From positions 248,001-312,000 of the forward strand of contig NZ_JAPKNI010000001.1 of NCBI RefSeq assembly GCF_026343955.1: a DNA stretch of 64,000 nucleotides. Direction: 5' to 3'. The stretch's first letter is position 1; each line of letters begins with the position of its first letter. Below are positions 1-64,000 of this stretch, one piece after another. A program made the position numbers and the translations under genes. A model generated the notes under the pieces. The model saw only the letters and a program-made list of their open reading frames with translations, was not told the DNA's origin and did not search any database. The stretch is from Kaistia defluvii (GTDB lineage: Bacteria; Pseudomonadota; Alphaproteobacteria; Rhizobiales; Kaistiaceae).

Positions 1-751
1 CGACGGCGCCGGGAGGGGCCGCCTTGTCGAACAGTTCCTTGTAGACCTTCAGGCTGTTGACGTTGGCTTCCGAATTGATCGCCGGCTTGCCGGACGCGTC
101 CAGCACCGAGCCGCCGAGCTGGGCGTTGTACTGCAGCCAGTCCTGCGCCACCGCCGGGCCCTTCTGGCCGTTGGCGACGAAGCCGTACTGCTTCTTGTCG
201 GGATCGGTCAGCTTGATCGCCGTCTCGACGAACTCTTCCGCCGTCTCGGGAACCTTCAGGCCGGCTGCGTCGAGCAGATCCTTGCGATAGGCGAGCACCG
301 CCGCATAGCCGGCAAACGGAAACGCCACCTGCTTGCCGTCATACTGGCCGATATACTTGATCGTGGACGGGTAGATATCGTCCAGCTTCATCTCGTCCGC
401 GTCGCGCTTGATCCAGTCGGTCAGGTCGACGGTGTATTTGTTGTCGGCATATTGCCCGGCCCAGACGATATCCATCGTCACAAGGTCGTAATTCTTGGTG
501 TGACCGATGAAATCTGCCTGTGTCTTGGTAAGCAGGGAGCCATAGTCGAGGATGTCGACCTTGACGGTCGCGCCCGTTTCCTCCTCGAACTTCGGCGCCA
601 GTTTGGCGATCACGGGCGCGAACTGGTCGTTCTGCGAGGCGAGGTTCAGCGTGATGCCGGCCAGCGGCTTGTCGGCGGCGAGCGCAGCGCCCGCGATGCT
701 CACATAGACCAGCCCGGCAACTCCGAGCTTTAACAGCGATGCGGTGCTCAT
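1..751 (-). CDS. ABC transporter extracellular solute-binding protein (C-terminus outside window)
   Basis: This gene starts at an ATG at 751 and runs off the left edge, so about 250 N-terminal residues are visible. The first 25 residues form a signal peptide ending in AGAALA-A. After it comes a family-1 (MalE-like) solute-binding fold, with a stretch about opposing an extended state (NLASQNDQF), a TGATVKVDILDYGSLL segment and the characteristic WIKRDADEM and VAFPFAGY segments. It would bind a sugar or related solute in the periplasm and deliver it to an ABC permease that must lie further left. The gene is divergent from the flavoprotein gene at 1094. The ligand cannot be told from the sequence. 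Family assignment is firm, substrate is not. Confidence 0.85.
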   Translation of the reverse strand, partial: MSTASLLKLGVAGLVYVSIAGAALAADKPLAGITLNLASQNDQFAPVIAKLAPKFEEETGATVKVDILDYGSLLTKTQADFIGHTKNYDLVTMDIVWAGQYADNKYTVDLTDWIKRDADEMKLDDIYPSTIKYIGQYDGKQVAFPFAGYAAVLAYRKDLLDAAGLKVPETAEEFVETAIKLTDPDKKQYGFVANGQKGPAVAQDWLQYNAQLGGSVLDASGKPAINSEANVNSLKVYKELFDKAAPPGAV

Positions 752-1093
752 TCCTGTGACTTTCTCTTCCTCGGGACAAGGGGCGTGGCGCAGCTTACAT
801 CAAACAATACCGTGCTCAAGACCTACCTTTTATTCCGGCAAAACCCAAGATGATCAGCTTTCATCAAGCTGTTCCTTTAGTTGGCAGCTTGCCCAACTTG
901 CCGTCAGCTTGCGTCGCGATGTTCCTCCGCAAACAACAACCATGTTCGCTTGCGGCATTCGGGCATGCATATTGCTGCGAATTCACCGGCCCTGGCGCAC
1001 GACAGAAAAAGTCGCCTATGCCTAATTTTACGTCAAGCACAGTTTCGCACCGATGCGATACGATGCAAGCCTTCCCGAGCGAGGATGCGCTGC
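752..1093. other. Divergent intergenic region without a gene
   Basis: This 342-base gap separates the leftward solute-binding protein gene from the rightward flavoprotein gene, so it must hold promoters for both. It is visibly lower in G+C than its surroundings, especially 790-930, and contains a short inverted repeat (AGTTGG/CCAACT) near 879-898. No convincing coding frame, RNA gene or clear -35/-10 pair was found. Confidence 0.5.
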
Positions 1094-2518
1094 ATGACCT
1101 TTTGCGCCCAACTGACCGAACTGGAACGGCAAATCGCGGCCGACCTGATCCGCATCGAGGCCGCGCCGCGTGCATGGATTCCGTCTCGTGGCGGCCCGGA
1201 AGGTGCACCGGTCCATGATGTCGTCATCATCGGCGCCGGCCTGTCCGGACTGTCGATCGCCTTCGGGCTGAAGCGGCAGGGCGTCGTCAACGTCCTGTCC
1301 CTCGATGCCCGCCCCGAGGGACAGGAAGGACCGTGGCTGACCTGCGCCCGCATGGACACGCTGCGCTCGCCCAAACATCTCGCCGGGCCGGACCTGGGCG
1401 TCCCCAGCCTGACCTATCGCGCCTGGCATGAGGCGATCCATGGCGCACAATCCTGGGACAGCCTCGGCAAGATCGGCCGCGCCGACTGGATGGACTATCT
1501 GCGCTGGTATCGCCGCGTCACCGGCCTTGCCGTGCGCAACGAGACCACGCTCACCGCCATCGAACCCTTTTCCGACGGCCTGGCGCTCTCGGTCGAAGCC
1601 CCCGGGGGACCCGAGCGGATCTATGCGCGCAAGATCGTGTTGGCCACCGGCATAGAAGGCGCCGGCGGCCATGCGGTGCCGGCCATCGTCTCGGAGAACC
1701 TGCCGCGCGAGGTCTGGACCCATAGCGGCGAGACGATCGACACATCGCGCCTGGCCGGGCGCGACGTCGGCATTCTCGGCTCGTCCTCTTCCGCTTTCGA
1801 CTGGGCGACGGCCGCGCTCCGGGCCGGCGCGCGCTCGGCGACCCTGTTTGGCCGGGCCACGGAATTCGCCAGGACCGAGGTGCTGGCCTGGACGAATTTC
1901 CCGGGCTTCCTCAGCCATTTCGCCGATCTCGACGATCTGCGCCGCTGGCGCTTCATGCGCCGCTTCTTCGACATCAAGACGCCGCCGACGACGGAGATGT
2001 TCAACGCCGCCTGCGCCTTTCCGAATTTCCGCCTCGAACTGGGCTGTCCGCCCGAACGGCTGGGCGTCGAGAACGGCCGCATCCGGCTCGACACGCCGCG
2101 CGGCCGTTTCGACTTCGACCACCTGCTGCTCGGCACCGGCTACGACATCGACCTGCGCCGCCGGCCCGAGCTGGCCAACATCGTCGACGACATCGCGCTG
2201 TGGTCCGACCGCTTCGCGGCGCCGGAGGGGGAAGCGGATGCGAGCCTCGGCCGCTATCCCTATCTCGGCCGCGCCTTCGAGTTCACCGAGAAGCATCCGG
2301 GAACGGCGCCGCATCTCGCCAGCATCCATGTCTTCAACAATGGCGCGGTGCCGAGCCTGGGGCCGATCTGCAACGGCATTACCGGGCTCAAATACGGCGT
2401 GCCAAGAATGGTCGCGGCTTTGACAAAGGGCCTTTTCCTCGACGACGCAGACCGGCACTATGCGGAATTGATGGCCTATGATGAAGTTCACTTCAGCGTC
2501 TCGAACACGAAGACCTAA
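1094..2518 (+). CDS. FAD/NAD(P)-binding flavoprotein (flavin monooxygenase-like)
   Basis: This 474-residue protein has an N-terminal dinucleotide-binding motif, VVIIGAGLSGLSIAFGL, around residues 39-55, followed by a WLTCARMDTLRSPKHL segment and a second Rossmann motif, DVGILGSSSSAFDWA, around residue 225. This two-nucleotide-site layout is that of class B flavin monooxygenases and SidA-like N-hydroxylases, which use NADPH and O2. The ATG at 1094 was chosen because GAGG at 1081-1084 sits 9 bases upstream; longer in-frame starts have no good ribosome site. It is followed after 15 bases by a questin oxidase-like gene, then an amidohydrolase, suggesting a joint oxidative degradation pathway. The reaction itself is not identified. 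It could instead be a dehydrogenase of the same fold. Confidence 0.8.
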   Translation: MTFCAQLTELERQIAADLIRIEAAPRAWIPSRGGPEGAPVHDVVIIGAGLSGLSIAFGLKRQGVVNVLSLDARPEGQEGPWLTCARMDTLRSPKHLAGPDLGVPSLTYRAWHEAIHGAQSWDSLGKIGRADWMDYLRWYRRVTGLAVRNETTLTAIEPFSDGLALSVEAPGGPERIYARKIVLATGIEGAGGHAVPAIVSENLPREVWTHSGETIDTSRLAGRDVGILGSSSSAFDWATAALRAGARSATLFGRATEFARTEVLAWTNFPGFLSHFADLDDLRRWRFMRRFFDIKTPPTTEMFNAACAFPNFRLELGCPPERLGVENGRIRLDTPRGRFDFDHLLLGTGYDIDLRRRPELANIVDDIALWSDRFAAPEGEADASLGRYPYLGRAFEFTEKHPGTAPHLASIHVFNNGAVPSLGPICNGITGLKYGVPRMVAALTKGLFLDDADRHYAELMAYDEVHFSVSNTKT

Positions 2519-2533
2519 TTCCCGAGGAATGCC

Positions 2534-3577
2534 ATGGCCCTATCCCCGCGCACCGAGATCGACACTCTCGAGGACCTGCTCGTCGAAGTCCGGATGTTCA
2601 GCGCCGAGTTCCCGCTGCTGCTGGCCAATCATCTGCCGATGATCCTGGTGGCGCTCGATCGGCTCGGCGCGCCGAAGGAGCGGCTGCGCGACTATTTCGA
2701 CACCTACCGCGACACCAATGGCCTGGTTCCGCCGCCGCCCCCGGTCGGGCCGATCTCGCGCGAGACCTGGACGGACGCGCTCGGCGATCGCGCGCGCGAA
2801 CAGGACTATCGTAGGTTCTTCGAGGGGGAAGTTCGCCGGATCGGCATCGACGCCGCGATCCAGACCTATCTGCCGACGCTGATCCCCGGCATCGGCGCCA
2901 GCGCGCTGCACGGCATGATGCGCACCGCCTATGGCGTGATGCGGATGGATCCGAGCGAAGTCGGCACCGCGCTCGGCTACTGGTCGGCCACCTATCTCAC
3001 CATGCCGCGCGCCACAGGCGCAGCGCCGGTCACCGACGATCCCGGCCAGGTCCTGGCCCGCGCCTGCGAACTGCCCTGCCTGCGCGAAGTCGAGCCCGAG
3101 ACGGATCTGCTCTGGCACAACATCCGCGCGGCGGGCGAGAAGGAATCCTTTGCGCCCGTCGTCGACTGGCTCGCGATCGGTCCGGAGACCGGCCGCAGGC
3201 TGGCCGAGACCTCGCTCGCGCTGTTTGCCGCGACCATGGACTTCTCCTCGCTGCACGCGCTGACCGGCTCGCACTGGATCCGAATGATCGGGCCGCATCT
3301 GGAGGAAGCTGACCGTCCGGCGCTGCAGCGCTATTTCTGGCAGATCATCGCCTCGCTGGTGCCGAAGATCGGCTTCCCCAGCCTGCCGAGCGCCGAGCAG
3401 CTGGATCAATGGCGCCACCTGCCCGCCCCCGGCTGGCCGGAAATCGCGGCCGCCGCGATCCAGTCAGACGACGAGCATGACATCAGCCTTGTCTTCTCGG
3501 CCCGCGAGGAGGAAGCCGTCTATGGCGACCGGCTCTACCGCGTCGTCGCTGCCCGGCGGATGGGACTGATCTCTTGA
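2534..3577 (+). CDS. Questin oxidase family protein (DUF4243)
   Basis: A 347-residue protein that matches the questin oxidase/AflY family (DUF4243) by its overall pattern: an N-terminal NHLPMILVAL segment, the conserved block around residues 118-155 with LIPGIGASALHGMMRTAYG, and a C-terminal HALTGSHWIR segment. Fungal members carry out Baeyer-Villiger-like ring opening of anthraquinones; bacterial members are mostly uncharacterised. A GAGGA ribosome site lies 6 bases before the ATG. The gene lies between a flavoprotein and an amidohydrolase with which it overlaps by four bases at its stop, so translation is probably coupled. Ring oxidation followed by hydrolysis of a cyclic compound is a reasonable inference, but no substrate can be named. 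Confidence 0.75.
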   Translation: MALSPRTEIDTLEDLLVEVRMFSAEFPLLLANHLPMILVALDRLGAPKERLRDYFDTYRDTNGLVPPPPPVGPISRETWTDALGDRAREQDYRRFFEGEVRRIGIDAAIQTYLPTLIPGIGASALHGMMRTAYGVMRMDPSEVGTALGYWSATYLTMPRATGAAPVTDDPGQVLARACELPCLREVEPETDLLWHNIRAAGEKESFAPVVDWLAIGPETGRRLAETSLALFAATMDFSSLHALTGSHWIRMIGPHLEEADRPALQRYFWQIIASLVPKIGFPSLPSAEQLDQWRHLPAPGWPEIAAAAIQSDDEHDISLVFSAREEEAVYGDRLYRVVAARRMGLIS

Positions 3578-4782
3578 GCCCTTCGCTGCTGCCGAGCCTT
3601 GTCGTCGCCGGCGCCACGCTTGCCGACGGACGCCGCGTCGATATCCTGGTCGCCGGCGAGACCATCGCGGCCATCGTGCCGGCTGGCCAGGGCCCCGCCG
3701 ATTGCGACCGCATCGACGCCACCGATCGCCTCGCCGCGCCCTCCTTCGTCGAAGGCCACATCCATCTCGACAAGACGCTGCTCGGCCTTCCCTTCATCCC
3801 GCACATTCCCGGCGACACGGTCGCACTGCGGATCGAGGCGGAAAAGCAGCTGCGCCGCACCGTGGCGCTGCCGGTCGAGGAGCGCGGCGGACGGCTGATC
3901 GAGCAGATCGCCGCCTTCGGCACAGGCAGCCTCCGGAGCCATGTCGACATCGACACGGAAGTGGGCCTGAAGGGCCTGCATGCGCTGCTGCGGCTCAAGG
4001 AGCGCTACTGGGACCTGGTCGACATCCAGATCGTCGCCTTCCCGCAAAGCGGCATCCGGATCGATCCCGGCGTCGCCGACCTGCTTGATGCGGCGGTTCG
4101 CGAGGGCGCCGATCTCGTCGGCGGGCTCGACCCGGCCGGCATCGACCAGGACGTCACCGGCCATCTCGACGCGGTCTTCGCGGTCGCGGAGAAGCATGGC
4201 GTCGGCGTCGACATCCACCTGCATGATTCCGGCCCGCTCGGCGCCTTCGAGCTGCGCCAGATCGCGGCGCGCACGCTGGCGCTCGGGCTGGAGGGCAAGG
4301 TCGCGGTCAGCCACGCCTTCGCGCTCGGCCAGATCGACGATTTCGAGTTTTTCCGCACGGCCGAGGCGCTGGCCAACGCCCGGGTCGCCATCATGACCAA
4401 CGGCCCGGGGCCCGTCGCCATGCCGCCGGTCAAGCGACTGCGGGAGGCGGGCGTCACCGTATTTGCCGGTTCCGACAACATCCGCGACGCCTGGTCGCCC
4501 TATGGCGACGGCGACCTGCTGCGCCGGGCCCAGATCATCGGCTACCGGCAGGAATTCCTCGCCGATCCGGATCTCGTGCACGCCTTCGCGATGGTCACGG
4601 AGATCCCCGCCGCCGTGCTGGGCGTGACGCATTATGGCCTCGAGCCGGGCCAGCGCGCCGACATCGTGCTGCTCGACGCTGGCTCCGTGCCGGAGGCCGT
4701 CGCCGGCGCGCCGCGCGGCCGTACCGTGATCAAGCGTGGAAGGCTGGTGGCGCTCGATGGCGTGCTGACGCCGAGGGACTGA
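3574..4782 (+). CDS. Amidohydrolase, cytosine deaminase-like
   Basis: A 402-residue metal-dependent amidohydrolase. Visible features are the N-terminal beta-sandwich strand, the metal motif EGHIHLDKT (H-x-H) near residue 65, HVDID near 125, DIHLHDSG near 215, VSHAFALG near 248 and the GSDNIRDAW metal-ligand loop near 303. This order is that of cytosine deaminase and related cyclic-amide hydrolases, which cleave C-N bonds in rings. The start is a TTG that overlaps the stop codon of the upstream gene (TTGA), pointing to translational coupling. A few residues either way at the N-terminus are uncertain. In context it probably hydrolyses a product made by the flavoprotein and questin oxidase-like protein. 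A true cytosine deaminase role is possible but less likely here. Confidence 0.82.
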   Translation: MSPSLLPSLVVAGATLADGRRVDILVAGETIAAIVPAGQGPADCDRIDATDRLAAPSFVEGHIHLDKTLLGLPFIPHIPGDTVALRIEAEKQLRRTVALPVEERGGRLIEQIAAFGTGSLRSHVDIDTEVGLKGLHALLRLKERYWDLVDIQIVAFPQSGIRIDPGVADLLDAAVREGADLVGGLDPAGIDQDVTGHLDAVFAVAEKHGVGVDIHLHDSGPLGAFELRQIAARTLALGLEGKVAVSHAFALGQIDDFEFFRTAEALANARVAIMTNGPGPVAMPPVKRLREAGVTVFAGSDNIRDAWSPYGDGDLLRRAQIIGYRQEFLADPDLVHAFAMVTEIPAAVLGVTHYGLEPGQRADIVLLDAGSVPEAVAGAPRGRTVIKRGRLVALDGVLTPRD

Positions 4783-4939
4783 GCCTCTCCGATTTCCCAA
4801 CGGCGGCCCGGGGATCCACTCATCCTTACGGATGATAGGACTGACTCGCGAAAGCTGCCATTTCTTGCCCATGTCCTTCCCCCGGATGGCCGGACGTCGC
4901 ACCGAGGCGATCGCCCCACCATCAAACAAGAGCTTTCCC

Positions 4940-6160
4940 ATGCGACTGCCAGATCCTGCCGGCGTCGAGCCGGCGCCGATTCCCGCCACCATTTCCGGAC
5001 CCTTGACCATCCTGATGGCGGCCGCCTGCGGCGCCATCGTCGCCAATCTCTATTACGCCCAGCCGCTGATCGCGCTGATCGGGCCGGATATCGGCCTGCC
5101 GCCGGCGCTCGCCAGCCTCGTCGTCACGCTGACCCAGATCGGCTATGGCGTCGGCCTGATGCTGATGGTGCCGCTTGGCGACATCATCGAGAACAAGAAG
5201 CTGGTCCTGATCGCCGTCGGCGTCACGGCCTTCGCGCTGCTGCTCGCCGCCGTCGCGCCCAGCAGCCTGCCCTTCCTCGGCGCGGTGCTGTTCATCGGCA
5301 TCTGTTCCAGCATCGCCCAGGTGCTCGTGCCGATGGCCGCCCACATGGCCAGCGACGCGACGCGCGGCCGCACGGTCGGCAACGTCATGGGCGGGTTGAT
5401 GGTCGGCATCCTGTTCGCGCGGCCGCTCGCCGGCGTGCTGGCCGACCTGATCGGCTGGCGCGGCGTGTTCTTCTGCTCGGCCGGCCTCATGCTGGCCCTG
5501 GCGCTCCTGCTGCTGCGCCATCTGCCGCAGCGCCATCCCCATTCCGGCCACACCTATTCGCAGTTGATCGGCTCGCTCTGGTCGATCTTCCGCGATACGC
5601 CGGTGCTGCGCCGGCGCGGCTTCTACCAGTTCGCCCTGTTCGCGGATTTCAGCCTGTTCTGGACCAGCGCGCCGCTGGAACTCGCCGGCGCTCCCTTCCA
5701 TTTGTCGCAGACGCAGATTGCCGTCTTCGCGCTGGCGGGCGCCGCTGGCGCGCTCTCGGCGCCGCTGGCCGGCCGCCTCGCCGATCGCGGTCTCGGCCGC
5801 ATCGGCACCGGCCTGGCGATCGCCGGCGTGTTCATCGCCTTCGCGCTGTCGGGGCTGGTCTCGGTCGGCTCGATCGCGGTGCTGGTGATCGCGGCGATCC
5901 TGCTCGATTTCTGCGTCCAGGCGAACATGGTGTTCGGCCAGCGCTCGCTGTTCATGATGGCGCCGGCGATCCGCAGCCGGCTGAGCGGCATCTATGTCGC
6001 CACCATCTTCATGGGCGGCGCGGTAGGCTCGGCCATTGCCAGCCCGCTCTACGAGACCTTCGGCTGGAACGGCATCCTCGTCGCGGGCCTCGCCTTCCCG
6101 CTCGCGGCCTTCCTGTTCTACCTGACCGAGTTGGTCGGCAGCCGCGCCGCGGCGCCCTGA
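4940..6160 (+). CDS. MFS transporter (YNFM-type, about 12 membrane segments)
   Basis: A 406-residue major facilitator with about twelve hydrophobic segments. The signature between segments 2 and 3 is visible as GDIIENKKLV, a degenerate form of the MFS loop motif, and a second copy is at GRLADRGLGRIG. The ATG at 4940 is preferred over upstream in-frame ATGs because AAGAG at about 4929-4933 is well placed and the protein then starts like its relatives, with the first helix at TILMAAACGAIVANLYYAQPL. It is transcribed with the three upstream genes but separated from them by 157 bases that hold a small hairpin (CATCC/GGATG near 4820). It may import the pathway substrate or export an intermediate. 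The direction of transport cannot be read from sequence. Confidence 0.85.
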   Translation: MRLPDPAGVEPAPIPATISGPLTILMAAACGAIVANLYYAQPLIALIGPDIGLPPALASLVVTLTQIGYGVGLMLMVPLGDIIENKKLVLIAVGVTAFALLLAAVAPSSLPFLGAVLFIGICSSIAQVLVPMAAHMASDATRGRTVGNVMGGLMVGILFARPLAGVLADLIGWRGVFFCSAGLMLALALLLLRHLPQRHPHSGHTYSQLIGSLWSIFRDTPVLRRRGFYQFALFADFSLFWTSAPLELAGAPFHLSQTQIAVFALAGAAGALSAPLAGRLADRGLGRIGTGLAIAGVFIAFALSGLVSVGSIAVLVIAAILLDFCVQANMVFGQRSLFMMAPAIRSRLSGIYVATIFMGGAVGSAIASPLYETFGWNGILVAGLAFPLAAFLFYLTELVGSRAAAP

Positions 6161-6192
6161 AAAAAAGGGGCGGATCGTTTCCGATCCGCCCC
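6160..6192 (-). terminator. Rho-independent terminator for the leftward SDR gene
   Basis: An 11-bp perfect stem, GGGGCGGATCG at 6167-6177 and CGATCCGCCCC at 6182-6192, with a 4-base loop. On the minus strand it is followed by seven T residues (6160-6166), so it stops transcripts of the SDR gene at 6222-7004. The MFS gene stop codon lies in the T tract, so both convergent genes end here. Confidence 0.85.
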
Positions 6193-6221
6193 GACGTCTT
6201 CTCAAGGCCCAGAGGCGAGCC

Positions 6222-7004
6222 TTAGTCCATACGCACGCCGCCGGTGACGTTGATGCCCTGGCCGGTCATGAAGCGGGCCGCGTCCGAGGCGAGGAAGACC
6301 ACGACGTCCGCGACATCCTCCGGCTCCTCGATGCGGCCGAGCGGGGTGAGCGAGATATATTCCGCGCGCACGGCTTCCGGCGTCATGCCGCGCAGTTCCG
6401 CCTCCCAGACGATCTCGCGCTCCTGCATCGCGGTCTTGACGAAGCCCGGGCAGACGCAGTTGACGCGGATGTTCTTCGGCGCCATTTCGCGCGCCAGCGC
6501 CTGGGTCCAGCCGAACACGGCGAATTTCGATGCGGAGTAGTGCGCCAGCAGCGGCGCGCCGACCTTGGCCGCCAGCGACGCGGTATTGACGATCACGCCC
6601 TTGGTCTTGTTGGCGAGGAAGTGGCGGCAGGCGATCTGGTTGGCGAGGAAGACGCCGCGCGCATTGACGTCGAAATTGAAATCCCAGTCCTCGTCGGTGA
6701 TGTCGATCGCCGGGCGCATGGTCGAGACGCCGGCATTGGCGCAGAGCAGATCGAAGCCGCCCAGACCGTCGATTGCCTTCTGCATCGCCGCATCAACCGA
6801 CTGACGCTTGGTGACGTCGATCTCGACGGCGAAGCCGCCATTGTCCAGGCCCGCGACCACGGCCTGGGCTGCCATCACGTCGAGATCGGCGATCGCCACC
6901 GTCGCGCCGGCCTTGTCGAGGGCCCGCACGATTGCCGCGCCGATGCCCTTCGATCCGCCGGTGACGATTGCCTTGCGCCCTGAAAGATCGAAAATGCCGG
7001 CCAT
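6222..7004 (-). CDS. SDR-family NAD(P)-dependent oxidoreductase
   Basis: A 260-residue classical short-chain dehydrogenase. The cofactor motif TGGSKGIG is at residues 15-22, NAGVS near 90, and the active-site set with a YSASKF motif (Y-x3-K) near 155, plus the PG motif in CVCPGFVKT. The C-terminus GQGINVTGGVRMD is typical of sugar and polyol dehydrogenases in this family. The start at 7004 was chosen because AAGGA lies about 9 bases upstream and the protein then begins close to the first strand. It is divergent from a DeoR-type regulator and an FGGY kinase, so it probably oxidises a polyol to a ketose that the kinase phosphorylates. The exact substrate is unknown. Confidence 0.85.
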   Translation of the reverse strand: MAGIFDLSGRKAIVTGGSKGIGAAIVRALDKAGATVAIADLDVMAAQAVVAGLDNGGFAVEIDVTKRQSVDAAMQKAIDGLGGFDLLCANAGVSTMRPAIDITDEDWDFNFDVNARGVFLANQIACRHFLANKTKGVIVNTASLAAKVGAPLLAHYSASKFAVFGWTQALAREMAPKNIRVNCVCPGFVKTAMQEREIVWEAELRGMTPEAVRAEYISLTPLGRIEEPEDVADVVVFLASDAARFMTGQGINVTGGVRMD

Positions 7005-7049
7005 GAGAGTTTTTCCTTGCTGGATGGGGTGGCACACCAAAACGCAAAA

Positions 7050-7117
7050 TCGAACACTTTACAACGCCCTGCATCCATATAATGTTTGCAAATGTTCGAA
7101 CCTGTTGCAGTTTGAAC
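7050..7117. promoter_or_regulatory. Divergent control region with GlpR/DeoR-type half-sites
   Basis: The gap between the SDR and DeoR genes holds TCGAACA at 7050-7056, TGTTCGAA at 7093-7100 and TTTGAAC at 7111-7117. GlpR-class DeoR repressors bind TGTTCG/CGAACA-type half-sites, so these are good candidates for autoregulation by the adjacent regulator. A TATAAT hexamer sits at 7078-7083 on the plus strand, with TTTACA at 7058-7063, but the spacing of 14 is short, so the promoter itself is uncertain. Confidence 0.45.
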
Positions 7118-7163
7118 GTCCGGAAGGAACTGCGATGCATGCCGACTTCGTGACCAGCGCTCC

Positions 7164-8018
7164 ATGACAGGCCCGATCTTCGGACAAGCCGAGCTGGCCG
7201 GGCAGGATCTCGGCCGGATTCCGGCCGGCGCGCGCCAATCGCTCATTCTCGAGCTGATCGAGATGAACGGCTTTGTTTCCGTGTCGAAGATCGCCGGGAA
7301 TCTCAGCGTTTCCGAGATGACGATCCGGCGTGACCTGGTGCTTCTGGAAGAACGCGGCCTGCTGGCCCGCACGCATGGCGGCGCGGTCTCGTCGGCCTCC
7401 GACCCCCGCGAGGTCTTCGACCTCGAGGAACCGGCCTTCAAGCGCCGGCGTCACAGAAACGCTCGTGAAAAGACCGCGATCGCCACCGCCGCCGCCGCGC
7501 TGATCGGCCCGGGCGAGACGATCGGCATTGATGTCGGCACCTCGACGCTGACCCTGGCCGAAGCGGTGCTCGACCGCCCGGACCTGCGGGTCTTCACCAA
7601 CAGCCTGCGCGCGGCGATGACGCTCTCCGCCTCGAAGAGCCCGGTCTATGTGCTGGGCGGCGAGGTCCGCAATCCCGAGCAGTCCGTGGTCGGCTCGCGC
7701 GCGGTCAGCGAATTGCAGAACTACAACATCGACCGCGTCTTCATCGGCGTCTCGGGCCTGATCGAAGCCGGCTTCTTCGACTACTCGGTCGAGGACACCG
7801 AGGTGAAGCGGGCCTTCATCGCGCGGGCCGACCAAGTGGTCATCCTGTGCGATTCGTCCAAATTCGATCATCGTTCGCTGGCGCGGGTATGCGAGCTTTC
7901 CGGCGCCGACGTGCTGGTCACCGACGCGGCGCCGCCCGCCCATCTCGCGCGCGCCCTGGAGGCCGCCGATATCGAAACCATCGTCGCCGGGCCGGAGCCC
8001 GGACGATTGCCAGACTGA
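7164..8018 (+). CDS. DeoR/GlpR-family transcriptional regulator
   Basis: A 284-residue repressor of the DeoR family. The N-terminal winged helix (residues about 23-75) shows RQSLILELIEMNGFVSVSKIA and the helix SVSEMTIRRDLVLLEERGLLARTHGGAV, the standard DeoR recognition block. The C-terminal sensor domain carries the sugar-phosphate-isomerase-like GIDVGTSTLTLAEAV and VSGLIEAGFFDYSVEDTEVKRA. Such proteins bind a phosphorylated sugar and release DNA. It sits between a divergent dehydrogenase and a downstream sugar kinase and most likely controls both through the half-sites in the 7005-7163 gap. The ligand is presumably the kinase product. Confidence 0.88.
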   Translation: MTGPIFGQAELAGQDLGRIPAGARQSLILELIEMNGFVSVSKIAGNLSVSEMTIRRDLVLLEERGLLARTHGGAVSSASDPREVFDLEEPAFKRRRHRNAREKTAIATAAAALIGPGETIGIDVGTSTLTLAEAVLDRPDLRVFTNSLRAAMTLSASKSPVYVLGGEVRNPEQSVVGSRAVSELQNYNIDRVFIGVSGLIEAGFFDYSVEDTEVKRAFIARADQVVILCDSSKFDHRSLARVCELSGADVLVTDAAPPAHLARALEAADIETIVAGPEPGRLPD

Positions 8019-8078
8019 CCGCCCGCACGGCCTGCCGCCGCGCTCGTGCGCCGCTCCCCAACGAAACTGGATCCCTGC

Positions 8079-9578
8079 ATGCCCGCCCAGAAGACCACCG
8101 TCATCGGCCTCGATATCGGCACGACCTCGACCATTTCGATCGCCGTCCGCGTGCCCGACCAGATCCTGCACATGGCGTCGCGACCGGTAGCCCTTTCCTC
8201 GCCACGCCCGAGCTGGGCCGAGGAAGACCCGACCGAATGGTGGGCGAACACCTGCGAGGTCCTGCGCGAAACCATCGCCGCCCTGCCCGATGGCCCGGAA
8301 TCGCTCGCAGGCCTCTGCGTCACCGGCATGCTGCCGGCGGTGGTCCTGCTCGATGCGGATGGCAAGGTGCTGCGCCCGAGCATCCAGCAGAGCGACGGTC
8401 GCTGCGGCGAGGAAGTCGAAGGGCTGAGGCGCGAGATCGACGAGACGGCGTTCCTCCAGCGCACCGGCAACGGCATAAACCAGCAGCTCGTGGCGGCCAA
8501 GCTGCGCTGGATCGCCAAGCACGAGCCGGACGTGTTCTCGCGCATCGCCACGGTGTTCGGATCCTATGACTACATCAACTGGCGCCTGACCGGTCGCCGG
8601 GCGGTGGAACAGAACTGGGCGCTGGAGGCGGGTTTCACCGACGTCGCGACCGACCGCATCGCCGACGATCTCGTGGCGCTCGCCGGCATCCCGCGCAGCG
8701 CGGTGCCGGATCGGACGGTGACGCATGAGCAGATGGGGACGGTCTCGGCCGAAGCCGCGCGCGAAACCGGCCTGCCCGAGGGCCTGCCGATCTTCGGCGG
8801 CGCGGCGGATCACATCGCCTCGGCGCTCGCCGCCGGCATCGCCTCGAATGGTGACGTGCTGCTCAAGTTCGGCGGCGCCGGCGATATCGTCGTGGCCGCC
8901 GACAAGGCCAAGCCGGACGCGCGGCTCTATCTCGATTATCACCTCGTCCCCGGCCTTTATGCGCCGAATGGCTGCATGGCCTCGTCCGGCTCGGCCCTGA
9001 ACTGGATGGCCCGGCTGCTGGCCGATTCCGAAGGCGAGGAACGTCCGCATGTCGCGCTCGACAAGCTGGCCGGCGCGGTGCCCGCGGGCAGCGACGGCGT
9101 GCTGTGCCTGCCCTATTTCCTCGGCGAGAAGACGCCGATCCATGATCCCCTGGCGCGCGGCACCTATATCGGCCTCAGCCTCGGCAACGGGAAGGGCCAT
9201 TTCTGGCGCGCGCTGCTGGAGGGCGTCGCCTATGGCTTCCGCCACCATGTCGACGTGCTGGCCGACATGGGCCACGCCCCGCGCCGCTTCTTCGCCTCCG
9301 ATGGCGGCACCAAGAGCCGGGTCTGGATGCAGATCATGGCAGACGTGATGGGCGCGCCGGTGCAGTTGCTCGACAACCCCTATGGCTCCTCGGTCGGCGC
9401 AGCCTGGGTCGCGGCGATGGGGACAGGCCTGGCCACCGATTGGAGCGGCATTTCCAGCCTGGCGACGCAGGGCGCATTGATCCAGCCGAATCCCGCCAAC
9501 CGCGAGGTCTATGACCACGGCTACGCCCGCTACCGCGCCGCCTATGTCGCGCTGAAGCCCGTCTTTGCCATGCCCTAG
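8079..9578 (+). CDS. FGGY-family carbohydrate kinase (xylulokinase-like)
   Basis: A 499-residue kinase of the FGGY family. The N-terminal phosphate-binding motif VIGLDIGTTSTIS is at residues 8-20, and the C-terminal ATP domain shows LKFGGAGDIV, FFASDGGTKSRVWMQIMADVMGAPV and GSSVGAAWVAAMGTG, in the order expected for xylulokinase and related ketose kinases. It would phosphorylate a ketose or polyol with ATP in the cytosol. The ATG at 8079 gives an N-terminus that starts just before the first strand; an upstream in-frame GTG would add residues with no family support. It lies 60 bases after the DeoR gene and is likely cotranscribed. The precise sugar is not clear, since the family uses xylulose, ribulose, erythritol, glycerol and others. 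Confidence 0.87.
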   Translation: MPAQKTTVIGLDIGTTSTISIAVRVPDQILHMASRPVALSSPRPSWAEEDPTEWWANTCEVLRETIAALPDGPESLAGLCVTGMLPAVVLLDADGKVLRPSIQQSDGRCGEEVEGLRREIDETAFLQRTGNGINQQLVAAKLRWIAKHEPDVFSRIATVFGSYDYINWRLTGRRAVEQNWALEAGFTDVATDRIADDLVALAGIPRSAVPDRTVTHEQMGTVSAEAARETGLPEGLPIFGGAADHIASALAAGIASNGDVLLKFGGAGDIVVAADKAKPDARLYLDYHLVPGLYAPNGCMASSGSALNWMARLLADSEGEERPHVALDKLAGAVPAGSDGVLCLPYFLGEKTPIHDPLARGTYIGLSLGNGKGHFWRALLEGVAYGFRHHVDVLADMGHAPRRFFASDGGTKSRVWMQIMADVMGAPVQLLDNPYGSSVGAAWVAAMGTGLATDWSGISSLATQGALIQPNPANREVYDHGYARYRAAYVALKPVFAMP

Positions 9579-9688
9579 GAAGGCAAGAGGATTCGGATTG
9601 CGGGCTCCGCTTCGGCCCGTTCCTTCGAGGCTTTGCCGGCGCGAAGCGCTTCAGGCCGAAATCCGTCACGGCAAGCAAAAGCCCTGCC

Positions 9689-9722
9689 GAAAAGACCCCG
9701 AAGCCTGGAGGCTCCGGGGTCT
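9689..9722 (-). terminator. Likely terminator of the small leftward gene
   Basis: A 13-bp stem with one mismatch pairs 9693-9705 (AGACCCCGAAGCC) with 9710-9722 (GGCTCCGGGGTCT) around a TGGA loop. On the minus strand the stem is followed by TTTTC. It lies about 100 bases beyond the stop of the small gene at 9820-10035; on the plus strand there is no T tract, so it does not look like a kinase-gene terminator. Confidence 0.5.
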
Positions 9723-9819
9723 GAGATGGAGCGCGTGAGGGGCGCTCTGGGAGGTTGGGAACAAACCTCGGAAGATCTACGACTTGTCACACCGAAGCCG
9801 TTCGCGCCGGCTGGACCTG

Positions 9820-10035
9820 CTACGCCTTCTGACCCTTGGCCAACTGCGACGGGGACAGCTTGGAAGGCTTCACCTCGGCGCCGGTGATGCCGGAGCCCGG
9901 CTGGACCATTCCTGGCGGATCGCTCGTCGGGAAGGATTCCGTGAGCTCCTTGTCCAGGCGGTCGCTCTTTTCCTTGCGAGCGCTGCGCGCGGCATGACCC
10001 GGGAATATCGTTTTCAGCAATTCCTTGACGGCCAC
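9820..10035 (-). CDS. Small conserved hypothetical protein with SFPTSDPP motif
   Basis: A 71-residue basic protein. It contains LDKELTESFPTSDPPGMV, the short motif that defines a group of small uncharacterised alphaproteobacterial proteins often linked with stress genes. A GTG start at 10035 was chosen because AAGGAG lies 8 bases upstream on that strand; other starts lack a ribosome site. There is no signal peptide or membrane segment. The C-terminus is rich in Ser, Pro and Lys and probably unstructured. No function can be assigned. Confidence 0.65.
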   Translation of the reverse strand: MAVKELLKTIFPGHAARSARKEKSDRLDKELTESFPTSDPPGMVQPGSGITGAEVKPSKLSPSQLAKGQKA

Positions 10036-10190
10036 TTCACGTACTCCTTGGCTGAAATCGTCTTCGAATAAACAAGGCCCGACGGCTGTTTTCGTTCCAG
10101 ACAAAGCGATGCAATCGCGCGCTTCGCGCCAAATACATTGTCGCCTTGTCGGAACGGCGCGAGCGCGCGGCAGCCCATCGGGAGGACGGC

Positions 10191-10664
10191 ATGGATATTC
10201 AGAATGGCAAACCACGCGGCAGAGGCCTGAACGCCCGGGCGAATTGGACGCGCATGCCGGTTCTGCGCGACTGGCGGCCGCAGATCCTGTCCCTGCTGCG
10301 CATCGTCACGGCGCTGGTCTTCCTGGAGTTCGGAACGAGCAAGCTTCTGGGCTTTCCCTATTCCGACATGCTTTCCAACCTGGCGCCCTACTCGCTGCCC
10401 TGGATCGCGGGTTGGATCGAGCTGATCGGATCGCCGCTGCTGCTGTTTGGCCTTTTCACCGGGCCGGTCGCCTTCCTGCTATCCGGCGAAATGGCGATCG
10501 CCTATTTCCTCGTCCATCAGCCGAACGACGTCTTTCCGCTCCGCAATGGCGGCATCGAGGCGATCCTGTTCTGCTTCATCTTCCTCTACATCGCCGCCGC
10601 CGGCCCCGGCGCCTGGAGCGTCGATGGCCTTTTGGCGCGGCGGCGGCGCGAGAGCGAGTTCTAG
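10191..10664 (+). CDS. DoxX family membrane protein
   Basis: A 157-residue protein with four hydrophobic segments (about residues 30-48, 66-88, 93-110 and 119-137). The first carries LLRIVTALVFLEFGTSKLLGFP, typical of the DoxX family, and the second WIELIGSPLLLFGLFTGPVAFLL. A GGAGG ribosome site lies 5 bases before the ATG. DoxX proteins are inner-membrane proteins linked to quinone-associated redox functions in several systems, but most are uncharacterised. Its 3' end overlaps that of the copper chaperone gene (10661-10664), which is convergent, so it is probably not part of the copper module. Confidence 0.8.
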   Translation: MDIQNGKPRGRGLNARANWTRMPVLRDWRPQILSLLRIVTALVFLEFGTSKLLGFPYSDMLSNLAPYSLPWIAGWIELIGSPLLLFGLFTGPVAFLLSGEMAIAYFLVHQPNDVFPLRNGGIEAILFCFIFLYIAAAGPGAWSVDGLLARRRRESEF

Positions 10665-10858
10665 ACGCGGATGCTCGGGTAGCCGGCTTCCTCGAGCGCG
10701 GCGACGATCGCACCGGTTTCCGCGGTGCTCTGGATGCGCACGGTCTTGGACGCCAGATCCGTGCCGACTTCGGCGGCCGGATCGAGCGCCTTCACGGTCT
10801 TCTGCACCGTCGAGACGCAGTGGCCGCAGGACATGTCCTTGATAGTCAACGTCAGCAT
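10661..10858 (-). CDS. copZ: Copper chaperone CopZ (heavy-metal-associated domain)
   Basis: A 65-residue single HMA domain. The metal-binding motif MSCGHC (C-x2-C) is at residues 9-14, followed by the expected beta-alpha-beta-beta-alpha-beta pattern. It would carry Cu(I) in the cytosol to CopA. The start at 10858 has GGAG about 6 bases upstream; an ATG at 10870 is a possible alternative that adds MEPH. The gene is divergent from copA, and its promoter region holds a CueR-type operator with a 19-base spacer between a TTGACC -35 and a CATATT -10. It is therefore most likely induced by copper together with copA. Confidence 0.88.
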   Translation of the reverse strand: MLTLTIKDMSCGHCVSTVQKTVKALDPAAEVGTDLASKTVRIQSTAETGAIVAALEEAGYPSIRV

Positions 10859-10886
10859 GTGGGGCTCCATTCGTTGGGTTGAGGCG

Positions 10887-10917
10887 AATATGGAGCTTCC
10901 CATCATGGCAAGGTCAA
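10887..10917 (-). promoter_or_regulatory. CueR-type promoter for copZ
   Basis: Reading leftward, the -35 TTGACC (10912-10917) and -10 CATATT (10887-10892) are separated by 19 bases, the overlong spacer typical of MerR-family promoters. The spacer and -35 hold CTTGC-N7-GGAAG (10896-10912), one base away from the CueR dyad CTTCC-N7-GGAAG. Confidence 0.75.
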
Positions 10918-10932
10918 GCGCGCAAACAGGCC

Positions 10933-10963
10933 TTGACCTTCCAATAATGGGAAGCTTTACCTA
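10933..10963 (+). promoter_or_regulatory. CueR-type promoter for copA
   Basis: The -35 TTGACC (10933-10938) is followed by a 19-base spacer and the -10-like TACCTA (10958-10963). The perfect dyad CTTCC-N7-GGAAG lies at 10938-10954, which is the established CueR/CopR-type operator. The long spacer means RNA polymerase needs DNA distortion by the bound activator. Confidence 0.78.
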
Positions 10964-10995
10964 TATCGTCATCACGCCAAGGAAAGGCCGTCTCG

Positions 10996-13275
10996 ATGAC
11001 CAGCATGCCCTCCCCCCGCCAGATTCTGGCCGATCAGGAGTTCGATCTCGCGATCGAGGGAATGACCTGCGCGTCCTGTGTCGCGCGCGTGGAAAAGGCG
11101 CTGTCGAAGGTGCCGGGCGTTTCCCGCGCCAGCGTCAACCTTGCCACCGAGCGCGCCACCATCCTGGCCCCGGCCGGCGCGGTGTCGACCGCGGCGCTGG
11201 AAGAAGCCGTTCGCGGCATCGGCTATGACGCGCACGCCATCGCCGCCACCGACGCGCCCGACGACCTATCGGAAAAGCGCGACGCCGAGGCGTCCGCCCT
11301 CGCCCGCTCGCTGGCGATCGCCGCCGCCCTGACCCTGCCGGTGTTCATCGTCGAGATGGGGTCGCATCTGATCCCGGCGCTGCATCACTGGGTGATGATG
11401 ACGCTCGGCCCCTGGAACAATTACCTGCAGTTCGCGCTGACGACGCTGGTGCTGTTCGGACCCGGCTTGCGCTTCTTCCGCAAGGGCTTGCCGGCGCTGG
11501 CCCGCCTCGCCCCGGACATGAATGCCCTCGTCGCGATCGGCGCCGGCGCCGCCTATCTCTATTCGACCGTCGCCACCTTCCTGCCCGCCTGGCTGCCGGC
11601 CGGCACCGGCTATGTCTATTTCGAAGCCGCCGCCGTCATCGTCACGCTGGTGCTGTTCGGCCGCATGCTGGAAGCCCGCGCCAAGGGCCGGACGGGCGCG
11701 GCGATCCGCAAGCTGGTCAAGCTGCGCCCGAAGACCGCCCGGCTTCTGCGGGACGGCCAGCCGGTCGAGGTCGAACTCGACGCGGTCAAGGTCGGGGACA
11801 TCCTGCTCGTCCGCCCCGGCGACCAGATCCCGGTCGACGGCATCGTCAGCGACGGCTCTTCCTTCGTCGACGAGGCGATGATCACCGGCGAACCGGTGCC
11901 GGTGGAAAAGTCTGTCGGCGCTGCCGTCGTCGGCGGCACGATCAACAAGACCGGCAGCTTCTCGTTCCGGGCCGAAAAGGTCGGCGCGGACACGGTGCTG
12001 GCGCAGATCATCCGCATGGTCGAGAGCGCCCAGGGCGCCAAGCTGCCGATCCAGGCCCTGGTCGACAAGGTCACCCAATGGTTCGTGCCGGCCGTGATGG
12101 CGGCAGCCCTCGTCACCTTCCTCGTCTGGCTGATCTTCGGACCCGAGCCCGCCCTCTCCTTCGCGCTCGTCAATGCCGTCGCCGTGCTGATCATCGCCTG
12201 CCCCTGCGCCATGGGATTGGCGACGCCGACCTCGATCATGGTCGCGACCGGCAGGGCGGCCGAGTTCGGCGTGCTGTTCCGCAAGGGCGACGCGCTGCAG
12301 ACGCTGCGCGACACGTCGATCGTCGCCATCGACAAGACCGGAACATTAACAGAAGGTCGTCCAGGGTTAACGGACTTGACCGCTGTTAACCCCTCCGAGC
12401 GCGATTTCGTGCTGCGGCTGGCGGCGGCCGTCGAAGGCCGTTCGGAACACCCGATCGGCATCGCGCTGGTCGCGGCGGCGAAGGAATCCAGGCTCGACCT
12501 GCCGGCGGTCACCAACTTCGAGGCCGTGCCCGGCTACGGCGTCCGCGCCGAGGCGGATGGCCACGCCGTTGCCGTCGGCGCCGACCGCTTCATGGCCAAG
12601 CTCGGGCTCGATGTCTCTGGATTCGCTGCCGAATCCGCCCGCCTAGGCAACGAGGGCCGGTCGCCGCTCTATGTCGCCATCGACGGCAAGCTCGCCGCCA
12701 TCCTCGCCATCGCCGATCCGGTGAAGCCGAGTTCCGCCGCCGCCGTGGCCGCGCTGCACAAGCTGGGTCGTCGCGTCGTCATGGTGACGGGCGACAACCG
12801 CGCCACCGCCGAGGCGATCGCCCTCAAGCTCGGCATCGACGAGGTGCTGGCGGAAGTCTTGCCGGACGGAAAAGTCGATGCAGTGGAAAGGCTTAAGGCG
12901 CGCGGCGCCAAGGTTGCCTTCGTCGGCGACGGCATCAACGACGCCCCCGCGCTGGCCGCCGCCGATGTCGGAATCGCGATCGGCACCGGCACCGACGTCG
13001 CCATCGAGAGCGCCGATGTCGTTCTGATGTCCGGCGATGTCGGCGGCGTGGTCAAGGCGATCGGCCTGTCGGAAGCAACGATCCGCAACATCAAGGAAAA
13101 CCTGTTCTGGGCCTTCGCCTACAATGCCGCCCTGATCCCGATCGCCGCCGGCGCGCTCTATCCGGCCTTCGGCTGGCTGCTGTCGCCGATGCTCGCGGCA
13201 GGCGCCATGGCGATGTCCAGCGTCTTCGTGGTCGGCAACGCGCTGCGCCTGAAGCGCTACCGGCCGGCCGAATAG
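10996..13275 (+). CDS. copA: Cu(I)-translocating P1B-type ATPase
   Basis: A 759-residue P-type ATPase that pumps Cu(I) out of the cytosol. It has one N-terminal HMA domain with GMTCASC (Cys25, Cys28), the TGEP actuator motif ([11 protein letters not shown]), the membrane metal site C402-P-C404 in [14 protein letters not shown], the phosphorylation site DKTGTLTEG starting at Asp446, the P1B-specific SEHPIG motif and the hinge [24 protein letters not shown]. The set identifies it as a copper rather than zinc exporter. cueR follows after 18 bases and copZ is divergent; the promoter contains a CueR operator. Length and domain order are normal for the family. Confidence 0.95.
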
Positions 13276-13293
13276 AGAAGGAAGATCAACAGC

Positions 13294-13737
13294 ATGAACA
13301 TCGGCGAAGCCTCCACCGCTTCCGGCGTTTCCGCCAAGATGATCCGCTATTACGAGCAGATCGGCCTGATACCGGCAGCGCTGCGCACCGAGTCCGGCTA
13401 CCGGGTCTATACGGCCCGGGACGTCGAGACGCTGCGCTTCATCCGCCGCGCCCGCGACCTCGGCTTCTCGGTCGAGGAGATGGGCACGCTGCTGGCGCTC
13501 TGGCAGGACAAGGCGCGCGAGAGCGCCGACGTCAAGCGCGTGGCGCTGCAGCATGTCGCCGAGATCGAAAAGCGGATCCATGAACTGGAGGGAATGGCGC
13601 GGACGCTGCGCCATCTCGCCGGCCATTGCCATGGCGACGAACGGCCGGATTGTCCCATTCTCGACGATCTGGCCGCCATCTCGGAAACCGGGCCTGCGGT
13701 ACCCGCCCGCAAGCCGGCCCTGCGCGGACGAAACTGA
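13294..13737 (+). CDS. cueR: Cu(I)-responsive MerR-family activator CueR
   Basis: A 147-residue MerR-family regulator. The N-terminal helix-turn-helix shows MNIGEASTASGVSAKMIRYYEQIGLI. The metal-binding loop holds Cys112 and Cys120 (HCHGDERPDCPI), the same spacing and even the same numbers as the two Cu(I) ligands of Escherichia coli CueR. It should activate copA and the divergent copZ when copper rises, acting at the two operators found at 10887-10963. It is directly downstream of copA with an AAGGAAG ribosome site. The protein is slightly longer than E. coli CueR because of a basic C-terminal tail. Confidence 0.93.
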   Translation: MNIGEASTASGVSAKMIRYYEQIGLIPAALRTESGYRVYTARDVETLRFIRRARDLGFSVEEMGTLLALWQDKARESADVKRVALQHVAEIEKRIHELEGMARTLRHLAGHCHGDERPDCPILDDLAAISETGPAVPARKPALRGRN

Positions 13738-13740
13738 CAC

Positions 13741-14346
13741 TCAGCGGCAGACGCCGAGCCACGCGTTGAGTTCGCGGGCGATGCGCTCGATGACCGACTC
13801 GGCGCCGAGTTCGACGCCGTGCAGCAGCGCCACCACGATCACCGGCGCCACAAGCAGCCAGATCCATTTGAGCCGGACCGGCCGCACGAACAGATCCGGC
13901 CGGCTGGCCAGGAGCAGCGGCGCGATCAGGCCGATCGCGCCGCCCAGGATCGTCTCGGAAAGGCTGTGGGCGCCCAGCACCACGCGTGTGACCGCAATGG
14001 CCAGGGCAAGTCCGAAACCGCAGAAAAGCGCCAGTCCCGCGAGCGCCCGGCTCCGCGCCAGCCGCGCCACCAGCACGGCGAGACCGCCATAGACCGCCAT
14101 GGATGCGCCGGCATGTCCGCTCGGGCTGCGAAGGTCGAGGCCACCCAGATATCGTCCGCAGGGGATGAAGGCGATCTTGGCGACCAGCACGAGGCCCAGC
14201 ACCAGGGCGACGGAAAACGCCCACCAAAATGCCGCCCGCCTCTGGCCGGATACGAGCAGGATCAGCGTCACGAGCAGCAGGATCGGCAGGATCACGCCCT
14301 GGCCGCCAAAGCTGGTGACGAAAATGGTGAGGGGACGAAGCGACAT
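13741..14346 (-). CDS. PAP2-superfamily membrane phosphatase
   Basis: A 201-residue integral membrane protein with about six hydrophobic segments. It carries the PAP2 phosphatase motifs: SPSGHAGAS in the middle (motif 2, catalytic His) and TRVVLGAHSLSETILG (motif 3, Arg and His). The first motif, normally K-x6-RP, appears as KIAFIPCGRY and is degenerate. Related enzymes dephosphorylate lipid phosphates such as phosphatidate or undecaprenyl pyrophosphate at the membrane surface. The start at 14346 (MSLRPL) was preferred because upstream in-frame sequence is charged and not membrane-like. It is convergent with cueR. The lipid substrate is unknown. Confidence 0.78.
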   Translation of the reverse strand: MSLRPLTIFVTSFGGQGVILPILLLVTLILLVSGQRRAAFWWAFSVALVLGLVLVAKIAFIPCGRYLGGLDLRSPSGHAGASMAVYGGLAVLVARLARSRALAGLALFCGFGLALAIAVTRVVLGAHSLSETILGGAIGLIAPLLLASRPDLFVRPVRLKWIWLLVAPVIVVALLHGVELGAESVIERIARELNAWLGVCR

Positions 14347-14556
14347 GCAGGGATCCAGAACGAACAACGGAAGACGCTGCCCCTGCCGGCGCCGCGCCGC
14401 GCCAGCCGGCGCGATTCGCCCCGCTTCCTGCGCGTGAGCGCCACCATGGCGACCGTCAAACGCCCTGTCCATGCGGCGATGCGCCGATGCCTTGCATCCG
14501 GGCCGCGATCGCGGTCAAGCTGGCGCTCCCATCGGCGAACCGGACCCTACCCCAGC

Positions 14557-15108
14557 ATGACCACGATCGAACGCTTCGCCATCGAGGGCCCGGCGCTGAT
14601 CCACCCGAAAGTGCATGGCGACGCACGCGGCACCTTCTTCGAGGCCTTCCGGCGGGATCTTTTCGACCGCGACGTCGCTTCCGGCGTGACCTTCGTCCAG
14701 GACAACCAGTCCTTTTCCCGTCCGACCGGCACGGTGCGGGGCCTGCATTTCCAGCTCGATCCGCGCGCGCAGGCCAAGCTGGTGCGGGTTCTGCGCGGCT
14801 CGATCCTCGATGTGGCGGTCGATATCCGCCCCGCCTCGCCGACCTTCGGGCAGCATGTCGCGGTCACGCTTTCCGCCGAGAACCGGGCGCAGCTCTATGT
14901 TCCTGCCGGCTTCGCGCATGGCTTCTGCACGCTGGAAGACGACACCGAGGTCTTCTACAAGGCGTCCGATTATTACAGCCCCGAGCACGATCGCGGCCTC
15001 GCCTGGAACGATCCGGCGCTCGGGATTCTCTGGCCGGTGGCCGAGGCGGAGGCGACCCTTTCGGATCGCGACCGGAAGCACCCCCGCCTCGCGGATCTTC
15101 AGCCCTAA
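14557..15108 (+). CDS. rfbC: dTDP-4-dehydrorhamnose 3,5-epimerase
   Basis: A 183-residue cupin-fold epimerase. It shows DARGTFFEAFRRDLF, FVQDNQSFSRPTGTVRGLHFQ (with the catalytic His of RGLHFQ), DVAVDIRPASPTFGQHVAVTLS and YVPAGFAHGFCTLEDDTEVFYK, all in family order. It makes dTDP-4-dehydro-L-rhamnose from dTDP-4-dehydro-6-deoxy-D-glucose, the third step towards dTDP-L-rhamnose for surface polysaccharide. The ATG at 14557 gives a normal-length N-terminus. It is convergent with rfbA, rfbD and rfbB, which are on the other strand; the four genes together supply the whole pathway. Confidence 0.95.
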   Translation: MTTIERFAIEGPALIHPKVHGDARGTFFEAFRRDLFDRDVASGVTFVQDNQSFSRPTGTVRGLHFQLDPRAQAKLVRVLRGSILDVAVDIRPASPTFGQHVAVTLSAENRAQLYVPAGFAHGFCTLEDDTEVFYKASDYYSPEHDRGLAWNDPALGILWPVAEAEATLSDRDRKHPRLADLQP

Positions 15109-15124
15109 AAGCGGAATCGACGCC

Positions 15125-15997
15125 TCAGCGGTCGGCCAGCACCATGTTCAGGAGATACTGGCCGTAGCTGCTCTTGCCGAGCGCAACGCCGAGACTCTCC
15201 AGGGCGGCGGCGTCGATGAAGCCCATGAGATAGGCGACTTCCTCGGGACAGCAGATCTTCAGTCCCTGCCGCTTCTCGAAGGTGCGCACGAATTCCGACG
15301 CCTCGATCAGGCTGTCCGGCGTGCCCGTATCGAGCCAGGCATAGCCGCGCCCCATCTTCTCGACATGCAGAGCGCCGCGCTCGAGATAGGCGCTGTTGAC
15401 GTCGGTGATTTCCAGTTCTCCACGCGCCGAGGGCTTGAGGTCGGCGGCGATGTCGACAACCGCCTCGTCATAGAAATAGAGCCCGGTCACCGCCCAGTTC
15501 GATTTCGGCTGCTTCGGCTTTTCCTCGATGGAGACAGCCCTCCGGTCGCGGTCGAAGGCGACCACGCCATACCGTTCGGGATCCTGGACGTGGTAGGCGA
15601 ACACGGTCGCGCCCAGGGTCCGGGCTCGCGCGTCGGCCAACAGGCCGGTCAGCCCATGGCCGAAAAAGATGTTGTCGCCGAGGATCAGCGCCGAGCGTGA
15701 GCCGGCGACGAAATCGGCGCCGATCCGATAGGCCTGCGCCAGACCTTCTGGCGCTGCCTGTTCGGCATAGGAAAGCGCGATGCCCCATTGCGAGCCCTCG
15801 CCCAGCAGGGCCTGGAATTTCGGCAGGTCCTGCGGCGTCGAGATGATCAGGATGTCGCGAATGCCGGCCAGCATCAGCGTCGACAACGGGTAATAGATCA
15901 TCGGCTTGTCGTAGATCGGCAGCAACTGCTTGCTGGTGACCAGCGTCATCGGATGCAGCCGTGTTCCGGCGCCACCGGCGAGAACGATGCCCTTCAT
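15125..15997 (-). CDS. rfbA: Glucose-1-phosphate thymidylyltransferase
   Basis: A 290-residue nucleotidyltransferase. The N-terminus [27 protein letters not shown] is the signature for nucleotide binding and catalysis; [10 protein letters not shown] (metal-binding Asp) and [20 protein letters not shown] (sugar and allosteric regions) follow in order. It makes dTDP-glucose from dTTP and glucose-1-phosphate, the first step of dTDP-L-rhamnose synthesis. The start codon overlaps the rfbD stop by four bases (ATGA), so the genes are translationally coupled. It is convergent with rfbC. Confidence 0.96.
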
Positions 15998-16878
15998 GCG
16001 GCGCTCCGATCGGAATCGAGGATGGCGTCGACGGCGACGCCGAGGCTTTGCGGCCAGCCGGGCAAGCGGACGCTGAAGACCTGCTCCGCCCGCGAACAAT
16101 CGAGCCGGGAATCGCGCGGCCGAGCCGCAGGCGCGACATAGGCATCGCCCGAGATCCTGGCCAGGCTCGGCACCGTGCGCCCGGCAGCAGCAAGCCGCGC
16201 CATGACGCCGGCGGCGAGATCGAACCAGCTTGCCTCGGCGTTGCCGGCAAGATGGAAGACACCGCCAGGCGCGCCCCTCGCCTTCGCGGCGATTGTCAGC
16301 AGGCCATCGGCGAGATCGGCAGCGAAGGTCGGATTGCCAAAGCGGTCCGCGACGATGTCGAGGTTTTCGCGCTCGCCCGCGAGGCGGATCATGGTGCGGA
16401 CGAAATTGCCGCCATCGGCGCCATAGACCCAGCCGGTGCGGAAGATCAGCGCGTCGGGATTTTCGGCCAGGACCTGACGTTCGCCCTCGAGCTTGGTGTG
16501 GCCATAGACGCCGAGCGGATGGGGCGCGTCCGTCTCGACATAGGGCGCCCGCTTCTCGCCGTCGAAGACGTAGTCGGTCGAGACATGCAGGAACGGCAGG
16601 CCGAGCTTGCGCGCGCCGGCAGCGAGCCGCGCCGCGCCGTCGCGGTTGATGGCCATGGCGAGTTCCGCCTCGCTCTCGGCCCGGTCGACCGCCGTATAGG
16701 CGGCCGCGTTGAGGATCAGGTCGGGCGCGAAGCCCTCGATGAGCGCAGCGGCGCCGTCAGGATCCGCCAGATCCAGAACCGGCCGCCCGAAGGTTTCGAC
16801 AAGATGCCCATGCACCGCCGCGCGCGCCTTCAAGGCGCGCGCCAGTTGGCCGCTCGAACCGGCGACGAAGATCCGCAT
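15994..16878 (-). CDS. rfbD: dTDP-4-dehydrorhamnose reductase
   Basis: A 294-residue extended short-chain dehydrogenase. The N-terminal [15 protein letters not shown] is the NADPH-binding motif, followed by [30 protein letters not shown] and [10 protein letters not shown], which holds the Y-x3-K active site. It catalyses the last step to dTDP-L-rhamnose. The start overlaps the rfbB stop by one base (TGATG) and the gene itself overlaps rfbA, so rfbB, rfbD and rfbA form a tight operon. Confidence 0.95.
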
Positions 16879-17933
16879 CAAGGAGCGCCTTCGAGCAGGC
16901 CGAGCCGCTGGCCGCGATAGACGCGGCTGCGGATCGGCTCCCACCAGTCGCGCCGGTCGAGATACCAGTCAACCGTCTTCTCGATGCCGCTGTCGAAGCT
17001 TTCCGCCGCCTGCCAGCCCAGTTCCGCCTCGGCCTTGGTCGGGTCGATGGCGTAGCGCTGGTCATGGCCGGGACGGTCGGCGACGAATTCGATCAGTTCG
17101 GCGTGCGGCTTTCCCCCGCGCCGCTGGTCGAGGAGCGCGCAGATGCTTTGCACGACCTCGATATTGGACCGCTCATTGCGACCGCCGATGTTGTAGCTCT
17201 CGCCCGGCGTGCCGCGCGTCAGCGCCAGGAACAGGGCGCGCGCATGGTCCTCGACATGCAGCCAGTCGCGCACGTTCGAGCCGTCGCCATAGACGCGGAT
17301 CGGCGCCCCCTCGATGGCGTTGAGGATGACGAGCGGGATCAGCTTTTCCGGGAAATGGTACGGCCCGTAATTGTTCGAGCAATTGGAGATCAGCGCCGGC
17401 AGGCCATAGGTGCGCTGCCAGGCCCGGACCAGATGGTCGGACGCCGCCTTGCTGGCCGAATAGGGCGAGGACGGGTCATAGGGCGAGGCCTCGTGGAACA
17501 GACCGCTCGGGCCAAGCGTGCCGAAAACCTCGTCGGTCGAGACATGCAGGAAGCGGAACGCCGCCCGCTTCTCGGCGCCGAGCCGATCCTGATAGGCCCG
17601 CACCGCCTCGAGAAGCGTCGCCGTGCCCATGATGTTGGTCTGCAGGAAAGCGCCGGGACTGCCGATCGAGCGGTCGACATGGCTTTCGGCGGCGAGATGG
17701 ATCACCCCGTCCGGCTCATACCGGCGGAAGACATCGGCCATGGCCACAGGGTCGCAGACATCAGCGCGGACGAAAGTGTAGAGCGGATCGTCGGCGATCG
17801 GGGCCAGCGAGGCGAGGTTCGCGGCATAGGTGAGCTTGTCGACATTGACGACGGAAACGCCGAGGTCGCCGACCAGATGGCGGCACAGGGCCGAGCCGAT
17901 GAACCCGGCGCCGCCGGTAACAAGAACGCGCAT
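16878..17933 (-). CDS. rfbB: dTDP-glucose 4,6-dehydratase
   Basis: A 351-residue NAD-dependent dehydratase. The NAD motif [19 protein letters not shown] is at the N-terminus; [12 protein letters not shown], the catalytic [10 protein letters not shown], the [12 protein letters not shown] segment (Y-x3-K) and [16 protein letters not shown] follow. It converts dTDP-glucose to dTDP-4-dehydro-6-deoxyglucose, the second rhamnose step. It is the first gene of the leftward rfbB-rfbD-rfbA operon, so the promoter must lie in the 134-base gap 17934-18067. Confidence 0.96.
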
Positions 17934-18067
17934 GAAAACCGTGCCACCCTGACAGAAGCGGCGAGCCTAGCGGTTCAGCATGGCATCGCAAAGGCGTGAT
18001 TGCGACGGAGAGGGACCGTGCCCAGGCGGTCCCGCAATTGGGTTGGGGACAGACTCGCCCTGCGGGC

Positions 18068-19063
18068 TCAGATCGAAACGGGGATCGCGCGCTTTTCCCG
18101 GACCGATTGCAGCGCCGCGTCGGCCAGCACCAGCGCCTTCCAGCCATCCTCGCCCGAGGGTGTCGCCGGGCCGCCATCCCTGACCGCGGCGATGAAGGCG
18201 GCAATCTCGTTGCGATAGGCCTCGGTGTAGCGGGTCATGAAGAAGTTGAGCAGCGGTTCACGGCGATAGCCGTCGCCATTGGCGATCTCGACATTGGTGG
18301 CGCGCAGATTGTCGGCGCTGACCAGCCCCTTCGAGCCGTGCACCTCGATGCGCTGGTCGTAGCCATAGCTGGCACGGCGCGAATTCGAGATCTGGGCGAT
18401 CCGGCCGGATTTCGTCGTCAGCACGATGGAAGCGCTGTCGAAGTCACCAAGCTTGCCGATCTCCGGATCGACCAGCACAGAGGCCGAGGCATAGACGCTG
18501 GCCGGCTCCTCGCCGAGCAGGAAGCGCGCCATGTCGAAATCATGGATGGTCATGTCGCGGAACAGCCCGCCGGAACGGCTGATGTAATCGTTAGGCGGCG
18601 GACCGGGATCGCGCGAGGTGATCGACACCATCTCGACCTTGCCGATGGCACCTTCGTCGATCTGCCGGCGCACCTCGATGAAGTTCGGATCGAAGCGGCG
18701 GTTGAAGCCGACCATGAGCAGCGCCTTCTCCGCCTTGACGACAGCGAGGCATTGCTTGACGCGCTCAACGTCGAGATCGACCGGCTTTTCGCAGAAGATG
18801 GCCTTTTTCGCCCGCGCCGCCTGTTCGATCATCGTGGCGTGCAAATCGGTCGGCGTCGTGATCAGCACGGCGTCGATGTCGGACGCGTTCATGATCGCGT
18901 CCGCCTCGCGCACGTCCGCGCCGGTCGAGGCGGCGAGCGCCTTGGCCGCGTCCGGAAAGGCGTCGGCGACGGCAACCAGCGTCGCGCCGGCATTCGCGGC
19001 GATCGCGCCTGCATGCACCTTGCCGATACGCCCGGCGCCCAGAAGTCCCAGTCTCACGGTCAT
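18068..19063 (-). CDS. iolG: Inositol 2-dehydrogenase
   Basis: A 331-residue Gfo/Idh/MocA-family NAD-dependent dehydrogenase. The N-terminus RLGLLGAGRIGKVHAGAIA binds NAD, ITTPTDLHATMIEQAARAKKAIFCEKPVDLD contains the conserved E-K-P active-site lysine, and DMTIHDFDMARFLLGEEP the conserved His-Asp. Length and these segments match IolG/IdhA of rhizobia. It oxidises myo-inositol to 2-keto-myo-inositol (scyllo-inosose), the first cytosolic step. It is the last gene of the leftward transporter arm of the inositol cluster, 81 bases after a second Gfo/Idh gene. Confidence 0.9.
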   Translation of the reverse strand: MTVRLGLLGAGRIGKVHAGAIAANAGATLVAVADAFPDAAKALAASTGADVREADAIMNASDIDAVLITTPTDLHATMIEQAARAKKAIFCEKPVDLDVERVKQCLAVVKAEKALLMVGFNRRFDPNFIEVRRQIDEGAIGKVEMVSITSRDPGPPPNDYISRSGGLFRDMTIHDFDMARFLLGEEPASVYASASVLVDPEIGKLGDFDSASIVLTTKSGRIAQISNSRRASYGYDQRIEVHGSKGLVSADNLRATNVEIANGDGYRREPLLNFFMTRYTEAYRNEIAAFIAAVRDGGPATPSGEDGWKALVLADAALQSVREKRAIPVSI

Positions 19064-19144
19064 GTCAAAGTCCCTGAAAGCTCATGCGAAGTAGACGATC
19101 TGCCGCGTCGCCCCGACAAGGGGCGCGGCACTTGGGCAACTGAA

Positions 19145-20263
19145 CTATTCCGGCACGTCCACCCAGCCTCGCATCGCATGCGAGCGAGCCATGGCGTGGA
19201 CGGCGCGTTCGATCTGCAAACCGGTCGCGAATTCGATCAGATGGGCGGGTTCGCCGGCGATCCGGCGCATCAGTTCCCGTGCTTCGATCACTTTGAGATC
19301 GTTGAAGCCGAGACCATGGCCGGGCGCCGGGATGAAGCGGTCATAGGGCGGATGCGCGGTTCCCGTCAGAATGGTGCGAAAGCCCTGCTCGGCCACAGGG
19401 CCGCGCGCCTGGAACAGCTGCAGCTCGTTCATCCGCTCCTGGTCATAGAGCAGCGCCCCTTCCGAGCCGAAGATCTGGATCGCGATGCGGCCCTTGCGGC
19501 CCCAGGCGGAACGATTGACCAGCAGGCTGCCGGAAGCGCCGCTTTCAAGCCGGAACAGGATGTTGGCGATATCGTGCGTTTCGACCGCGCGGCTGCCGCC
19601 GGAGGCGAGCGGCCGTTCGGCATAGGGCTTGGCCATGTCGACGACGACGCTCGTTACCCGCCCGACGAGAACCGTGAGCAGCGACAGGGGGTGCACGGCG
19701 AAATCGTCGAGCGCGCCATAACCCGACGCCGCCTCGCTCTTCCAGCCGAACGGCGCCGACGCATCGGCCATGAAATCCTCGTCCATCTCGACGCGGACAT
19801 GATTGACCGTGCCGATCGCGCCCTGCCCGATCAGCGCCCGCATGTGGCGGACGGCCGGGTTCTGGATATAGTTGTAGCCGAGCGCCGCCACCTTGCCCGA
19901 GGCTTGCGCCGCGACCAGCATGGCGAGCGCATCGGCCTCCGACGTCGCCATCGGCTTCTCGCACCAGACATGCTTGCCCGCCTGGAGCGCGGCGATTGTC
20001 ATCTCGGCATGAAACTGGTTCGGCGTCGTGATCGAGACGACATCGACTTCCGGATCCTCGACCACGGCGCGCCAATCTCCGGACGCGCGGGCAAAGCCCA
20101 GTTCCGCAGCCTTGCGCGTGGCAAGCGACTCGTTGGCCTCGCCCAGATGCACCAGTTTTGGCCGCGCCACATCGCCGAAGGTCGGCGCCACGGCGTTCCA
20201 GGCCAATGCATGGCACTTGCCCATATAGCCGGTGCCGATCAGACCGATACCGAGGGATTTCAT
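19145..20263 (-). CDS. Second Gfo/Idh/MocA oxidoreductase of the inositol cluster
   Basis: A 372-residue member of the Gfo/Idh/MocA family, longer than IolG. It has GIGLIGTGYMGKCHALAW for NAD binding, VSITTPNQFHAEMTIAALQAGKHVWCEKPMATS with the E-K-P lysine, and LDDFAVHPLSLLTVLVG in place of the usual His-Asp segment. Rhizobia often carry a gene of this type, called iolY in Sinorhizobium, next to iolR; this may be its counterpart. It may act on another inositol isomer or a methylated or amino-inositol. The start at 20263 was chosen because the ATG at 20272 has no spaced ribosome site. The gene follows the ABC ATPase gene on the same strand. Confidence 0.8.
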   Translation of the reverse strand: MKSLGIGLIGTGYMGKCHALAWNAVAPTFGDVARPKLVHLGEANESLATRKAAELGFARASGDWRAVVEDPEVDVVSITTPNQFHAEMTIAALQAGKHVWCEKPMATSEADALAMLVAAQASGKVAALGYNYIQNPAVRHMRALIGQGAIGTVNHVRVEMDEDFMADASAPFGWKSEAASGYGALDDFAVHPLSLLTVLVGRVTSVVVDMAKPYAERPLASGGSRAVETHDIANILFRLESGASGSLLVNRSAWGRKGRIAIQIFGSEGALLYDQERMNELQLFQARGPVAEQGFRTILTGTAHPPYDRFIPAPGHGLGFNDLKVIEARELMRRIAGEPAHLIEFATGLQIERAVHAMARSHAMRGWVDVPE

Positions 20264-20293
20264 GCAGGTCATTCCCGAGGAGTTGAGGAGGGT

Positions 20294-21073
20294 CTAGACG
20301 GTGCCGCCCAGTTCCGCAGACAGGTCCGCAAGCTCCTTGCCGCCCGCCATCAGGTTCTGCAGTTCATCCGCCGAAATCTCGCCGCGCACCGCCGTGCCAA
20401 GGGTCCTGCCGCGGTTCAGCACCGTGAAGCGGTCGCCGACGGCCATGGCATGGCGGACATTGTGGGTGATGAAGACGACGCCAAGCCCGCGCTTGCGCAC
20501 CATGTCGATATATTTGAGCACCATCGAGGTCTGGCGCACACCAAGCGCCGAGGTCGGCTCGTCGAGGATCAGGACCTTCGCGCCGAAATAGACGGCCCGC
20601 GAGATGGCGACGCACTGACGTTCGCCGCCCGACAGGGTGCCGACAGCCTGGCCGGGATCGCGCACATCGATGCCGATGCGCTTCATTTCCTCGCGCGTGA
20701 CCCGGTCGCAGAAGCCCATATCCATGAAGCGGAATGGCCAGATGCCCTTCACCGGCTCCCGACCCATGAAGAAGTTCCGCGTCACCGACATCAGCGGGAT
20801 CATGGCGAGGTCCTGGTAGACCGTGGCGATCCCAGCGTCGAGGGCCTGGCGCGGGCTGGTGAAATGGACAGGCTCGCCGTTGACGAACATCTCGCCCTTG
20901 GTGAGCCGGTGCACGCCCGACATGGTCTTGATGAAGGTCGACTTGCCGGCGCCATTGTCGCCCAGCAGGCAATGAACCTCGCCGGCCTGGATCGACACCG
21001 ACACACCCGCCAGCGCGACGACGGAGCCGAAATGCTTCTCGATATCGCGCATTTCAAGGATAGGTGTCGTCAT
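20294..21073 (-). CDS. iatA: Inositol ABC transporter ATP-binding protein
   Basis: A 259-residue single-domain ABC ATPase of the sugar-importer (CUT2/ribose-type) class. Walker A is GDNGAGKST near residue 38, the signature [16 protein letters not shown] near 140, Walker [13 protein letters not shown] near 163 and the switch His in [12 protein letters not shown]. Ribose-type importers usually have two fused ATPase domains, whereas this protein has only one, as in IatA-like proteins of inositol and some other systems. The start overlaps the permease stop by one base (TGATG). With the permease and binding protein upstream and inositol genes around, inositol import is the best guess. Confidence 0.85.
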
Positions 21074-22200
21074 CACCGCTCTCCCGTCACGCGCTTGCGT
21101 ATGATGTTGTTGAAGAACACCGCCATCAGCAGCATGCCGCCGAGGAAGACGAGATACCAGTCCTGGTCGATCGAAGTATAGGTGAGCCCAATCAGCACCA
21201 TGCCGAAGATGATCGACCCGATCGCGGCGCCGATGACGGAGCCATAGCCGCCGGTCAACAGGCATCCGCCGATGACCGCCGCGATGATCGCTTCGAATTC
21301 CTTCTGGAACCCGCGCCGGGCGTCGGTCGACCCGGCATCGAGCACGGTCAGGATCGCGACCAGCGCGGCGCAGCAGGCCGTCACGACGAAGAGCGAAGTC
21401 TTGACGCGCCGCGTCGGAACGCCGGAATTCCGAGCCGCGTTTGGATCGCCGCCCGAGGCAAAGATCCAGTTGCCATAGCGCGTGCGCGCCAGCACCACGG
21501 CGGCAAGGATGGCCAGGGCGACGAACCAGATGATCTCCACCGGGACGCCCGTGACCTTGGGTTGGCCATTGGGAAACTTGGCGATCCAGTCATGCGCTGC
21601 AAGCCAGGCGAACAGGCCCTCGAAAGCATCGCCGGAGAAGATGTTGTAGAAGAATGCGTCGAGCGGGGTGTCGGTCGCCGCCTCGCGTACTCCGCGCAGC
21701 TGCGTCGCACCGCCTGTCGCCCATTTGAGTCCGACCAGCGAGAGCCCGCGCAGCACGAACAGGAAGGCCAGCGTCACGATAAAACTCGGCAAGCCCGTAT
21801 AGAGCACCAGCTGGCCGTTGAAGAAGCCAAAGGCGGCGGCGCAGGCGAAGGTGATGACGATCGCCGCGGGCAACGGCAATCCGAAGGTGACGACGCAGGC
21901 GGCGAAGATCAGACCGGCAAAAGCCACCATCGAGCCGACCGAGAGATCGAACTCACCGCCGACCATCAGCAGCGAAGCGCCGATCGCCAGGATGCCGAGC
22001 TGGGCTGCCGGCGCCATGAAATTCACGATGCCCGACAGTTCGAACATCACCGGATTGGCGATGCCGATGAAGAACACCGTGACGATGACAAGCCCGAGAA
22101 CGGCGCCAAGCTCGGGCCGGCGCAGGATGCGGGTGACGACCGAAGCGGGCCGGATGCGTTCGTCTGGGATCAGTTCGGTCGGACTGCTGCGGTCGGTCAT
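21073..22200 (-). CDS. iatP: Inositol ABC transporter permease
   Basis: A 375-residue permease of the ribose/xylose (CUT2, BPD_transp_2) class. It has about nine hydrophobic segments, and the conserved [20 protein letters not shown] and [23 protein letters not shown] segments are both visible; the loop at residues about 165-205 is longer than in many relatives. It would form the membrane channel with the single ATPase IatA and receive substrate from the binding protein. It lies 160 bases downstream of the binding-protein gene, and a strong hairpin occupies that gap. Confidence 0.88.
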
Positions 22201-22309
22201 GGTCGCTCCCGCCGGCGCGAGTCATCAGCCACGCTGATCGCTCGAGAACGCCGGCTCGTTTTCGAAAGGGGTTCATCCGGCACGCCCGAGCGAAACCGGG
22301 TCGCCAGCA

Positions 22310-22351
22310 GGCGGGATGCGCGCGCGCCTTTCGACCCGCGCGCTTCCCGCC
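22310..22351 (-). other. Intercistronic hairpin between binding-protein and permease genes
   Basis: A 15-bp stem with one mismatch joins 22310-22324 (GGCGGGATGCGCGCG) to 22337-22351 (CGCGCGCTTCCCGCC), with a 12-base loop. No T tract follows. Such hairpins after a binding-protein gene usually protect its mRNA and lower expression of the permease genes downstream. Confidence 0.65.
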
Positions 22352-22360
22352 AGATCGCGT

Positions 22361-23284
22361 CTAGCGGATACCCTTGGCCGAGAGCTCGATGACCTTCGCG
22401 GCCGAGTCCTTGGTGACCAGGTTCGGACCCGACGGGACGTCGCCGCCCGGCATGAGGCCGTATTTGCTGTGCAGCGCCAGGAAGGCGACCGGCAGATAAC
22501 CCTGCAGGAACTGCTGCTGATCGATGGCAAAGGCCGCCTTGCCGTCGGCGATGGCCTGCAGGAGACCCGACGACAGGTCAAAGCTGGCGACATGGACCTT
22601 GCCGTCCATCCCGGATTCGCCGACCGCGGCGACAGCGGGCTCGCCCGCGAGCGAGGCGTTCAGCGTCAGGATCGTGTCGATCGCGGTATCGGAGGCGAGC
22701 GCCGCCTTTACCTTGGCCTTCACGTCGGCGGGATCGTTCGAGGTCGGCAGGACGGTGACGGCGCCAAAGCCATCCGTGAAGCCCTTGCAACGGACGTCGA
22801 GGGAAACATTGCCAACCTCATGGTTGACGCAAATCCCCTTCTTGCCGCCCATTTCCTTCAGCTTCGCGCCGGCGGCCTTGCCGGCATCATATTCGCTCTG
22901 CCCGACATGCAGCAGGGCGCCGAGCTTCTTCGAGACATCGGAGCCCGAATTCATCGAGATGACGGGGATGCCGGCGGCGACGGCCTTCTGGATCGACGGT
23001 CCGAGCGCATCGGCATCGGGAATCGAGACGACGAGGCCTTCCGGCTTCTGGTTGACGGCCGCATCGATCAGCTGCGCCATCGCGACCATGTCGAAGGTTT
23101 CCGGCGCGCGGTAGTCGACCTTGACGCCCAGATCCTTGCCGGCCTCGGTGACGCCGTTCTTGACCACCGACCAGAACGGATCCGATGCCTGACCGTGGCT
23201 GACGACGATGATATCGGCATGCGCGGCAACGGTGGAGACGGCCAGGGCCGTGGCCGCCAGCAGTGCCTTCCATTTCATCTTCAT
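22361..23284 (-). CDS. ibpA: Inositol ABC transporter substrate-binding protein
   Basis: A 307-residue periplasmic binding protein of the ribose-binding (Peripla_BP_4) fold. A signal peptide covers about 23 residues and ends in VAAHA-D. DIIVVSHGQASDPFWSVVKNGVTEA is the standard start of the fold; SIPDADALGPSIQKAVAAGIPVISMNSG and CVNHEVGNVSLDVRCKGFTDGF follow. It delivers inositol or a related cyclitol to the permease. The ATG at 23284 has a GGAGG ribosome site. The gene heads the leftward arm and its promoter shares the 23285-23488 gap with iolR, where an exact GGAA-N6-TTCC motif occurs. Its ligand is inferred from context. Confidence 0.87.
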   Translation of the reverse strand: MKMKWKALLAATALAVSTVAAHADIIVVSHGQASDPFWSVVKNGVTEAGKDLGVKVDYRAPETFDMVAMAQLIDAAVNQKPEGLVVSIPDADALGPSIQKAVAAGIPVISMNSGSDVSKKLGALLHVGQSEYDAGKAAGAKLKEMGGKKGICVNHEVGNVSLDVRCKGFTDGFGAVTVLPTSNDPADVKAKVKAALASDTAIDTILTLNASLAGEPAVAAVGESGMDGKVHVASFDLSSGLLQAIADGKAAFAIDQQQFLQGYLPVAFLALHSKYGLMPGGDVPSGPNLVTKDSAAKVIELSAKGIR

Positions 23285-23356
23285 GACATTCCTCCCGAGA
23301 ATGAAAAAATGCGAGAATCCGGCCGTTTTTGCTGCTCTGTGATTTCGCCGCATCGA

Positions 23357-23368
23357 TATTCCGGAATA
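23357..23368. promoter_or_regulatory. Palindrome TATTCCGGAATA, possible second regulator site
   Basis: A perfect 12-base palindrome that contains back-to-back TTCC and GGAA half-sites. It lies 24 bases left of the exact GGAA-N6-TTCC site, in the divergent gap. It may be a second contact point for the RpiR regulator. Confidence 0.4.
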
Positions 23369-23391
23369 AATGGATCCCCATATCCGATGCC

Positions 23392-23405
23392 GGAATATTC
23401 ATTCC
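23392..23405. promoter_or_regulatory. IolR-type operator, GGAA-N6-TTCC
   Basis: GGAATATTCATTCC is an exact match to the GGAA-N6-TTCC recognition motif proposed for the RpiR-type IolR of Sinorhizobium inositol genes. It lies between ibpA and iolR, 84 bases before the iolR start, and could control both directions. Confidence 0.65.
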
Positions 23406-23488
23406 ATCAACCCCGATGCGCGTCAAGAGTTGATTTTCGTGCCGAAGTCGGAGAAAGCTGCGCGAATGCGTAGGAAAGAACCGCGATC

Positions 23489-24328
23489 ATGACCCTCGAC
23501 GACAATGACGCCCTGCCGCCCCGCGATTTCTGGAGCCTGCGCAATCTGATGGTGAGCCGGAAGGAGACGCTGCCGAAGCGCCTCGCCCAGGTCGCCATCT
23601 ATGCCGTCGCCAATCCCGACGACGTCGCCTTCGGCACGGCGGCCAGCATCGCCGAAAAGGCCGAAGTCCAGCCCTCGACGCTGGTGCGCTTCGCCCAGGC
23701 CTTCGGCTACCAGGGCTTTTCCGACCTGCAGGCCGTGTTCCAGGACCGGCTGCGCGACCGTACATCCAACTACTCCGAGCGCCTTTCTTCGCTGCGCTCG
23801 CATGTCGCCGGCGACAGCAAGTCGGCGACGCTGTTCGCCGGATTTTGCAAGGCAGCGGAACGGTCGGTGGGGTCGCTGCGCGAGCGCGTGCATGTCGAAC
23901 AGATCGACGAGGCGGCCGCCCTGCTCGCCCGCGCCGAGACGATCTATCTGATCGGCCAGCGCCGCTCCTTCCCCGTCACCTCCTATATGAGCTACGCCTT
24001 CGGCAAGCTCGGCGTGAAGTCGGTTCTCGTCGGCTCGGCCCAGGGCAACGACCCGGAAACGCTCTCCTTCGCCACGCCGCGCGACGCCGCGATCGCGATC
24101 TCCTTCACGCCCTATGCCTCGGCGACGCTCAACTACGCGCGCCAGATCAACGAGGGCGGTACGCCGCTCGTCGTCATCACCGACAGCCCGTTCAGCCCGC
24201 TGATCCCCAAGATCGGCGTCTGGTTCGAGGTGGTCGAGGCCGACTATGAAGGCTTCCGCTCGCTCTCCGCCTCGATGGCGCTCGCCATGACACTCACCGT
24301 CGCCGTCGCCGAAGCGCGCCGCGGTTGA
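23489..24328 (+). CDS. iolR: RpiR-family regulator of the inositol genes
   Basis: A 279-residue RpiR-type repressor. The N-terminal domain shows LPKRLAQVAIYAVANPDDVAFGTAASIAEKAEVQPSTLVRFAQAFGYQGFSDLQ, the RpiR helix-turn-helix signature (residues about 29-82). The C-terminal SIS domain starts near residue 130 with RAETIYLIGQRRSFPVTSYMSYAFGKLG and has AIAISFTPYASATLNYARQ, which binds a phosphosugar-like ligand. Its position next to iolC, and the GGAA-N6-TTCC site upstream, match the IolR of rhizobial inositol clusters. It probably represses until an inositol catabolite binds. Confidence 0.88.
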   Translation: MTLDDNDALPPRDFWSLRNLMVSRKETLPKRLAQVAIYAVANPDDVAFGTAASIAEKAEVQPSTLVRFAQAFGYQGFSDLQAVFQDRLRDRTSNYSERLSSLRSHVAGDSKSATLFAGFCKAAERSVGSLRERVHVEQIDEAAALLARAETIYLIGQRRSFPVTSYMSYAFGKLGVKSVLVGSAQGNDPETLSFATPRDAAIAISFTPYASATLNYARQINEGGTPLVVITDSPFSPLIPKIGVWFEVVEADYEGFRSLSASMALAMTLTVAVAEARRG

Positions 24329-24457
24329 CGGTTCGTATATTCCATATTGACGAAATCGCAGAATTTTTGTTTCACTGCCCCGTGCAAGTCAGGGTGCATC
24401 GCGGTCGTTTTCTGGTAACGCCCCGTCACCCCCTCGTTAACCGGGACGGAGAATGCG

Positions 24458-26392
24458 ATGACCGAGGCTCGTGGGGCAGATGCGGCCCGACCGCTGGACG
24501 TGATCACCATCGGGCGGTCCTCGGTCGATCTCTACGGCCAGCAGATTTTCTCCAGGCTCGAGGACATCACCTCCTTCGCCAAGTCGGTCGGCGGCTGCCC
24601 GTCCAACATCGCGATCGGCACCGCCCGGCTCGGACTGAAATCGGCCGTCATCACCCGCGTCGGCGACGAGCAGATGGGCCGCTTCATCCGCGAGCAGATG
24701 GTGCGCGAGGGCGTGGCGACGGACGGCATCGCCACCGACCCCGACCGGCTGACGGCGCTGGTGCTGCTCGCGGTCGAGGATGAGGGCGTCTCGCCGATGA
24801 TCTTCTACCGCACCGATTGCGCCGACATGGCGCTGTCGGAGGCGGATATCGACGAGGGCTTCATCGCCTCGGCCGAGGCGATCGTCGTTACCGGCACGCA
24901 TTTCTCGCGCGAGAACAGCGACAAGGCGCAGCGCAAGGCGATCCGGATCGCCAAGGCGCATGGCGGCAAGGTCGTGTTCGACATCGACTATCGGCCCAAT
25001 CTCTGGGGCCTCGCCGGCCATGGCGACGGCTTCGCCCGCTATGTGAAGTCCGACCGCGTCTCCGAGCAGTTGAAGTCGATCCTGCGGGATTGCGACCTGA
25101 TCGTCGGCACCGAGGAGGAAATCCGCATCGCCTCCGGCGCCGATGACGTGCTCGGCGCGCTGAAGACGATCCGGGCGCTGTCCGAGGCGACCATCGTGCT
25201 GAAGCGCGGCGCCATGGGCTGCGTCGTCTATGAAGGCGCGATCCCCGACGATCTCGAACAGGGCATCGTCGGCAGGGGCTTTCCGATCGAGGTCTATAAT
25301 GTGCTCGGCGCGGGCGACGCCTTCATGTCCGGCTTCCTGCGCGGCTGGCTGAAGGGCGAGGCGCTGGAAACGGCCGCCACCTGGGCCAATGCCTGCGGCG
25401 CCTTCGCCGTGTCGCGGCTGCTCTGCTCGCCGGAATATCCGACCTGGGCCGAGCTTTCCTGGTTCCTCGAGCATGGCAGTTCACATCGCGCCCTGCGCAA
25501 GGACGCGGCGCTCAACCATCTGCACTGGGCGACCACCCGCCGCGAGCAGCCGGAAACGCTGATGGCGCTGGCGATCGACCATCGCTCGCAGCTGGAGGCG
25601 GTAGCGGACAAGCTGAGCGTGCCGCGGGAAAAGATCGAGGGCATCAAGGCGCTGGCGGTCGAAGCGGCGGCGCGGGTCGCCAAGGGGCGGCCCGGCTTCG
25701 GCATGCTGCTCGATTCCACCTATGGTCAGAAGGCGTTTCCGCGCGCCGTCGAACAGGGTTTCTGGATCGGCCGGCCGGTGGAAAAGCCCGGCTCACGCCC
25801 GCTCGATTTCGATCATATGCCCGATCTCGGCAGCCACCTGGCGGAATGGCCGATCGGCCATACGATCAAGTGCCTCTGCTTCTATCATCCCGACGACAGC
25901 GCCGAGTTGAAGGCGCGGCAGGAACGCGAACTGCTGCGCGTCGCCGACGCGGCGCGGACCGTGGGTCGCGAACTTCTGATCGAGATCATCGCCGGCAAGC
26001 ATGGCACGCTGACCGAAACCACGGTGTCGTCGATCCTGGCCCGGCTCTACGAGCTCGGCATCAAGCCGGACTGGTGGAAGCTGGAGCCGCAGACGAGCCC
26101 GGCCGCGTGGCGCGCCATCGAACAGGTGATCGCCGCCAAAGACCCGCACTGCCGGGGCATCGTGCTGTTGGGGTTGGAAGCACCGGAGGACGAGTTGGTC
26201 GCCGCCTTCCGCGCCGCGGCCGCGACGCCGCTGGTCAAGGGCTTTGCTGTCGGCCGGACGATCTTCGCGGAAGCCGCGGAAGGCTGGCTTTCCGGCCGCA
26301 TCGACGACGAGGCGGCGGTGGCCGACATGGCGACCCGCTTCGGCAAGCTGGTCGCGGCCTGGGAAAGCGCAAGGCGGACGGAGGCGGCGTGA
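24458..26392 (+). CDS. iolC: Fused 5-dehydro-2-deoxygluconokinase and DUF2090 aldolase-like domain
   Basis: A 644-residue fusion. Residues about 13-335 are a PfkB-type kinase (DVITIGRSSVDLYGQQ at the start, GGCPSNIAIGTARLGL substrate segment, and the NVLGAGDAFMSGFLRGWL ATP-site signature with catalytic Asp). The remainder is a DUF2090 domain, a class-II-like aldolase TIM barrel (MALAIDHRSQLEAVAD, FGMLLDSTYGQKAF, LVKGFAVGRTIF). The kinase phosphorylates 5-dehydro-2-deoxygluconate (DKG); the second domain would cleave DKGP to dihydroxyacetone phosphate and malonate semialdehyde, the job of IolJ. This fusion is common in rhizobia and explains why no separate iolJ is present. A GGAG ribosome site precedes the ATG. 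Confidence 0.93.
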   Translation: MTEARGADAARPLDVITIGRSSVDLYGQQIFSRLEDITSFAKSVGGCPSNIAIGTARLGLKSAVITRVGDEQMGRFIREQMVREGVATDGIATDPDRLTALVLLAVEDEGVSPMIFYRTDCADMALSEADIDEGFIASAEAIVVTGTHFSRENSDKAQRKAIRIAKAHGGKVVFDIDYRPNLWGLAGHGDGFARYVKSDRVSEQLKSILRDCDLIVGTEEEIRIASGADDVLGALKTIRALSEATIVLKRGAMGCVVYEGAIPDDLEQGIVGRGFPIEVYNVLGAGDAFMSGFLRGWLKGEALETAATWANACGAFAVSRLLCSPEYPTWAELSWFLEHGSSHRALRKDAALNHLHWATTRREQPETLMALAIDHRSQLEAVADKLSVPREKIEGIKALAVEAAARVAKGRPGFGMLLDSTYGQKAFPRAVEQGFWIGRPVEKPGSRPLDFDHMPDLGSHLAEWPIGHTIKCLCFYHPDDSAELKARQERELLRVADAARTVGRELLIEIIAGKHGTLTETTVSSILARLYELGIKPDWWKLEPQTSPAAWRAIEQVIAAKDPHCRGIVLLGLEAPEDELVAAFRAAAATPLVKGFAVGRTIFAEAAEGWLSGRIDDEAAVADMATRFGKLVAAWESARRTEAA

Positions 26393-26406
26393 TGAACTGC
26401 CGCCGG

Positions 26407-26508
26407 CATCCCTACGAAAACAGGGATCCATCCATCAGCGGCCTCGGGCGTCTCGAAGGACGGCGAACCCGGCTGAATGGATCCCGGGTCAAGCCCGGGA
26501 TGACGGCG
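26407..26508. repeat. Dispersed palindromic repeat, family A, copy 1
   Basis: Between iolC and iolD. The right arm reads GCTGAATGGATCCC followed by the hairpin CCCGGGTCAAGCCCGGG and ATGACGG; the left arm has a matching GGATCCATCCATCAGC. The same arrangement recurs at 28587-28677. Such elements are dispersed repeats of alphaproteobacteria, and their transcripts fold strongly. Confidence 0.8.
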
Positions 26509-26552
26509 GAGGGGATGAATACAGGCGGTGCGACACGACCGTGGTCGACACC

Positions 26553-26584
26553 CTTCTTCATCTCCTGAGGGAGAGGTGAAGAAG
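26553..26584. repeat. Dispersed palindromic repeat, family B, copy 1
   Basis: A near-perfect palindrome centred on TCTCCTGAGGGAGAGG, flanked by CTTCTTCA and TGAAGAAG, close after family A copy 1 and 110 bases before iolD. The same core recurs at 28721, 28827 and 29851. Confidence 0.8.
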
Positions 26585-26697
26585 GCAAGGCTCCGCTTCT
26601 CGCGGCGACGGCCGAGAGAGACTACTTTTAAGAACAAGGGAGACCGTCCCAGACGATCGGGCCGGAGCGCGACAAAAATGGGCGAGGAAACAGCCTG

Positions 26698-28542
26698 ATG
26701 ACCACCATCCGTCTCACCATGGCGCAGGCGCTGACGCGTTATCTCGCCAGCCAGAAGACCGTCATCGACGGCAAGACCGTGCCGATCTTCGCCGGGGTCT
26801 GGGCGATCTTCGGCCATGGCAATGTCGCGGCGATCGGCGAGGCGCTCTATCAGCATCGCGACGAACTGCCGACCTTCCGCGCCCATAACGAGCAGGCGAT
26901 GGCGCATGCCGCGATCGCCTATGCCAAGGCGAGCTTCCGCCGCCGGATGATGGCGGTGACCAGCTCGATCGGCCCGGGCGCCACCAACATGGTGACCGCC
27001 TGCGCCATGGCGCATGTGAACCGCCTGCCCGTCCTGTTCCTGCCCGGCGACATCTTCGCCAATCGCCGGCCCGACCCGGTGCTTCAGCAGGTCGAGGATT
27101 TCGCCGACGGCACGGTCTCGGTCAATGACGTGTTCCGACCGATCTCGCGCTATTTCGACCGCATCACCCGGCCCGAGCAGATCCTCGCCGCCCTGCCCCG
27201 CGCCATGGCCGTGCTGACCGATCCGGCCGATTGCGGCCCGGTGACGCTATCGCTCTGCCAGGACGTGCAGGCGGAGGCCTACGACTATCCGGAAGCCTTC
27301 TTCGACGAGAAGATCTGGACGCAGCGCCGGCCCCGCGCCTCCGATGATGAACTGGCCGCCGCGGTCGCAGCTTTGCGCATGGCGCGAAAGCCGCTGATCA
27401 TCGCTGGTGGCGGCGTGCTCTATTCCGGCGCGACGGAGTCGCTCGCCAGCTTCGCCGAAGCGCATGGCATTCCCGTCGCCGAAACGCAGGCGGGCAAATC
27501 CTCGCTGCCGGCCGACCATCCGCTCAACATGGGCTCGATCGGCGTGACCGGCACCTCCGCCGCCAACGAACTGGCGCGGGACGCCGACGTCATCCTTGCG
27601 GTCGGCACGAGGCTGCAGGATTTCACCACCGGCTCCTGGTCGCTGTTCCAGAACGGCAAGACGATCATCGGCCTCAACACCCAGGTGTTCGACGCGACCA
27701 AGCATCGGGCGCTGCCGCTTGTCGCCGACGCGCAAGCCGGCCTTCGCGAGATCGGATTGCAGCTCGAAGCGTTGAGCGCCCCGGAAGACTGGACGGAGCG
27801 CGCACGAGAGGGGCGCACCCTCTGGTTCCGCGCGGCAGACAACGCGACCGCCGCGACCAATGCGGCGCTTCCCTCCGACGGCCAGGTGATCGGCGCGGTG
27901 CAGCGGACACTCGGATCCGGCGCGACGGTGGTCTGCGCGGCCGGCGGCCTGCCGGGAGAGTTGCACAAGCTCTGGCAGGCGGGCGCGCCCGGCTCCTACC
28001 ATCTCGAATATGGCTATTCGACCATGGGCTACGAGATCGCCGGCGGGCTCGGCGTCAAGATGGCGAAGCCCGACCAGGAAGTCGTCGTCATGGTCGGCGA
28101 CGGCTCCTATCTGATGATGAATTCGGAGATCGCCACCTCGGTCATGCTGGGGCTGCGGCTCACCATCGTCGTGCTCGACAATGCCGGCTATGGCTGCATC
28201 AACCGGCTGCAGATGGCCACCGGCGGCGCCAACTTCAACAATCTTCTCAAGGATGCACGGCACGACGTATTGCCCTCGATCGATTTCGCGGCGCATGCGG
28301 CGAGCCTGGGCGCGATCGCGACCAAGGTCGCCTCGATCGCCGAACTGGAAGCGGGCCTCGCCGCCGCGCTGACGAACGATCGCACGACGGTGCTCGTCAT
28401 CGACACCGACCCGCTGGTCACCACGGAAGAAGGCGGCAACTGGTGGGACGTCGCAGTGCCGGAAGTGAGCCCACGGCCCCAGGTGAACGCGGCACGCAAG
28501 GAATACGAGAAGGCTATGCAGGCGCAGCGGGTGGTTGATTGA
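26698..28542 (+). CDS. iolD: 3D-(3,5/4)-trihydroxycyclohexane-1,2-dione hydrolase
   Basis: A 614-residue thiamine-diphosphate enzyme. The N-terminal pyrimidine domain starts RLTMAQALTRYLASQ and has GVWAIFGHGNVAAIGEAL and the conserved Glu in TFRAHNEQAMAHAAIAYAK; the C-terminal domain has the ThDP motif GDGSYLMMNSEIATSVMLG-x10-NAGYG. It opens the ring of THcHDO to 5-deoxy-glucuronate. Length is normal. It is preceded by 305 bases of palindromic repeats rather than the short gap usual in operons, so its coupling to iolC expression may be modulated. Confidence 0.95.
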   Translation: MTTIRLTMAQALTRYLASQKTVIDGKTVPIFAGVWAIFGHGNVAAIGEALYQHRDELPTFRAHNEQAMAHAAIAYAKASFRRRMMAVTSSIGPGATNMVTACAMAHVNRLPVLFLPGDIFANRRPDPVLQQVEDFADGTVSVNDVFRPISRYFDRITRPEQILAALPRAMAVLTDPADCGPVTLSLCQDVQAEAYDYPEAFFDEKIWTQRRPRASDDELAAAVAALRMARKPLIIAGGGVLYSGATESLASFAEAHGIPVAETQAGKSSLPADHPLNMGSIGVTGTSAANELARDADVILAVGTRLQDFTTGSWSLFQNGKTIIGLNTQVFDATKHRALPLVADAQAGLREIGLQLEALSAPEDWTERAREGRTLWFRAADNATAATNAALPSDGQVIGAVQRTLGSGATVVCAAGGLPGELHKLWQAGAPGSYHLEYGYSTMGYEIAGGLGVKMAKPDQEVVVMVGDGSYLMMNSEIATSVMLGLRLTIVVLDNAGYGCINRLQMATGGANFNNLLKDARHDVLPSIDFAAHAASLGAIATKVASIAELEAGLAAALTNDRTTVLVIDTDPLVTTEEGGNWWDVAVPEVSPRPQVNAARKEYEKAMQAQRVVD

Positions 28543-28556
28543 GGCCCTGCCCCTCC

Positions 28557-28586
28557 GTCCCCTGCTCCGGCGTCCCCTGCTCCGGC
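28557..28586. repeat. 15-base tandem repeat after iolD
   Basis: GTCCCCTGCTCCGGC occurs twice in direct tandem (28557-28571 and 28572-28586) immediately before the family A repeat. It looks like a slippage-type duplication and may vary in copy number between strains. Confidence 0.8.
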
Positions 28587-28677
28587 GTCATCCCCGCGAA
28601 GGCGGGGATCCATTCAACCTCCCAAGGCAGTCGGCTGAATGGATCCCGGGTCACGCTTCGCTTGCCCGGGATGACGG
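28587..28677. repeat. Dispersed palindromic repeat, family A, copy 2
   Basis: Between iolD and iolE. TCATCCCCGCGAAGGCGGGG forms the left hairpin, then GGATCCATTCA pairs with TGAATGGATCC, and CCCGGGTCACGC-x-GCCCGGG forms the right hairpin before ATGAC. It is the fuller copy of the element also seen at 26407. Confidence 0.85.
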
Positions 28678-28720
28678 GCGGAGGGATCCTTGAATGGAAT
28701 GAACGAGAACCCTTCCCTTC

Positions 28721-28890
28721 ACCTCTCCCTGAGGGAGAGGTCGGAGCGAAGCTTCGGGTGAGGGTTTAGGGAACCATCCGGAGAAGCCGTAAACCCTCAC
28801 CCGCCGCACGGTGTGCGTCGACCTCTCCCTCAGGGAGAGGTGAAGTCAAAATCAAAGCCCCTAGCCTCTCCCGCGCGCGGGAAAGGGAAC
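28721..28890. repeat. Composite family B repeats between iolD and iolE
   Basis: One copy (ACCTCTCCCTGAGGGAGAGG at 28721-28740, then a region ending GGGTGAGGGTTT) is followed by an inverted copy (AAACCCTCACCC from 28791 to CCTCTCCCTCAGGGAGAGG at 28822-28840). The two can pair into one long stem. A shorter relative, CCTCTCCCGCGCGCGGG, lies at 28865-28881, just before iolE. Confidence 0.8.
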
Positions 28891-28936
28891 GCCAACCAGA
28901 ACCGATACCGCCGACAAACCAACGAGGAAGCACCCC

Positions 28937-29821
28937 ATGATCCGCATCGGCGCCAACCCGATCTGCTGGTCCAATGACGACAAGCAGGACATCGGCGGCG
29001 ACATCCCGCTCGAGCAATGCCTGTCGGAGGCGAAGGCCATCGGCATCGAGGGCATGGAACTCGGCCACAAGTTTCCGCGCGACGCCGAGACGCTGCGGCC
29101 GATCCTGGCCGGTCATGGCCTCGACCTCGTCAGCGGCTGGTATTCGACCTTCCTGATCGAGCGCGACGCCGAGGAGGAGTGGAAGCAGGCCCGCGCCCAT
29201 ATCGACCTGCTGAAGGCCTTCGACTGCAAGGTGTTCATCGCGGCGGAATGCACCCGCACCATCCACGGCACGCAATCGGCGCCGCTTTCGACGCGTCCGC
29301 TGATGAGCGAGGTCGAATGGGGCCGCTTCACCACGCGGCTGACTGAATTCGCCGACTATCTTTCCCGCGAGGGGCTGACGCTGGTCTATCACCACCACAT
29401 CGGCACCGTGATCCAGACCGAGGCCGAGATCGACCGGCTGATGGAAGCGACGGGGCCGGCGGTAAAACTGCTGCTCGATACCGGCCATATCACCTGGGCC
29501 GGCGGCGACCCGGTTCGGCTGGCGCGGCACTATCGCAACCGCATCGCCCATGTCCACACCAAGGACGTCCGCCCGGACGTGGCGAAGCAGGCGACGACCG
29601 GCGACTGGTCGTTCCTCGATAGCGTGCTGGCCGGCGTCTACACCGTGCCGGGCGACGGCGCGATCGACTATGTCGCGGTGTTCCGGGAGATCCCGGACTA
29701 TGCCGGCTGGATCGTGATCGAGGCCGAGCAGGACCCCGTCAAGGCACCGCCGGCGCGCTATGTGAAGATGGGATTCGACAATCTCAACCGGTTTATCGAT
29801 GCTGCGGGATTGAAGCGGTAA
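28937..29821 (+). CDS. iolE: Myo-inosose-2 dehydratase
   Basis: A 294-residue TIM-barrel protein of the AP-endonuclease-2-like family. The start IRIGANPICWSNDDKQDIGGDIPLEQCLSEAK is characteristic of IolE, as are GLTLVYHHHIGTVIQTEAEIDRLM and VKLLLDTGHITWAGGDPVRLARHYRNRIAHVHTKD, which carry the metal ligands. It dehydrates 2-keto-myo-inositol to the diketone used by IolD. The ATG at 28937 follows a purine-rich AACGAGGAAG site. Length is normal. Confidence 0.94.
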   Translation: MIRIGANPICWSNDDKQDIGGDIPLEQCLSEAKAIGIEGMELGHKFPRDAETLRPILAGHGLDLVSGWYSTFLIERDAEEEWKQARAHIDLLKAFDCKVFIAAECTRTIHGTQSAPLSTRPLMSEVEWGRFTTRLTEFADYLSREGLTLVYHHHIGTVIQTEAEIDRLMEATGPAVKLLLDTGHITWAGGDPVRLARHYRNRIAHVHTKDVRPDVAKQATTGDWSFLDSVLAGVYTVPGDGAIDYVAVFREIPDYAGWIVIEAEQDPVKAPPARYVKMGFDNLNRFIDAAGLKR

Positions 29822-29843
29822 AGGGACTTTGCACCACGCGGTT

Positions 29844-29872
29844 CTTCACCTCTCCCTGAGGGAGAGGTGAAG
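29844..29872. repeat. Dispersed palindromic repeat, family B, between iolE and iolB
   Basis: A perfect 29-base palindrome whose core is CCTCTCCCTGAGGGAGAGG, flanked by CTTCA and TGAAG. It fills most of the 94-base gap. Its stem lies 44 bases before the iolB start. Confidence 0.85.
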
Positions 29873-29915
29873 TGGAGTTCGGCCCAAGCCTGTGTTGCAA
29901 TCCAGGGAGACCTTC

Positions 29916-30713
29916 ATGGCAGATCTTCTCGTCAAGCCGATCGGCAGCAAGGGCCAGACCATCCACGTCACGCCGCAATCGGCGGGATGGTCGCATGTCG
30001 GCTTCGATCTCTACCAGCTTGCGCCGGGCGAGATGGCGCAGGCCAACACCAATGACCGCGAGGTCTGCCTGGTGCTGGTTTCCGGCAAGGCGCGCATCAT
30101 CGTCGAGGATGTCGATTTCAACATTCTGGGCGAGCGCATGTCGCCCTTCGACGGCAAGCCGGACTCGGTCTATGTGCCGGCCGAGCATGACTGGATGGTG
30201 ACGGCGACGACGCCGCTGACGCTCGCCGTCTGCTCGGCGCCGTCGACCGGCGGCAACCTGCCGCCGCGCCATATCCGCCCCGACAAGGTCACGCAGGAGA
30301 CGCGGGGCACCGGCACCAACACGCGCTACGTCACCAACATCCTGCCGGAAGAGGCCAAGGCGGATTCGCTGCTTGTCGTTGAGGTGATCACGCCCGGCGG
30401 CCACACCTCAAGCTATCCGCCGCACAAGCACGACACCGACAACCTGCCGGCGGAATCGCAGTTGGAGGAAACCTACTACCACCGCCTCAACCCGCCGCAG
30501 GGCTTCGCCTTCCAGCGCGTCTACACGGACGACCGCACGCTCGACGAGACGATGCTGGTCGAGGACGGCGTGGTGACGCTGGTGCCCAGGGGCTATCACC
30601 CCTGCGCCACCATCCATGGCTACGACCTCTACTATCTCAACGTCATGGCCGGGCCGAAGCGGACGTGGAAGTTCCACAACGATCCCGACCATGAGTGGCT
30701 GCTGAAGCGCTAA
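29916..30713 (+). CDS. iolB: 5-deoxy-glucuronate isomerase
   Basis: A 265-residue double-cupin isomerase. It has VGFDLYQLAPGEMAQANT and REVCLVLVSGKARIIVED in the first half and VEVITPGGHTSSYPPHKHDTDNLPAESQLEETYYHRLNPPQGF in the second, with the metal-binding His cluster. It converts 5-deoxy-D-glucuronate into 5-dehydro-2-deoxy-D-gluconate, the substrate of IolC. The ATG at 29916 has a GGGAGA ribosome site; an upstream start would add eight residues without support. Its 3' end overlaps the convergent FUSC gene by four bases, so both must share or lack a terminator. Confidence 0.94.
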   Translation: MADLLVKPIGSKGQTIHVTPQSAGWSHVGFDLYQLAPGEMAQANTNDREVCLVLVSGKARIIVEDVDFNILGERMSPFDGKPDSVYVPAEHDWMVTATTPLTLAVCSAPSTGGNLPPRHIRPDKVTQETRGTGTNTRYVTNILPEEAKADSLLVVEVITPGGHTSSYPPHKHDTDNLPAESQLEETYYHRLNPPQGFAFQRVYTDDRTLDETMLVEDGVVTLVPRGYHPCATIHGYDLYYLNVMAGPKRTWKFHNDPDHEWLLKR

Positions 30714-31825
30714 CCCTCGGCGGCCGGCGGCCCGGCGCCGCGCTGCGCCCGCCGGTCCCAGGCCTCGACGCAGACCGCGGTGACGAGCGCCAGCAACCCG
30801 CCGATCACGGTGGCGAGGATGCGATGCTTGACCACCTCGATCTCGGGCAGTCCGGCCAGCGCCACCAGGAAGGCGACACAGGCCGTGACGCAGGCGACGA
30901 AGGCGGCATAGCCGGAGCGCTGCATCGAATAGGCGACGCCGGCGAGCAGCACAACCAGCACGGCCAGCAGGCTTTCATCGGGCCTGAGCAGGGCTGCGAT
31001 CAGCGTGGCGATGCCCGCGCCGGCGACCGTGCCGCAGATGCGGAAGACGACGCGCTCGACCGTCTTGTCGGATTGCGGCTTCAGGATGATCAGCGCCGTC
31101 ACCGGGATCCAGTAGCCGTTCGGCATCTGCGTCGTCTTGGTGAGCAAGGTGGTCGCCACTGCCAGGATCGCCGTGGCGATGGCGATCCGCAGCGTGTCGG
31201 AATGGCCGGTCAGGCGGCGGCCCATCACGGCGAACAGGTCCTGCCAGCGGTCGGAACCGTCATGCTCGCGGAGGATCGCCGACTTGCCGGCCAGCGCCCA
31301 GACCAGCGTCACCAGGGCGATCTGCAGCAGGCCGCCGCTAAAGACCAGGCCCGCCCGCCCCAGTGCGCCCATCATGTCCGCGGGATAGGCATCGGCGACG
31401 AAGAAGGTGATCGCCCATTGCAGCGTGATCCACCAGGCGGCCGGGCCGGCGGCGTTGGCGCCGCCGCAAAGCGCGCCGAACATGGCGGAGAACAGGATCA
31501 TCAGCGGCAGGTAGCTGCCGGAAAACGATCCGACCCACGCCGCGACGCTCATGCCGATCATGGCGAAGATCATCGGCCCGGCGCGCACCGCGGTGAAGCG
31601 CTGGAACGCGCCGAAGCCGACGGAAAAGGCGCCGCTGGCCGCGACGAGGCCAAAATCCGGCCGCCCGAACAGGATGCCGGCGGCGAGGCAGATCGCCATC
31701 GCCGGCATGCAGGCGAGCACCGTCTCCACCCGGATGTCGCCGCGCCGGAACGCGAACATTTCCTGACTGTAGCGACGAACCGGGATGCGAGCGCGAAGTA
31801 AGCGATGGACTGGCACGCGGCTCAC
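30710..31825 (-). CDS. FUSC-family membrane protein
   Basis: A 371-residue membrane protein with ten or more hydrophobic segments arranged as two similar halves (AICLAAGILFGRPDFGLVAASGAFSVGFGAF, and later GYWIPVTALIILKPQSDKTVERVVFRICGTVAGAGIATLIAALL). This is the FUSC/aluminium-activated-malate-channel-like fold seen in aromatic-acid efflux proteins such as AaeB, though without the long soluble parts. The start is unsure: GTG at 31825 or ATG at 31759, neither with a good ribosome site. It follows the LacI gene on the same strand. Export of an organic acid or protection from it is possible. Confidence 0.72.
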   Translation of the reverse strand: MSRVPVHRLLRARIPVRRYSQEMFAFRRGDIRVETVLACMPAMAICLAAGILFGRPDFGLVAASGAFSVGFGAFQRFTAVRAGPMIFAMIGMSVAAWVGSFSGSYLPLMILFSAMFGALCGGANAAGPAAWWITLQWAITFFVADAYPADMMGALGRAGLVFSGGLLQIALVTLVWALAGKSAILREHDGSDRWQDLFAVMGRRLTGHSDTLRIAIATAILAVATTLLTKTTQMPNGYWIPVTALIILKPQSDKTVERVVFRICGTVAGAGIATLIAALLRPDESLLAVLVVLLAGVAYSMQRSGYAAFVACVTACVAFLVALAGLPEIEVVKHRILATVIGGLLALVTAVCVEAWDRRAQRGAGPPAAEG

Positions 31826-31945
31826 CCGCTGAGAGAGTTTCGGAAAGCGACCCCGGGGCGGGATCGTGCCCGGGACGGCGCGATGCGAGGGAAGAGCAGC
31901 CGGCCCGGCGATTCACCCTAGCCCCTTTTGCGGCATCCACCACCA

Positions 31946-32983
31946 TCAGACATTCTCGGAAACAAAGAGTTCGAACGGCAGGAGCACGCGGTTGTCGCCC
32001 TCTCCGGCCCTGCCCGCGACGGCGCGGGCCAGGATCTCGACCGACCGTTCGGCGAGCGCCTGCACCGGCGTGGCGATCACCGCGTCGAGCACGCCATCGA
32101 CCAGCGCGACGCGCGTCTCCGGCACGAGTTCGTTGCAGACGGCGATGACGCGCCCGGCCGCCCCGCTTTCGCGCAACGCGGAGATCAGCCCGGCCATGCC
32201 GCCGCCGGCGACATAGATGCCGACCAGGTCCGGATTGCGTTTCAGAAGCTCCAGCGTGCCCTCATGCGCGAGATGCGGATCCTCGAGATTGGCGAGCGGT
32301 TCGAGCAGGCGAAACTCCGGCGCATGCTCGCGAAAATAGCTTCGAAAGCTGATCTCGGAGAGTTCGTGCCCGATGTAGCGATGGCTGCCGACGAAGATGC
32401 CGACGCTGCCGGGCGCCTTCGCCAGCCGGGCAATCGCCCAGGCGGCGGTGCGCCCGGCCTTGCGATGGTCGATGCCGACATGGCCGATCCCGCCCGGCGC
32501 CGACAGTTCCGAGAGCAGCGTCATCACGCCGACGCCACGCGCAGCCAGCGTCTCGATCGCTTCGGTGACCTTGGGATGATCCGCGGCGACGACGGCGAGC
32601 GCATCGACCCGCGCGCCCAGCGCCAGCAGCTTTTCCGCCACCGTGCCGGCCGAGATATCCTCGACGAACTCGACGACCGGCTTGCCGCGCACGCCCGGGG
32701 CGGCGCGGGTGGCCGCCGCCAGCGCCGCCGCCATCTCCTGGTAGAAGGCATCGGCGCGGCGCTGAAGCAGGAAGCCGAAGCTGCGGCTTGGCGCGGTCTC
32801 CTCCAGCCGCCGCTTCAACAGGCCGGCGCCGTGATAGCCGATTGCTTCGGCGGCGGCGAGCACGCGCTCCGCCGTCTCGCGCCGGACGGGCGCGCGCTGG
32901 TTCAGCACCCGGTCGACGGTGGCGACGCCGACGCCCGCCGCTTCGGCGAGGTCGCGGATGGTCGGCCGGGTCACGCCGTCCAT
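31946..32983 (-). CDS. LacI-family transcriptional regulator
   Basis: A 345-residue repressor. The N-terminal helix-turn-helix TIRDLAEAAGVGVATVDRVLNQRAPVRRETAERVLAAAEAIGY is the LacI signature (residues about 7-50), and the rest is a periplasmic-binding-like sensor domain (VGIDHRKAGRTAAWAIARLAKAPGSVGIFVG, NPDLVGIYVAGGGMAGLI). It is divergent from mocD, 180 bases away, and upstream of the FUSC gene. It probably controls one or both, with a sugar or cyclitol as ligand. It could also be a second regulator of the inositol genes. Confidence 0.87.
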   Translation of the reverse strand: MDGVTRPTIRDLAEAAGVGVATVDRVLNQRAPVRRETAERVLAAAEAIGYHGAGLLKRRLEETAPSRSFGFLLQRRADAFYQEMAAALAAATRAAPGVRGKPVVEFVEDISAGTVAEKLLALGARVDALAVVAADHPKVTEAIETLAARGVGVMTLLSELSAPGGIGHVGIDHRKAGRTAAWAIARLAKAPGSVGIFVGSHRYIGHELSEISFRSYFREHAPEFRLLEPLANLEDPHLAHEGTLELLKRNPDLVGIYVAGGGMAGLISALRESGAAGRVIAVCNELVPETRVALVDGVLDAVIATPVQALAERSVEILARAVAGRAGEGDNRVLLPFELFVSENV

Positions 32984-33163
32984 GCCGGTCCGGCCTTGAT
33001 AGTTTCCATCATCATCACCCGCCGCCGTCTTGAGCTTTCGTGAGAGATTCTATCATCGCGAGATTGAGCCGGGAAGCCTTGGAGACTAGACTCGTTCCGG
33101 ACATCGAAAGCGCGCCTCCCCAGCGGAATGGCCCAAAAAAGCGCGATGCGGCGGAGGAACGGA
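32984..33163. promoter_or_regulatory. Divergent gap between LacI regulator and mocD
   Basis: A 180-base region that should hold both promoters. GATAGTTTCCATC at 32998-33010 and GATTCTATCATC at 33045-33056 are the most repeat-like elements and may be operator halves, but no perfect LacI-type palindrome was found. Confidence 0.3.
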
Positions 33164-34249
33164 ATGACCACCGGAACGGTGTTACGCGACTATTCCCTGG
33201 TCGGACGCGATACCCGGCGGGCCGAGGAGATCGGCCTCGCGGCGGCGGCGTGGTATCAGTGCCCGATCCCCCGCAAGGAATTGAAGGCGCTGATGAAGCG
33301 CTCCGATGGCCCGGCGCTGCGCGATACGGCGATCTGGTTCGCGGCGCTCTTCCTGACCGGTCTCGGGGGCTACTACTTCTGGGGTAGCTGGTGGGCGGTC
33401 CCCTTCTTCGCGATCTACGGCATCCTCTACGGCTCGGCCTCGGATTCGCGCTGGCATGAATGCGGCCACGGCACCGCCTTCAAGACCCGCTGGATGAACG
33501 ATGTCGTCTATCACATCGCCTGCTTCATGATTCTGCGGGAGCCGACCGTCTGGCGCTGGAGCCATACGCGGCATCATACCGACACGATCATCGTCGGCCG
33601 CGACCCCGAGATCGCCGTGCCGCGCCCGCCGGATATCCTCGGCATCCTGCTGAACCTGTTCGCGCTGAAGAGCACCTATGCTGCCTTCAGGAAGCTGTTC
33701 CTGCATGCCGGCGGCAGGCTGACGGACGAAGAGCGGACCTATATTCCGGAGATGGAGCGCGGCAAGGTCTATTGGGTGGCACGGCTGTATCTCGCCATCT
33801 TCGCCGCCGTGGCGGTCTGGTGCTTCGCGATTGGCTCGATCCTGCCGGCGATGTTCATCGGCCTGCCGACGCTCTATGGCGGCTATTTCACGGTGATCTT
33901 CGGCCTGACCCAGCATGCCGGCCTGGACGAGGACGTGCTCGATCACCGGCTGAACAGCCGCACCGTCTACATGAACCCGGTCTATCGCTTCCTCTATCTG
34001 AACATGAACTACCACGTCGAACATCACATGTTCCCGATGGTGCCCTATCACGCGCTGCCGAAGCTGCATGCCGCAATCCGGGACGATTGCCCGACGCCCT
34101 ATAACGGCCTCTGGGAAGCCTATGCCGAGATCATCCCGGCCCTGCTGCGCCAGAGCCGCGAGCCCGGCTTCTTCGTCAAGCGCCAGCTGCCCAACCCGGA
34201 AAAATCCGTGCCCTACAATCACGGCACGCAGTTCGTGCCGGCCGAGTGA
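33164..34249 (+). CDS. mocD: MocD-like membrane fatty-acid-desaturase-family oxygenase
   Basis: A 361-residue membrane di-iron protein. Three histidine boxes are present: WHECGHGT (H-x3-H), SHTRHHTDT (H-x2-HH) and NYHVEHHMFPMVP (H-x2-HH), and at least four membrane segments surround them. Desaturase-family proteins with this box set include MocD from rhizopine catabolism. It is followed by a MocE-type Rieske ferredoxin and a ferredoxin reductase, the exact partners needed to supply electrons. The ATG at 33164 has GGAGG six bases upstream. In context it probably hydroxylates a methyl group or ring carbon of a cyclitol derivative. A role as true fatty acid desaturase is less likely. Confidence 0.85.
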   Translation: MTTGTVLRDYSLVGRDTRRAEEIGLAAAAWYQCPIPRKELKALMKRSDGPALRDTAIWFAALFLTGLGGYYFWGSWWAVPFFAIYGILYGSASDSRWHECGHGTAFKTRWMNDVVYHIACFMILREPTVWRWSHTRHHTDTIIVGRDPEIAVPRPPDILGILLNLFALKSTYAAFRKLFLHAGGRLTDEERTYIPEMERGKVYWVARLYLAIFAAVAVWCFAIGSILPAMFIGLPTLYGGYFTVIFGLTQHAGLDEDVLDHRLNSRTVYMNPVYRFLYLNMNYHVEHHMFPMVPYHALPKLHAAIRDDCPTPYNGLWEAYAEIIPALLRQSREPGFFVKRQLPNPEKSVPYNHGTQFVPAE

Positions 34250-34596
34250 GGCGGCGCCGTGGGTGCTTCGAGACGGGCCTGCGGCCCTCCTCAGCATGTT
34301 GAGGAGAGCGGGCCTCCGAAGCAAAAAGCCCCTCACCCGACCCTCTCCCGCAAGCGGGCGAGTGCTTTTCCTCCGGCTCCTTCACAACGATCGAGCGAAG
34401 ACTGCGCAGGACAGACGGGCCTCGATACGCCCCCTCTCCCGCGCGCGGGAGAGGCTGGGGTGAGGGTCTCCAGCAAAGCTGCAACCGGCATGCAGCACCC
34501 ACCCCCCAACATCCTGACGAGGCTTTCGCAGAAAGCCGTCTCGAAGGACGCAAAGCCGGCGCCGAGCCAACGAACGACAGACCGAAAGAGACCATC
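34250..34596. repeat. Repeat-filled gap between mocD and mocE
   Basis: This 347-base gap has no gene. It carries CCCTCACCCGACCCTCTCCC at 34330-34349 paired with a GCGGGCGAG arm, and an inverted relative CCTCTCCCGCGCGCGGGAGAGG at 34433-34454 followed by GGGGTGAGGG. These are family B repeats in opposite orientation. A further short repeat, GAGGAGAGCGGG, is near 34301. Confidence 0.7.
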
Positions 34597-34923
34597 ATGA
34601 CCATCACCGCCACGACCTGGATCGAAGCCTGCGACGCCGACGACATCGATGCGGAGGATGTCATCCGCTTCGATCATGCCGGCCACACCTATGCGATCTA
34701 CCGCTCGCCCGACGATGAGTATTTCGCCACCGACGGACTTTGCACGCATGAGCGGATCCACCTCGCCGATGGCCTCGTCATGGATCACATCATCGAATGC
34801 CCGAAGCACAATGGCCGCTTCGATTACCGCACCGGCCAGGCCAAGGGCGCGCCGGTCTGCCTCGCTCTGAAGACCTATCCGGTCAAGCTGGACGGCGGCA
34901 AAGTCCTGCTCGGCCTGGCGTGA
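34597..34923 (+). CDS. mocE: MocE-family Rieske [2Fe-2S] ferredoxin
   Basis: A 108-residue Rieske ferredoxin. The cluster ligands are Cys49-x-His51 (LCTHER) and Cys68-x2-His71 (ECPKHNGRFD), with a typical 16-residue interval. The segment HIIECPKHNGRFDYRTGQAKGAPV is diagnostic for the MocE family. It would pass single electrons from the reductase encoded downstream to the MocD oxygenase. It lies four bases before mocF with no terminator, and the ATG at 34597 follows an AAAGAG site. Confidence 0.93.
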   Translation: MTITATTWIEACDADDIDAEDVIRFDHAGHTYAIYRSPDDEYFATDGLCTHERIHLADGLVMDHIIECPKHNGRFDYRTGQAKGAPVCLALKTYPVKLDGGKVLLGLA

Positions 34924-34927
34924 GGCG

Positions 34928-36169
34928 ATGACGAAGGCGGAAGCCATCCTCGTCATCGGCGCGGGCGAGGCCGGCGCGCGCGCGGCCATGGCGCTGCGCG
35001 AGAACGGCTTTGAAGGCCAGGTGACCCTGCTCGGCGAGGAAGCGCACCGCCCCTATGAGCGCCCGCCCCTCTCCAAGGCCGCGCTGACCGACGAGGCCGA
35101 GCCGGAGGCCGCCTTCATCCTGACGCCAGACCGGCTCGACGAACACGGCATCCGCCATCTCGGCGGTCGCGCCGCCACCGCCATCGACCGCGCCGCCCAT
35201 GCGGTCGAGCTCGCCGATGGCGGGTGGCTGCGCTACGACCGGCTGCTGATCGCCACCGGTGCGCGGGCGCGAAAGCTTGCCGTTCCCGGCGCGGGGCCGG
35301 AAAACGTGCTGTATCTGCGCACCCTCGAGGAAGCCCGCGCGCTGCGTTCGCGCCTCGCTCCGGGTGCGCATATCGCCATCATCGGCGGCGGCTTCATCGG
35401 CCTCGAACTGGCGGCGGCGGCTCGCGCGCGCGGCGCCGAGGTGATGCTGATCGAACTGGCGCCGCGCCTGCTCGCCCGCGCCGTGCCGGCGGCCATTGCC
35501 GACGTCATCGCGACCCGGCACGCCGCGGCGGGTGTCCGACTGCTGACCGGAATCGGGATCGAGCGCATCGAGGCGGAGGGCGAACGCCACGCCATCCGGC
35601 TGTCGACCGGCGAACGCATCCCCTGCGACGGCATCCTCGCCGGCATCGGCGCGGTGGCGGAGACCGGCCTTGCCGAACGGGCCGGGCTCGCCATCGACAA
35701 CGGCGTGGCCGTCGACGCACGACTGGCGACCAGCGATCCCGATATCTTTGCCGCCGGCGACTGCTGCTCGTTTCCGCACCCGCTCTATGACGGCCGACGA
35801 CTGCGCCTGGAAGCCTGGCGCAACGCGCAGGACCAGGGTAACGCGGCGGCGAAATCCATGCTGGGCGGCAGCGGCGCCTATGACGCCGTGCCATGGTTCT
35901 GGTCGGATCAGTATGACCTCACCCTCCAGATCGCCGGCCTCCCCGATGAGGGCCACGAGACGGTGACGCGCGATCTCGGCGACGGGGCACGGCTCGATTT
36001 CCACCTCGCCACCGACGGCCGCCTGGTCGCGGCGAGCGCGGTCGGCCCGAACGGCAGGATCGCCCGGGATGTCCGTCTGGCCGAGATGCTCATCGCCCGG
36101 CGCGCGACACCGGACAAGGCTGCGCTGGCGGATGGCTCTGTGAAGCTGAAGGGATTGCTGGCGGGGTGA
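34928..36169 (+). CDS. mocF: FAD-dependent ferredoxin reductase (MocF-like)
   Basis: A 413-residue reductase of the oxygenase-coupled NADH-ferredoxin reductase family. FAD motif ILVIGAGEAGARAAMALRENGF is at the N-terminus, the NAD motif IAIIGGGFIGLELAAAARARGAEV lies near residue 155, and the second FAD segment is DPDIFAAGDCCSF. The C-terminal reductase domain begins around GRRLRLEAWRNAQDQGNAAAKSMLG. It would take electrons from NADH to MocE. The gene starts four bases after mocE and ends the rightward cluster. In rhizopine work the third electron-transfer protein is called MocF. Confidence 0.9.
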   Translation: MTKAEAILVIGAGEAGARAAMALRENGFEGQVTLLGEEAHRPYERPPLSKAALTDEAEPEAAFILTPDRLDEHGIRHLGGRAATAIDRAAHAVELADGGWLRYDRLLIATGARARKLAVPGAGPENVLYLRTLEEARALRSRLAPGAHIAIIGGGFIGLELAAAARARGAEVMLIELAPRLLARAVPAAIADVIATRHAAAGVRLLTGIGIERIEAEGERHAIRLSTGERIPCDGILAGIGAVAETGLAERAGLAIDNGVAVDARLATSDPDIFAAGDCCSFPHPLYDGRRLRLEAWRNAQDQGNAAAKSMLGGSGAYDAVPWFWSDQYDLTLQIAGLPDEGHETVTRDLGDGARLDFHLATDGRLVAASAVGPNGRIARDVRLAEMLIARRATPDKAALADGSVKLKGLLAG

Positions 36170-36238
36170 TCGAAGTCCCGGCCGCATTTCTGCGTGTCGG
36201 GCGGCGGCGCAGGAAGGGGGAAGAGACGCCCCTGCCCG

Positions 36239-37207
36239 CTAGACGTCGAGCGCGTCGCCCCAGTCGATGCGGCGGGCGGCCTTGAACAGCTCGCCGTCGC
36301 GCTTGGTGATCAGCCGCGTCTCGGCCGCGCCGGAGGCGAGGCAGAGCTTCAGGCTGACCTTGCCGCTGCCGGCGCGGGGCGGCGACAGGACGCGGCCCGT
36401 GGCCCTGGCGACCGGCGCCCTGGAGACGGCCAGATAGATGAACTTCTCGTCCTCGAACGGCACCACCGCGCCCTTGCTGCGCAGATGGATCTTCGTCCGC
36501 GCCACGCGGCGGGAGAAATGGCACCAGTCGGGCGACACGATCGGGCACGGCGCCTGATGCGCGCAGGGCGCGACGATGTTCGCGCCGAGGCCCAGCAATT
36601 GCGTCCGCGTGTCCAGGATGCGCTGCCAGCCCGCCGGCGTGCCGGGCTCGACGATCAGCAGCAGCGAGCCGGTAGCCTGCCACGCCGCCTCGATCAGCGC
36701 CGCGCGGGCGTCGAGCTCCAGTTCGTCCAGCACATAGGCGATGGTGACGAGATCATGCGTCTCGACCGCGAGCCTGCCCTTGGAAAAATCCGCCGCGCGC
36801 CATTCGCGCCGGAACGGCGCGGCGGACGCGGCGAGCTTTTCGCCCCAGCGCCGCATGGTCGGGCTGCCCTCGATCATCAGCGTGTCGTCGATCGAGGGCC
36901 AGGCGTCGCGCGCCGCCCACATGGCGGTGCCGGGACCGGCGCCGAGATCGAGCAGCGATGTCGGCCGGAAGTCCGGCATCTGAAGTTCGGCTTCCCCCAT
37001 CGCGGCGCGGACGGCGGCGAAGGTGGCGGGCAGCCGCGCCGCCAGATAGGCGCGCGCGGCGTAGTCCTCGGAGACGTGGAACCGGCCATCGCGAAGCTCG
37101 CTGCGATAACGCTGCGAGAGCATGGCGGAGGCTTCGGCAAGGGCCGCCGTCGAGGCGCCCTCGAGCGCCGCGTCGACGGCGTCGCGGAGGGCGGGCGGCA
37201 GTTCCAT
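36239..37207 (-). CDS. Rsm22-like methyltransferase-fold ribosome assembly protein
   Basis: A 322-residue protein with a class-I methyltransferase fold (LLDLGAGPGTAMWAARDAWP as the SAM motif near residue 88) and, after it, the Rsm22 signature CAHQAPCPIVSPDWCHFSRRV-x-RTKIHL-x-KGAVVPFEDEKFIYL. The three cysteines here (C-x5-C-x7-C), plus a fourth in LKLCLA, match the cluster ligands of Rsm22/METTL17-type proteins, which act in small-subunit ribosome assembly. It lies upstream of the convergent mocF end. The start at 37207 is the first ATG in a family-like position; it overlaps nothing and lies 8 bases after the yqeY stop. Confidence 0.82.
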   Translation of the reverse strand: MELPPALRDAVDAALEGASTAALAEASAMLSQRYRSELRDGRFHVSEDYAARAYLAARLPATFAAVRAAMGEAELQMPDFRPTSLLDLGAGPGTAMWAARDAWPSIDDTLMIEGSPTMRRWGEKLAASAAPFRREWRAADFSKGRLAVETHDLVTIAYVLDELELDARAALIEAAWQATGSLLLIVEPGTPAGWQRILDTRTQLLGLGANIVAPCAHQAPCPIVSPDWCHFSRRVARTKIHLRSKGAVVPFEDEKFIYLAVSRAPVARATGRVLSPPRAGSGKVSLKLCLASGAAETRLITKRDGELFKAARRIDWGDALDV

Positions 37208-37215
37208 GATCGTTC

Positions 37216-37668
37216 CTAGCTGGAAAGGGCTGCCTTGACGGCGGCGCTCGCCTTGGAGAAGTCCATCTGCCCGGCATAGCGGGCCTTCAGCTCGGACATC
37301 ACCTTGTTCATGTCGCGGATGCCGCTCGCGCCGGTCTCGACGACGATGGCGGCGATCGCGGCCTTGGCCTCGTCCTCGCTCAGCTGCTTGGGCAGATAGT
37401 CCTCGATGATGGCGATTTCCTCGCGCTCCTGCGCGGCGAGCTCGGGGCGGCCATTGTCCTCGTAGATCTTGGCCGATTCCAGCCGCTGCTTGACCATTTT
37501 GGCGAGCAGGTCGATGAGTTCGACGTCGCTGGCCGTGCCGGCGCCGGCAGTGCGGGCGACGATGTCGCGATCCTTGATCGCGGCCATGATCAGGCGAAGC
37601 GTGCCGGTGCGCCTCTTGTCCTGGGCCAGCGTTGCCGCTTTCAGGGCTGCGGTGATGGTGTCGCGCAT
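37216..37668 (-). CDS. GatB/YqeY-domain protein
   Basis: A 150-residue helical protein of the YqeY family, which resembles the tail domain of GatB. It begins MRDTITAALKAATLAQDKRRTGTLRLIMAAIKDRDIVAR and has LIDLLAKMVKQRLESAKIYEDNGRPELAAQEREEIAIIEDYLPKQLSEDE, then GMGDMNKVM-like GIRDMNKVMSELK. AAGGAG lies 7 bases upstream of the ATG. YqeY proteins are thought to act on tRNA-dependent amidation, but direct evidence is limited. It is commonly next to carA in alphaproteobacteria, divergent as here. Confidence 0.9.
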   Translation of the reverse strand: MRDTITAALKAATLAQDKRRTGTLRLIMAAIKDRDIVARTAGAGTASDVELIDLLAKMVKQRLESAKIYEDNGRPELAAQEREEIAIIEDYLPKQLSEDEAKAAIAAIVVETGASGIRDMNKVMSELKARYAGQMDFSKASAAVKAALSS

Positions 37669-37776
37669 CGTCAATCTCCTTGAACGCTGCCGCACCATAG
37701 AGAAGCTTGGCGCGTCCTTCAAGCACATCAATGCTAACACATTGAAATGTATGACTTTTGTATTTTCCGCTTCGGG

Positions 37777-37805
37777 TTGACGGGTGGGACCTCTTGGCCT
37801 AGTTT
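37777..37805 (+). promoter_or_regulatory. Candidate carA promoter
   Basis: TTGACG at 37777-37782 is separated by 17 bases from TAGTTT at 37800-37805. If used, transcription would begin near 37812 and include the hairpin at 37825-37855 in the carA leader. Confidence 0.45.
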
Positions 37806-37824
37806 CCCGGCAAATGGGCGCGAG

Positions 37825-37855
37825 GCGGTGGATCCACGGGATCCGCCGCGTTTTT
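37825..37855 (+). terminator. Terminator-like hairpin in the carA leader (possible attenuator)
   Basis: An 11-bp stem with one G-T pair joins 37825-37835 to 37839-37849 around a 3-base loop, followed by G and five T residues at 37851-37855. No rightward gene ends here; the nearest is mocF, 1.6 kb away. It therefore fits an attenuator of carA better than an ordinary terminator. An Arg-rich open frame runs through it from 37814 to 37912. Confidence 0.6.
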
Positions 37856-37915
37856 GTGCGGCATGAGCTTGTCGGCACGAGCTTGGCGCCCCGTCTCGAG
37901 ACCCGCAGGTAGACC

Positions 37916-39172
37916 ATGGCCGACACAATGCTGACCGACACGATCGCGGATGAGAACGTCTGGGCTGAGCCGAAGCCGACCGCGCTTCTGATCCTCGCCG
38001 ACGGCACCGTGATCGAGGGCCGAGGCATCGGCGCGGTCGGCCACGCGGTCGGCGAAGTCTGCTTCAACACGGCGATGACCGGCTATCAGGAAATCCTGAC
38101 CGACCCGTCCTATGCCGGGCAGATCATCACCTTCACCTTCCCGCATATCGGCAATGTCGGCACCAATGACGAGGACATCGAGACCATCAACATGGCCTCG
38201 GCGTCGGGCGTGCGCGGCTGCGTGATCAAGACCGATATCACCGACCCGTCCAATTACCGCGCGCTGAAGAATTTCGACCAGTGGCTCAAGTCGCGCGGCA
38301 TCGTCGGCATCGCCGGCGTCGACACGCGCGCGCTGACCTCGCTGATCCGCGAGAAGGGCATGCCGAACGCCGTGATCGCCCATGCACCGGACGGCGCCTT
38401 CGACCGGGAGGCGCTTGCCCAGGAAGCCGCCGCCTGGCCGGGCCTGGAAGGCATGGACCTCGCCAAGGACGTCACCACCGGACAGAGCTTCCGCTGGGAC
38501 GAGACGACCTGGGTCTGGAACAAGGGCTTTGGCCGCGAGGAGAACCCGGTCCACAAGGTCGTCGCCGTCGATTACGGCATCAAGCGCAACATCCTGCGCC
38601 TGCTGGCCGATGCCGGCTGCGATGTGACCGTGCTGCCGGCAACCGCGACCGGCGCCGAAATCCTGGCGCACAAGCCGGATGGCGTCTTCCTCTCGAACGG
38701 CCCGGGCGACCCGGCCGCGACGGGTGAGTATGCCGTGCCGGCGATCCGCGAAGTGATCGCGGCCGACGTGCCGCTGTTCGGCATCTGCCTCGGCCACCAG
38801 ATGCTCGGCATCGCGCTCGGCGGCGAGACCAGGAAGATGCACCAGGGCCATCACGGCGCCAATCATCCCGTCCAGGACCGCACCACCGGCAAGGTCGAGA
38901 TCACCTCGATGAACCACGGCTTCGCCGTCGACGCCGGCTCGCTGCCCGACACCGTCGAGGAGACGCATGTCTCGCTGTTCGACGGTTCGAACTGCGGATT
39001 GCGCGTCAAGGACAAGCCGATCTTCTCGGTGCAGTACCATCCGGAAGCATCGCCTGGCCCGCAGGACAGCCATTATCTGTTCACGCGCTTCGTCAATCTG
39101 ATGCGCGCCCGCAAGGGCGAGGCCGCCCTCTCGGAAGAACGCCCGACGCCGGTTCCGCTTCAGGCGCGCTAG
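37916..39172 (+). CDS. carA: Carbamoyl-phosphate synthase small subunit
   Basis: A 418-residue glutamine amidotransferase subunit. The N-terminal domain has GEVCFNTAMTGYQEILTDPSYAGQI; the C-terminal amidotransferase has DYGIKRNILRLLADAGCDVTV, the nucleophile in LFGICLGHQMLGIALGG and the His-Glu pair in VQYHPEASPGPQDSHYLF. It hydrolyses glutamine and passes ammonia to CarB to make carbamoyl phosphate for arginine and pyrimidine synthesis. carB is not in this window. The ATG at 37916 is the family-typical start and has AGG four bases upstream; an ATG at 37928 is an alternative. The leader carries a hairpin that could regulate it. Confidence 0.95.
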   Translation: MADTMLTDTIADENVWAEPKPTALLILADGTVIEGRGIGAVGHAVGEVCFNTAMTGYQEILTDPSYAGQIITFTFPHIGNVGTNDEDIETINMASASGVRGCVIKTDITDPSNYRALKNFDQWLKSRGIVGIAGVDTRALTSLIREKGMPNAVIAHAPDGAFDREALAQEAAAWPGLEGMDLAKDVTTGQSFRWDETTWVWNKGFGREENPVHKVVAVDYGIKRNILRLLADAGCDVTVLPATATGAEILAHKPDGVFLSNGPGDPAATGEYAVPAIREVIAADVPLFGICLGHQMLGIALGGETRKMHQGHHGANHPVQDRTTGKVEITSMNHGFAVDAGSLPDTVEETHVSLFDGSNCGLRVKDKPIFSVQYHPEASPGPQDSHYLFTRFVNLMRARKGEAALSEERPTPVPLQAR

Positions 39173-39275
39173 AGGCCGGCCGGCCGGTTTCGATCGCCGC
39201 GCCACGGATCGTTCCGGGACGGCTTGCGTTGCCCCGTCGGCGTCGCCACCTTGAGGCGTCGCGGGGGAGCCCATC

Positions 39276-40196
39276 GTGGTCGATACCATCGTTATCCTGA
39301 ATGCCAAGGCCGGGACGATCCACGATCTGGATCCGGCCGAAATCCGCGCGACCGTGGAACGGGCCTTCGCCGATCGCGGCCATTCGGCGGAGGTGGTCCT
39401 CGCGGAAGGCGACGCCTTCATGCGGGCGATCGACAGCGCCGCGCAATCCGGACCACAGACCGTCGTGGTCGGCGGCGGCGACGGCTCGGTCGGGCATGCC
39501 ATCCGCAAGATCGCCGGCACCGAGCGCACGCTTGGCGTCCTGCCGCTCGGCACGATGAACCTGTTCGCCAAGAGCCTCGGCATGCCGACGGATCTCGATG
39601 CCGCGCTGCTGGCGCTGGCCGGCGCCACGCCGAGCCGGATCGATCTTTCCGCCGTCAACGGCCGGCTGTTCCATTCGCTCGCCGGGCTCGGCTTCTTCGC
39701 CGAGGTGGCGCGTGGCCGGGCGCAGTTCCGGGGCCTGAGCCTGCCCTTCGGCCGCTTCATCGCCGTGGCGCGCTCGTCGTTCCGGGCGTTCACCCGCGCC
39801 GGCATCCTGCAATTGAACCTGGAGACGCCGCAGGGCGAGCGCGAGATCGCCGCCTATGCGCTGCTGGTCACCAACAACCGGCTCTCCACCGGCGGCTTCG
39901 ATCGTCCCCGGCTCGACGAGGGCGTGATCGAGATCCATTTCGCCGAAGGCGCGGAAATGGCCAGCCGGATGCAGGCGGGGCTGGACCTCCTGTCCGGACG
40001 CTGGCGCGACAATCCGGAAATCAACTCGCTGGCCGTCAGCCATGCCACGATCACCAGCCACCGCTCCCGCGTCTGGCTTTCGATCGACGGCGAACTGATG
40101 CGGATGCAGACGCCGCTGGTGTTCGAGAGCCTGCCCGGGGCGATCTCGGTGCTCGCGCCGGCCGCGGCGGCCAGGGTCGTCGAGGATGTCGCCTAG
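39276..40196 (+). CDS. Diacylglycerol-kinase-family lipid kinase
   Basis: A 306-residue protein of the DAGK catalytic family. It has VILNAKAG at the N-terminus, the nucleotide motif VVVGGGDGSVGHAI near 70 and the conserved LPLGTMNLFAKSLGMP near 90; the usual GGDGT is GGGDGSV. Relatives phosphorylate lipids such as diacylglycerol or related alcohols. A GTG start at 39276 has GGGGGAG about 6 bases upstream. It lies 103 bases after carA, probably in its own unit. The substrate is not known. Confidence 0.84.
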   Translation: MVDTIVILNAKAGTIHDLDPAEIRATVERAFADRGHSAEVVLAEGDAFMRAIDSAAQSGPQTVVVGGGDGSVGHAIRKIAGTERTLGVLPLGTMNLFAKSLGMPTDLDAALLALAGATPSRIDLSAVNGRLFHSLAGLGFFAEVARGRAQFRGLSLPFGRFIAVARSSFRAFTRAGILQLNLETPQGEREIAAYALLVTNNRLSTGGFDRPRLDEGVIEIHFAEGAEMASRMQAGLDLLSGRWRDNPEINSLAVSHATITSHRSRVWLSIDGELMRMQTPLVFESLPGAISVLAPAAAARVVEDVA

Positions 40197-40208
40197 CGTG
40201 CAGAAAGG

Positions 40209-40239
40209 CGGCGGCCTCTCCTCAAGGGAAAGGCCGCCG
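40209..40239. terminator. Hairpin between convergent lipid-kinase and SIMPL genes
   Basis: A 9-bp perfect stem (CGGCGGCCT at 40209-40217 and AGGCCGCCG at 40231-40239) with a 13-base loop. The minus-strand side is followed by CCTTTC, a weak T tract, so it may end the SIMPL gene transcript, perhaps in both directions. Confidence 0.4.
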
Positions 40240-40284
40240 GTTCGTCAGGCGCCAGATATCAGCGCCGGGTATCAGCGCCAGGCG

Positions 40285-41004
40285 TCAGCGCGGGGCGATC
40301 TGGTAGACGATCGTCGCATTGGCGGTGATCTGCTGCTCGCCACCCATCACCGGGGTCGAGGCATCGGCCTTCATCGCCATCTGCGCGCGGAAGATCGGCA
40401 CGCCGCCGCCATCGCTGGTCTGGATCGACTGGATCTCGCCGAGCTTGACGCCCGCCGCTTCCGCCATCAGCTCGGCGCGGCGGCGCGCTTCGGTGATCGC
40501 CGCCTTCATCGCCGCGTCGCGCAGCGAGGTCGCCTTGTCGATGTCGAAATCGATGCCGGTGACGCGGTTGGCGCCGGCCGAGACGACCTTGTCGAGCAGC
40601 GGGCCGGACTGGGCGAGATCGCGGATCTTGACCGTCACCTGGTTCTGCACGCGATAGCCCGTGACCTGCGCCTGGCCGTTCGGGTCCTTGGACGGATCGG
40701 AATAGACCGGATTAACCGAAAGACCGCTGGTGGCGATGTCCTGGGTAGCGATGCCGGCGCCGGTGATCGCCGCGATCACGGCGGTCATGTCGGTGGCGTT
40801 GGCGGCGAGCGCATCCTTGGCGGTCGGCGATTCCGAAACGACGCCGAGCGTCACGATGGCGATGTCGGGCGCGGCGGTGGCGCTGCCATCGGCAAAGACG
40901 GTGAGCGTCGGCGGCTGCGGCGCGGACTGTGCGAGGGCCGGCGCCGCGAACACCGCAAGCAGGGTAGAAGCCAGGATGGCGGTCCGGAAATGAATGGTAC
41001 GCAT
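40285..41004 (-). CDS. SIMPL-domain periplasmic protein
   Basis: A 239-residue exported protein. A signal peptide of about 26 residues ends in APALA-Q. The SIMPL (DUF541) domain follows, with PTLTVFADGSATAAPDIAIVTLGVVSESPTAKDALAANATDMTAVIAAI, the IATQDIATSGLSVNPVYSD segment and GYRVQNQVTVKIRDL. Such proteins are periplasmic or surface and are linked to oxidative and stress survival in Brucella, but their activity is unknown. It is convergent with the lipid kinase and 130 bases from the divergent NDH-2 gene. Confidence 0.85.
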   Translation of the reverse strand: MRTIHFRTAILASTLLAVFAAPALAQSAPQPPTLTVFADGSATAAPDIAIVTLGVVSESPTAKDALAANATDMTAVIAAITGAGIATQDIATSGLSVNPVYSDPSKDPNGQAQVTGYRVQNQVTVKIRDLAQSGPLLDKVVSAGANRVTGIDFDIDKATSLRDAAMKAAITEARRRAELMAEAAGVKLGEIQSIQTSDGGGVPIFRAQMAMKADASTPVMGGEQQITANATIVYQIAPR

Positions 41005-41134
41005 GGTCGCGGTTTCCCTTCGTCTCGATTGGCAGGCACTACGATAGGTTGTTGAATAGATTGGCATTGCGACGGGACTGCGACCACCCGTTGGCGAGAT
41101 GGTGATCGTCACCAGGGCAAAAGGGACGGACGGA

Positions 41135-42406
41135 ATGACCGAGCCTTCGAACCGGATCGTCGTGATTGGAGCCGGCTTTGGCGGGCTGGAGACGGCCATG
41201 CGCCTCGGTGGCAGCGCCGCCCGCGTGACGGTCGTCGACCAGCGCAACCACCATCTGTTCCAGCCACTGCTCTATCAGGTGGCGACGGCACTGCTCTCGA
41301 CCTCCGAGATCGCCTGGCCGATCCGCCACCTGCTGCGCCGTCACAAGAACATCGAGGTGGTGCTCGGCAAGGTGGTCGGCGTCGACCGGCAGGCGAGGAC
41401 CGTCCGGCTCGAGGATGGCGCCACCCTGCCCTTCGACCAGCTGGTGATCGCCACCGGCGCCCGCCACGCCTATTTCGGCCATGACGAGTGGGAGCCTTTC
41501 GCGCCGGGCCTGAAGACGCTGGAAGACGCCACGACGCTGCGCCGGCGGATCCTGACGGCGTTCGAGCGGGCCGAGCGCGAAGCCGACCCGGCGCGCCGTG
41601 CCGCCTGGCTCACCTTCGTCATCGTGGGTGGCGGCCCGACGGGCGTCGAACTCGCCGGCACGATTGCCGAACTCGCGCATAACACGCTGCCGGGCGATTT
41701 CCGCAATTTCGATCCGGCCAGCGCCCGCGTGCTGCTGGTCGAGGCCGGTCCGCGCGTGCTGGCGGCGTTCCGGCCCGAACTCTCCGACTATGCCGCCAGG
41801 GCGCTCGAAAAACTCGGCGTCGAGGTGCGGACCGGGCATCCGGTCTCCGGCATGGCGGCCGGCGAGGTGTCGATCGGCGACACGGTCCTTGCGGCCGAGA
41901 CGGTGATCTGGGCCGCCGGCGTGCAGGCCTCGCCCGCCGCGACCTGGCTCGGCGTGCCGCCGGCCGATCGTGCCGGCCGGGTCAGGGTCGAGCCCGATCT
42001 GAGCCTTCCCGGCGATCCCGACATCTTCGTCATCGGCGACACGGCGATGGTGATGTCGGAGGGCAAGCCGGTGCCTGGCGTGGCGCCCGCCGCCAAGCAA
42101 CAGGGGCGTCATGTCGGCGGGACGCTGCTGGCGCGGCTCGCCGGCAACCGGACGCCGCGTCCGTTCCGCTATCGCGACCAGGGCAACCTCGCCACCATCG
42201 GCCGCAAGGCGGCGGTGGTCGATTTCGGCTGGATCCGTTTCAAGGGCGGCTTCGCCTGGTGGATGTGGGGCCTTGCCCACATCTTCTTCCTAATCGGCGT
42301 GCGAAACCGCCTCGCGGTCGCGCTGTCCTGGCTGTGGATCCACACCACCGGCAGCCGCAGCGCCCGCCTGATCACCCAGCGCGATCCGCTGGCAGGGGAC
42401 GACTGA
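41135..42406 (+). CDS. Type II NADH dehydrogenase (NDH-2)
   Basis: A 423-residue membrane-associated flavoprotein. The FAD motif RIVVIGAGFGGLETAMRL is at residues 8-24, LFQPLLYQVATALLSTSEIAWPIR follows as in NDH-2, and the NADH motif TFVIVGGGPTGVELAGTIAELA is near residue 165. A C-terminal hydrophobic part (WWMWGLAHIFFLIGVRNRLAVALSWLW) anchors it to the membrane. It oxidises NADH and reduces quinone without pumping protons. The ATG at 41135 has GGGA eight bases upstream; an upstream GTG/ATG extension would be poorly supported. It lies divergent from the SIMPL gene. Confidence 0.9.
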   Translation: MTEPSNRIVVIGAGFGGLETAMRLGGSAARVTVVDQRNHHLFQPLLYQVATALLSTSEIAWPIRHLLRRHKNIEVVLGKVVGVDRQARTVRLEDGATLPFDQLVIATGARHAYFGHDEWEPFAPGLKTLEDATTLRRRILTAFERAEREADPARRAAWLTFVIVGGGPTGVELAGTIAELAHNTLPGDFRNFDPASARVLLVEAGPRVLAAFRPELSDYAARALEKLGVEVRTGHPVSGMAAGEVSIGDTVLAAETVIWAAGVQASPAATWLGVPPADRAGRVRVEPDLSLPGDPDIFVIGDTAMVMSEGKPVPGVAPAAKQQGRHVGGTLLARLAGNRTPRPFRYRDQGNLATIGRKAAVVDFGWIRFKGGFAWWMWGLAHIFFLIGVRNRLAVALSWLWIHTTGSRSARLITQRDPLAGDD

Positions 42407-42576
42407 GCCGCAGTGGAACCTGCGGTTAGCCTGGGTCCGGAGCCCCGGCCGCGCCGGCCCCATGCCGCCTTCGCGGGCGCGGCGGCCGTGCCTGTCAAGC
42501 GGACGCTCGCCTGTGAAAGCGCACCATGCGTTCCGGGTCGACAAGCCAGGCCAAAGGCGATACGGAAAGCCCTCGG

Positions 42577-42652
42577 GGGCCTATAGCTCAATGGTTAGAG
42601 CCGACCGCTCATAACGGTCTGGTTCCAGGTTCGAGTCCTGGTGGGCCCACCA
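42577..42652 (+). tRNA. tRNA with CAT anticodon, probably tRNA-Ile2
   Basis: A complete 76-base cloverleaf including an encoded CCA (42650-42652). The acceptor stem is GGGCCTA (42577-42583) paired with TGGGCCC (42642-42648); the anticodon stem GACCG/CGGTC at 42603-42607 and 42615-42619 surrounds the loop CTCATAA; the T arm is CCAGG-TTCGAGT-CCTGG. The anticodon is CAT. The short D loop and GACCG stem resemble the minor isoleucine tRNA modified by TilS rather than initiator or elongator Met, but elongator Met cannot be excluded. Confidence 0.92.
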
Positions 42653-42975
42653 ACTCCCCCCTCTTGTATCGACCGCGAGCGCCCGGAATGGCCACGACGA
42701 CTCGGGGCATCTAGGTGAATTTTCCAGGCAACTGGCGACCTGTGATGGTGAGGGTAGACTGCGCCGGCGACCGAACTCGTCGTTCACACCTTCGTCCGGA
42801 CGGGAAATCCGATTCGCGACGTGTCTCACCTCCCGACAGCAACGTCCGGCGTTCTGGCTGTTCCCCCCGGAAAAGTGGAGGTCCACCTGCGGGAGCCTCC
42901 GCGCGCCAAGGCGGGCTAGTCGACCGGCGGCGAACCGGATCCGCCGGCCGCGGAAGCGGATCGCCTTGAGGCTTC
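42653..42975. other. Gap between tRNA and autotransporter gene, no gene seen
   Basis: This 323-base stretch holds short open frames but none has a ribosome site or recognisable sequence. No copy of the tRNA 3' end, integrase or direct repeat that would mark an integrated element was found. It should contain the terminator of the autotransporter gene, but no strong hairpin with a T tract was seen. Confidence 0.4.
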
Positions 42976-45900
42976 CTACCAGCTCACGTTGAAGCCAATC
43001 CGCCCTCCGACCGCCTGTCCCTGCTCGCCATCCACCCGCGCAGCATAGTCACCGGATACGAAAAGGCTGACGGTCTCGGAAATGGCCATCGAGGCGTCGA
43101 GGTCGAGCTGGACCGATGTGCCGCCCAAACCTGAGTCGAAGGACGCGGCATTGGCGCCGGACAGGTCGGCGAATGTGACCTCCGTGCCATCTCCAAAAGC
43201 GTTCCACAGGCTGGCCCGTGCCGAGCCGGTGAACCGGGTGCCGTTTTCCAGCCGCCACGCACGACTGACGCGGGCGCCGATTCCACCGAGGACATCATTG
43301 GTTGCGTCGTACTGAACCGAGCCGAAGCGGTCCGCGCCATCATCGAAGGACAGGCGCTGATAAACGAGCTGGGCCTGCGGCTCGATCGCCCAGCCGCCGC
43401 CAAGGTCGAACCGGTAGCCCGACTCCACCGACGCGGTCAGGCCTAAACCGTCCGAACGCAGTTCCTCGCCAAGAACCGAGCTCGCACTCCCCTCCGTGAA
43501 GAAGGTGCCTTGAAGCACCGTATCGATATAGAGGCCGCTTGCCTGCGCATGCGTCCAGTACGCGCCGAGGGAGTAGGCGTCCATCGACACCTTGCCGGCC
43601 GCGCCGCCATAGACCGCATCGACATTGCCGCGCGCCTGACCGCTGCCGACATAGAAGCCGATGGTGTTCTGCACCGCCTCGCCAGGGTTCGAGGTCACAA
43701 GGTCGTAGCCGGCCTGGAAGCCGGCCAGATCGATATCGTAGCTGGGGCCATTGTTCAGGAAGCGGTTCAGCTGTGTCGCCGCGTTTCCGCCACTGGAACC
43801 CTGACTGCCCGTCTCGCCGAACAGACGAGCCCAGGCGGCATTGGCTTGCCCGCCCGGCTGGGTCGATCGTGCGGCCGCGCGTTCGGAATGGGTGCCGAGG
43901 ATCGCCATGCTGTAGTGCGAAGCGATGGCGGGAAGCGCGGTGTCGACGGCCACTTCCGGCCGCAGGTTCGGCAACGCGCCGGGTCCGGTGTCGCCTCCCT
44001 GGGTCGATCGTAGAAACCAGTCGTCGGTCCCTGACGCGCCGCCGCGATAGAGACCGTACTCATAGGCGCCGACAGCAACGCGACGCCCCAGCGCGAAGGC
44101 ATCGGGGTCGGTCTGGCCGCCATGGATGGCATGGATCAGGCCGATGCCATCGCCTGTGGTCAGGGCCACGGCACCGAGCGGTTGCACGATGATGCCGGTC
44201 TGACCCGTGGCCGTTCCGCCGTCGATGATGAGCTGGTCGCCTGCGCCTTCGCCGACGAAGGCGGCGTTCATGACGAGCGTGCCGTCGACGCCCTGATAGC
44301 TTCCAACCTCGAGGCTCTGGAAGACGGCCGGCGACGAACCCACAGGCTGCGCGAACGCGATTGTGCTGTGGCTGTTTACCAGTTCGTCGACCCTCGAGCT
44401 GACCGCCACTCCGGCAGCGGGAAGCACCCAGTGGCTGCCGTTCTGGAGCGAGAGGTCGATGACGGCATCGCTGGAGCGGGTCATGGCGCCGATCACCTGC
44501 GAATTGGAAGCGGTGAACTTGAGGTCGGTGCCGGCCGCCACCACCGCCATGCCGCTCGCCGCGGCAAGCGTGCTGTCGGTTACCGAGAGGGTGGCGGTGC
44601 GGCTCGTCGTTGCGCCCTCGACCGGGACGGCGGCCACCGCTGCCGCAGTCACGCCATGGGCGAGCACGCTCGTTCCGCTCAGATCGACCCGGGCGCCCTC
44701 GCCAAGCACAACCGCGTGGGCGTCAGCGCCATAGGTCGCCACCGAGCTGTCCTTGAGGTCGACCGTCGCGCCGTCACCCTGCGCGAGGATGCCGAAACTG
44801 CCCGCCGCGTGGGTCTCGACGTCAAGGCGCGTACCGAGCAGCTTCGCCGTTCCGTCCCCACCGGAAGCATGCAGGCCGCTGCCGGCGCCGTTCAGACGGA
44901 TCGAGCTGTCCGTGAGTTGCACCGTCCCGTTCGGCTCGACCCACGCGCCGCCGCCGCTGGTGAGATCGATGGCGACCCCATCGCCGTCGATCGTGGCCGG
45001 CGCGCCGCCGCCCGCATGCAGGCCGGCGAGCGCGCTACCGGTGATTTTCACACGGGTCAGCATGGCCTCGCCGTTGTCGCGCACGTCGACGCCGGTGCCG
45101 CTGACCTCATCGCCGTTCAACACGATGTTCACGTCGGCAAGGGCGAGCGATGCGGTGCCGGTCTCGGCACGCAGGAAAGCGCCATCACCGCCCAGCGAAG
45201 CGGCGATGTCGCCACCCAGGCCCAGTTCCACGCGTCCGCTGCTGCCGATGAAGATGGCAGGCACATAGTCCTGCAGCGGCGCGAGCGTGACGCGGCCGTC
45301 CGCGATGGCCGATCCGCCATTGGCCGCGTAGACGGCAGCGCGCGCGCCGAACGGCCCGCTGACCAGCCCGGTCCAGACCGTACCCGCTCCCACGACCTCG
45401 TTGGTGCTATCCGCGTCCACCTGGATCTGGCCGGCGGGGCCGTTCCAGTCGAGAATGGCCAGCAATTCCTTGAACAGATGCGCCGGTGCGTCGGGGTCGT
45501 CGGGATTGCTGGCGTTGAGGAGGATGGTGATCGTGCGGTCGTTCGCCCGGTCATACATGACCAGCACCTCGAAGCCGAGGCCGTTGCCCGTGTGGCCGAT
45601 GAAGCCGGAAATCTCGCCCATTCCGAAGCCGTAGCTGTCATATTCCGGGCTTAGCGGATCAGGCTCGCTGGAGCCGAATGACTTCAGCCGTTCGACGAAG
45701 TCGCGCTTGCTGAGCAGTTCGCCGCTTCCGACCGCCTTGCCCCAGCGCTCGGCATCGTCGATCAAGCCGACCAGCGCGCCCGAGGCGCCCGTGCCGCTGG
45801 CGTTGAACTCGGCCAGCGATATCGGGCCGTTGCCGTCGTCGAGGTCGATATACCCGACCGCGTTGGGTTCCGGCATCGTGCCGGCGCCCTGGTTGATCAC

Positions 45901-46596
45901 CGAGTTCAGCCCGAGCGGTTCCGTCAGGCGCTGGCGCACTTCTTCCGACCAGTCATTTCCCGTCGCCGCCGCGATGACCTCGCCGAGCAGCACGGTGTTG
46001 GTGTTGGAATATTCGTAAGAGGCGCCGGGCGCGAACTCGACCGGCTCGGCGAATGCGAAGGCGAGCAATTCAGCCGCCGTCCACGCCTTGCCCGGATCGT
46101 CGCCGAACTGCTCGCCGAAAGCGGCCGTCGCGGTATAGTTGACCAGGCCCGATCGCATCTCCGCGAGCTGGCGGATCGTGATCACGTCGCCATTGGGCAC
46201 GCCGTCCACATAATTTCCGACCGGATCGTCCAGTCCGATGCGCCCCTCTTCCGCCAGTTGCAGGATGACCGTGGTCACGAACGACTTGGTGACGCTGCGA
46301 AAGCCGAAATAGGTGTCCGCCGTGGGTGCCGCGCCGTTGGCGACATCCGCGACGCCGGAGTTCGACGTCCAGCGCACGTCGCCCTGCCGGATGGCGACCG
46401 AGGCGCCCGGGATGCGCTTGTCGATCAGGGCCTGATCGATGGCAGCCTGAAGCTCGGACGCGGTCGTCGAATTGTCCCACGGCATACTGGCGGGAAGGCC
46501 CTGGGCGAGCGCGATCGTGCCATGGGTGGAGAGCATCAGAAAGGCGGCAAGCAGCGAGAGCCGCCGCGTCTTCCTCCAAGCAAGAATGTCGTTCAA
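42976..46596 (-). CDS. Autotransporter with an N-terminal beta-lactamase-fold serine hydrolase passenger
   Basis: A 1206-residue fusion. A signal peptide of about 31 residues is followed by a serine hydrolase of the class C beta-lactamase/DD-peptidase fold: S101-V-T-K104 (catalytic Ser and Lys), Y196-S-N198 and GHTGNG near 335 (the third, HTG/KTG-like element). Residues about 395-850 are repeats of the right-handed beta-helix kind, with Asn/Gly-rich turns such as DSSIRLNGAGSGLHASGG. The C-terminal 270 residues are an autotransporter beta-barrel, ending in an aromatic residue (FNVSW). The passenger is therefore displayed on or released from the outer membrane. This is an unusual combination, since most such hydrolases are plain periplasmic proteins. 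The gene is downstream of another serine hydrolase gene. Confidence 0.85.
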   Translation of the reverse strand: MNDILAWRKTRRLSLLAAFLMLSTHGTIALAQGLPASMPWDNSTTASELQAAIDQALIDKRIPGASVAIRQGDVRWTSNSGVADVANGAAPTADTYFGFRSVTKSFVTTVILQLAEEGRIGLDDPVGNYVDGVPNGDVITIRQLAEMRSGLVNYTATAAFGEQFGDDPGKAWTAAELLAFAFAEPVEFAPGASYEYSNTNTVLLGEVIAAATGNDWSEEVRQRLTEPLGLNSVINQGAGTMPEPNAVGYIDLDDGNGPISLAEFNASGTGASGALVGLIDDAERWGKAVGSGELLSKRDFVERLKSFGSSEPDPLSPEYDSYGFGMGEISGFIGHTGNGLGFEVLVMYDRANDRTITILLNASNPDDPDAPAHLFKELLAILDWNGPAGQIQVDADSTNEVVGAGTVWTGLVSGPFGARAAVYAANGGSAIADGRVTLAPLQDYVPAIFIGSSGRVELGLGGDIAASLGGDGAFLRAETGTASLALADVNIVLNGDEVSGTGVDVRDNGEAMLTRVKITGSALAGLHAGGGAPATIDGDGVAIDLTSGGGAWVEPNGTVQLTDSSIRLNGAGSGLHASGGDGTAKLLGTRLDVETHAAGSFGILAQGDGATVDLKDSSVATYGADAHAVVLGEGARVDLSGTSVLAHGVTAAAVAAVPVEGATTSRTATLSVTDSTLAAASGMAVVAAGTDLKFTASNSQVIGAMTRSSDAVIDLSLQNGSHWVLPAAGVAVSSRVDELVNSHSTIAFAQPVGSSPAVFQSLEVGSYQGVDGTLVMNAAFVGEGAGDQLIIDGGTATGQTGIIVQPLGAVALTTGDGIGLIHAIHGGQTDPDAFALGRRVAVGAYEYGLYRGGASGTDDWFLRSTQGGDTGPGALPNLRPEVAVDTALPAIASHYSMAILGTHSERAAARSTQPGGQANAAWARLFGETGSQGSSGGNAATQLNRFLNNGPSYDIDLAGFQAGYDLVTSNPGEAVQNTIGFYVGSGQARGNVDAVYGGAAGKVSMDAYSLGAYWTHAQASGLYIDTVLQGTFFTEGSASSVLGEELRSDGLGLTASVESGYRFDLGGGWAIEPQAQLVYQRLSFDDGADRFGSVQYDATNDVLGGIGARVSRAWRLENGTRFTGSARASLWNAFGDGTEVTFADLSGANAASFDSGLGGTSVQLDLDASMAISETVSLFVSGDYAARVDGEQGQAVGGRIGFNVSW

Positions 46597-46642
46597 CGCC
46601 CGTCCCCCATGACTTTGTCACCATTGGCCCACCCCGCGCGGG

Positions 46643-48202
46643 TCACTCCCGCGCGAACGTGCCCAGTCCGTTCTGGTTGAGATGTTCGATGGTCACGGCA
46701 CCGAAGCTCGCCGCGTCCTTATGGAAGGTGGCGAGGGAGATGGAGCCGTCGGTCTCGTTCTCGCTGGACGGTTCAAACGTGAAGGCGTCGCCGTCCCAAT
46801 GCTCCAACGTGTATTGCGTCGCAGCCGGACCGAGCCGTACCGCCAGCCCCTCTCCGCTCCGGACGATTTTGAGGGTGCCGTAATAGTCGCTGCGGTAGGT
46901 GCCGACATAATCGGCAAGCCTGGCGGCGGGCGCCGGGTTCCCTGGCCGTTCCTTCCCAGCGAGGCTGCCCGCTGGCCGGTTCACCGCCGTCAGCCTTGGG
47001 CCGTAGGCCGCCAGCCAGTCCCGCTCGATCTCGCCGAACTGCACGAGATCGGTGAATTCCGCGGCCAGCGCTTCGGGGGCTCCGAGGGGCCACGCATTGG
47101 TGAGCACGACGATGCCCACGCCTGCCGAGGGAAGCAGGGTGAAGGCGGTGGCCGCGCCACTAGAGAAGGCGCCGGAATGGGAGAGCTGGACCCGCCCTGC
47201 GGGGTTGATGCTCACATTGAAGCCGTAGCCATAGAAACCGGGCCGGGCAGAGACGGCCGGCGAAGGGCTGGAGATCATCTCGGCCGAGATCGTCGGCAGC
47301 AACGCCTGGGGGTCGATGACCAGCTTGCCCGCATAGGTGCCGCCCTGCAGCACCATCGCCATCCAGCGCGCGATGTCGTTCACCGAGGAACTGACGCCTC
47401 CTGCCGGCGCCTGCGCGTCGGGCTTGCGCTGATATTTGGGCGCGAAGCTGCCATTCACCGGGACATGGTTCACGGCCTTGTTGGCGCGCTTGTCGTAATC
47501 GACGAAGCGCGAACTGGTTGAGGTCATGCCCAGCGGCTTGTAGAGCGCATCTTCGGAAAGCGTCGCCCAGTCCTTCCCGGCCGCCACCGCCACGGCTTCC
47601 GCACCAGCGGTAAAGCCGAAATTCGTGTAGGCGTAGGAGATCCGGAACGGGTCCAGCGGCAGTAGACGCAGCCGCTCCAGCACCGCGCGCCGGTCAAAGC
47701 CGATATCCTCCAGATTGTCGCCGCCATGGTCCGGCAGGCCGGAACGATGCGACATCAGATCGGCGATGGTGACGTGCTCGCTGACCCATGGGTCCTGCAG
47801 GCGGAACCACGGCAGATGTCGGATGACCGGCGTCTCCCAGCTCACCGTTCCGGCACCCACCTCGTGGGCGACGACCGTGCCGGCGATCGCCTTCGACATC
47901 GAGGCCAGCTGGAACACCGTGTCGGCGTCGACCTTGTCTGGCGCGCCCACCCTGCGGATCCCGAAACCCTTGGCGTAGACGGTCTTGCCGTCCTTCACCA
48001 CCGCAACCGCCATGCCCGGAATGCCGGTCTCCTTCATCAACGCGTCGGCAAGGCCGTCGAGTCGCGCGACTGCCGCGTCGACCTGGCGGTCGGAAATCGG
48101 AACGGCGGAGATGAAAGGCGGGGGCGGAAGATTCTCGGCTCTTGCGGGCAAGGCGACGAAGATCAGGGCAGATCCGACCGCCACGAAGCTAGGTGTCTTC
48201 AT
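46643..48202 (-). CDS. Secreted serine hydrolase of the beta-lactamase/penicillin-binding-protein fold
   Basis: A 519-residue exported protein. The signal peptide ends at about residue 22 (ARA-E). The catalytic set is S101-M-S-K104, Y192-T-N194 and a HSG element (LSHSGAFSSG) near 350. The C-terminal 100 residues form a separate lipocalin-like domain (LADYVGTYRSDYYGTLKIVRSGEGLAVRLG), as in many esterase/peptidase members. It could be an esterase, peptidase or D-aminoacylase; true beta-lactamase activity is not implied. The start at 48202 has GGGG eight bases upstream; an ATG at 48220 is possible. It is 46 bases upstream of the autotransporter gene and likely in one operon. Confidence 0.83.
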   Translation of the reverse strand: MKTPSFVAVGSALIFVALPARAENLPPPPFISAVPISDRQVDAAVARLDGLADALMKETGIPGMAVAVVKDGKTVYAKGFGIRRVGAPDKVDADTVFQLASMSKAIAGTVVAHEVGAGTVSWETPVIRHLPWFRLQDPWVSEHVTIADLMSHRSGLPDHGGDNLEDIGFDRRAVLERLRLLPLDPFRISYAYTNFGFTAGAEAVAVAAGKDWATLSEDALYKPLGMTSTSSRFVDYDKRANKAVNHVPVNGSFAPKYQRKPDAQAPAGGVSSSVNDIARWMAMVLQGGTYAGKLVIDPQALLPTISAEMISSPSPAVSARPGFYGYGFNVSINPAGRVQLSHSGAFSSGAATAFTLLPSAGVGIVVLTNAWPLGAPEALAAEFTDLVQFGEIERDWLAAYGPRLTAVNRPAGSLAGKERPGNPAPAARLADYVGTYRSDYYGTLKIVRSGEGLAVRLGPAATQYTLEHWDGDAFTFEPSSENETDGSISLATFHKDAASFGAVTIEHLNQNGLGTFARE

Positions 48203-48561
48203 CCAGGCATCCCCTGCCATGATCCAGAAAATAAGGGACTCGTCGCGCGCCAGCGCGACGGGCGTGATCGACGCCCGGTTTCGCGACGCGCGCATCGACA
48301 GCGATCGGGGCCGGCCAGGCCCGTGGCTATAGCAGGCGATTGTTTGCCTGATATTTGAAAGCGGGCCTCATTCGGAGGGCACCCCGGTCATGCGCGACAC
48401 CGGCTGCCGCGGACATAGCCCGACGCCACTTCCCAAACGGAAAGTCCTGACCGGAAGGCTGTGCACCCTTACGGCATGGACCGGACGCCAGGCTTCGTCC
48501 ATTCTGGCGCCCTGTGTTCGGGATGCATGCCGCGTCGACCGGCAGACTGGGGCGAGTTCGG
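48203..48561. other. Divergent gap between serine hydrolase and winged-helix regulator
   Basis: This 359-base gap has no gene. It should hold the divergent promoters of the two hydrolase genes and of the regulator. A TATAG-type element lies at 48327-48335 on either strand, and the 48340-48360 part is AT-rich, but no convincing -35 or operator repeat was found. Its left third is GC-rich with several short CGCG inverted repeats. Confidence 0.4.
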
Positions 48562-50178
48562 ATGAAGGGTGAGATGCCGCAACTCGGCGGATCGGCGATG
48601 GGCGATGTCGTCCTGGATGACACATGCCTGTTCGCGCATCGCAACGGGGAGCAGATCCGGTTCACGCGCAGCGAGCGCGCCCTCCTTCTCGTGCTTTCCC
48701 GGAATCCGCACCGCCTGATGCAGCGCAGTCAGTTGCTCGACGCGATCGCGCCGACCCAGGCCGATGCCTCCGACCGCAATGTCGACTTTCTCGTCAACCG
48801 CCTGCGAACCAAGCTCGGCGACAACGCAAGGTCCCCCCGATTCATCGCCACGCAATATGGCGAAGGCTATGTCTGGATCGCGACGAAGCTTCCGCCCGTC
48901 GTCCCCCGGCCCGATCCGGCGCCGATCAGCCGACTTCTCGCGATAGCCCCTGTCGTCCCATCGCATGACAAGCGCCTGGCTGACCGTGCGTCCGCCGTTA
49001 CCACCCATATGCGGGCCATGATCGCAGGCCGGCTCGGCGCCGGCGAGACCGTGACCCTCCTGGGGCGTGATGACGAGGCGGCAACGCAGGCGTCGCGCTA
49101 TGTCCTCAAGGTCAGCTTCCAGGACAACGGCGAGCGGCTGGATTGCACCGCCACCCTGCGCGAAGGGCCGTCACGCCGCATCATCCGGGCTTTCCGGCTC
49201 GAATTCGGCAGCGCCGCCATGGCCGGGCTCGTTCCGGAGGTGGAGCGCGCCTCGATCGGTATCATCGAGGCATTGCAGCGCAATCTGGCCGAGGCCTCGG
49301 AGGGGCTTGGCACCCCCGAGGACCAGCCGTACGAAATCCGCCAGCGCAAGGCATCGAGCCTCCTGTCCGCCTCCAACCCGAACTGGCTGGAAAAGGGGCT
49401 GCAACTGCGTGATGCGCGGACGCAGGATCCGGGCAGTGCGGATATCGCCCTGCAATGGTGCCTGCATCTGTTTGCACGCCTCGTCCTCACCAATCCCTTC
49501 ATCGGCATCGGCCGCGACGAGCGCGACGAGATCGAGAGCGAGATCGAGGCGACCGTGCTGGATTGCCTGCCGCTGATCCACACCAACCCGCTGCTGATGC
49601 TGACCGCCGCCAAGCTGCTCTATTTCATCGATCGCGGCCATCTCGAGCTGGCGGAGGATCTTGCGGGCAGGGCTTTTGACCGTATGGCGGACTCGGCCGC
49701 CGCCCTGCCGGTGCTCGGGCAGTTGCGGCAGGCGCGCGGCGACTTCGCCGCTGCGGTGGCCTTCTTCGATCGCGGCCTCGATATGGCCGATCCCGATTCC
49801 GCGTTCGAACTGCACATGCGTGTCCTGAAAAACATCGCGCTGCTGGCGGCCGGCGACCGCGAGGCGCTGCAGGTGCCGGCGGAGTTCTCCTACGAAAGCC
49901 CGCATTCGCCGCCGGATCTCAGCGTGATGGTCACCGCGCTGATCACGCCGGCCGGCCAACAACTGCCGAAATCCGTCACCGATGTCCTGATCGCAGCCGG
50001 CCACGAAGGCGTGCGCAATGCGATCGAATACACCTACATGACGTCGGTGCGCCAGCTCACCTCGCTGCAGGCGCGCGCCAACATCATGCAGGGGCTCATC
50101 GGCCATTTGACCAAGCTGCATGGCAAGACTGTGGTCACGCCTTTCGTGCGTATCGGAACCGGTCTGCTCGCGGCCTAG
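48562..50178 (+). CDS. Winged-helix (OmpR/CadC-like) regulator with a large sensor domain
   Basis: A protein of about 538 residues. The N-terminal 90 residues form an OmpR/PhoB-type winged helix, with RFTRSERALLLVLSRNPHRLMQRSQLLDAI, DRNVDFLVNRLRTKLGDNARSPRFIATQYGEGYVW as the recognition helix and wing. The rest is helical, includes TPR-like segments (AADSAAALPVLGQLRQARGDFAAAVAFFDRGLDMA) and has no clear membrane segment, so it differs from membrane-bound CadC. Regulators of this shape often control toxins or secreted enzymes. It is divergent from the two serine hydrolase genes and probably controls them. Start is uncertain between ATG at 48562 and ATG at 48574. Confidence 0.72.
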   Translation: MKGEMPQLGGSAMGDVVLDDTCLFAHRNGEQIRFTRSERALLLVLSRNPHRLMQRSQLLDAIAPTQADASDRNVDFLVNRLRTKLGDNARSPRFIATQYGEGYVWIATKLPPVVPRPDPAPISRLLAIAPVVPSHDKRLADRASAVTTHMRAMIAGRLGAGETVTLLGRDDEAATQASRYVLKVSFQDNGERLDCTATLREGPSRRIIRAFRLEFGSAAMAGLVPEVERASIGIIEALQRNLAEASEGLGTPEDQPYEIRQRKASSLLSASNPNWLEKGLQLRDARTQDPGSADIALQWCLHLFARLVLTNPFIGIGRDERDEIESEIEATVLDCLPLIHTNPLLMLTAAKLLYFIDRGHLELAEDLAGRAFDRMADSAAALPVLGQLRQARGDFAAAVAFFDRGLDMADPDSAFELHMRVLKNIALLAAGDREALQVPAEFSYESPHSPPDLSVMVTALITPAGQQLPKSVTDVLIAAGHEGVRNAIEYTYMTSVRQLTSLQARANIMQGLIGHLTKLHGKTVVTPFVRIGTGLLAA

Positions 50179-50319
50179 GCACGCGCTTCGGCGCCCAATA
50201 CGCGACCGACGCCTACGAAAATTCTGCTCAGGCCAATTTCTCGCTGACGTTCTGATATCGACGTCACCGAGGACAGCGAGCCGAAGGACTGGTTCCCGCC
50301 GCGCGGGGCGACGGAGAAT

Positions 50320-51783
50320 TCATCGCCGGTCCCATGGCTGAGCTTCAGCCTGGCGGCTTTCGGCCCCGGCCCCGCGAGGCAGCCCAGCCTCCTGCGGGGG
50401 CGACCCGGCTCGTCGGCCCAGAAGCGCCAGGATGACTGCGAGCAGCGTCAGGCCCGCCGCGATCACGAATGTGGCCGTGAAGGCGTCGCCGATGGCCCGC
50501 GGAGAGGCGCTGGCAATGGCCTCCGTTCCAACCGCCGTTGCGAAAAGGGTTGCCATGACGGAGGCGCCGGTCATGAAACCGAGATTGCGGGAGAGGCCGA
50601 GCAATCCAGACACCACGCCGCGCTGTTCATCCCGGGCCGCGAGCATCACGAGGGTGTTGTTCGCGGCCAGGAACAGTTGGAAACCAGGCGTCAGGATGAC
50701 CAGCGCGGCGACATAGCCGGCTATGCCGAACCACCGGGGCAGCAAGGCCAGACAGATCAGGCCAACGGCCATCTCCGCCAGACCCGCCACAAGCACGCGT
50801 GGCGCCCCGAAACGGTCGGTGAGACGACCGGCTGGAAGTCCCGCCAGCGCGGCGGTCACGGGTCCCGCCGCCAGGACAAGACCGACCAGCGCCTCGTTCA
50901 GGCCGAGGCCGAATGCCAGGAAGAACGGTCCGACAACCAGGGTCGACATCATGCCGGTGGTGACCAGCAGGTTCATCATCAGGGAGGCGCGAATGGCCCG
51001 GTTGCGCAGGATCGCCACGGGCACCAGCGGGGATGCGGATCGGGCCTCGACGACAACGAAGAGCCCGAGGGCCAGAAGCGCGGTAGGAAGGGAGAGGCCC
51101 AGCCCCCAGCCGGCACCCGCTCTCCCCCCACCGGTCGCCAGGGCATAGGCCGTGAGGGCAACGGCGAGCAGAGCGGCGCCGGGCCAGTCCATCGAGCCGC
51201 CCCGGCCGCGTGTGCCGACCGGCGGCGTCGGCATGGCAAACAGGGCCAGGCACAGGACGGGAAGCGCGATTCCAGCCAGCAGAACGAAGCCCGCCCGCCA
51301 ACCGAAACCGGCCATCACCATGCCGCCAAGAGACGGGCCGAGCGCCGTTCCGATCGCAGACATCGCACCGAGCAGTCCCATTGCCGACCCGGTCCGTTCC
51401 TTGGCCACGGCCTCGCGCACGATCGAAAGCGGCAGTGCCATGAGGATCGCGCCGGCCATACCCTGGGCCGCCCGTGCCGCGATGAGTGCCGCCAGTGTCG
51501 GGGCGACCGCGCAGAGAACCGAAGCCACCGCGAACAGCAGCAGGCCGGCGATCAGCACCCTGCGACGTCCAAGCAGATCCCCGAGCCTTCCAGCCAGCAC
51601 GATCGCCACGGTGGCGGCAATCAGATAGGCGAGCACCACCCATTGGACGCTCGACACCGGTGCCGAATAGACCCGGCTGAGGGTTGGAAGCGCCACCGAG
51701 GCGATGCTGACGCCCAGCGATGCCAGCAGCATGGCCGCTGCGAGCACGGGCAGGGAAAGGTCCAATCGGGGCGTGGCGGTCAC
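50320..51783 (-). CDS. MFS drug-efflux-type transporter (14 segments)
   Basis: A 487-residue major facilitator of the DHA2 (EmrB/QacA-like) class. It has 14 predicted membrane segments, with SVALPTLSRVYSAPVSSVQWVVLAYLIAATVAIVLAGRLGDLLGRRRVL in the first third (the MFS loop motif GRLGDLLGRR) and a GxxLGPSLGG motif in segment 5 (GTALGPSLGGMVMAGFGWR), typical of exporters. A GTG start at 51783 is used. It is divergent from a MerR-type regulator; between them lies a near-perfect SoxR-box-like palindrome. Export of drugs or redox-active compounds is likely, but the substrate is unknown. Confidence 0.85.
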   Translation of the reverse strand: MTATPRLDLSLPVLAAAMLLASLGVSIASVALPTLSRVYSAPVSSVQWVVLAYLIAATVAIVLAGRLGDLLGRRRVLIAGLLLFAVASVLCAVAPTLAALIAARAAQGMAGAILMALPLSIVREAVAKERTGSAMGLLGAMSAIGTALGPSLGGMVMAGFGWRAGFVLLAGIALPVLCLALFAMPTPPVGTRGRGGSMDWPGAALLAVALTAYALATGGGRAGAGWGLGLSLPTALLALGLFVVVEARSASPLVPVAILRNRAIRASLMMNLLVTTGMMSTLVVGPFFLAFGLGLNEALVGLVLAAGPVTAALAGLPAGRLTDRFGAPRVLVAGLAEMAVGLICLALLPRWFGIAGYVAALVILTPGFQLFLAANNTLVMLAARDEQRGVVSGLLGLSRNLGFMTGASVMATLFATAVGTEAIASASPRAIGDAFTATFVIAAGLTLLAVILALLGRRAGSPPQEAGLPRGAGAESRQAEAQPWDRR

Positions 51784-51826
51784 GGCGGCTCTCTTGTCGT
51801 TGTTGCAAGTCGCCGCTACGCTGCCA

Positions 51827-51848
51827 CTTCAAGTCAACTTGAGGTCAA
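51827..51848 (-). promoter_or_regulatory. SoxR-box-like operator of the MFS gene
   Basis: CTTCAAGTCAACTTGAGG at 51827-51844 differs from the SoxR-box CCTCAAGTTAACTTGAGG at two positions. On the leftward strand it lies directly after TTGACC (51843-51848), which would be the -35 of the MFS gene, the layout used by MerR-family activators. Confidence 0.6.
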
Positions 51849-51850
51849 GC

Positions 51851-52300
51851 ATGAATCTTCTCGATATCGGCGTTCTTGCGGAGAGAAGCGGCGTGCCGGC
51901 CTCGACGCTGCGTTACTACGAGGAAATTGGACTGATTGAATCGGTCGGGCGGCGGGGGCTGCGCCGGCAGTTCGACGGCGCGGCGCTCACCCAGCTTGCC
52001 TTGATCGCGCTCGGCAAGACGGCGGGTTTTGCGCTGGAGGAGATCAGGGGGATGTTTGGCAAGGACGGTTCGCCCGATCTCCCGCGCGCGGCACTGCACC
52101 AGCGCGCCGACAAGCTCGATCTCCAGATCCGCGAGCTCACGACCCTCCGGAACGCACTCCGCCATGTCGCGGACTGCCGGGCGGCGTCCCATATGGAATG
52201 CCCGAAGTTCCGCAGGCTATTGCGTCTGGCGTCGCCCCCGCAGCGGGATCCCGCCCCTCGCCCACGACGTCTGAATCAGGGAAAAGCCGATCCTGCATGA
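51851..52300 (+). CDS. MerR-family transcriptional regulator
   Basis: A 149-residue MerR-type protein. The DNA-binding part reads LLDIGVLAERSGVPASTLRYYEEIGLIESVGRRGLRRQF, and a dimerisation helix follows. The C-terminal end has two cysteines (DCRAASHMECPKF) but lacks the four-cysteine [2Fe-2S] set of true SoxR, despite the SoxR-box-like operator. It therefore probably senses something other than superoxide. It is divergent from the MFS pump and likely activates it. Its gene starts only 67 bases from the MFS start. Confidence 0.82.
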   Translation: MNLLDIGVLAERSGVPASTLRYYEEIGLIESVGRRGLRRQFDGAALTQLALIALGKTAGFALEEIRGMFGKDGSPDLPRAALHQRADKLDLQIRELTTLRNALRHVADCRAASHMECPKFRRLLRLASPPQRDPAPRPRRLNQGKADPA

Positions 52301-52520
52301 GGATGGCTCCTGCCGATTCTGGATCGCCTGGGCCCGGATCGACGTTCGGGATCCCCAAAACAGGGTTATGTCAGATGGACAGGCGATCTCGATCCTGTGG
52401 GCCGGCGCTCATGGACTGGCGGCAATCTTCGCGCGGGGCCGGATCCCGGCCTGGTGGCTCAACCGGTGTTTACAAGCACCTGGCGCGATTGTTCCGCGTC
52501 GATCCGCCCCGGCAAAAGCT

Positions 52521-53648
52521 CTAGATTGCGCCGGCGGCGATCCAGTTGACCGACGCCTCGAACTCGCCGACCAGGCCCGTCGGCAGGAAGTGCAACTTCG
52601 CGTTGCCCGTGCCGGTCAAGCCTCCCTCGATCAGGCGCGAGCCGAAGCCATGACGCGTCGGCGCCGCGGCGGGCGGGCCGTCCCATTCGCGCCAGCGAAG
52701 GCGCAACAGCGCATCCTCGCCTTCGCCATGGACGGACCAGTCGATATCGACTCGCCCGTCGGGAACCGAGAAAGCGCCATGCTTGATCGCGTTGGTGGCC
52801 ATTTCGTGCATCATCAGCGAGATCGAAAGAACCGCTTTCGGACCGATCTGGAAATCCGGCCCGTCGAGCCGGAGCCGGCTGGCCTCGAGGTGATGGATCA
52901 GAACGCCTTCGATGACGGCCTTCAACGGCGCCGCCTGCCAATCCTGCCTCAACAGGATTTCATGCGCCGAGCTGAGCGCGAGGAGGCGCTGGGTGAAGGC
53001 GCTCAGTGCCGCCTCGTCGGCCATGCCACGCAGAGTCTGGCGGGCGATGGCCTGCACGATCGCCTGGGTGTTCTTCATCCGGTGGCCGAGTTCGGCATTC
53101 AGGACGCGAAGCCGGTGCTCGGCCTCGACCTTGCCGGTGGTCTCGATCACCGTGTCCATGAAGCCGGCAACCTCGCCCGTCTCCCCCAGAACCGGACTGT
53201 AGGAGAACGTGAAATAGGCCTGCTCGGGATAGCCATTGCGGCTTATGACGAGCGGGAAGTCCTCGATGAACGTGGCCTCGCCGTCAAAAGCCTTGTCGGC
53301 GATCGGGCCGATCTCGGGCCAGGCTTCACTCCAGATATCGCGGAACGATCGGCCGATCGACATCGGCTTTTTGCCCAGGATTGGCGCGAAGGCATCATTG
53401 TAGATCGCGATCATCGCCTCGCCCCAGACGAGGCATTTCGGGAAACGCGATGTCAGCACCAGTCCCACGACGGTTCGCAGGGAATGAGGCCAGCCCTGCG
53501 GTTCGCCGAGCGGACTCGAGGCCCAGTCGAACGCCCGCACCTGCGCGCCCATCTCGCCGCCACCCGCCAGAAAGCGCAGGTCCGTTCGTTCGCCGGTGGC
53601 AGCTGCCAAAATGGGCCGAGCACCGTCGGCTACGCCAGCATTCGCCAT
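52521..53648 (-). CDS. HWE-family histidine kinase with a PAS-like sensor
   Basis: A 375-residue kinase. The N-terminal half (about residues 40-190) is a PAS-like sensor domain (AFDWASSPLGEPQGWPHSLRTVVGLVLTSRFP). The kinase domain begins with LGHRMKNTQAIVQAIARQTLRG, containing the phosphorylated His, and has the ATP motif MMHEMATNAIKHGAFS and the LRWREWDGP segment that gives the HWE family its W-x-E element. HWE kinases are abundant in alphaproteobacteria and often respond to light or general stress. No response regulator is adjacent, so its partner is elsewhere. The ATG at 53648 was preferred to a TTG at 53666. Confidence 0.87.
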   Translation of the reverse strand: MANAGVADGARPILAAATGERTDLRFLAGGGEMGAQVRAFDWASSPLGEPQGWPHSLRTVVGLVLTSRFPKCLVWGEAMIAIYNDAFAPILGKKPMSIGRSFRDIWSEAWPEIGPIADKAFDGEATFIEDFPLVISRNGYPEQAYFTFSYSPVLGETGEVAGFMDTVIETTGKVEAEHRLRVLNAELGHRMKNTQAIVQAIARQTLRGMADEAALSAFTQRLLALSSAHEILLRQDWQAAPLKAVIEGVLIHHLEASRLRLDGPDFQIGPKAVLSISLMMHEMATNAIKHGAFSVPDGRVDIDWSVHGEGEDALLRLRWREWDGPPAAAPTRHGFGSRLIEGGLTGTGNAKLHFLPTGLVGEFEASVNWIAAGAI

Positions 53649-53922
53649 GTCAGAAATCGAAACCAAACGTCACGGCGCACATGTCGAGAATCCTGGCGGC
53701 CGGCATTCGTGATTGAACGCGAGCAACGACAATACAATAGGCGTCTTCGGGCACTTGTCCAAACAGGGACTGCGGAAGGGACCGCCGCAACGCCGGTCAG
53801 TTCCCCTAAGCTCCCCTCCTTTGCCGGATCCGGCGACAGGGCGGGTGTTTTCGGCGGCGTCGCCGGTACGTGCATCCATTGGCGGACTGCCGCGTTGTTC
53901 CTGGCCAACACAGGAGAATCCA

Positions 53923-54183
53923 ATGTCGATTGCCAGCCAGATCAAACAGCACGCGGAAGTCATCGGCGCGGACGGCGTTCATGTCGGGACGGTCGATCAC
54001 GTCGAGGGCGACCGGATCAAGCTCACCCGCAACGACAGCGGCATCGGCGGCCATAAGGGCCATCACCACTATATCTCGCTTGGGCTCGTCGCCGATATCG
54101 AAGGCAACCGGGTGCGCCTGTCCGCCAATGGCGACGTAGCGGTAACCTTCGAGGAAGAGGAAAGCGGCGCATCGACCGAATAG
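53923..54183 (+). CDS. DUF2171-domain protein
   Basis: An 86-residue protein of the DUF2171 family (SIASQIKQHAEVIGADGVHVGTVDHVEGDRIKLTRNDSG at the N-terminus, then GHKGHHHYISLGLVADIEGNRVRLSANG). This is a small PRC-barrel-like domain, often induced by stress, with unknown function. AGGAG lies 6 bases before the ATG. The gene is divergent from the HWE kinase, separated by 274 bases that hold no other gene. A strong terminator follows. Confidence 0.82.
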   Translation: MSIASQIKQHAEVIGADGVHVGTVDHVEGDRIKLTRNDSGIGGHKGHHHYISLGLVADIEGNRVRLSANGDVAVTFEEEESGASTE

Positions 54184-54203
54184 CGCGCGCCCTGCCGAAC
54201 GCA

Positions 54204-54237
54204 AAAGAGCCCCGCCCTCCAGCGGGGCTCTTTCTTG
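54204..54237 (+). terminator. Rho-independent terminator after the DUF2171 gene
   Basis: A 12-bp perfect stem, AAAGAGCCCCGC at 54204-54215 and GCGGGGCTCTTT at 54222-54233, followed by CTT. It ends the DUF2171 transcript 20 bases after the stop codon. Confidence 0.85.
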
Positions 54238-54341
54238 TCCTGGGCCGGCGGACACGGCGCCGACGACGTCGTTGTTTGGCAAGGAGGATTGCGATCCTTG
54301 CGGCGCGCGCCATCTCTTCTAGAGGAGAGAGGAGCAGGATC

Positions 54342-54614
54342 ATGAACAGCGAAATGGTCAAGCGTGTCGCCATGGCAATCCGCGAGGCGAGCGCTGGCAA
54401 TCCCGGAACGGGCGGTCTGCCGGATTGGCACAGCTATGAAAGGCAGGCCCGCGCAGCGATCGAGGCCATGCGCCACCCAACGGAAGAGATGATCTTTCGC
54501 GGCGGTCTGGTCAGCGACATGCCCTGGGATGGCCGAAAGCCCGCGCGCATCCTTGCAGCGATGGTCGATGCCGCGCTGCAGGACAATGTCGAGCAAAAGG
54601 AGAACGCTCGCTGA
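54342..54614 (+). CDS. Small hypothetical protein
   Basis: A 90-residue soluble protein starting MNSEMVKRVAMAIREASAGNPGTGGLPDWHSYERQARAAIEAM. AGGA lies 6 bases upstream, and the reading frame has normal codon use. It looks like the short uncharacterised proteins often found in alphaproteobacterial genomes. There is no signal peptide or membrane segment. The gene is not obviously linked to its neighbours and no function can be given. Confidence 0.6.
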   Translation: MNSEMVKRVAMAIREASAGNPGTGGLPDWHSYERQARAAIEAMRHPTEEMIFRGGLVSDMPWDGRKPARILAAMVDAALQDNVEQKENAR

Positions 54615-54743
54615 GCCGGCGCCCGCGGTCGAGCTGGGTTCTACAGGATGAACGTGCCGGTCCGCGCGCGGAAGCCACGGAGGTCCCGGAGCCATCCATG
54701 CTTGAGCGCGACGCAGCGTGACGTCGGGTACGGCCGCTCTGGC

Positions 54744-54932
54744 TCAAGCGGCGCCCTTCGGTCCCTTCTGCAACTCGGCAAGCTCGGCTTCCAGCTCGGC
54801 GAGACGGTTGCTCAACCGCTCCTCGACCGCGCCGCCTGTCTCGGCCGCGGCCTGCTCGGTCACGATGCGGATTTCCTCGCGCACCGCCGCGATCCGGCCA
54901 TTGATCTCGCTGTAGTCGTTGGTATCGCTCAT
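54744..54932 (-). CDS. Small coiled-coil protein
   Basis: A 62-residue acidic protein. Residues about 8-57 form a coiled coil (EINGRIAAVREEIRIVTEQAAAETGGAVEERLSNRLAELEAELAELQK). CAGGAG lies well placed before the ATG at 54932, and codon use agrees with its neighbours. It resembles SlyX-type small coiled-coil proteins in shape but not clearly in sequence. Function unknown. Confidence 0.6.
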   Translation of the reverse strand: MSDTNDYSEINGRIAAVREEIRIVTEQAAAETGGAVEERLSNRLAELEAELAELQKGPKGAA

Positions 54933-55042
54933 GGAAAATCTCCTGCGGGGCGGCGGGACGCCGGATAACGAGGGCGTCTCCCAAATCCTTCGACGCCGAG
55001 TGTGTCAGCCCGCGCCATCGCGGTCTAGCGCTATCGCCGCCC

Positions 55043-56560
55043 CTACTGTGCCGCCGCCGCCACCATGCGCTCCTGCAGCGCGCCGCGCATGTATGCGTCG
55101 AGCGCCGCGATCTCGGCCGCGCTCATGCGCAGCCCCAGCTTGCTCCGCCGCCAGACGATATCCTCGGCCGAGCGCGCCCACTCCTGCTCGATCAGATAAT
55201 GGACCTCTGCCTGGGTCAGGCCGGCGCCGAAATTGCGGCCGAGCTCCGCTTCCTTGCGGGCGATGCCGAGAATGCTGCGCGCCCGCGTGCCGTAGTGGCG
55301 CACCAGCCGCTCGATCAGCGCGCGGTCTATCGCCGGGTAGCGTTCGACCAGCAGGGCGACCTTGGCGTCGATGCCGCCGGCAGGCAGATCGCCGCCTGGA
55401 AGAATTCCCCTCGCCGTCCAGGCCGCCCCACGCTTGCCCAGCGCCGCCTCGACATGTTCCAGCACATGCTCGGAGAGCTTGCGGAAGGTGGTGATCTTGC
55501 CGCCAAAGACATGGATGATCTTCGGCGCGTCGGGCTCGCCATCGACCTTCAGCACATATTCGCGCGTCGCTTCCTGCGCGCTGGTGGCGCCGTCGTCATA
55601 GAGCGGCCGGACGCCCGCATAGGACCAGACGATCTGCTCCCGGCGCACCGCCTGCCTGAAATACTCGCTCGCGGCCGCGCACAGATAGTCCGTCTCCTCG
55701 TCGGAGATCTCGATCTCTTCGAGGTCGCCCGTATAGTCGCGGTCGGTGGTGCCGATCAGCGTAAAATCATCTTCGTAGGGAATGGCGAAGATGATGCGGC
55801 CATCGGCGTTCTGGAAGATGTAGCAGCGGTCGTGCTCGAACAACTTCGGCACGACGATGTGGCTGCCCTGCACGAGGCGGACATGGTGACCGGCATCCGC
55901 TCCCCCCATGCCGCGCAGCACTCGGTCGACCCAGGGGCCCGCCGCATTGATCAGCAGCCGCGCCTCGACCTGCCGCGTCTCGCCGGTCAGTTCGTCCCGC
56001 AGCGTGATGCGCCAGTGATTGCCGACGCGCTCGGCGTTGGTGACCTTCGTCCGCGTATCGATGCGGGCGCCGCGTTCGGCGGCGTCGCGCGCGGTCAGCG
56101 CCACCAGACGGGCGTCGTCGACCCAGCAATCGGAATATTCGAAGCCCAGCCGATAGTCGCCCTTGAGCGGCGCGCCGGCGGGGTCGCGGGTGAGATCGAT
56201 CGTCTTTGTCTTGGGCAGGCGCTTGCGGCCGCCAATATGGTCATAGAGGAACAGGCCAAGCCGCAGCAGCCAGGCCGGACGCAGGCCCTTGTGATGCGGC
56301 AGCACGAAGCGCAGCGGATGGATGATGTGCGGCGCGCTCGCCCAGAGCACCTCCCGCTCCATCAGCGATTCCCGCACCAGACGGAACTCGTAATGCTCGA
56401 GATAGCGCAGGCCGCCATGCACCAGCTTGGTCGAGCGCGACGAGGTGCCGCTCGCGAGATCGCTCATCTCGGCCAGGGCGACGGAGAAGCCGCGGCCGAC
56501 CGCGTCGCGCGCAATGCCGCATCCATTCACGCCGCCACCGATGATGAAGATATCGAGCAT
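55043..56560 (-). CDS. glpD: Aerobic glycerol-3-phosphate dehydrogenase
   Basis: A 505-residue FAD enzyme. The FAD motif DIFIIGGGVNGCGIARDAVGRGFSV is at the N-terminus, the signature TSSRSTKLVHGGLRYLEHYEFRLVRESLMER follows, then INAAGPWVDRVL and the C-terminal helical domain (VHYLIEQEWARSAEDIVWRRSKLGLRMS). It oxidises glycerol-3-phosphate to dihydroxyacetone phosphate at the membrane. The start is the ATG at 56560 by family alignment; a TTG at 56566 has a better-spaced GGAGG and is a possible alternative. It lies downstream of glpR, whose half-sites flank it. Confidence 0.95.
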   Translation of the reverse strand: MLDIFIIGGGVNGCGIARDAVGRGFSVALAEMSDLASGTSSRSTKLVHGGLRYLEHYEFRLVRESLMEREVLWASAPHIIHPLRFVLPHHKGLRPAWLLRLGLFLYDHIGGRKRLPKTKTIDLTRDPAGAPLKGDYRLGFEYSDCWVDDARLVALTARDAAERGARIDTRTKVTNAERVGNHWRITLRDELTGETRQVEARLLINAAGPWVDRVLRGMGGADAGHHVRLVQGSHIVVPKLFEHDRCYIFQNADGRIIFAIPYEDDFTLIGTTDRDYTGDLEEIEISDEETDYLCAAASEYFRQAVRREQIVWSYAGVRPLYDDGATSAQEATREYVLKVDGEPDAPKIIHVFGGKITTFRKLSEHVLEHVEAALGKRGAAWTARGILPGGDLPAGGIDAKVALLVERYPAIDRALIERLVRHYGTRARSILGIARKEAELGRNFGAGLTQAEVHYLIEQEWARSAEDIVWRRSKLGLRMSAAEIAALDAYMRGALQERMVAAAAQ

Positions 56561-56630
56561 AGCCAAGACGCATCGCCTCCCTGCTGGAATGCGGCTGCTA
56601 TGCGCCCGACCCGACAAAAACGCAAATTAA

Positions 56631-56666
56631 TTCGAACTTCTTCGCGCTAAAAACGAAAGCTCGAAT
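56631..56666 (-). promoter_or_regulatory. GlpR-type half-sites upstream of glpD
   Basis: TTCGAAC at 56631-56637, TTCGCG at 56641-56646, AACGAAAG at 56652-56659 and CTCGAATG at 56660-56667 lie 70-110 bases before the glpD start in direct and inverted form. TTCG/CGAA-type halves are the known GlpR contacts. Confidence 0.45.
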
Positions 56667-56802
56667 GCGTACATGGGGTAGCGATAGAATGGGCCAACCC
56701 CTTGATAAGCATAACCGATCTCGCCAGATCGTGGCGCACTCGAGAGATCGCTGCCCATGCCTTGCATAGGCGAAATGCGAAAAACGAATGGGTCGAGACT
56801 GC

Positions 56803-57585
56803 CTAGTCTTCGGATCGGGCGGCTTCCGGCAGCGCTTCGACGAGTTCGACATCGTTGGCGGCGCAGAATTCGCGCACGCTGTCGCTCGGGCAGAAATCGG
56901 TGACGAAGGTGTGGATCTGCTTGAGACTGCCGATCCGCACCGGCGCGGTGCGCGCGAATTTGGTCGAGTCCGACGCCAGGATGACATGGCGCGTATTGGC
57001 GATGATCGCCTGCGCCACCTTCACCTCGCGAAAATCATAGTCGAGCAGCGAGCCGTCCTCGTCGATCGCCGAGGTGCCGACAATGGCGTAGTCGACCTTG
57101 AACTGGCGGATGAAGTCGATCGCCGCCTCGCCGACAATGCCGCCATCAGAACTGCGCACCACGCCGCCGACGATCACCACTTCGATCTGCGGATAGGGCC
57201 GCATGATGTGGGCGACGTTGATGTTGTTGGTGATCACCATCAGGCCCTGATGCTGCAGCAGCGCCTGCGCCACCGCCTCGGTCGTGGTGCCGATGTTGAT
57301 GAACAGCGAGGCGTCATTAGGGATCAGCTTGGCGACCGCCTCGGCGATCGCCGTCTTTTCGCGTGCCGCGATCTGCGAGCGCGCCTCATAGCCGACATTC
57401 TCGATGCCCGAGGCAAGGATGGCGCCGCCATGGGTACGCGCCATCAGCTTCCGGTCGCAGAGGTCGTTCAGGTCCTTGCGGATCGTCTGCGGCGTGACGG
57501 CGAATTGTGCCGCGAGTTCGTCGACCAGCACGCGACCGCGCTGCTTGGCGATTTCGAGAATGGCGGTCTGGCGCGACGGCAGCAT
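56803..57585 (-). CDS. glpR: DeoR/GlpR-family repressor of glycerol-3-phosphate genes
   Basis: A 260-residue DeoR-family repressor. The N-terminal helix-turn-helix shows SRQTAILEIAKQRGRVLVDELAAQFAVTPQTIRKDLNDLCDRKLMARTHGGAI; the sensor domain has FINIGTTTEAVAQALL and VVRSSDGGIVGEAAIDFIRQFKVDYAIVGTSAIDEDGSLLDYD. The short gap to glpD and the TTTCGA repeats in front of it point to GlpR control of glpD and of itself. The inducer would be glycerol-3-phosphate. Confidence 0.87.
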   Translation of the reverse strand: MLPSRQTAILEIAKQRGRVLVDELAAQFAVTPQTIRKDLNDLCDRKLMARTHGGAILASGIENVGYEARSQIAAREKTAIAEAVAKLIPNDASLFINIGTTTEAVAQALLQHQGLMVITNNINVAHIMRPYPQIEVVIVGGVVRSSDGGIVGEAAIDFIRQFKVDYAIVGTSAIDEDGSLLDYDFREVKVAQAIIANTRHVILASDSTKFARTAPVRIGSLKQIHTFVTDFCPSDSVREFCAANDVELVEALPEAARSED

Positions 57586-57594
57586 GCGTTCGGC

Positions 57595-57627
57595 TTTCGA
57601 ATGTTTCGATTCAGTCGAAAAACGAAA
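57595..57627 (-). promoter_or_regulatory. GlpR-type operator repeats upstream of glpR
   Basis: TTTCGA occurs at 57595-57600 and again at 57604-57609, nine bases on, and inverted TCGAAA and ACGAAA lie at 57615-57620 and 57622-57627. Together these make two opposed pairs, a classic DeoR/GlpR operator, just before the repressor gene. Confidence 0.6.
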
Positions 57628-57651
57628 CTAGCAGCGATCCGTCCGCGCCTC

Positions 57652-58494
57652 CTAGCGCTTTGCCGGATTTTTGGTCCAGAGCTCGCGCGCCAGATCCTTC
57701 AAGATCAGCGCCTCGGCCCAGCGATCCGACTGATCGAAGCCGTCTGGACCGCTGATCGCATAGGGCTTCGGCCCGAGTTCGCAGGTGAAGGAAATCGTGT
57801 CGTTCGGCCCGGCGCGACGGCTCCAGCTTTCGAACAGGTAGGCCCACCAGGCGAGGAACTGGTCGAGATAGGGCTTGTGGTGCGGGAAGGATATCTCGAC
57901 CTGCACCTGCTCGGGCGAGGCCACGCGGCCATGGGCCGCCCAGGAACGGTCGAGAACGCTGTGGATCTGGTCGTCCATCTCCTTCGGCACCGGCACCTCG
58001 GGAAATTCGCGCCCGACCATGAAGTGCGAGAGGTCGGCGAGCAGCTTCAGCTCCGGCATGGCGTCGAGGATATCGAGCGTCACCAGCAGGTCGTTGGTGA
58101 TGCGGCCGCGATGCGTCTCGACATAGACCGGCACGTCGGAATCCTCGGCCATCCGGTTCCAGCCTTCAAGAATACGCAGGCTTTCCGCCAGGGCGCGCGG
58201 GCGGACATCCGGCTGGATGGTCAAATGATGGATGCCGTAATGGTTGGCGAGTTCGAGCGCCGGCTTCAGTGCCTCGATCGAGGTCGGAAAGCACTGGCCT
58301 TCCACCTGGATGCCGTTGTCGCTCGCCGCCTGCGCCAGAGGCGCCGCCAACTCCCTGGTAGAGAACAGGTTCGTGACGCCGTCGAAGTCGGCAGCGGCGG
58401 CTTCCGCCACCATATCGGCGAGCGGCAGGTCGCTCTCGCGTCCCTTCAGCCGCTGCATGCCCCAGAGAGATTGAAACACGAGCAGACGTTGCAT
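57652..58494 (-). CDS. TIM-barrel sugar-phosphate isomerase/epimerase-like protein
   Basis: A 280-residue protein of the AP-endonuclease-2 (xylose isomerase-like TIM barrel) superfamily. It has LAQAASDNGIQVEGQCFPTSIEALKPALELANHYGIHHLTIQPDVRP, VPVYVETHRGRITNDLLVTLDIL with probable metal-binding residues and LKLLADLSHFMVGREFP. GGAG lies about 9 bases before the ATG at 58494. It may isomerise a sugar or be related to inosose or inosine-type enzymes, and no closer assignment is possible. It is 66 bases upstream of glpR on the same strand, so the two may be linked. Confidence 0.78.
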   Translation of the reverse strand: MQRLLVFQSLWGMQRLKGRESDLPLADMVAEAAAADFDGVTNLFSTRELAAPLAQAASDNGIQVEGQCFPTSIEALKPALELANHYGIHHLTIQPDVRPRALAESLRILEGWNRMAEDSDVPVYVETHRGRITNDLLVTLDILDAMPELKLLADLSHFMVGREFPEVPVPKEMDDQIHSVLDRSWAAHGRVASPEQVQVEISFPHHKPYLDQFLAWWAYLFESWSRRAGPNDTISFTCELGPKPYAISGPDGFDQSDRWAEALILKDLARELWTKNPAKR

Positions 58495-58696
58495 GGCGGG
58501 CGCTCCGGAGAGGACAGGTCGAGGAAGGGTTTTAGCGCCGGTTGCCGAAGCCGTCGACGATCGTCGCGAGTGAAGGTCCGGTGCCCCTCGCCTGCGCCCA
58601 TAAGCCGCCGCGATGAGGCGGGATAAATTGACGCTCGCCTTTGCCCTTCGACCTCCCAGGCCCTAAATTGGAGGGTCATCGCCTATCCGGGGTCCA

Positions 58697-60637
58697 ATGC
58701 GCTTCTCGCCTTCCTTTCTCGATGAAATCCGCGCCCGCCTGCCGATCTCCTCGATCGTCGGGCAACGGGTGACATGGGACCGGCGCAAGTCGCAGCCGCA
58801 GAAGGGTGATTTCTGGGCCTGCTGCCCGTTCCATGGCGAAAAGTCGCCCTCCTTCCATGCCGAGGATCGCAAGGGCCGCTACCACTGCTTCGGCTGCGGC
58901 GAATCAGGCGATCATTTCACCTTCCTGACCAAGCTCGAAGGCCTCTCCTTCCCAGAAGCCGTCGAGCGGCTGGCGGGCGAGGCCGGGCTCTCCATGCCGG
59001 CGCGCGACGTGCACGCCGAGGCCGAGGAGCGCAAGCGCGCCTCGCTGCACGAGGTCATGGAGCTTGCCTGCCGCTTCTTCGAGGAAGGACTGCAGTCGCG
59101 CGACGGCGCCAGCGCCCGGGGCTATCTGAACGGCCGCGCGCTCGGCCCCGACATCCAGCGCCGCTTCCGCCTGGGCTATGCGCGCCAGAGCCGCAATGCG
59201 CTCAAGGAGCATCTCGCCTCGAAGGGCGTGCCACATGAGGACATGGTCGCGACCGGCCTGCTGATCTCGGGCGAGGACATCCCGGTTTCCTACGACCGGT
59301 TTCGCGATCGCGTCATGTTCCCGATCACCGATTTCCGCGGCCGCATCGTCGCCTTTGGCGGCCGCGCTCTGTCGGCGGATGCGCAGGCGAAGTACCTCAA
59401 CTCGCCCGAGACCGTGCTCTTCCGCAAGGGCGACCTGCTCTATAACGGCTTCGAGGCGCGCAAGGCGGTGCAGAGCGCCGGCACGATCATCACCGTCGAG
59501 GGCTATGTCGACGTCATCGCCATGGCGACGGCCGGCTTCGGCCACACCGTCGCCCCGCTCGGCACGGCCCTGACCGAGCGCCAGCTCGACCTGCTCTGGC
59601 GGCTGACGCCGGAACCGATTCTCTGCTTCGATGGCGACAAGGCGGGCCTGCGCGCCGCCTACCGCGCCGCCGACCTGGCCCTGGCCGCCCTGAAGCCGGG
59701 CAAGACGGTGCGCTTTGCCCTGCTGCCCGAAGGCCAGGATCCGGACGATCTGATCCGTTCGGCCGGCCGCGAGGCGATGGCGCAGGTGCTGGCAGCCGCC
59801 CGCCCACTCTTCGACATGGTCTGGACGCGCGAGACGGATGGCGGGGGCTTCGACACGCCCGAGCGCCGCGCGGCGCTGGAGGCGCGGCTGCGCGACATCG
59901 CCCGCAGCGTCGCCGACGAAAGCATCCGCCATCACTACGAGCAGGCCTTTGCCGAACGGGCGCGCGAGTTTTTCGGCTATGGCCAGAAGAACGGCTTCCG
60001 CCAGCAGCGCGGCCAGGGCGACCGGCGCAACGGATCGAATGGCGGGCCAGGCGGTGCGTCGCGACCGATTCGCCAGCCCCCGCCGATCATTTCCGAGAGC
60101 CTGAAGCGTTCGACGACGCTGTCGGGCCGGGTGCAGGCGCCGCTGCGCGAAGTGGTGCTGGTCATGACCATGGCCAATCATCCGGGGCTTGTCCCCGACC
60201 TTCTGGATGAATTCGCCCAGATCGAGTTGACGAATCGCGAACTTGACTCCCTTCGCACGCAAATCCTAGAGATTGCGGCCGAGGATCCTCATATAGAAGG
60301 CGGAGGGTTACGCGACCGGCTCGTATCCGCGCGCTTTGGCGAATTGCTCGACAAACTCGACCAGCAGATCGAGCGGTGCGGCAACTGGCAGGCAAGGGCG
60401 GATGCGTCGGATCGTGACGCAGCGGATGGTTGGATGCAGGCTCTCACCTTGCACAGGAAGGCGCGAACGTTACATAAGGAACTCAAGGATGCCGAGGCGG
60501 CTCTCGCTGCCGACCCCAGCGACGCCAATTTGGCGCAGATGATCGACATCCAGAACCAAATGGCAAACAGCGATGGCACCGAGGCCCAGATCGAGGGCTT
60601 CGGATTAAGTTCGGGCCGACGACAGAAGTCGATGTAG
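58697..60637 (+). CDS. dnaG: DNA primase
   Basis: A 646-residue primase. The N-terminal zinc ribbon reads CPFHGEKSPSFH-x-GRYHCFGCGESGDHF (C-x2-H...C-x2-C, residues about 36-64). The central part has FRDRVMFPITDFRGRIVAFGGR, and the Toprim catalytic part has VEGYVDVIAMATAGF and FDGDKAGLRAAYRAADL. The C-terminal helicase-binding part is poorly conserved as usual. It makes RNA primers for replication. It is the first gene of the dnaG-rpoD block, 173 bases before rpoD, the arrangement of the macromolecular synthesis operon. Confidence 0.96.
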   Translation: MRFSPSFLDEIRARLPISSIVGQRVTWDRRKSQPQKGDFWACCPFHGEKSPSFHAEDRKGRYHCFGCGESGDHFTFLTKLEGLSFPEAVERLAGEAGLSMPARDVHAEAEERKRASLHEVMELACRFFEEGLQSRDGASARGYLNGRALGPDIQRRFRLGYARQSRNALKEHLASKGVPHEDMVATGLLISGEDIPVSYDRFRDRVMFPITDFRGRIVAFGGRALSADAQAKYLNSPETVLFRKGDLLYNGFEARKAVQSAGTIITVEGYVDVIAMATAGFGHTVAPLGTALTERQLDLLWRLTPEPILCFDGDKAGLRAAYRAADLALAALKPGKTVRFALLPEGQDPDDLIRSAGREAMAQVLAAARPLFDMVWTRETDGGGFDTPERRAALEARLRDIARSVADESIRHHYEQAFAERAREFFGYGQKNGFRQQRGQGDRRNGSNGGPGGASRPIRQPPPIISESLKRSTTLSGRVQAPLREVVLVMTMANHPGLVPDLLDEFAQIELTNRELDSLRTQILEIAAEDPHIEGGGLRDRLVSARFGELLDKLDQQIERCGNWQARADASDRDAADGWMQALTLHRKARTLHKELKDAEAALAADPSDANLAQMIDIQNQMANSDGTEAQIEGFGLSSGRRQKSM

Positions 60638-60810
60638 GATCGATGCGCGGCGGCGTAAGGTTAAGCGGGCCTTAAGACAACAAAGTCTAATTGTCGGGCG
60701 ACCGACGGCAAGAGGGAATCCTCCTGCCGCCTCTAGGATTTAACGGTGGTGTGCGAGCGCGACGGACGAGAACCGTCTGGCGCGAAGCCTCTGCCAAGAC
60801 GGAGAACAGC

Positions 60811-62808
<1,998 letters not shown>

Positions 62809-62835
62809 TCGCCGGGATCCGGTCCTGACCTCCTG

Positions 62836-62871
62836 CAAAAGGGCGGCTCGCGAGAGCGGCCCTTTTGTTTT
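62836..62871 (+). terminator. Rho-independent terminator of rpoD
   Basis: A 13-bp stem with one mismatch runs AAAAGGGCGGCTC (62837-62849) to GAGCGGCCCTTTT (62854-62866) around GCGA, followed by GTTTT. It lies just before the Uma2 gene, so that gene needs a promoter inside or readthrough from rpoD. Confidence 0.85.
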
Positions 62872-62883
62872 AGGATGGCCGCC

Positions 62884-63474
62884 ATGAACGTCCGCACCCT
62901 GATCGAAAATGCCGGCCTCCCCCGCCGTCGCTTCACGGTGAAGGAAGTCGAGCGCATGAGCGAGGTCGGGCTGCTGCGTGCGGAGGAACGGGTCGAGCTG
63001 ATCGGGGGCGAGCTCATTCCGATGAATCCCAAGGGCAACCGGCACGAACTGCTGAAGGCCGCTCTGTTGAAGCGATGGTACAGGGCGACGCCCGACCATA
63101 TTCTGCTCATCCCGGAAACGACCTTCCGCCTTGCGCTCGATACCTATCTCGAGCCCGACGTCGTGCTGTTCGAGCGGGCGATCGGCATAGGCCGGCTCGA
63201 TGGCGATACCGCGCTGCTCGCCGTCGAGATATCCGACAGTTCGCTCGGCTTCGACCTTGGCCCGAAGGCGCTCGTCTATGCGCTTTTCGGCATTCGCGAG
63301 CTCTGGGTGATCGACGCGACCACCGGCACGATCCATGTCCACCGGGAGCCGGTCGACGGGCGCTATCAGGCGATCACGCCGTGGACGGCCGAGGACCTCG
63401 TCGTGCCCGCCTTCGCGCCGGTCGAGTTCGCACTGCGCCTCGCCGATCTCGACCTCGGCGACGGATCGGGCTAA
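62884..63474 (+). CDS. Uma2-family (DUF820) nuclease-fold protein
   Basis: A 196-residue protein of the Uma2 family, with a PD-(D/E)XK nuclease-like fold. It shows RFTVKEVERMSEVGLL, ERVELIGGELIPMNPKGNRHE, YLEPDVVLFERA and DTALLAVEISDSSLGFDLGPKALVYALFGIRELWVIDATTGTIHVHREP. The P-D-x-x and V-E-I-S-x3-x5-K segment are the catalytic motif. Function in bacteria is unknown; many are thought to be restriction-like or mobile-element proteins. The ATG at 62884 has AGGA eight bases upstream and an ATG at 62875 is also possible. The gene begins five to ten bases after the rpoD terminator. Confidence 0.83.
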   Translation: MNVRTLIENAGLPRRRFTVKEVERMSEVGLLRAEERVELIGGELIPMNPKGNRHELLKAALLKRWYRATPDHILLIPETTFRLALDTYLEPDVVLFERAIGIGRLDGDTALLAVEISDSSLGFDLGPKALVYALFGIRELWVIDATTGTIHVHREPVDGRYQAITPWTAEDLVVPAFAPVEFALRLADLDLGDGSG

Positions 63475-63510
63475 GGCTCGGACACGGACATCAATCGAAA
63501 AGGGCAATCC

Positions 63511-63801
63511 ATGTCGTTCCTGAAGAAGCTGTTCGGCGGCGGTGGCGGCTCGGACGCAGCCGAGCCCAAGGGCGAGGCGACCGAATACAAGGGCTACAAC
63601 ATCCGCCCTGCCCCCTATTCCGAGGGCGGCCAGTACAAGACCGCCGGCTTTATCGAGAAGACGATCGACGGCGTGGAGAAGTCGTACCGCTTCGTCCGCG
63701 TCGACTCGCATACGAGCCGCGACGCGGCGGCCGACTTCGCTGTCATCAAGGGCAAGCAGATCATCGACGAGCAGGGCGACCGGATCTTCGACACGAACTG
63801 A
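63511..63801 (+). CDS. HlyU-family protein
   Basis: A 96-residue protein of the HlyU family (PF10115), starting MSFLKKLFGGGGGSDAAEPKGEATEYKGYNIRPAPYSEGGQYKTAGFIEK and ending ADFAVIKGKQIIDEQGDRIFD. The family name comes from a Vibrio haemolysin regulator, but alphaproteobacterial members lack a DNA-binding domain and their role is unknown. It has a glycine-rich N-terminal stretch. It follows the Uma2 gene by 36 bases and is probably in the same transcript. Confidence 0.85.
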   Translation: MSFLKKLFGGGGGSDAAEPKGEATEYKGYNIRPAPYSEGGQYKTAGFIEKTIDGVEKSYRFVRVDSHTSRDAAADFAVIKGKQIIDEQGDRIFDTN

Positions 63802-63866
63802 TCCGCCGCGCAGGATCCTCCGGAATTCGCCGGTGCGATCCTGGAATCCAAAGACCCCGGCATGAA

Positions 63867-63899
63867 AAAGCCGGCCGCGGTGACGCGGCCGGCTTTCTT
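63867..63899. terminator. Rho-independent terminator, probably bidirectional
   Basis: A 12-bp perfect stem, AAAGCCGGCCGC at 63867-63878 and GCGGCCGGCTTT at 63885-63896, around a 6-base loop. It is followed by CTT on the plus strand and by TT-type residues on the minus strand, so it may serve both the HlyU gene and the leftward gene at the right edge. Confidence 0.8.
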
Positions 63900-63918
63900 G
63901 TTTGCAAGGTAGGCGACG

Positions 63919-64000
63919 CTACTGGGCGCAGCTGCCATCGGGCTGGACGGCAGCCTCGGGGCACTCGCCACCGCGCTCCGGACGCTCGCGGCGCTCGGGC
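63919..64000 (-). CDS. C-terminal end of an unidentified gene
   Basis: A leftward open frame enters from the right edge and ends with a TAG at 63919-63921. The visible 26 residues are rich in Arg, Glu and Pro and end in PDGSCAQ, with two cysteines. The preceding terminator agrees with a gene ending here. Its identity cannot be seen. Confidence 0.4.
   Translation of the reverse strand, partial: PERRERPERGGECPEAAVQPDGSCAQ

Follow-up and report, generated by a model that had tools for sequence, protein, structure and literature searches.

The locus described here, part of a 64,000-nucleotide stretch of Kaistia defluvii DNA (hereafter the window), is best explained, with a probability of roughly 0.55, as a surface-enzyme locus that moves laterally and is regulated locally, and whose autotransporter would act as a D-peptidase-like enzyme. 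It carries an autotransporter, a second S12 hydrolase and a regulator (Table 1), for which we use the working names AT, HYD2 and REG. Its profile matches identify AT as a type-Va autotransporter, predicted to be exposed at the surface, whose N-terminal domain is of the S12 (beta-lactamase-fold) family. The parts of the locus all belong to known families, and it is their combination that is unusual.

Table 1. Features in and around the surface-enzyme locus, in window positions (L177 is the K. terrae cluster)
Feature	Position	Strand	Remarks
tRNA-Met at edge of variable block	42577..42652	+	
AT ORF	42976..46596	-	1206 aa, TTG start, no cysteine
AT, order of parts	42976..46596	-	signal peptide, S12 hydrolase, beta-helix, AC_1 autochaperone, barrel
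AT autotransporter beta-domain (PF03797)	43051..43836	-	residues 921-1182; 125.5 bits
AT AC_1 autochaperone (PF18883)	44050..44397	-	residues 734-849; 76.2 bits
AT S12 domain (PF00144)	45484..46449	-	residues 50-371; 187.1 bits
HYD2, S12 + DUF3471	46643..48202	-	probable start ATG 48202; longest ORF starts 48295
Conserved 31-bp element, candidate REG binding site/promoter element	48328..48358	+	between REG and HYD2
REG, winged helix + CadC-like C-terminal part	48514..50178	+	554 aa; ATG 48562 possible alternative start
Scrap: C-terminal remnant of the large autotransporter found after REG in K. terrae	50195..50256	+	88.7% DNA identity to L177:8779-8840
Scrap: 3' region of divergent S12/DUF3471 hydrolase, K. 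terrae cluster	50266..50371	-	91.5% DNA identity to L177:10495-10599

The earlier note had proposed that a hydrolase, a beta-helix and an outer-membrane barrel are joined in a single protein, and this is borne out both by the profiles and by 12 orthologues of the entire fusion, which rule out a frame or assembly artefact. The architecture is that of a type Va protein: the N-terminus has a hydrophobic stretch at residues 13-31 followed by ALA-Q (by eye and hydropathy); the barrel covers 1-254 of the 255 positions of its profile and the last residue is an aromatic W in 13/13 sequences; and the stalk is represented by the autochaperone, by a strand-rich modelled helix region, and by matches of the beta-helix to antigen 43. 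In the profile searches TIGR01414 reached 185.9 bits across residues 758-1206, and the Beta_helix profile matched residues 502-581 under its cut-off. Mean pLDDT in the structure model is mostly above 75 for the strand-rich residues 391-770; the model is poor for the hydrolase and barrel (mean pLDDT 60.4, barrel blocks 25-43), where the 13-row alignment is too shallow. The concern that the barrel might be degenerate is answered by a profile matched end to end, although confidence in the barrel is low in the model. All three parts of AT are under purifying selection (dN/dS 0.20-0.39 in four comparisons), and the hydrolase is the most conserved (mean pairwise identity 0.76 among the 13 sequences, versus 0.63-0.68 for helix, AC_1, linker and barrel). 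The family comprises the window's protein and, at 57-81% identity, 12 orthologues in other members of the Hyphomicrobiales. The domain combination is as rare as had been supposed: it was found in 8 of the 397 genomes of the order sample (the window's own included), and none of the remaining 336 genomes in the class sample had it.

The catalytic motifs expected of S12 enzymes (SxxK, YxN, HxG/KxG) are present in AT as S101-V-T-K104, Y196-S-N198 and H335-T-G337, and SxxK, YSN and HTG are kept in 13/13 sequences, with SITK replacing SVTK in four; HYD2 has SMSK/YTN/HSG. The best solved relatives of the AT domain by sequence are alkaline D-peptidase (4y7p), S12 peptidase 3wwx, 9s7k and R61 (1sde/1cef), and the best fold matches are dHy1, 4y7p, R61, the D-stereospecific amidohydrolase 3wwx and D-amino acid amidase, a result that leans on sequence because the hydrolase part of the model is poor. 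By these comparisons its closest solved kin are D-stereospecific peptidases and amidases together with the R61 DD-peptidase; unlike AT, four of these (R61, 1cef; 4y7p; 3wwx; and D-amino acid amidase, 2dns) are chains without autotransporter parts. We infer that AT would likely serve, on the outside of the cell, to harvest fragments of wall material or peptides containing D-amino acids. A surface enzyme of DD-carboxypeptidase or endopeptidase type, acting on neighbours' peptidoglycan or on wall polymer that has been released, in the service of competition or aggregation rather than nutrition, would agree with the high rank of R61 in both the sequence and the fold searches, with the same SVTK/YSN/HTG set of R61 in the alignment, and with a beta-helix like that of antigen 43. 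We consider it unlikely, since D-peptidases and D-amidases score equal or higher, and since an amino-acid permease beside REG in four Kaistia loci (L125, L126, L128 and L177), where it sits between autotransporter and hydrolase, points to uptake. The window is without that permease.

The HYD2 open reading frame (46643-48295, minus strand) matches PF00144 at 80-417 and DUF3471 at 450-525 in the profile search. Translation probably starts at ATG 48202, because the N-terminus read from there (MKTPSFVAVGSALIFVALPARA) is signal-peptide-like and the orthologues in A. dichloromethanicus and A. tetraedralis are called with a matching start. As the earlier note had described, HYD2 lies 46 bases upstream of AT (46597-46642); the two genes are in line and so are probably co-transcribed. 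With 24% identity over 253 aa, and with different best solved relatives, the two hydrolases are only distant kin, and a recent duplication giving rise to both is ruled out by that identity. Of the "secreted paralogue" first suggested, an S12 enzyme with a signal peptide therefore stands, whereas "paralogue" goes too far; so does its placement free outside the cell, for which support stops at the signal-peptide-like N-terminus.

S12 families are catalytically promiscuous, and the solved relatives of HYD2 include a family VIII carboxylesterase and IS11; AT and HYD2 might accordingly be esterases or detoxifiers cleaving lactams or lactones, their D-peptidase likeness being merely ancestral. This we regard as quite improbable, as AT has HTG like R61 where class C beta-lactamases carry KTG, and as both proteins fall far under the cut-off of the class C model NF033085 (AT 59.5 and HYD2 64.8 bits versus 415), which rejects a class C beta-lactamase, with the AmpH equivalog model likewise matched far under its cut-off.

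REG was described as a divergent winged-helix regulator with TPR-like segments in place of a membrane sensor, and most of that description holds: it is oriented divergently from HYD2, its winged helix is clear (Trans_reg_C at 45-120, 65.6 bits versus a cut-off of 26.2), and no membrane segment was seen (best 19-residue mean hydropathy 1.33). The TPR-like part amounts to a TPR_12 match at E 0.057, under the cut-off. REG shares the winged helix with CadC regulators but lacks their single membrane span and periplasmic sensor; its C-terminal part resembles the CadC periplasmic domain weakly (Foldseek E 6e-5, but TM 0.22/0.34, rmsd 19.7, model pTM 0.51). Regulators of the CadC and HilA types combine a winged helix with a TolB-like or helical-repeat C-terminus, and REG may be akin to the HilA type as well.

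The 31-bp element contains the dyad CAGGC-N8-GCCTG and, read towards HYD2, a direct repeat CAAAT/CAAAC with 11-bp spacing. A scan of 29 genomes located it in 8, precisely those in which a close REG orthologue was found (REG having been searched for in all but 2 of the 21 element-less genomes), and reversed-pattern controls gave 0. All nine REG loci have it at 0-1 mismatches, with 28 of 31 columns identical across the loci, versus 11/128 and 20/155 in the flanks, and its orientation relative to the facing gene is the same at 11/11 sites, two of which are second copies independent of the position of REG. The genome to which the window belongs has one such site (at up to 3 mismatches, hence among the stronger sites only), and this candidate fronts HYD2 rather than an unrelated gene; a broad regulon is rejected at that stringency, and REG does look like the dedicated regulator that had been proposed. 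What the element faces varies: an AraC gene, and neither AT nor HYD2, in A. dichloromethanicus and A. rudongensis, and a further large autotransporter in the Kaistia relatives; REG itself faces a different autotransporter in K. terrae and in genomes G015, G022 and G025, the last three of which have REG without AT. Linked by their co-occurrence, REG and the element make up a unit, opposite which relatives have other genes for surface proteins.

HYD2 and REG are found near AT in only 4 of the 13 AT genomes. In the other nine AT stands alone, and neither REG (at E<=1e-20) nor the element (whole-genome scan of all 9) was found. These counts, and the different autotransporters that REG faces elsewhere, therefore mark the locus, on comparison of gene neighbourhoods, as a reshuffled surface-protein cassette and not the fixed three-gene system that had been envisaged. 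Accidental neighbourhood in a shuffling island, with REG serving other genes and AT acting alone, would suit the solitary AT genes and the REG loci without AT but is very unlikely, because all 4 loci that have both HYD2 and AT keep them side by side and in one orientation, through a swap of gene order, and because the single element of the genome fronts HYD2.

Traces of reshuffling remain in the window beyond REG: the first scrap reads ...TDAYENSAQANFSLTF-stop in translation, and the counterpart of the second (L177:10495-10599) falls within the hydrolase match L177:10413-11912. In the K. terrae assembly two contig ends fall inside AT. Island borders marked by an integrase or by repeats were considered for the window and rejected, a comparison of short repeats at the two edges having found nothing longer than 15 bases. 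In relative G017, sequence corresponding to window position 42411 is followed by an inverted tRNA-Met segment and then by position 52521, with no cassette between; the cassette may equally have been gained by the window or lost from G017, because G015 has the tRNA-Met in the window's orientation. Using CarA identity as a yardstick in 12 genomes, AT identity is the higher in eight (three Ancylobacter, at 79-81% versus 74-75%, and G407, G408, G263, G181 and G124), similar in one (G360) and lower in three (G154, G238 and G409), which lends modest support to lateral transfer of AT, the yardstick being one protein. Plasmid-borne spread was rejected: 0 of 45 matching plasmid records cover 80% of AT in one place.

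The favoured explanation, a mobile, locally regulated surface-enzyme locus, would work as follows. The S12 domain of AT would be exported on its beta-helix and held at the surface by its own barrel, where it would trim amides or peptides with D-amino acids, stem fragments of peptidoglycan for example; HYD2 would act in the periplasm on AT products or related esters or amides. REG would bind the 31-bp element and activate the facing gene, with or without an effector in its helical C-terminal part, the output in the window being HYD2-AT. In Kaistia relatives uptake of the product would fall to the adjacent permease; the window would have lost both this permease and the second autotransporter, leaving scraps. 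More tentatively, the locus can be viewed as a portable display cassette, in which a soluble CadC-like regulator and its 31-bp switch might move between Kaistia and Ancylobacter lineages and take on one surface cargo or another (the S12 hydrolase pair, large autotransporters, an AraC relay), the window's version placing a D-stereospecific peptidase on the outer surface.

Among known systems, the proposed role of AT is closest to that of AaaA of Pseudomonas aeruginosa, according to the available excerpt a surface-tethered arginine aminopeptidase autotransporter, of exopeptidase type, that enables growth on peptide as carbon and nitrogen source (PMC3426542). AaaA is of another enzyme class, and a review places it in the Type 3 architecture, which lacks the beta-helix of AT (PMC9289746). 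Type 2 enzyme autotransporters (chymotrypsin-like Cluster A, subtilisin-like group 15, MapA) share with AT an N-terminal catalytic domain, beta-helix and C-terminal barrel, but carry a chymotrypsin-like or subtilisin-like protease or an acid phosphatase in the place where AT has S12 (excerpts of PMC9289746). The same excerpts of that 2022 review list proteases, esterases, a sialidase, an aminopeptidase and a phosphatase as characterised enzyme autotransporters and name no S12 passenger, "lactamase" occurring twice, only for engineered display. In the excerpted 2008 survey of 254 S12 proteins from 91 genomes, five had extra domains and none was listed with an autotransporter domain (PMC2605481); in the literature available, partly as excerpts, no S12-autotransporter fusion was found.

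Since neither the review's classes nor the S12 survey, as excerpted, shows such a protein, a conserved family of S12 autotransporters would extend surface display to a further class of enzyme and offer a plausible extracellular route for using D-amino-acid peptides, and REG with its element would exemplify a switch whose own site is retained as the surface genes beyond it are exchanged.

Profile matches demonstrate the architecture of the system (see table). The three open reading frames claimed by the earlier note, encoding a 1206-residue autotransporter (AT), a second S12 hydrolase (HYD2) and a divergent winged-helix regulator (REG), were found as it described them, and its 46-base gap between AT and HYD2 was confirmed. 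As judged from its sequence, AT carries the classical features of an autotransporter, with a TIGR01414 match spanning residues 758-1206, no cysteines and a signal-peptide-like N-terminus, and its hydrolase fits the S12 family; a class C beta-lactamase identity was rejected, as AT does not fit the class C model. The window's genome has PF00144 at six places above the cut-off and at a seventh below it.

Features of the locus and segments matching the K. terrae cluster (window coordinates)
Feature	Coordinates	Strand	Description
AT	42976-46596	minus	PF00144 residues 50-371, AC_1 734-849, PF03797 921-1182 (profile matches)
HYD2	46643-48295, probable start 48202	minus	matches PF00144 and DUF3471
Element TATAGCAGGCGATTGTTTGCCTGATATTTGA	48328-48358		upstream of REG
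REG	48514-50178	plus	Trans_reg_C winged helix
K. terrae match	48327-50189		REG and its upstream
K. terrae match	50195-50256		final residues of large autotransporter
K. terrae match	50266-50371		3' portion of divergent hydrolase

The fusion represents a real family: besides the window's protein, 12 others share the whole architecture at 57-81% identity, in three Ancylobacter species, Acuticoccus kalidii, Jiella pelagia, Chelatococcus reniformis and six other genomes of the order. The motifs SxxK (SVTK or SITK), YSN and HTG are present in 13/13 sequences, and conservation is highest in the hydrolase, with 165 of 337 positions invariant in the 13-sequence alignment. Values of dN/dS between 0.20 and 0.39 across the three parts of AT (four comparisons) argue that it is functional. 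It occurs sporadically: in the order sample 8 of 397 genomes carry it, own genome counted, and in the class sample none of the 336 others does, the one remaining match there being an open frame of 403 residues that spans just the hydrolase. Scoring was confined to the two top candidates of each genome at E<=1e-60, so members may have been missed. Among 14 Kaistia genomes the whole gene occurs in the window's genome only; in K. terrae there are two fragments (residues 701-1206), both truncated at residue 701, where a contig ends. A separate S12 protein, a single open frame of 1926 aa (L194, G005:C285:1-12936; also L031 and L034), joins an alpha/beta-hydrolase to tandem S12 domains, with two S12 stretches in the L031 piece scanned and three in the L034 piece.

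With the first 402 AT residues as query, the best solved relative by sequence is alkaline D-peptidase (E 8e-43), followed by a Streptomyces S12 peptidase and 9s7k (chain labelled D-alanyl-D-alanine carboxypeptidase); the R61 DD-peptidase (5e-36) and, after it, D-amino acid amidase (2e-23) also match. The AT model, built from 13 rows (mean pLDDT 60.4), is good for the beta-helix only, its barrel being poor; for the hydrolase, also poorly modelled, the top Foldseek matches are D-stereospecific hydrolase dHy1, alkaline D-peptidase, R61, D-stereospecific amidohydrolase and D-amino acid amidase, and for the stalk, antigen 43. HYD2, 24% identical to the AT hydrolase domain, has different best solved relatives: IS11, a DUF3471 domain and a family VIII carboxylesterase.

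REG had been described as lacking a membrane sensor and bearing TPR-like segments; no membrane segment was seen, unlike in CadC, which has one, and the only TPR match fell below the cut-off. The REG model (mean pLDDT 73.2, pTM 0.51) comprises a winged helix, a beta-alpha middle and a helical C-terminus, and its best whole-chain match, a weak one, is the CadC periplasmic domain.

The 31-bp element occurs at 0-1 mismatches in 9/9 loci of close REG orthologues (the window, G015, G022, G025, K. terrae twice and three Ancylobacter), with 28 of 31 columns identical throughout, as against 11/128 and 20/155 in the flanks; another conserved block lies near the REG start. In controls using 5 shuffles of 60 loci, no match appeared at up to 8 mismatches. 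Whole-genome scans at <=3 mismatches found the element in 5/14 Kaistia and 3/15 other genomes, with none for reversed patterns, and it was in these same eight that the search for REG gave close orthologues (G020 and G021, which lack the element, lay outside the REG search). It was not found with remoter REG homologues (35-40%: G019, G331, G362, G367). K. terrae and A. tetraedralis each have an extra copy ahead of a second autotransporter (at L177:4374 with 2 mismatches and at L054:5295 with 4, respectively), and orientation relative to the facing gene is identical at 11/11 sites, nine of them bound to REG's divergent position and the two extra copies independent of it. Dedicated regulation by REG is strongly suggested by this co-occurrence of sequences.

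The gene facing REG in G015, G022 and G025 (the last spread across two contigs) is that of a large autotransporter, behind which come an amino-acid permease and a HYD2 homologue with 56-65% identity. Two REG/large-autotransporter clusters occur in K. terrae, one with the permease, and their HYD2 homologues stand at 47-48%; both clusters stop within the large autotransporter gene (clusters and AT pieces: L177, L178, L179, L084). Of the four REG-locus autotransporters that were scanned, those of L126, L049 and L054 gave PATR repeat matches and that of L125 did not. A. tetraedralis shares the window's order REG/HYD2/AT, adding a large autotransporter past REG and, directly past AT, a tyrosine integrase gene (L054:14132-15421), which is in keeping with mobility. 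A. dichloromethanicus and A. rudongensis have the order REG/AraC/autotransporter/AT/HYD2, the element facing AraC. Around AT in the other nine genomes, REG and HYD2 were not found within about 6 kb or more each side, HYD2 matches being AT's own hydrolase domain, nor was REG found in these whole genomes at E<=1e-20. An AraC gene immediately precedes the lone AT of G238 (L082:6207-7196) and is 42% identical to the Ancylobacter AraC (L049:785-1819); AraC is a possible alternative regulator of AT.

After REG, the window matches the K. terrae cluster piecewise, and therefore a K. terrae-like cluster appears to have been stripped of its autotransporter and permease in the window. In relative G017, whose flanking DNA is 94% identical, everything between 42663 and 52521 is missing. 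Compared with G017, the ~9.9 kb between the tRNA and 52521 is present in the window only, and the tRNA-Met segment (42439-42663) is inverted. Within this variable block, 50320-52300 holds an MFS/MerR divergent pair, and a stretch 85% identical to that region lies elsewhere in K. terrae (G026:C33).

As to substrate and location, which we infer, AT would most likely harvest D-amino-acid peptides or wall fragments: its nearest relatives of solved structure are enzymes acting on D-residues, and REG has a permease alongside it in four related loci. AaaA, the surface arginine aminopeptidase autotransporter of P. aeruginosa, offers a functional precedent for such harvesting (PMC3426542).
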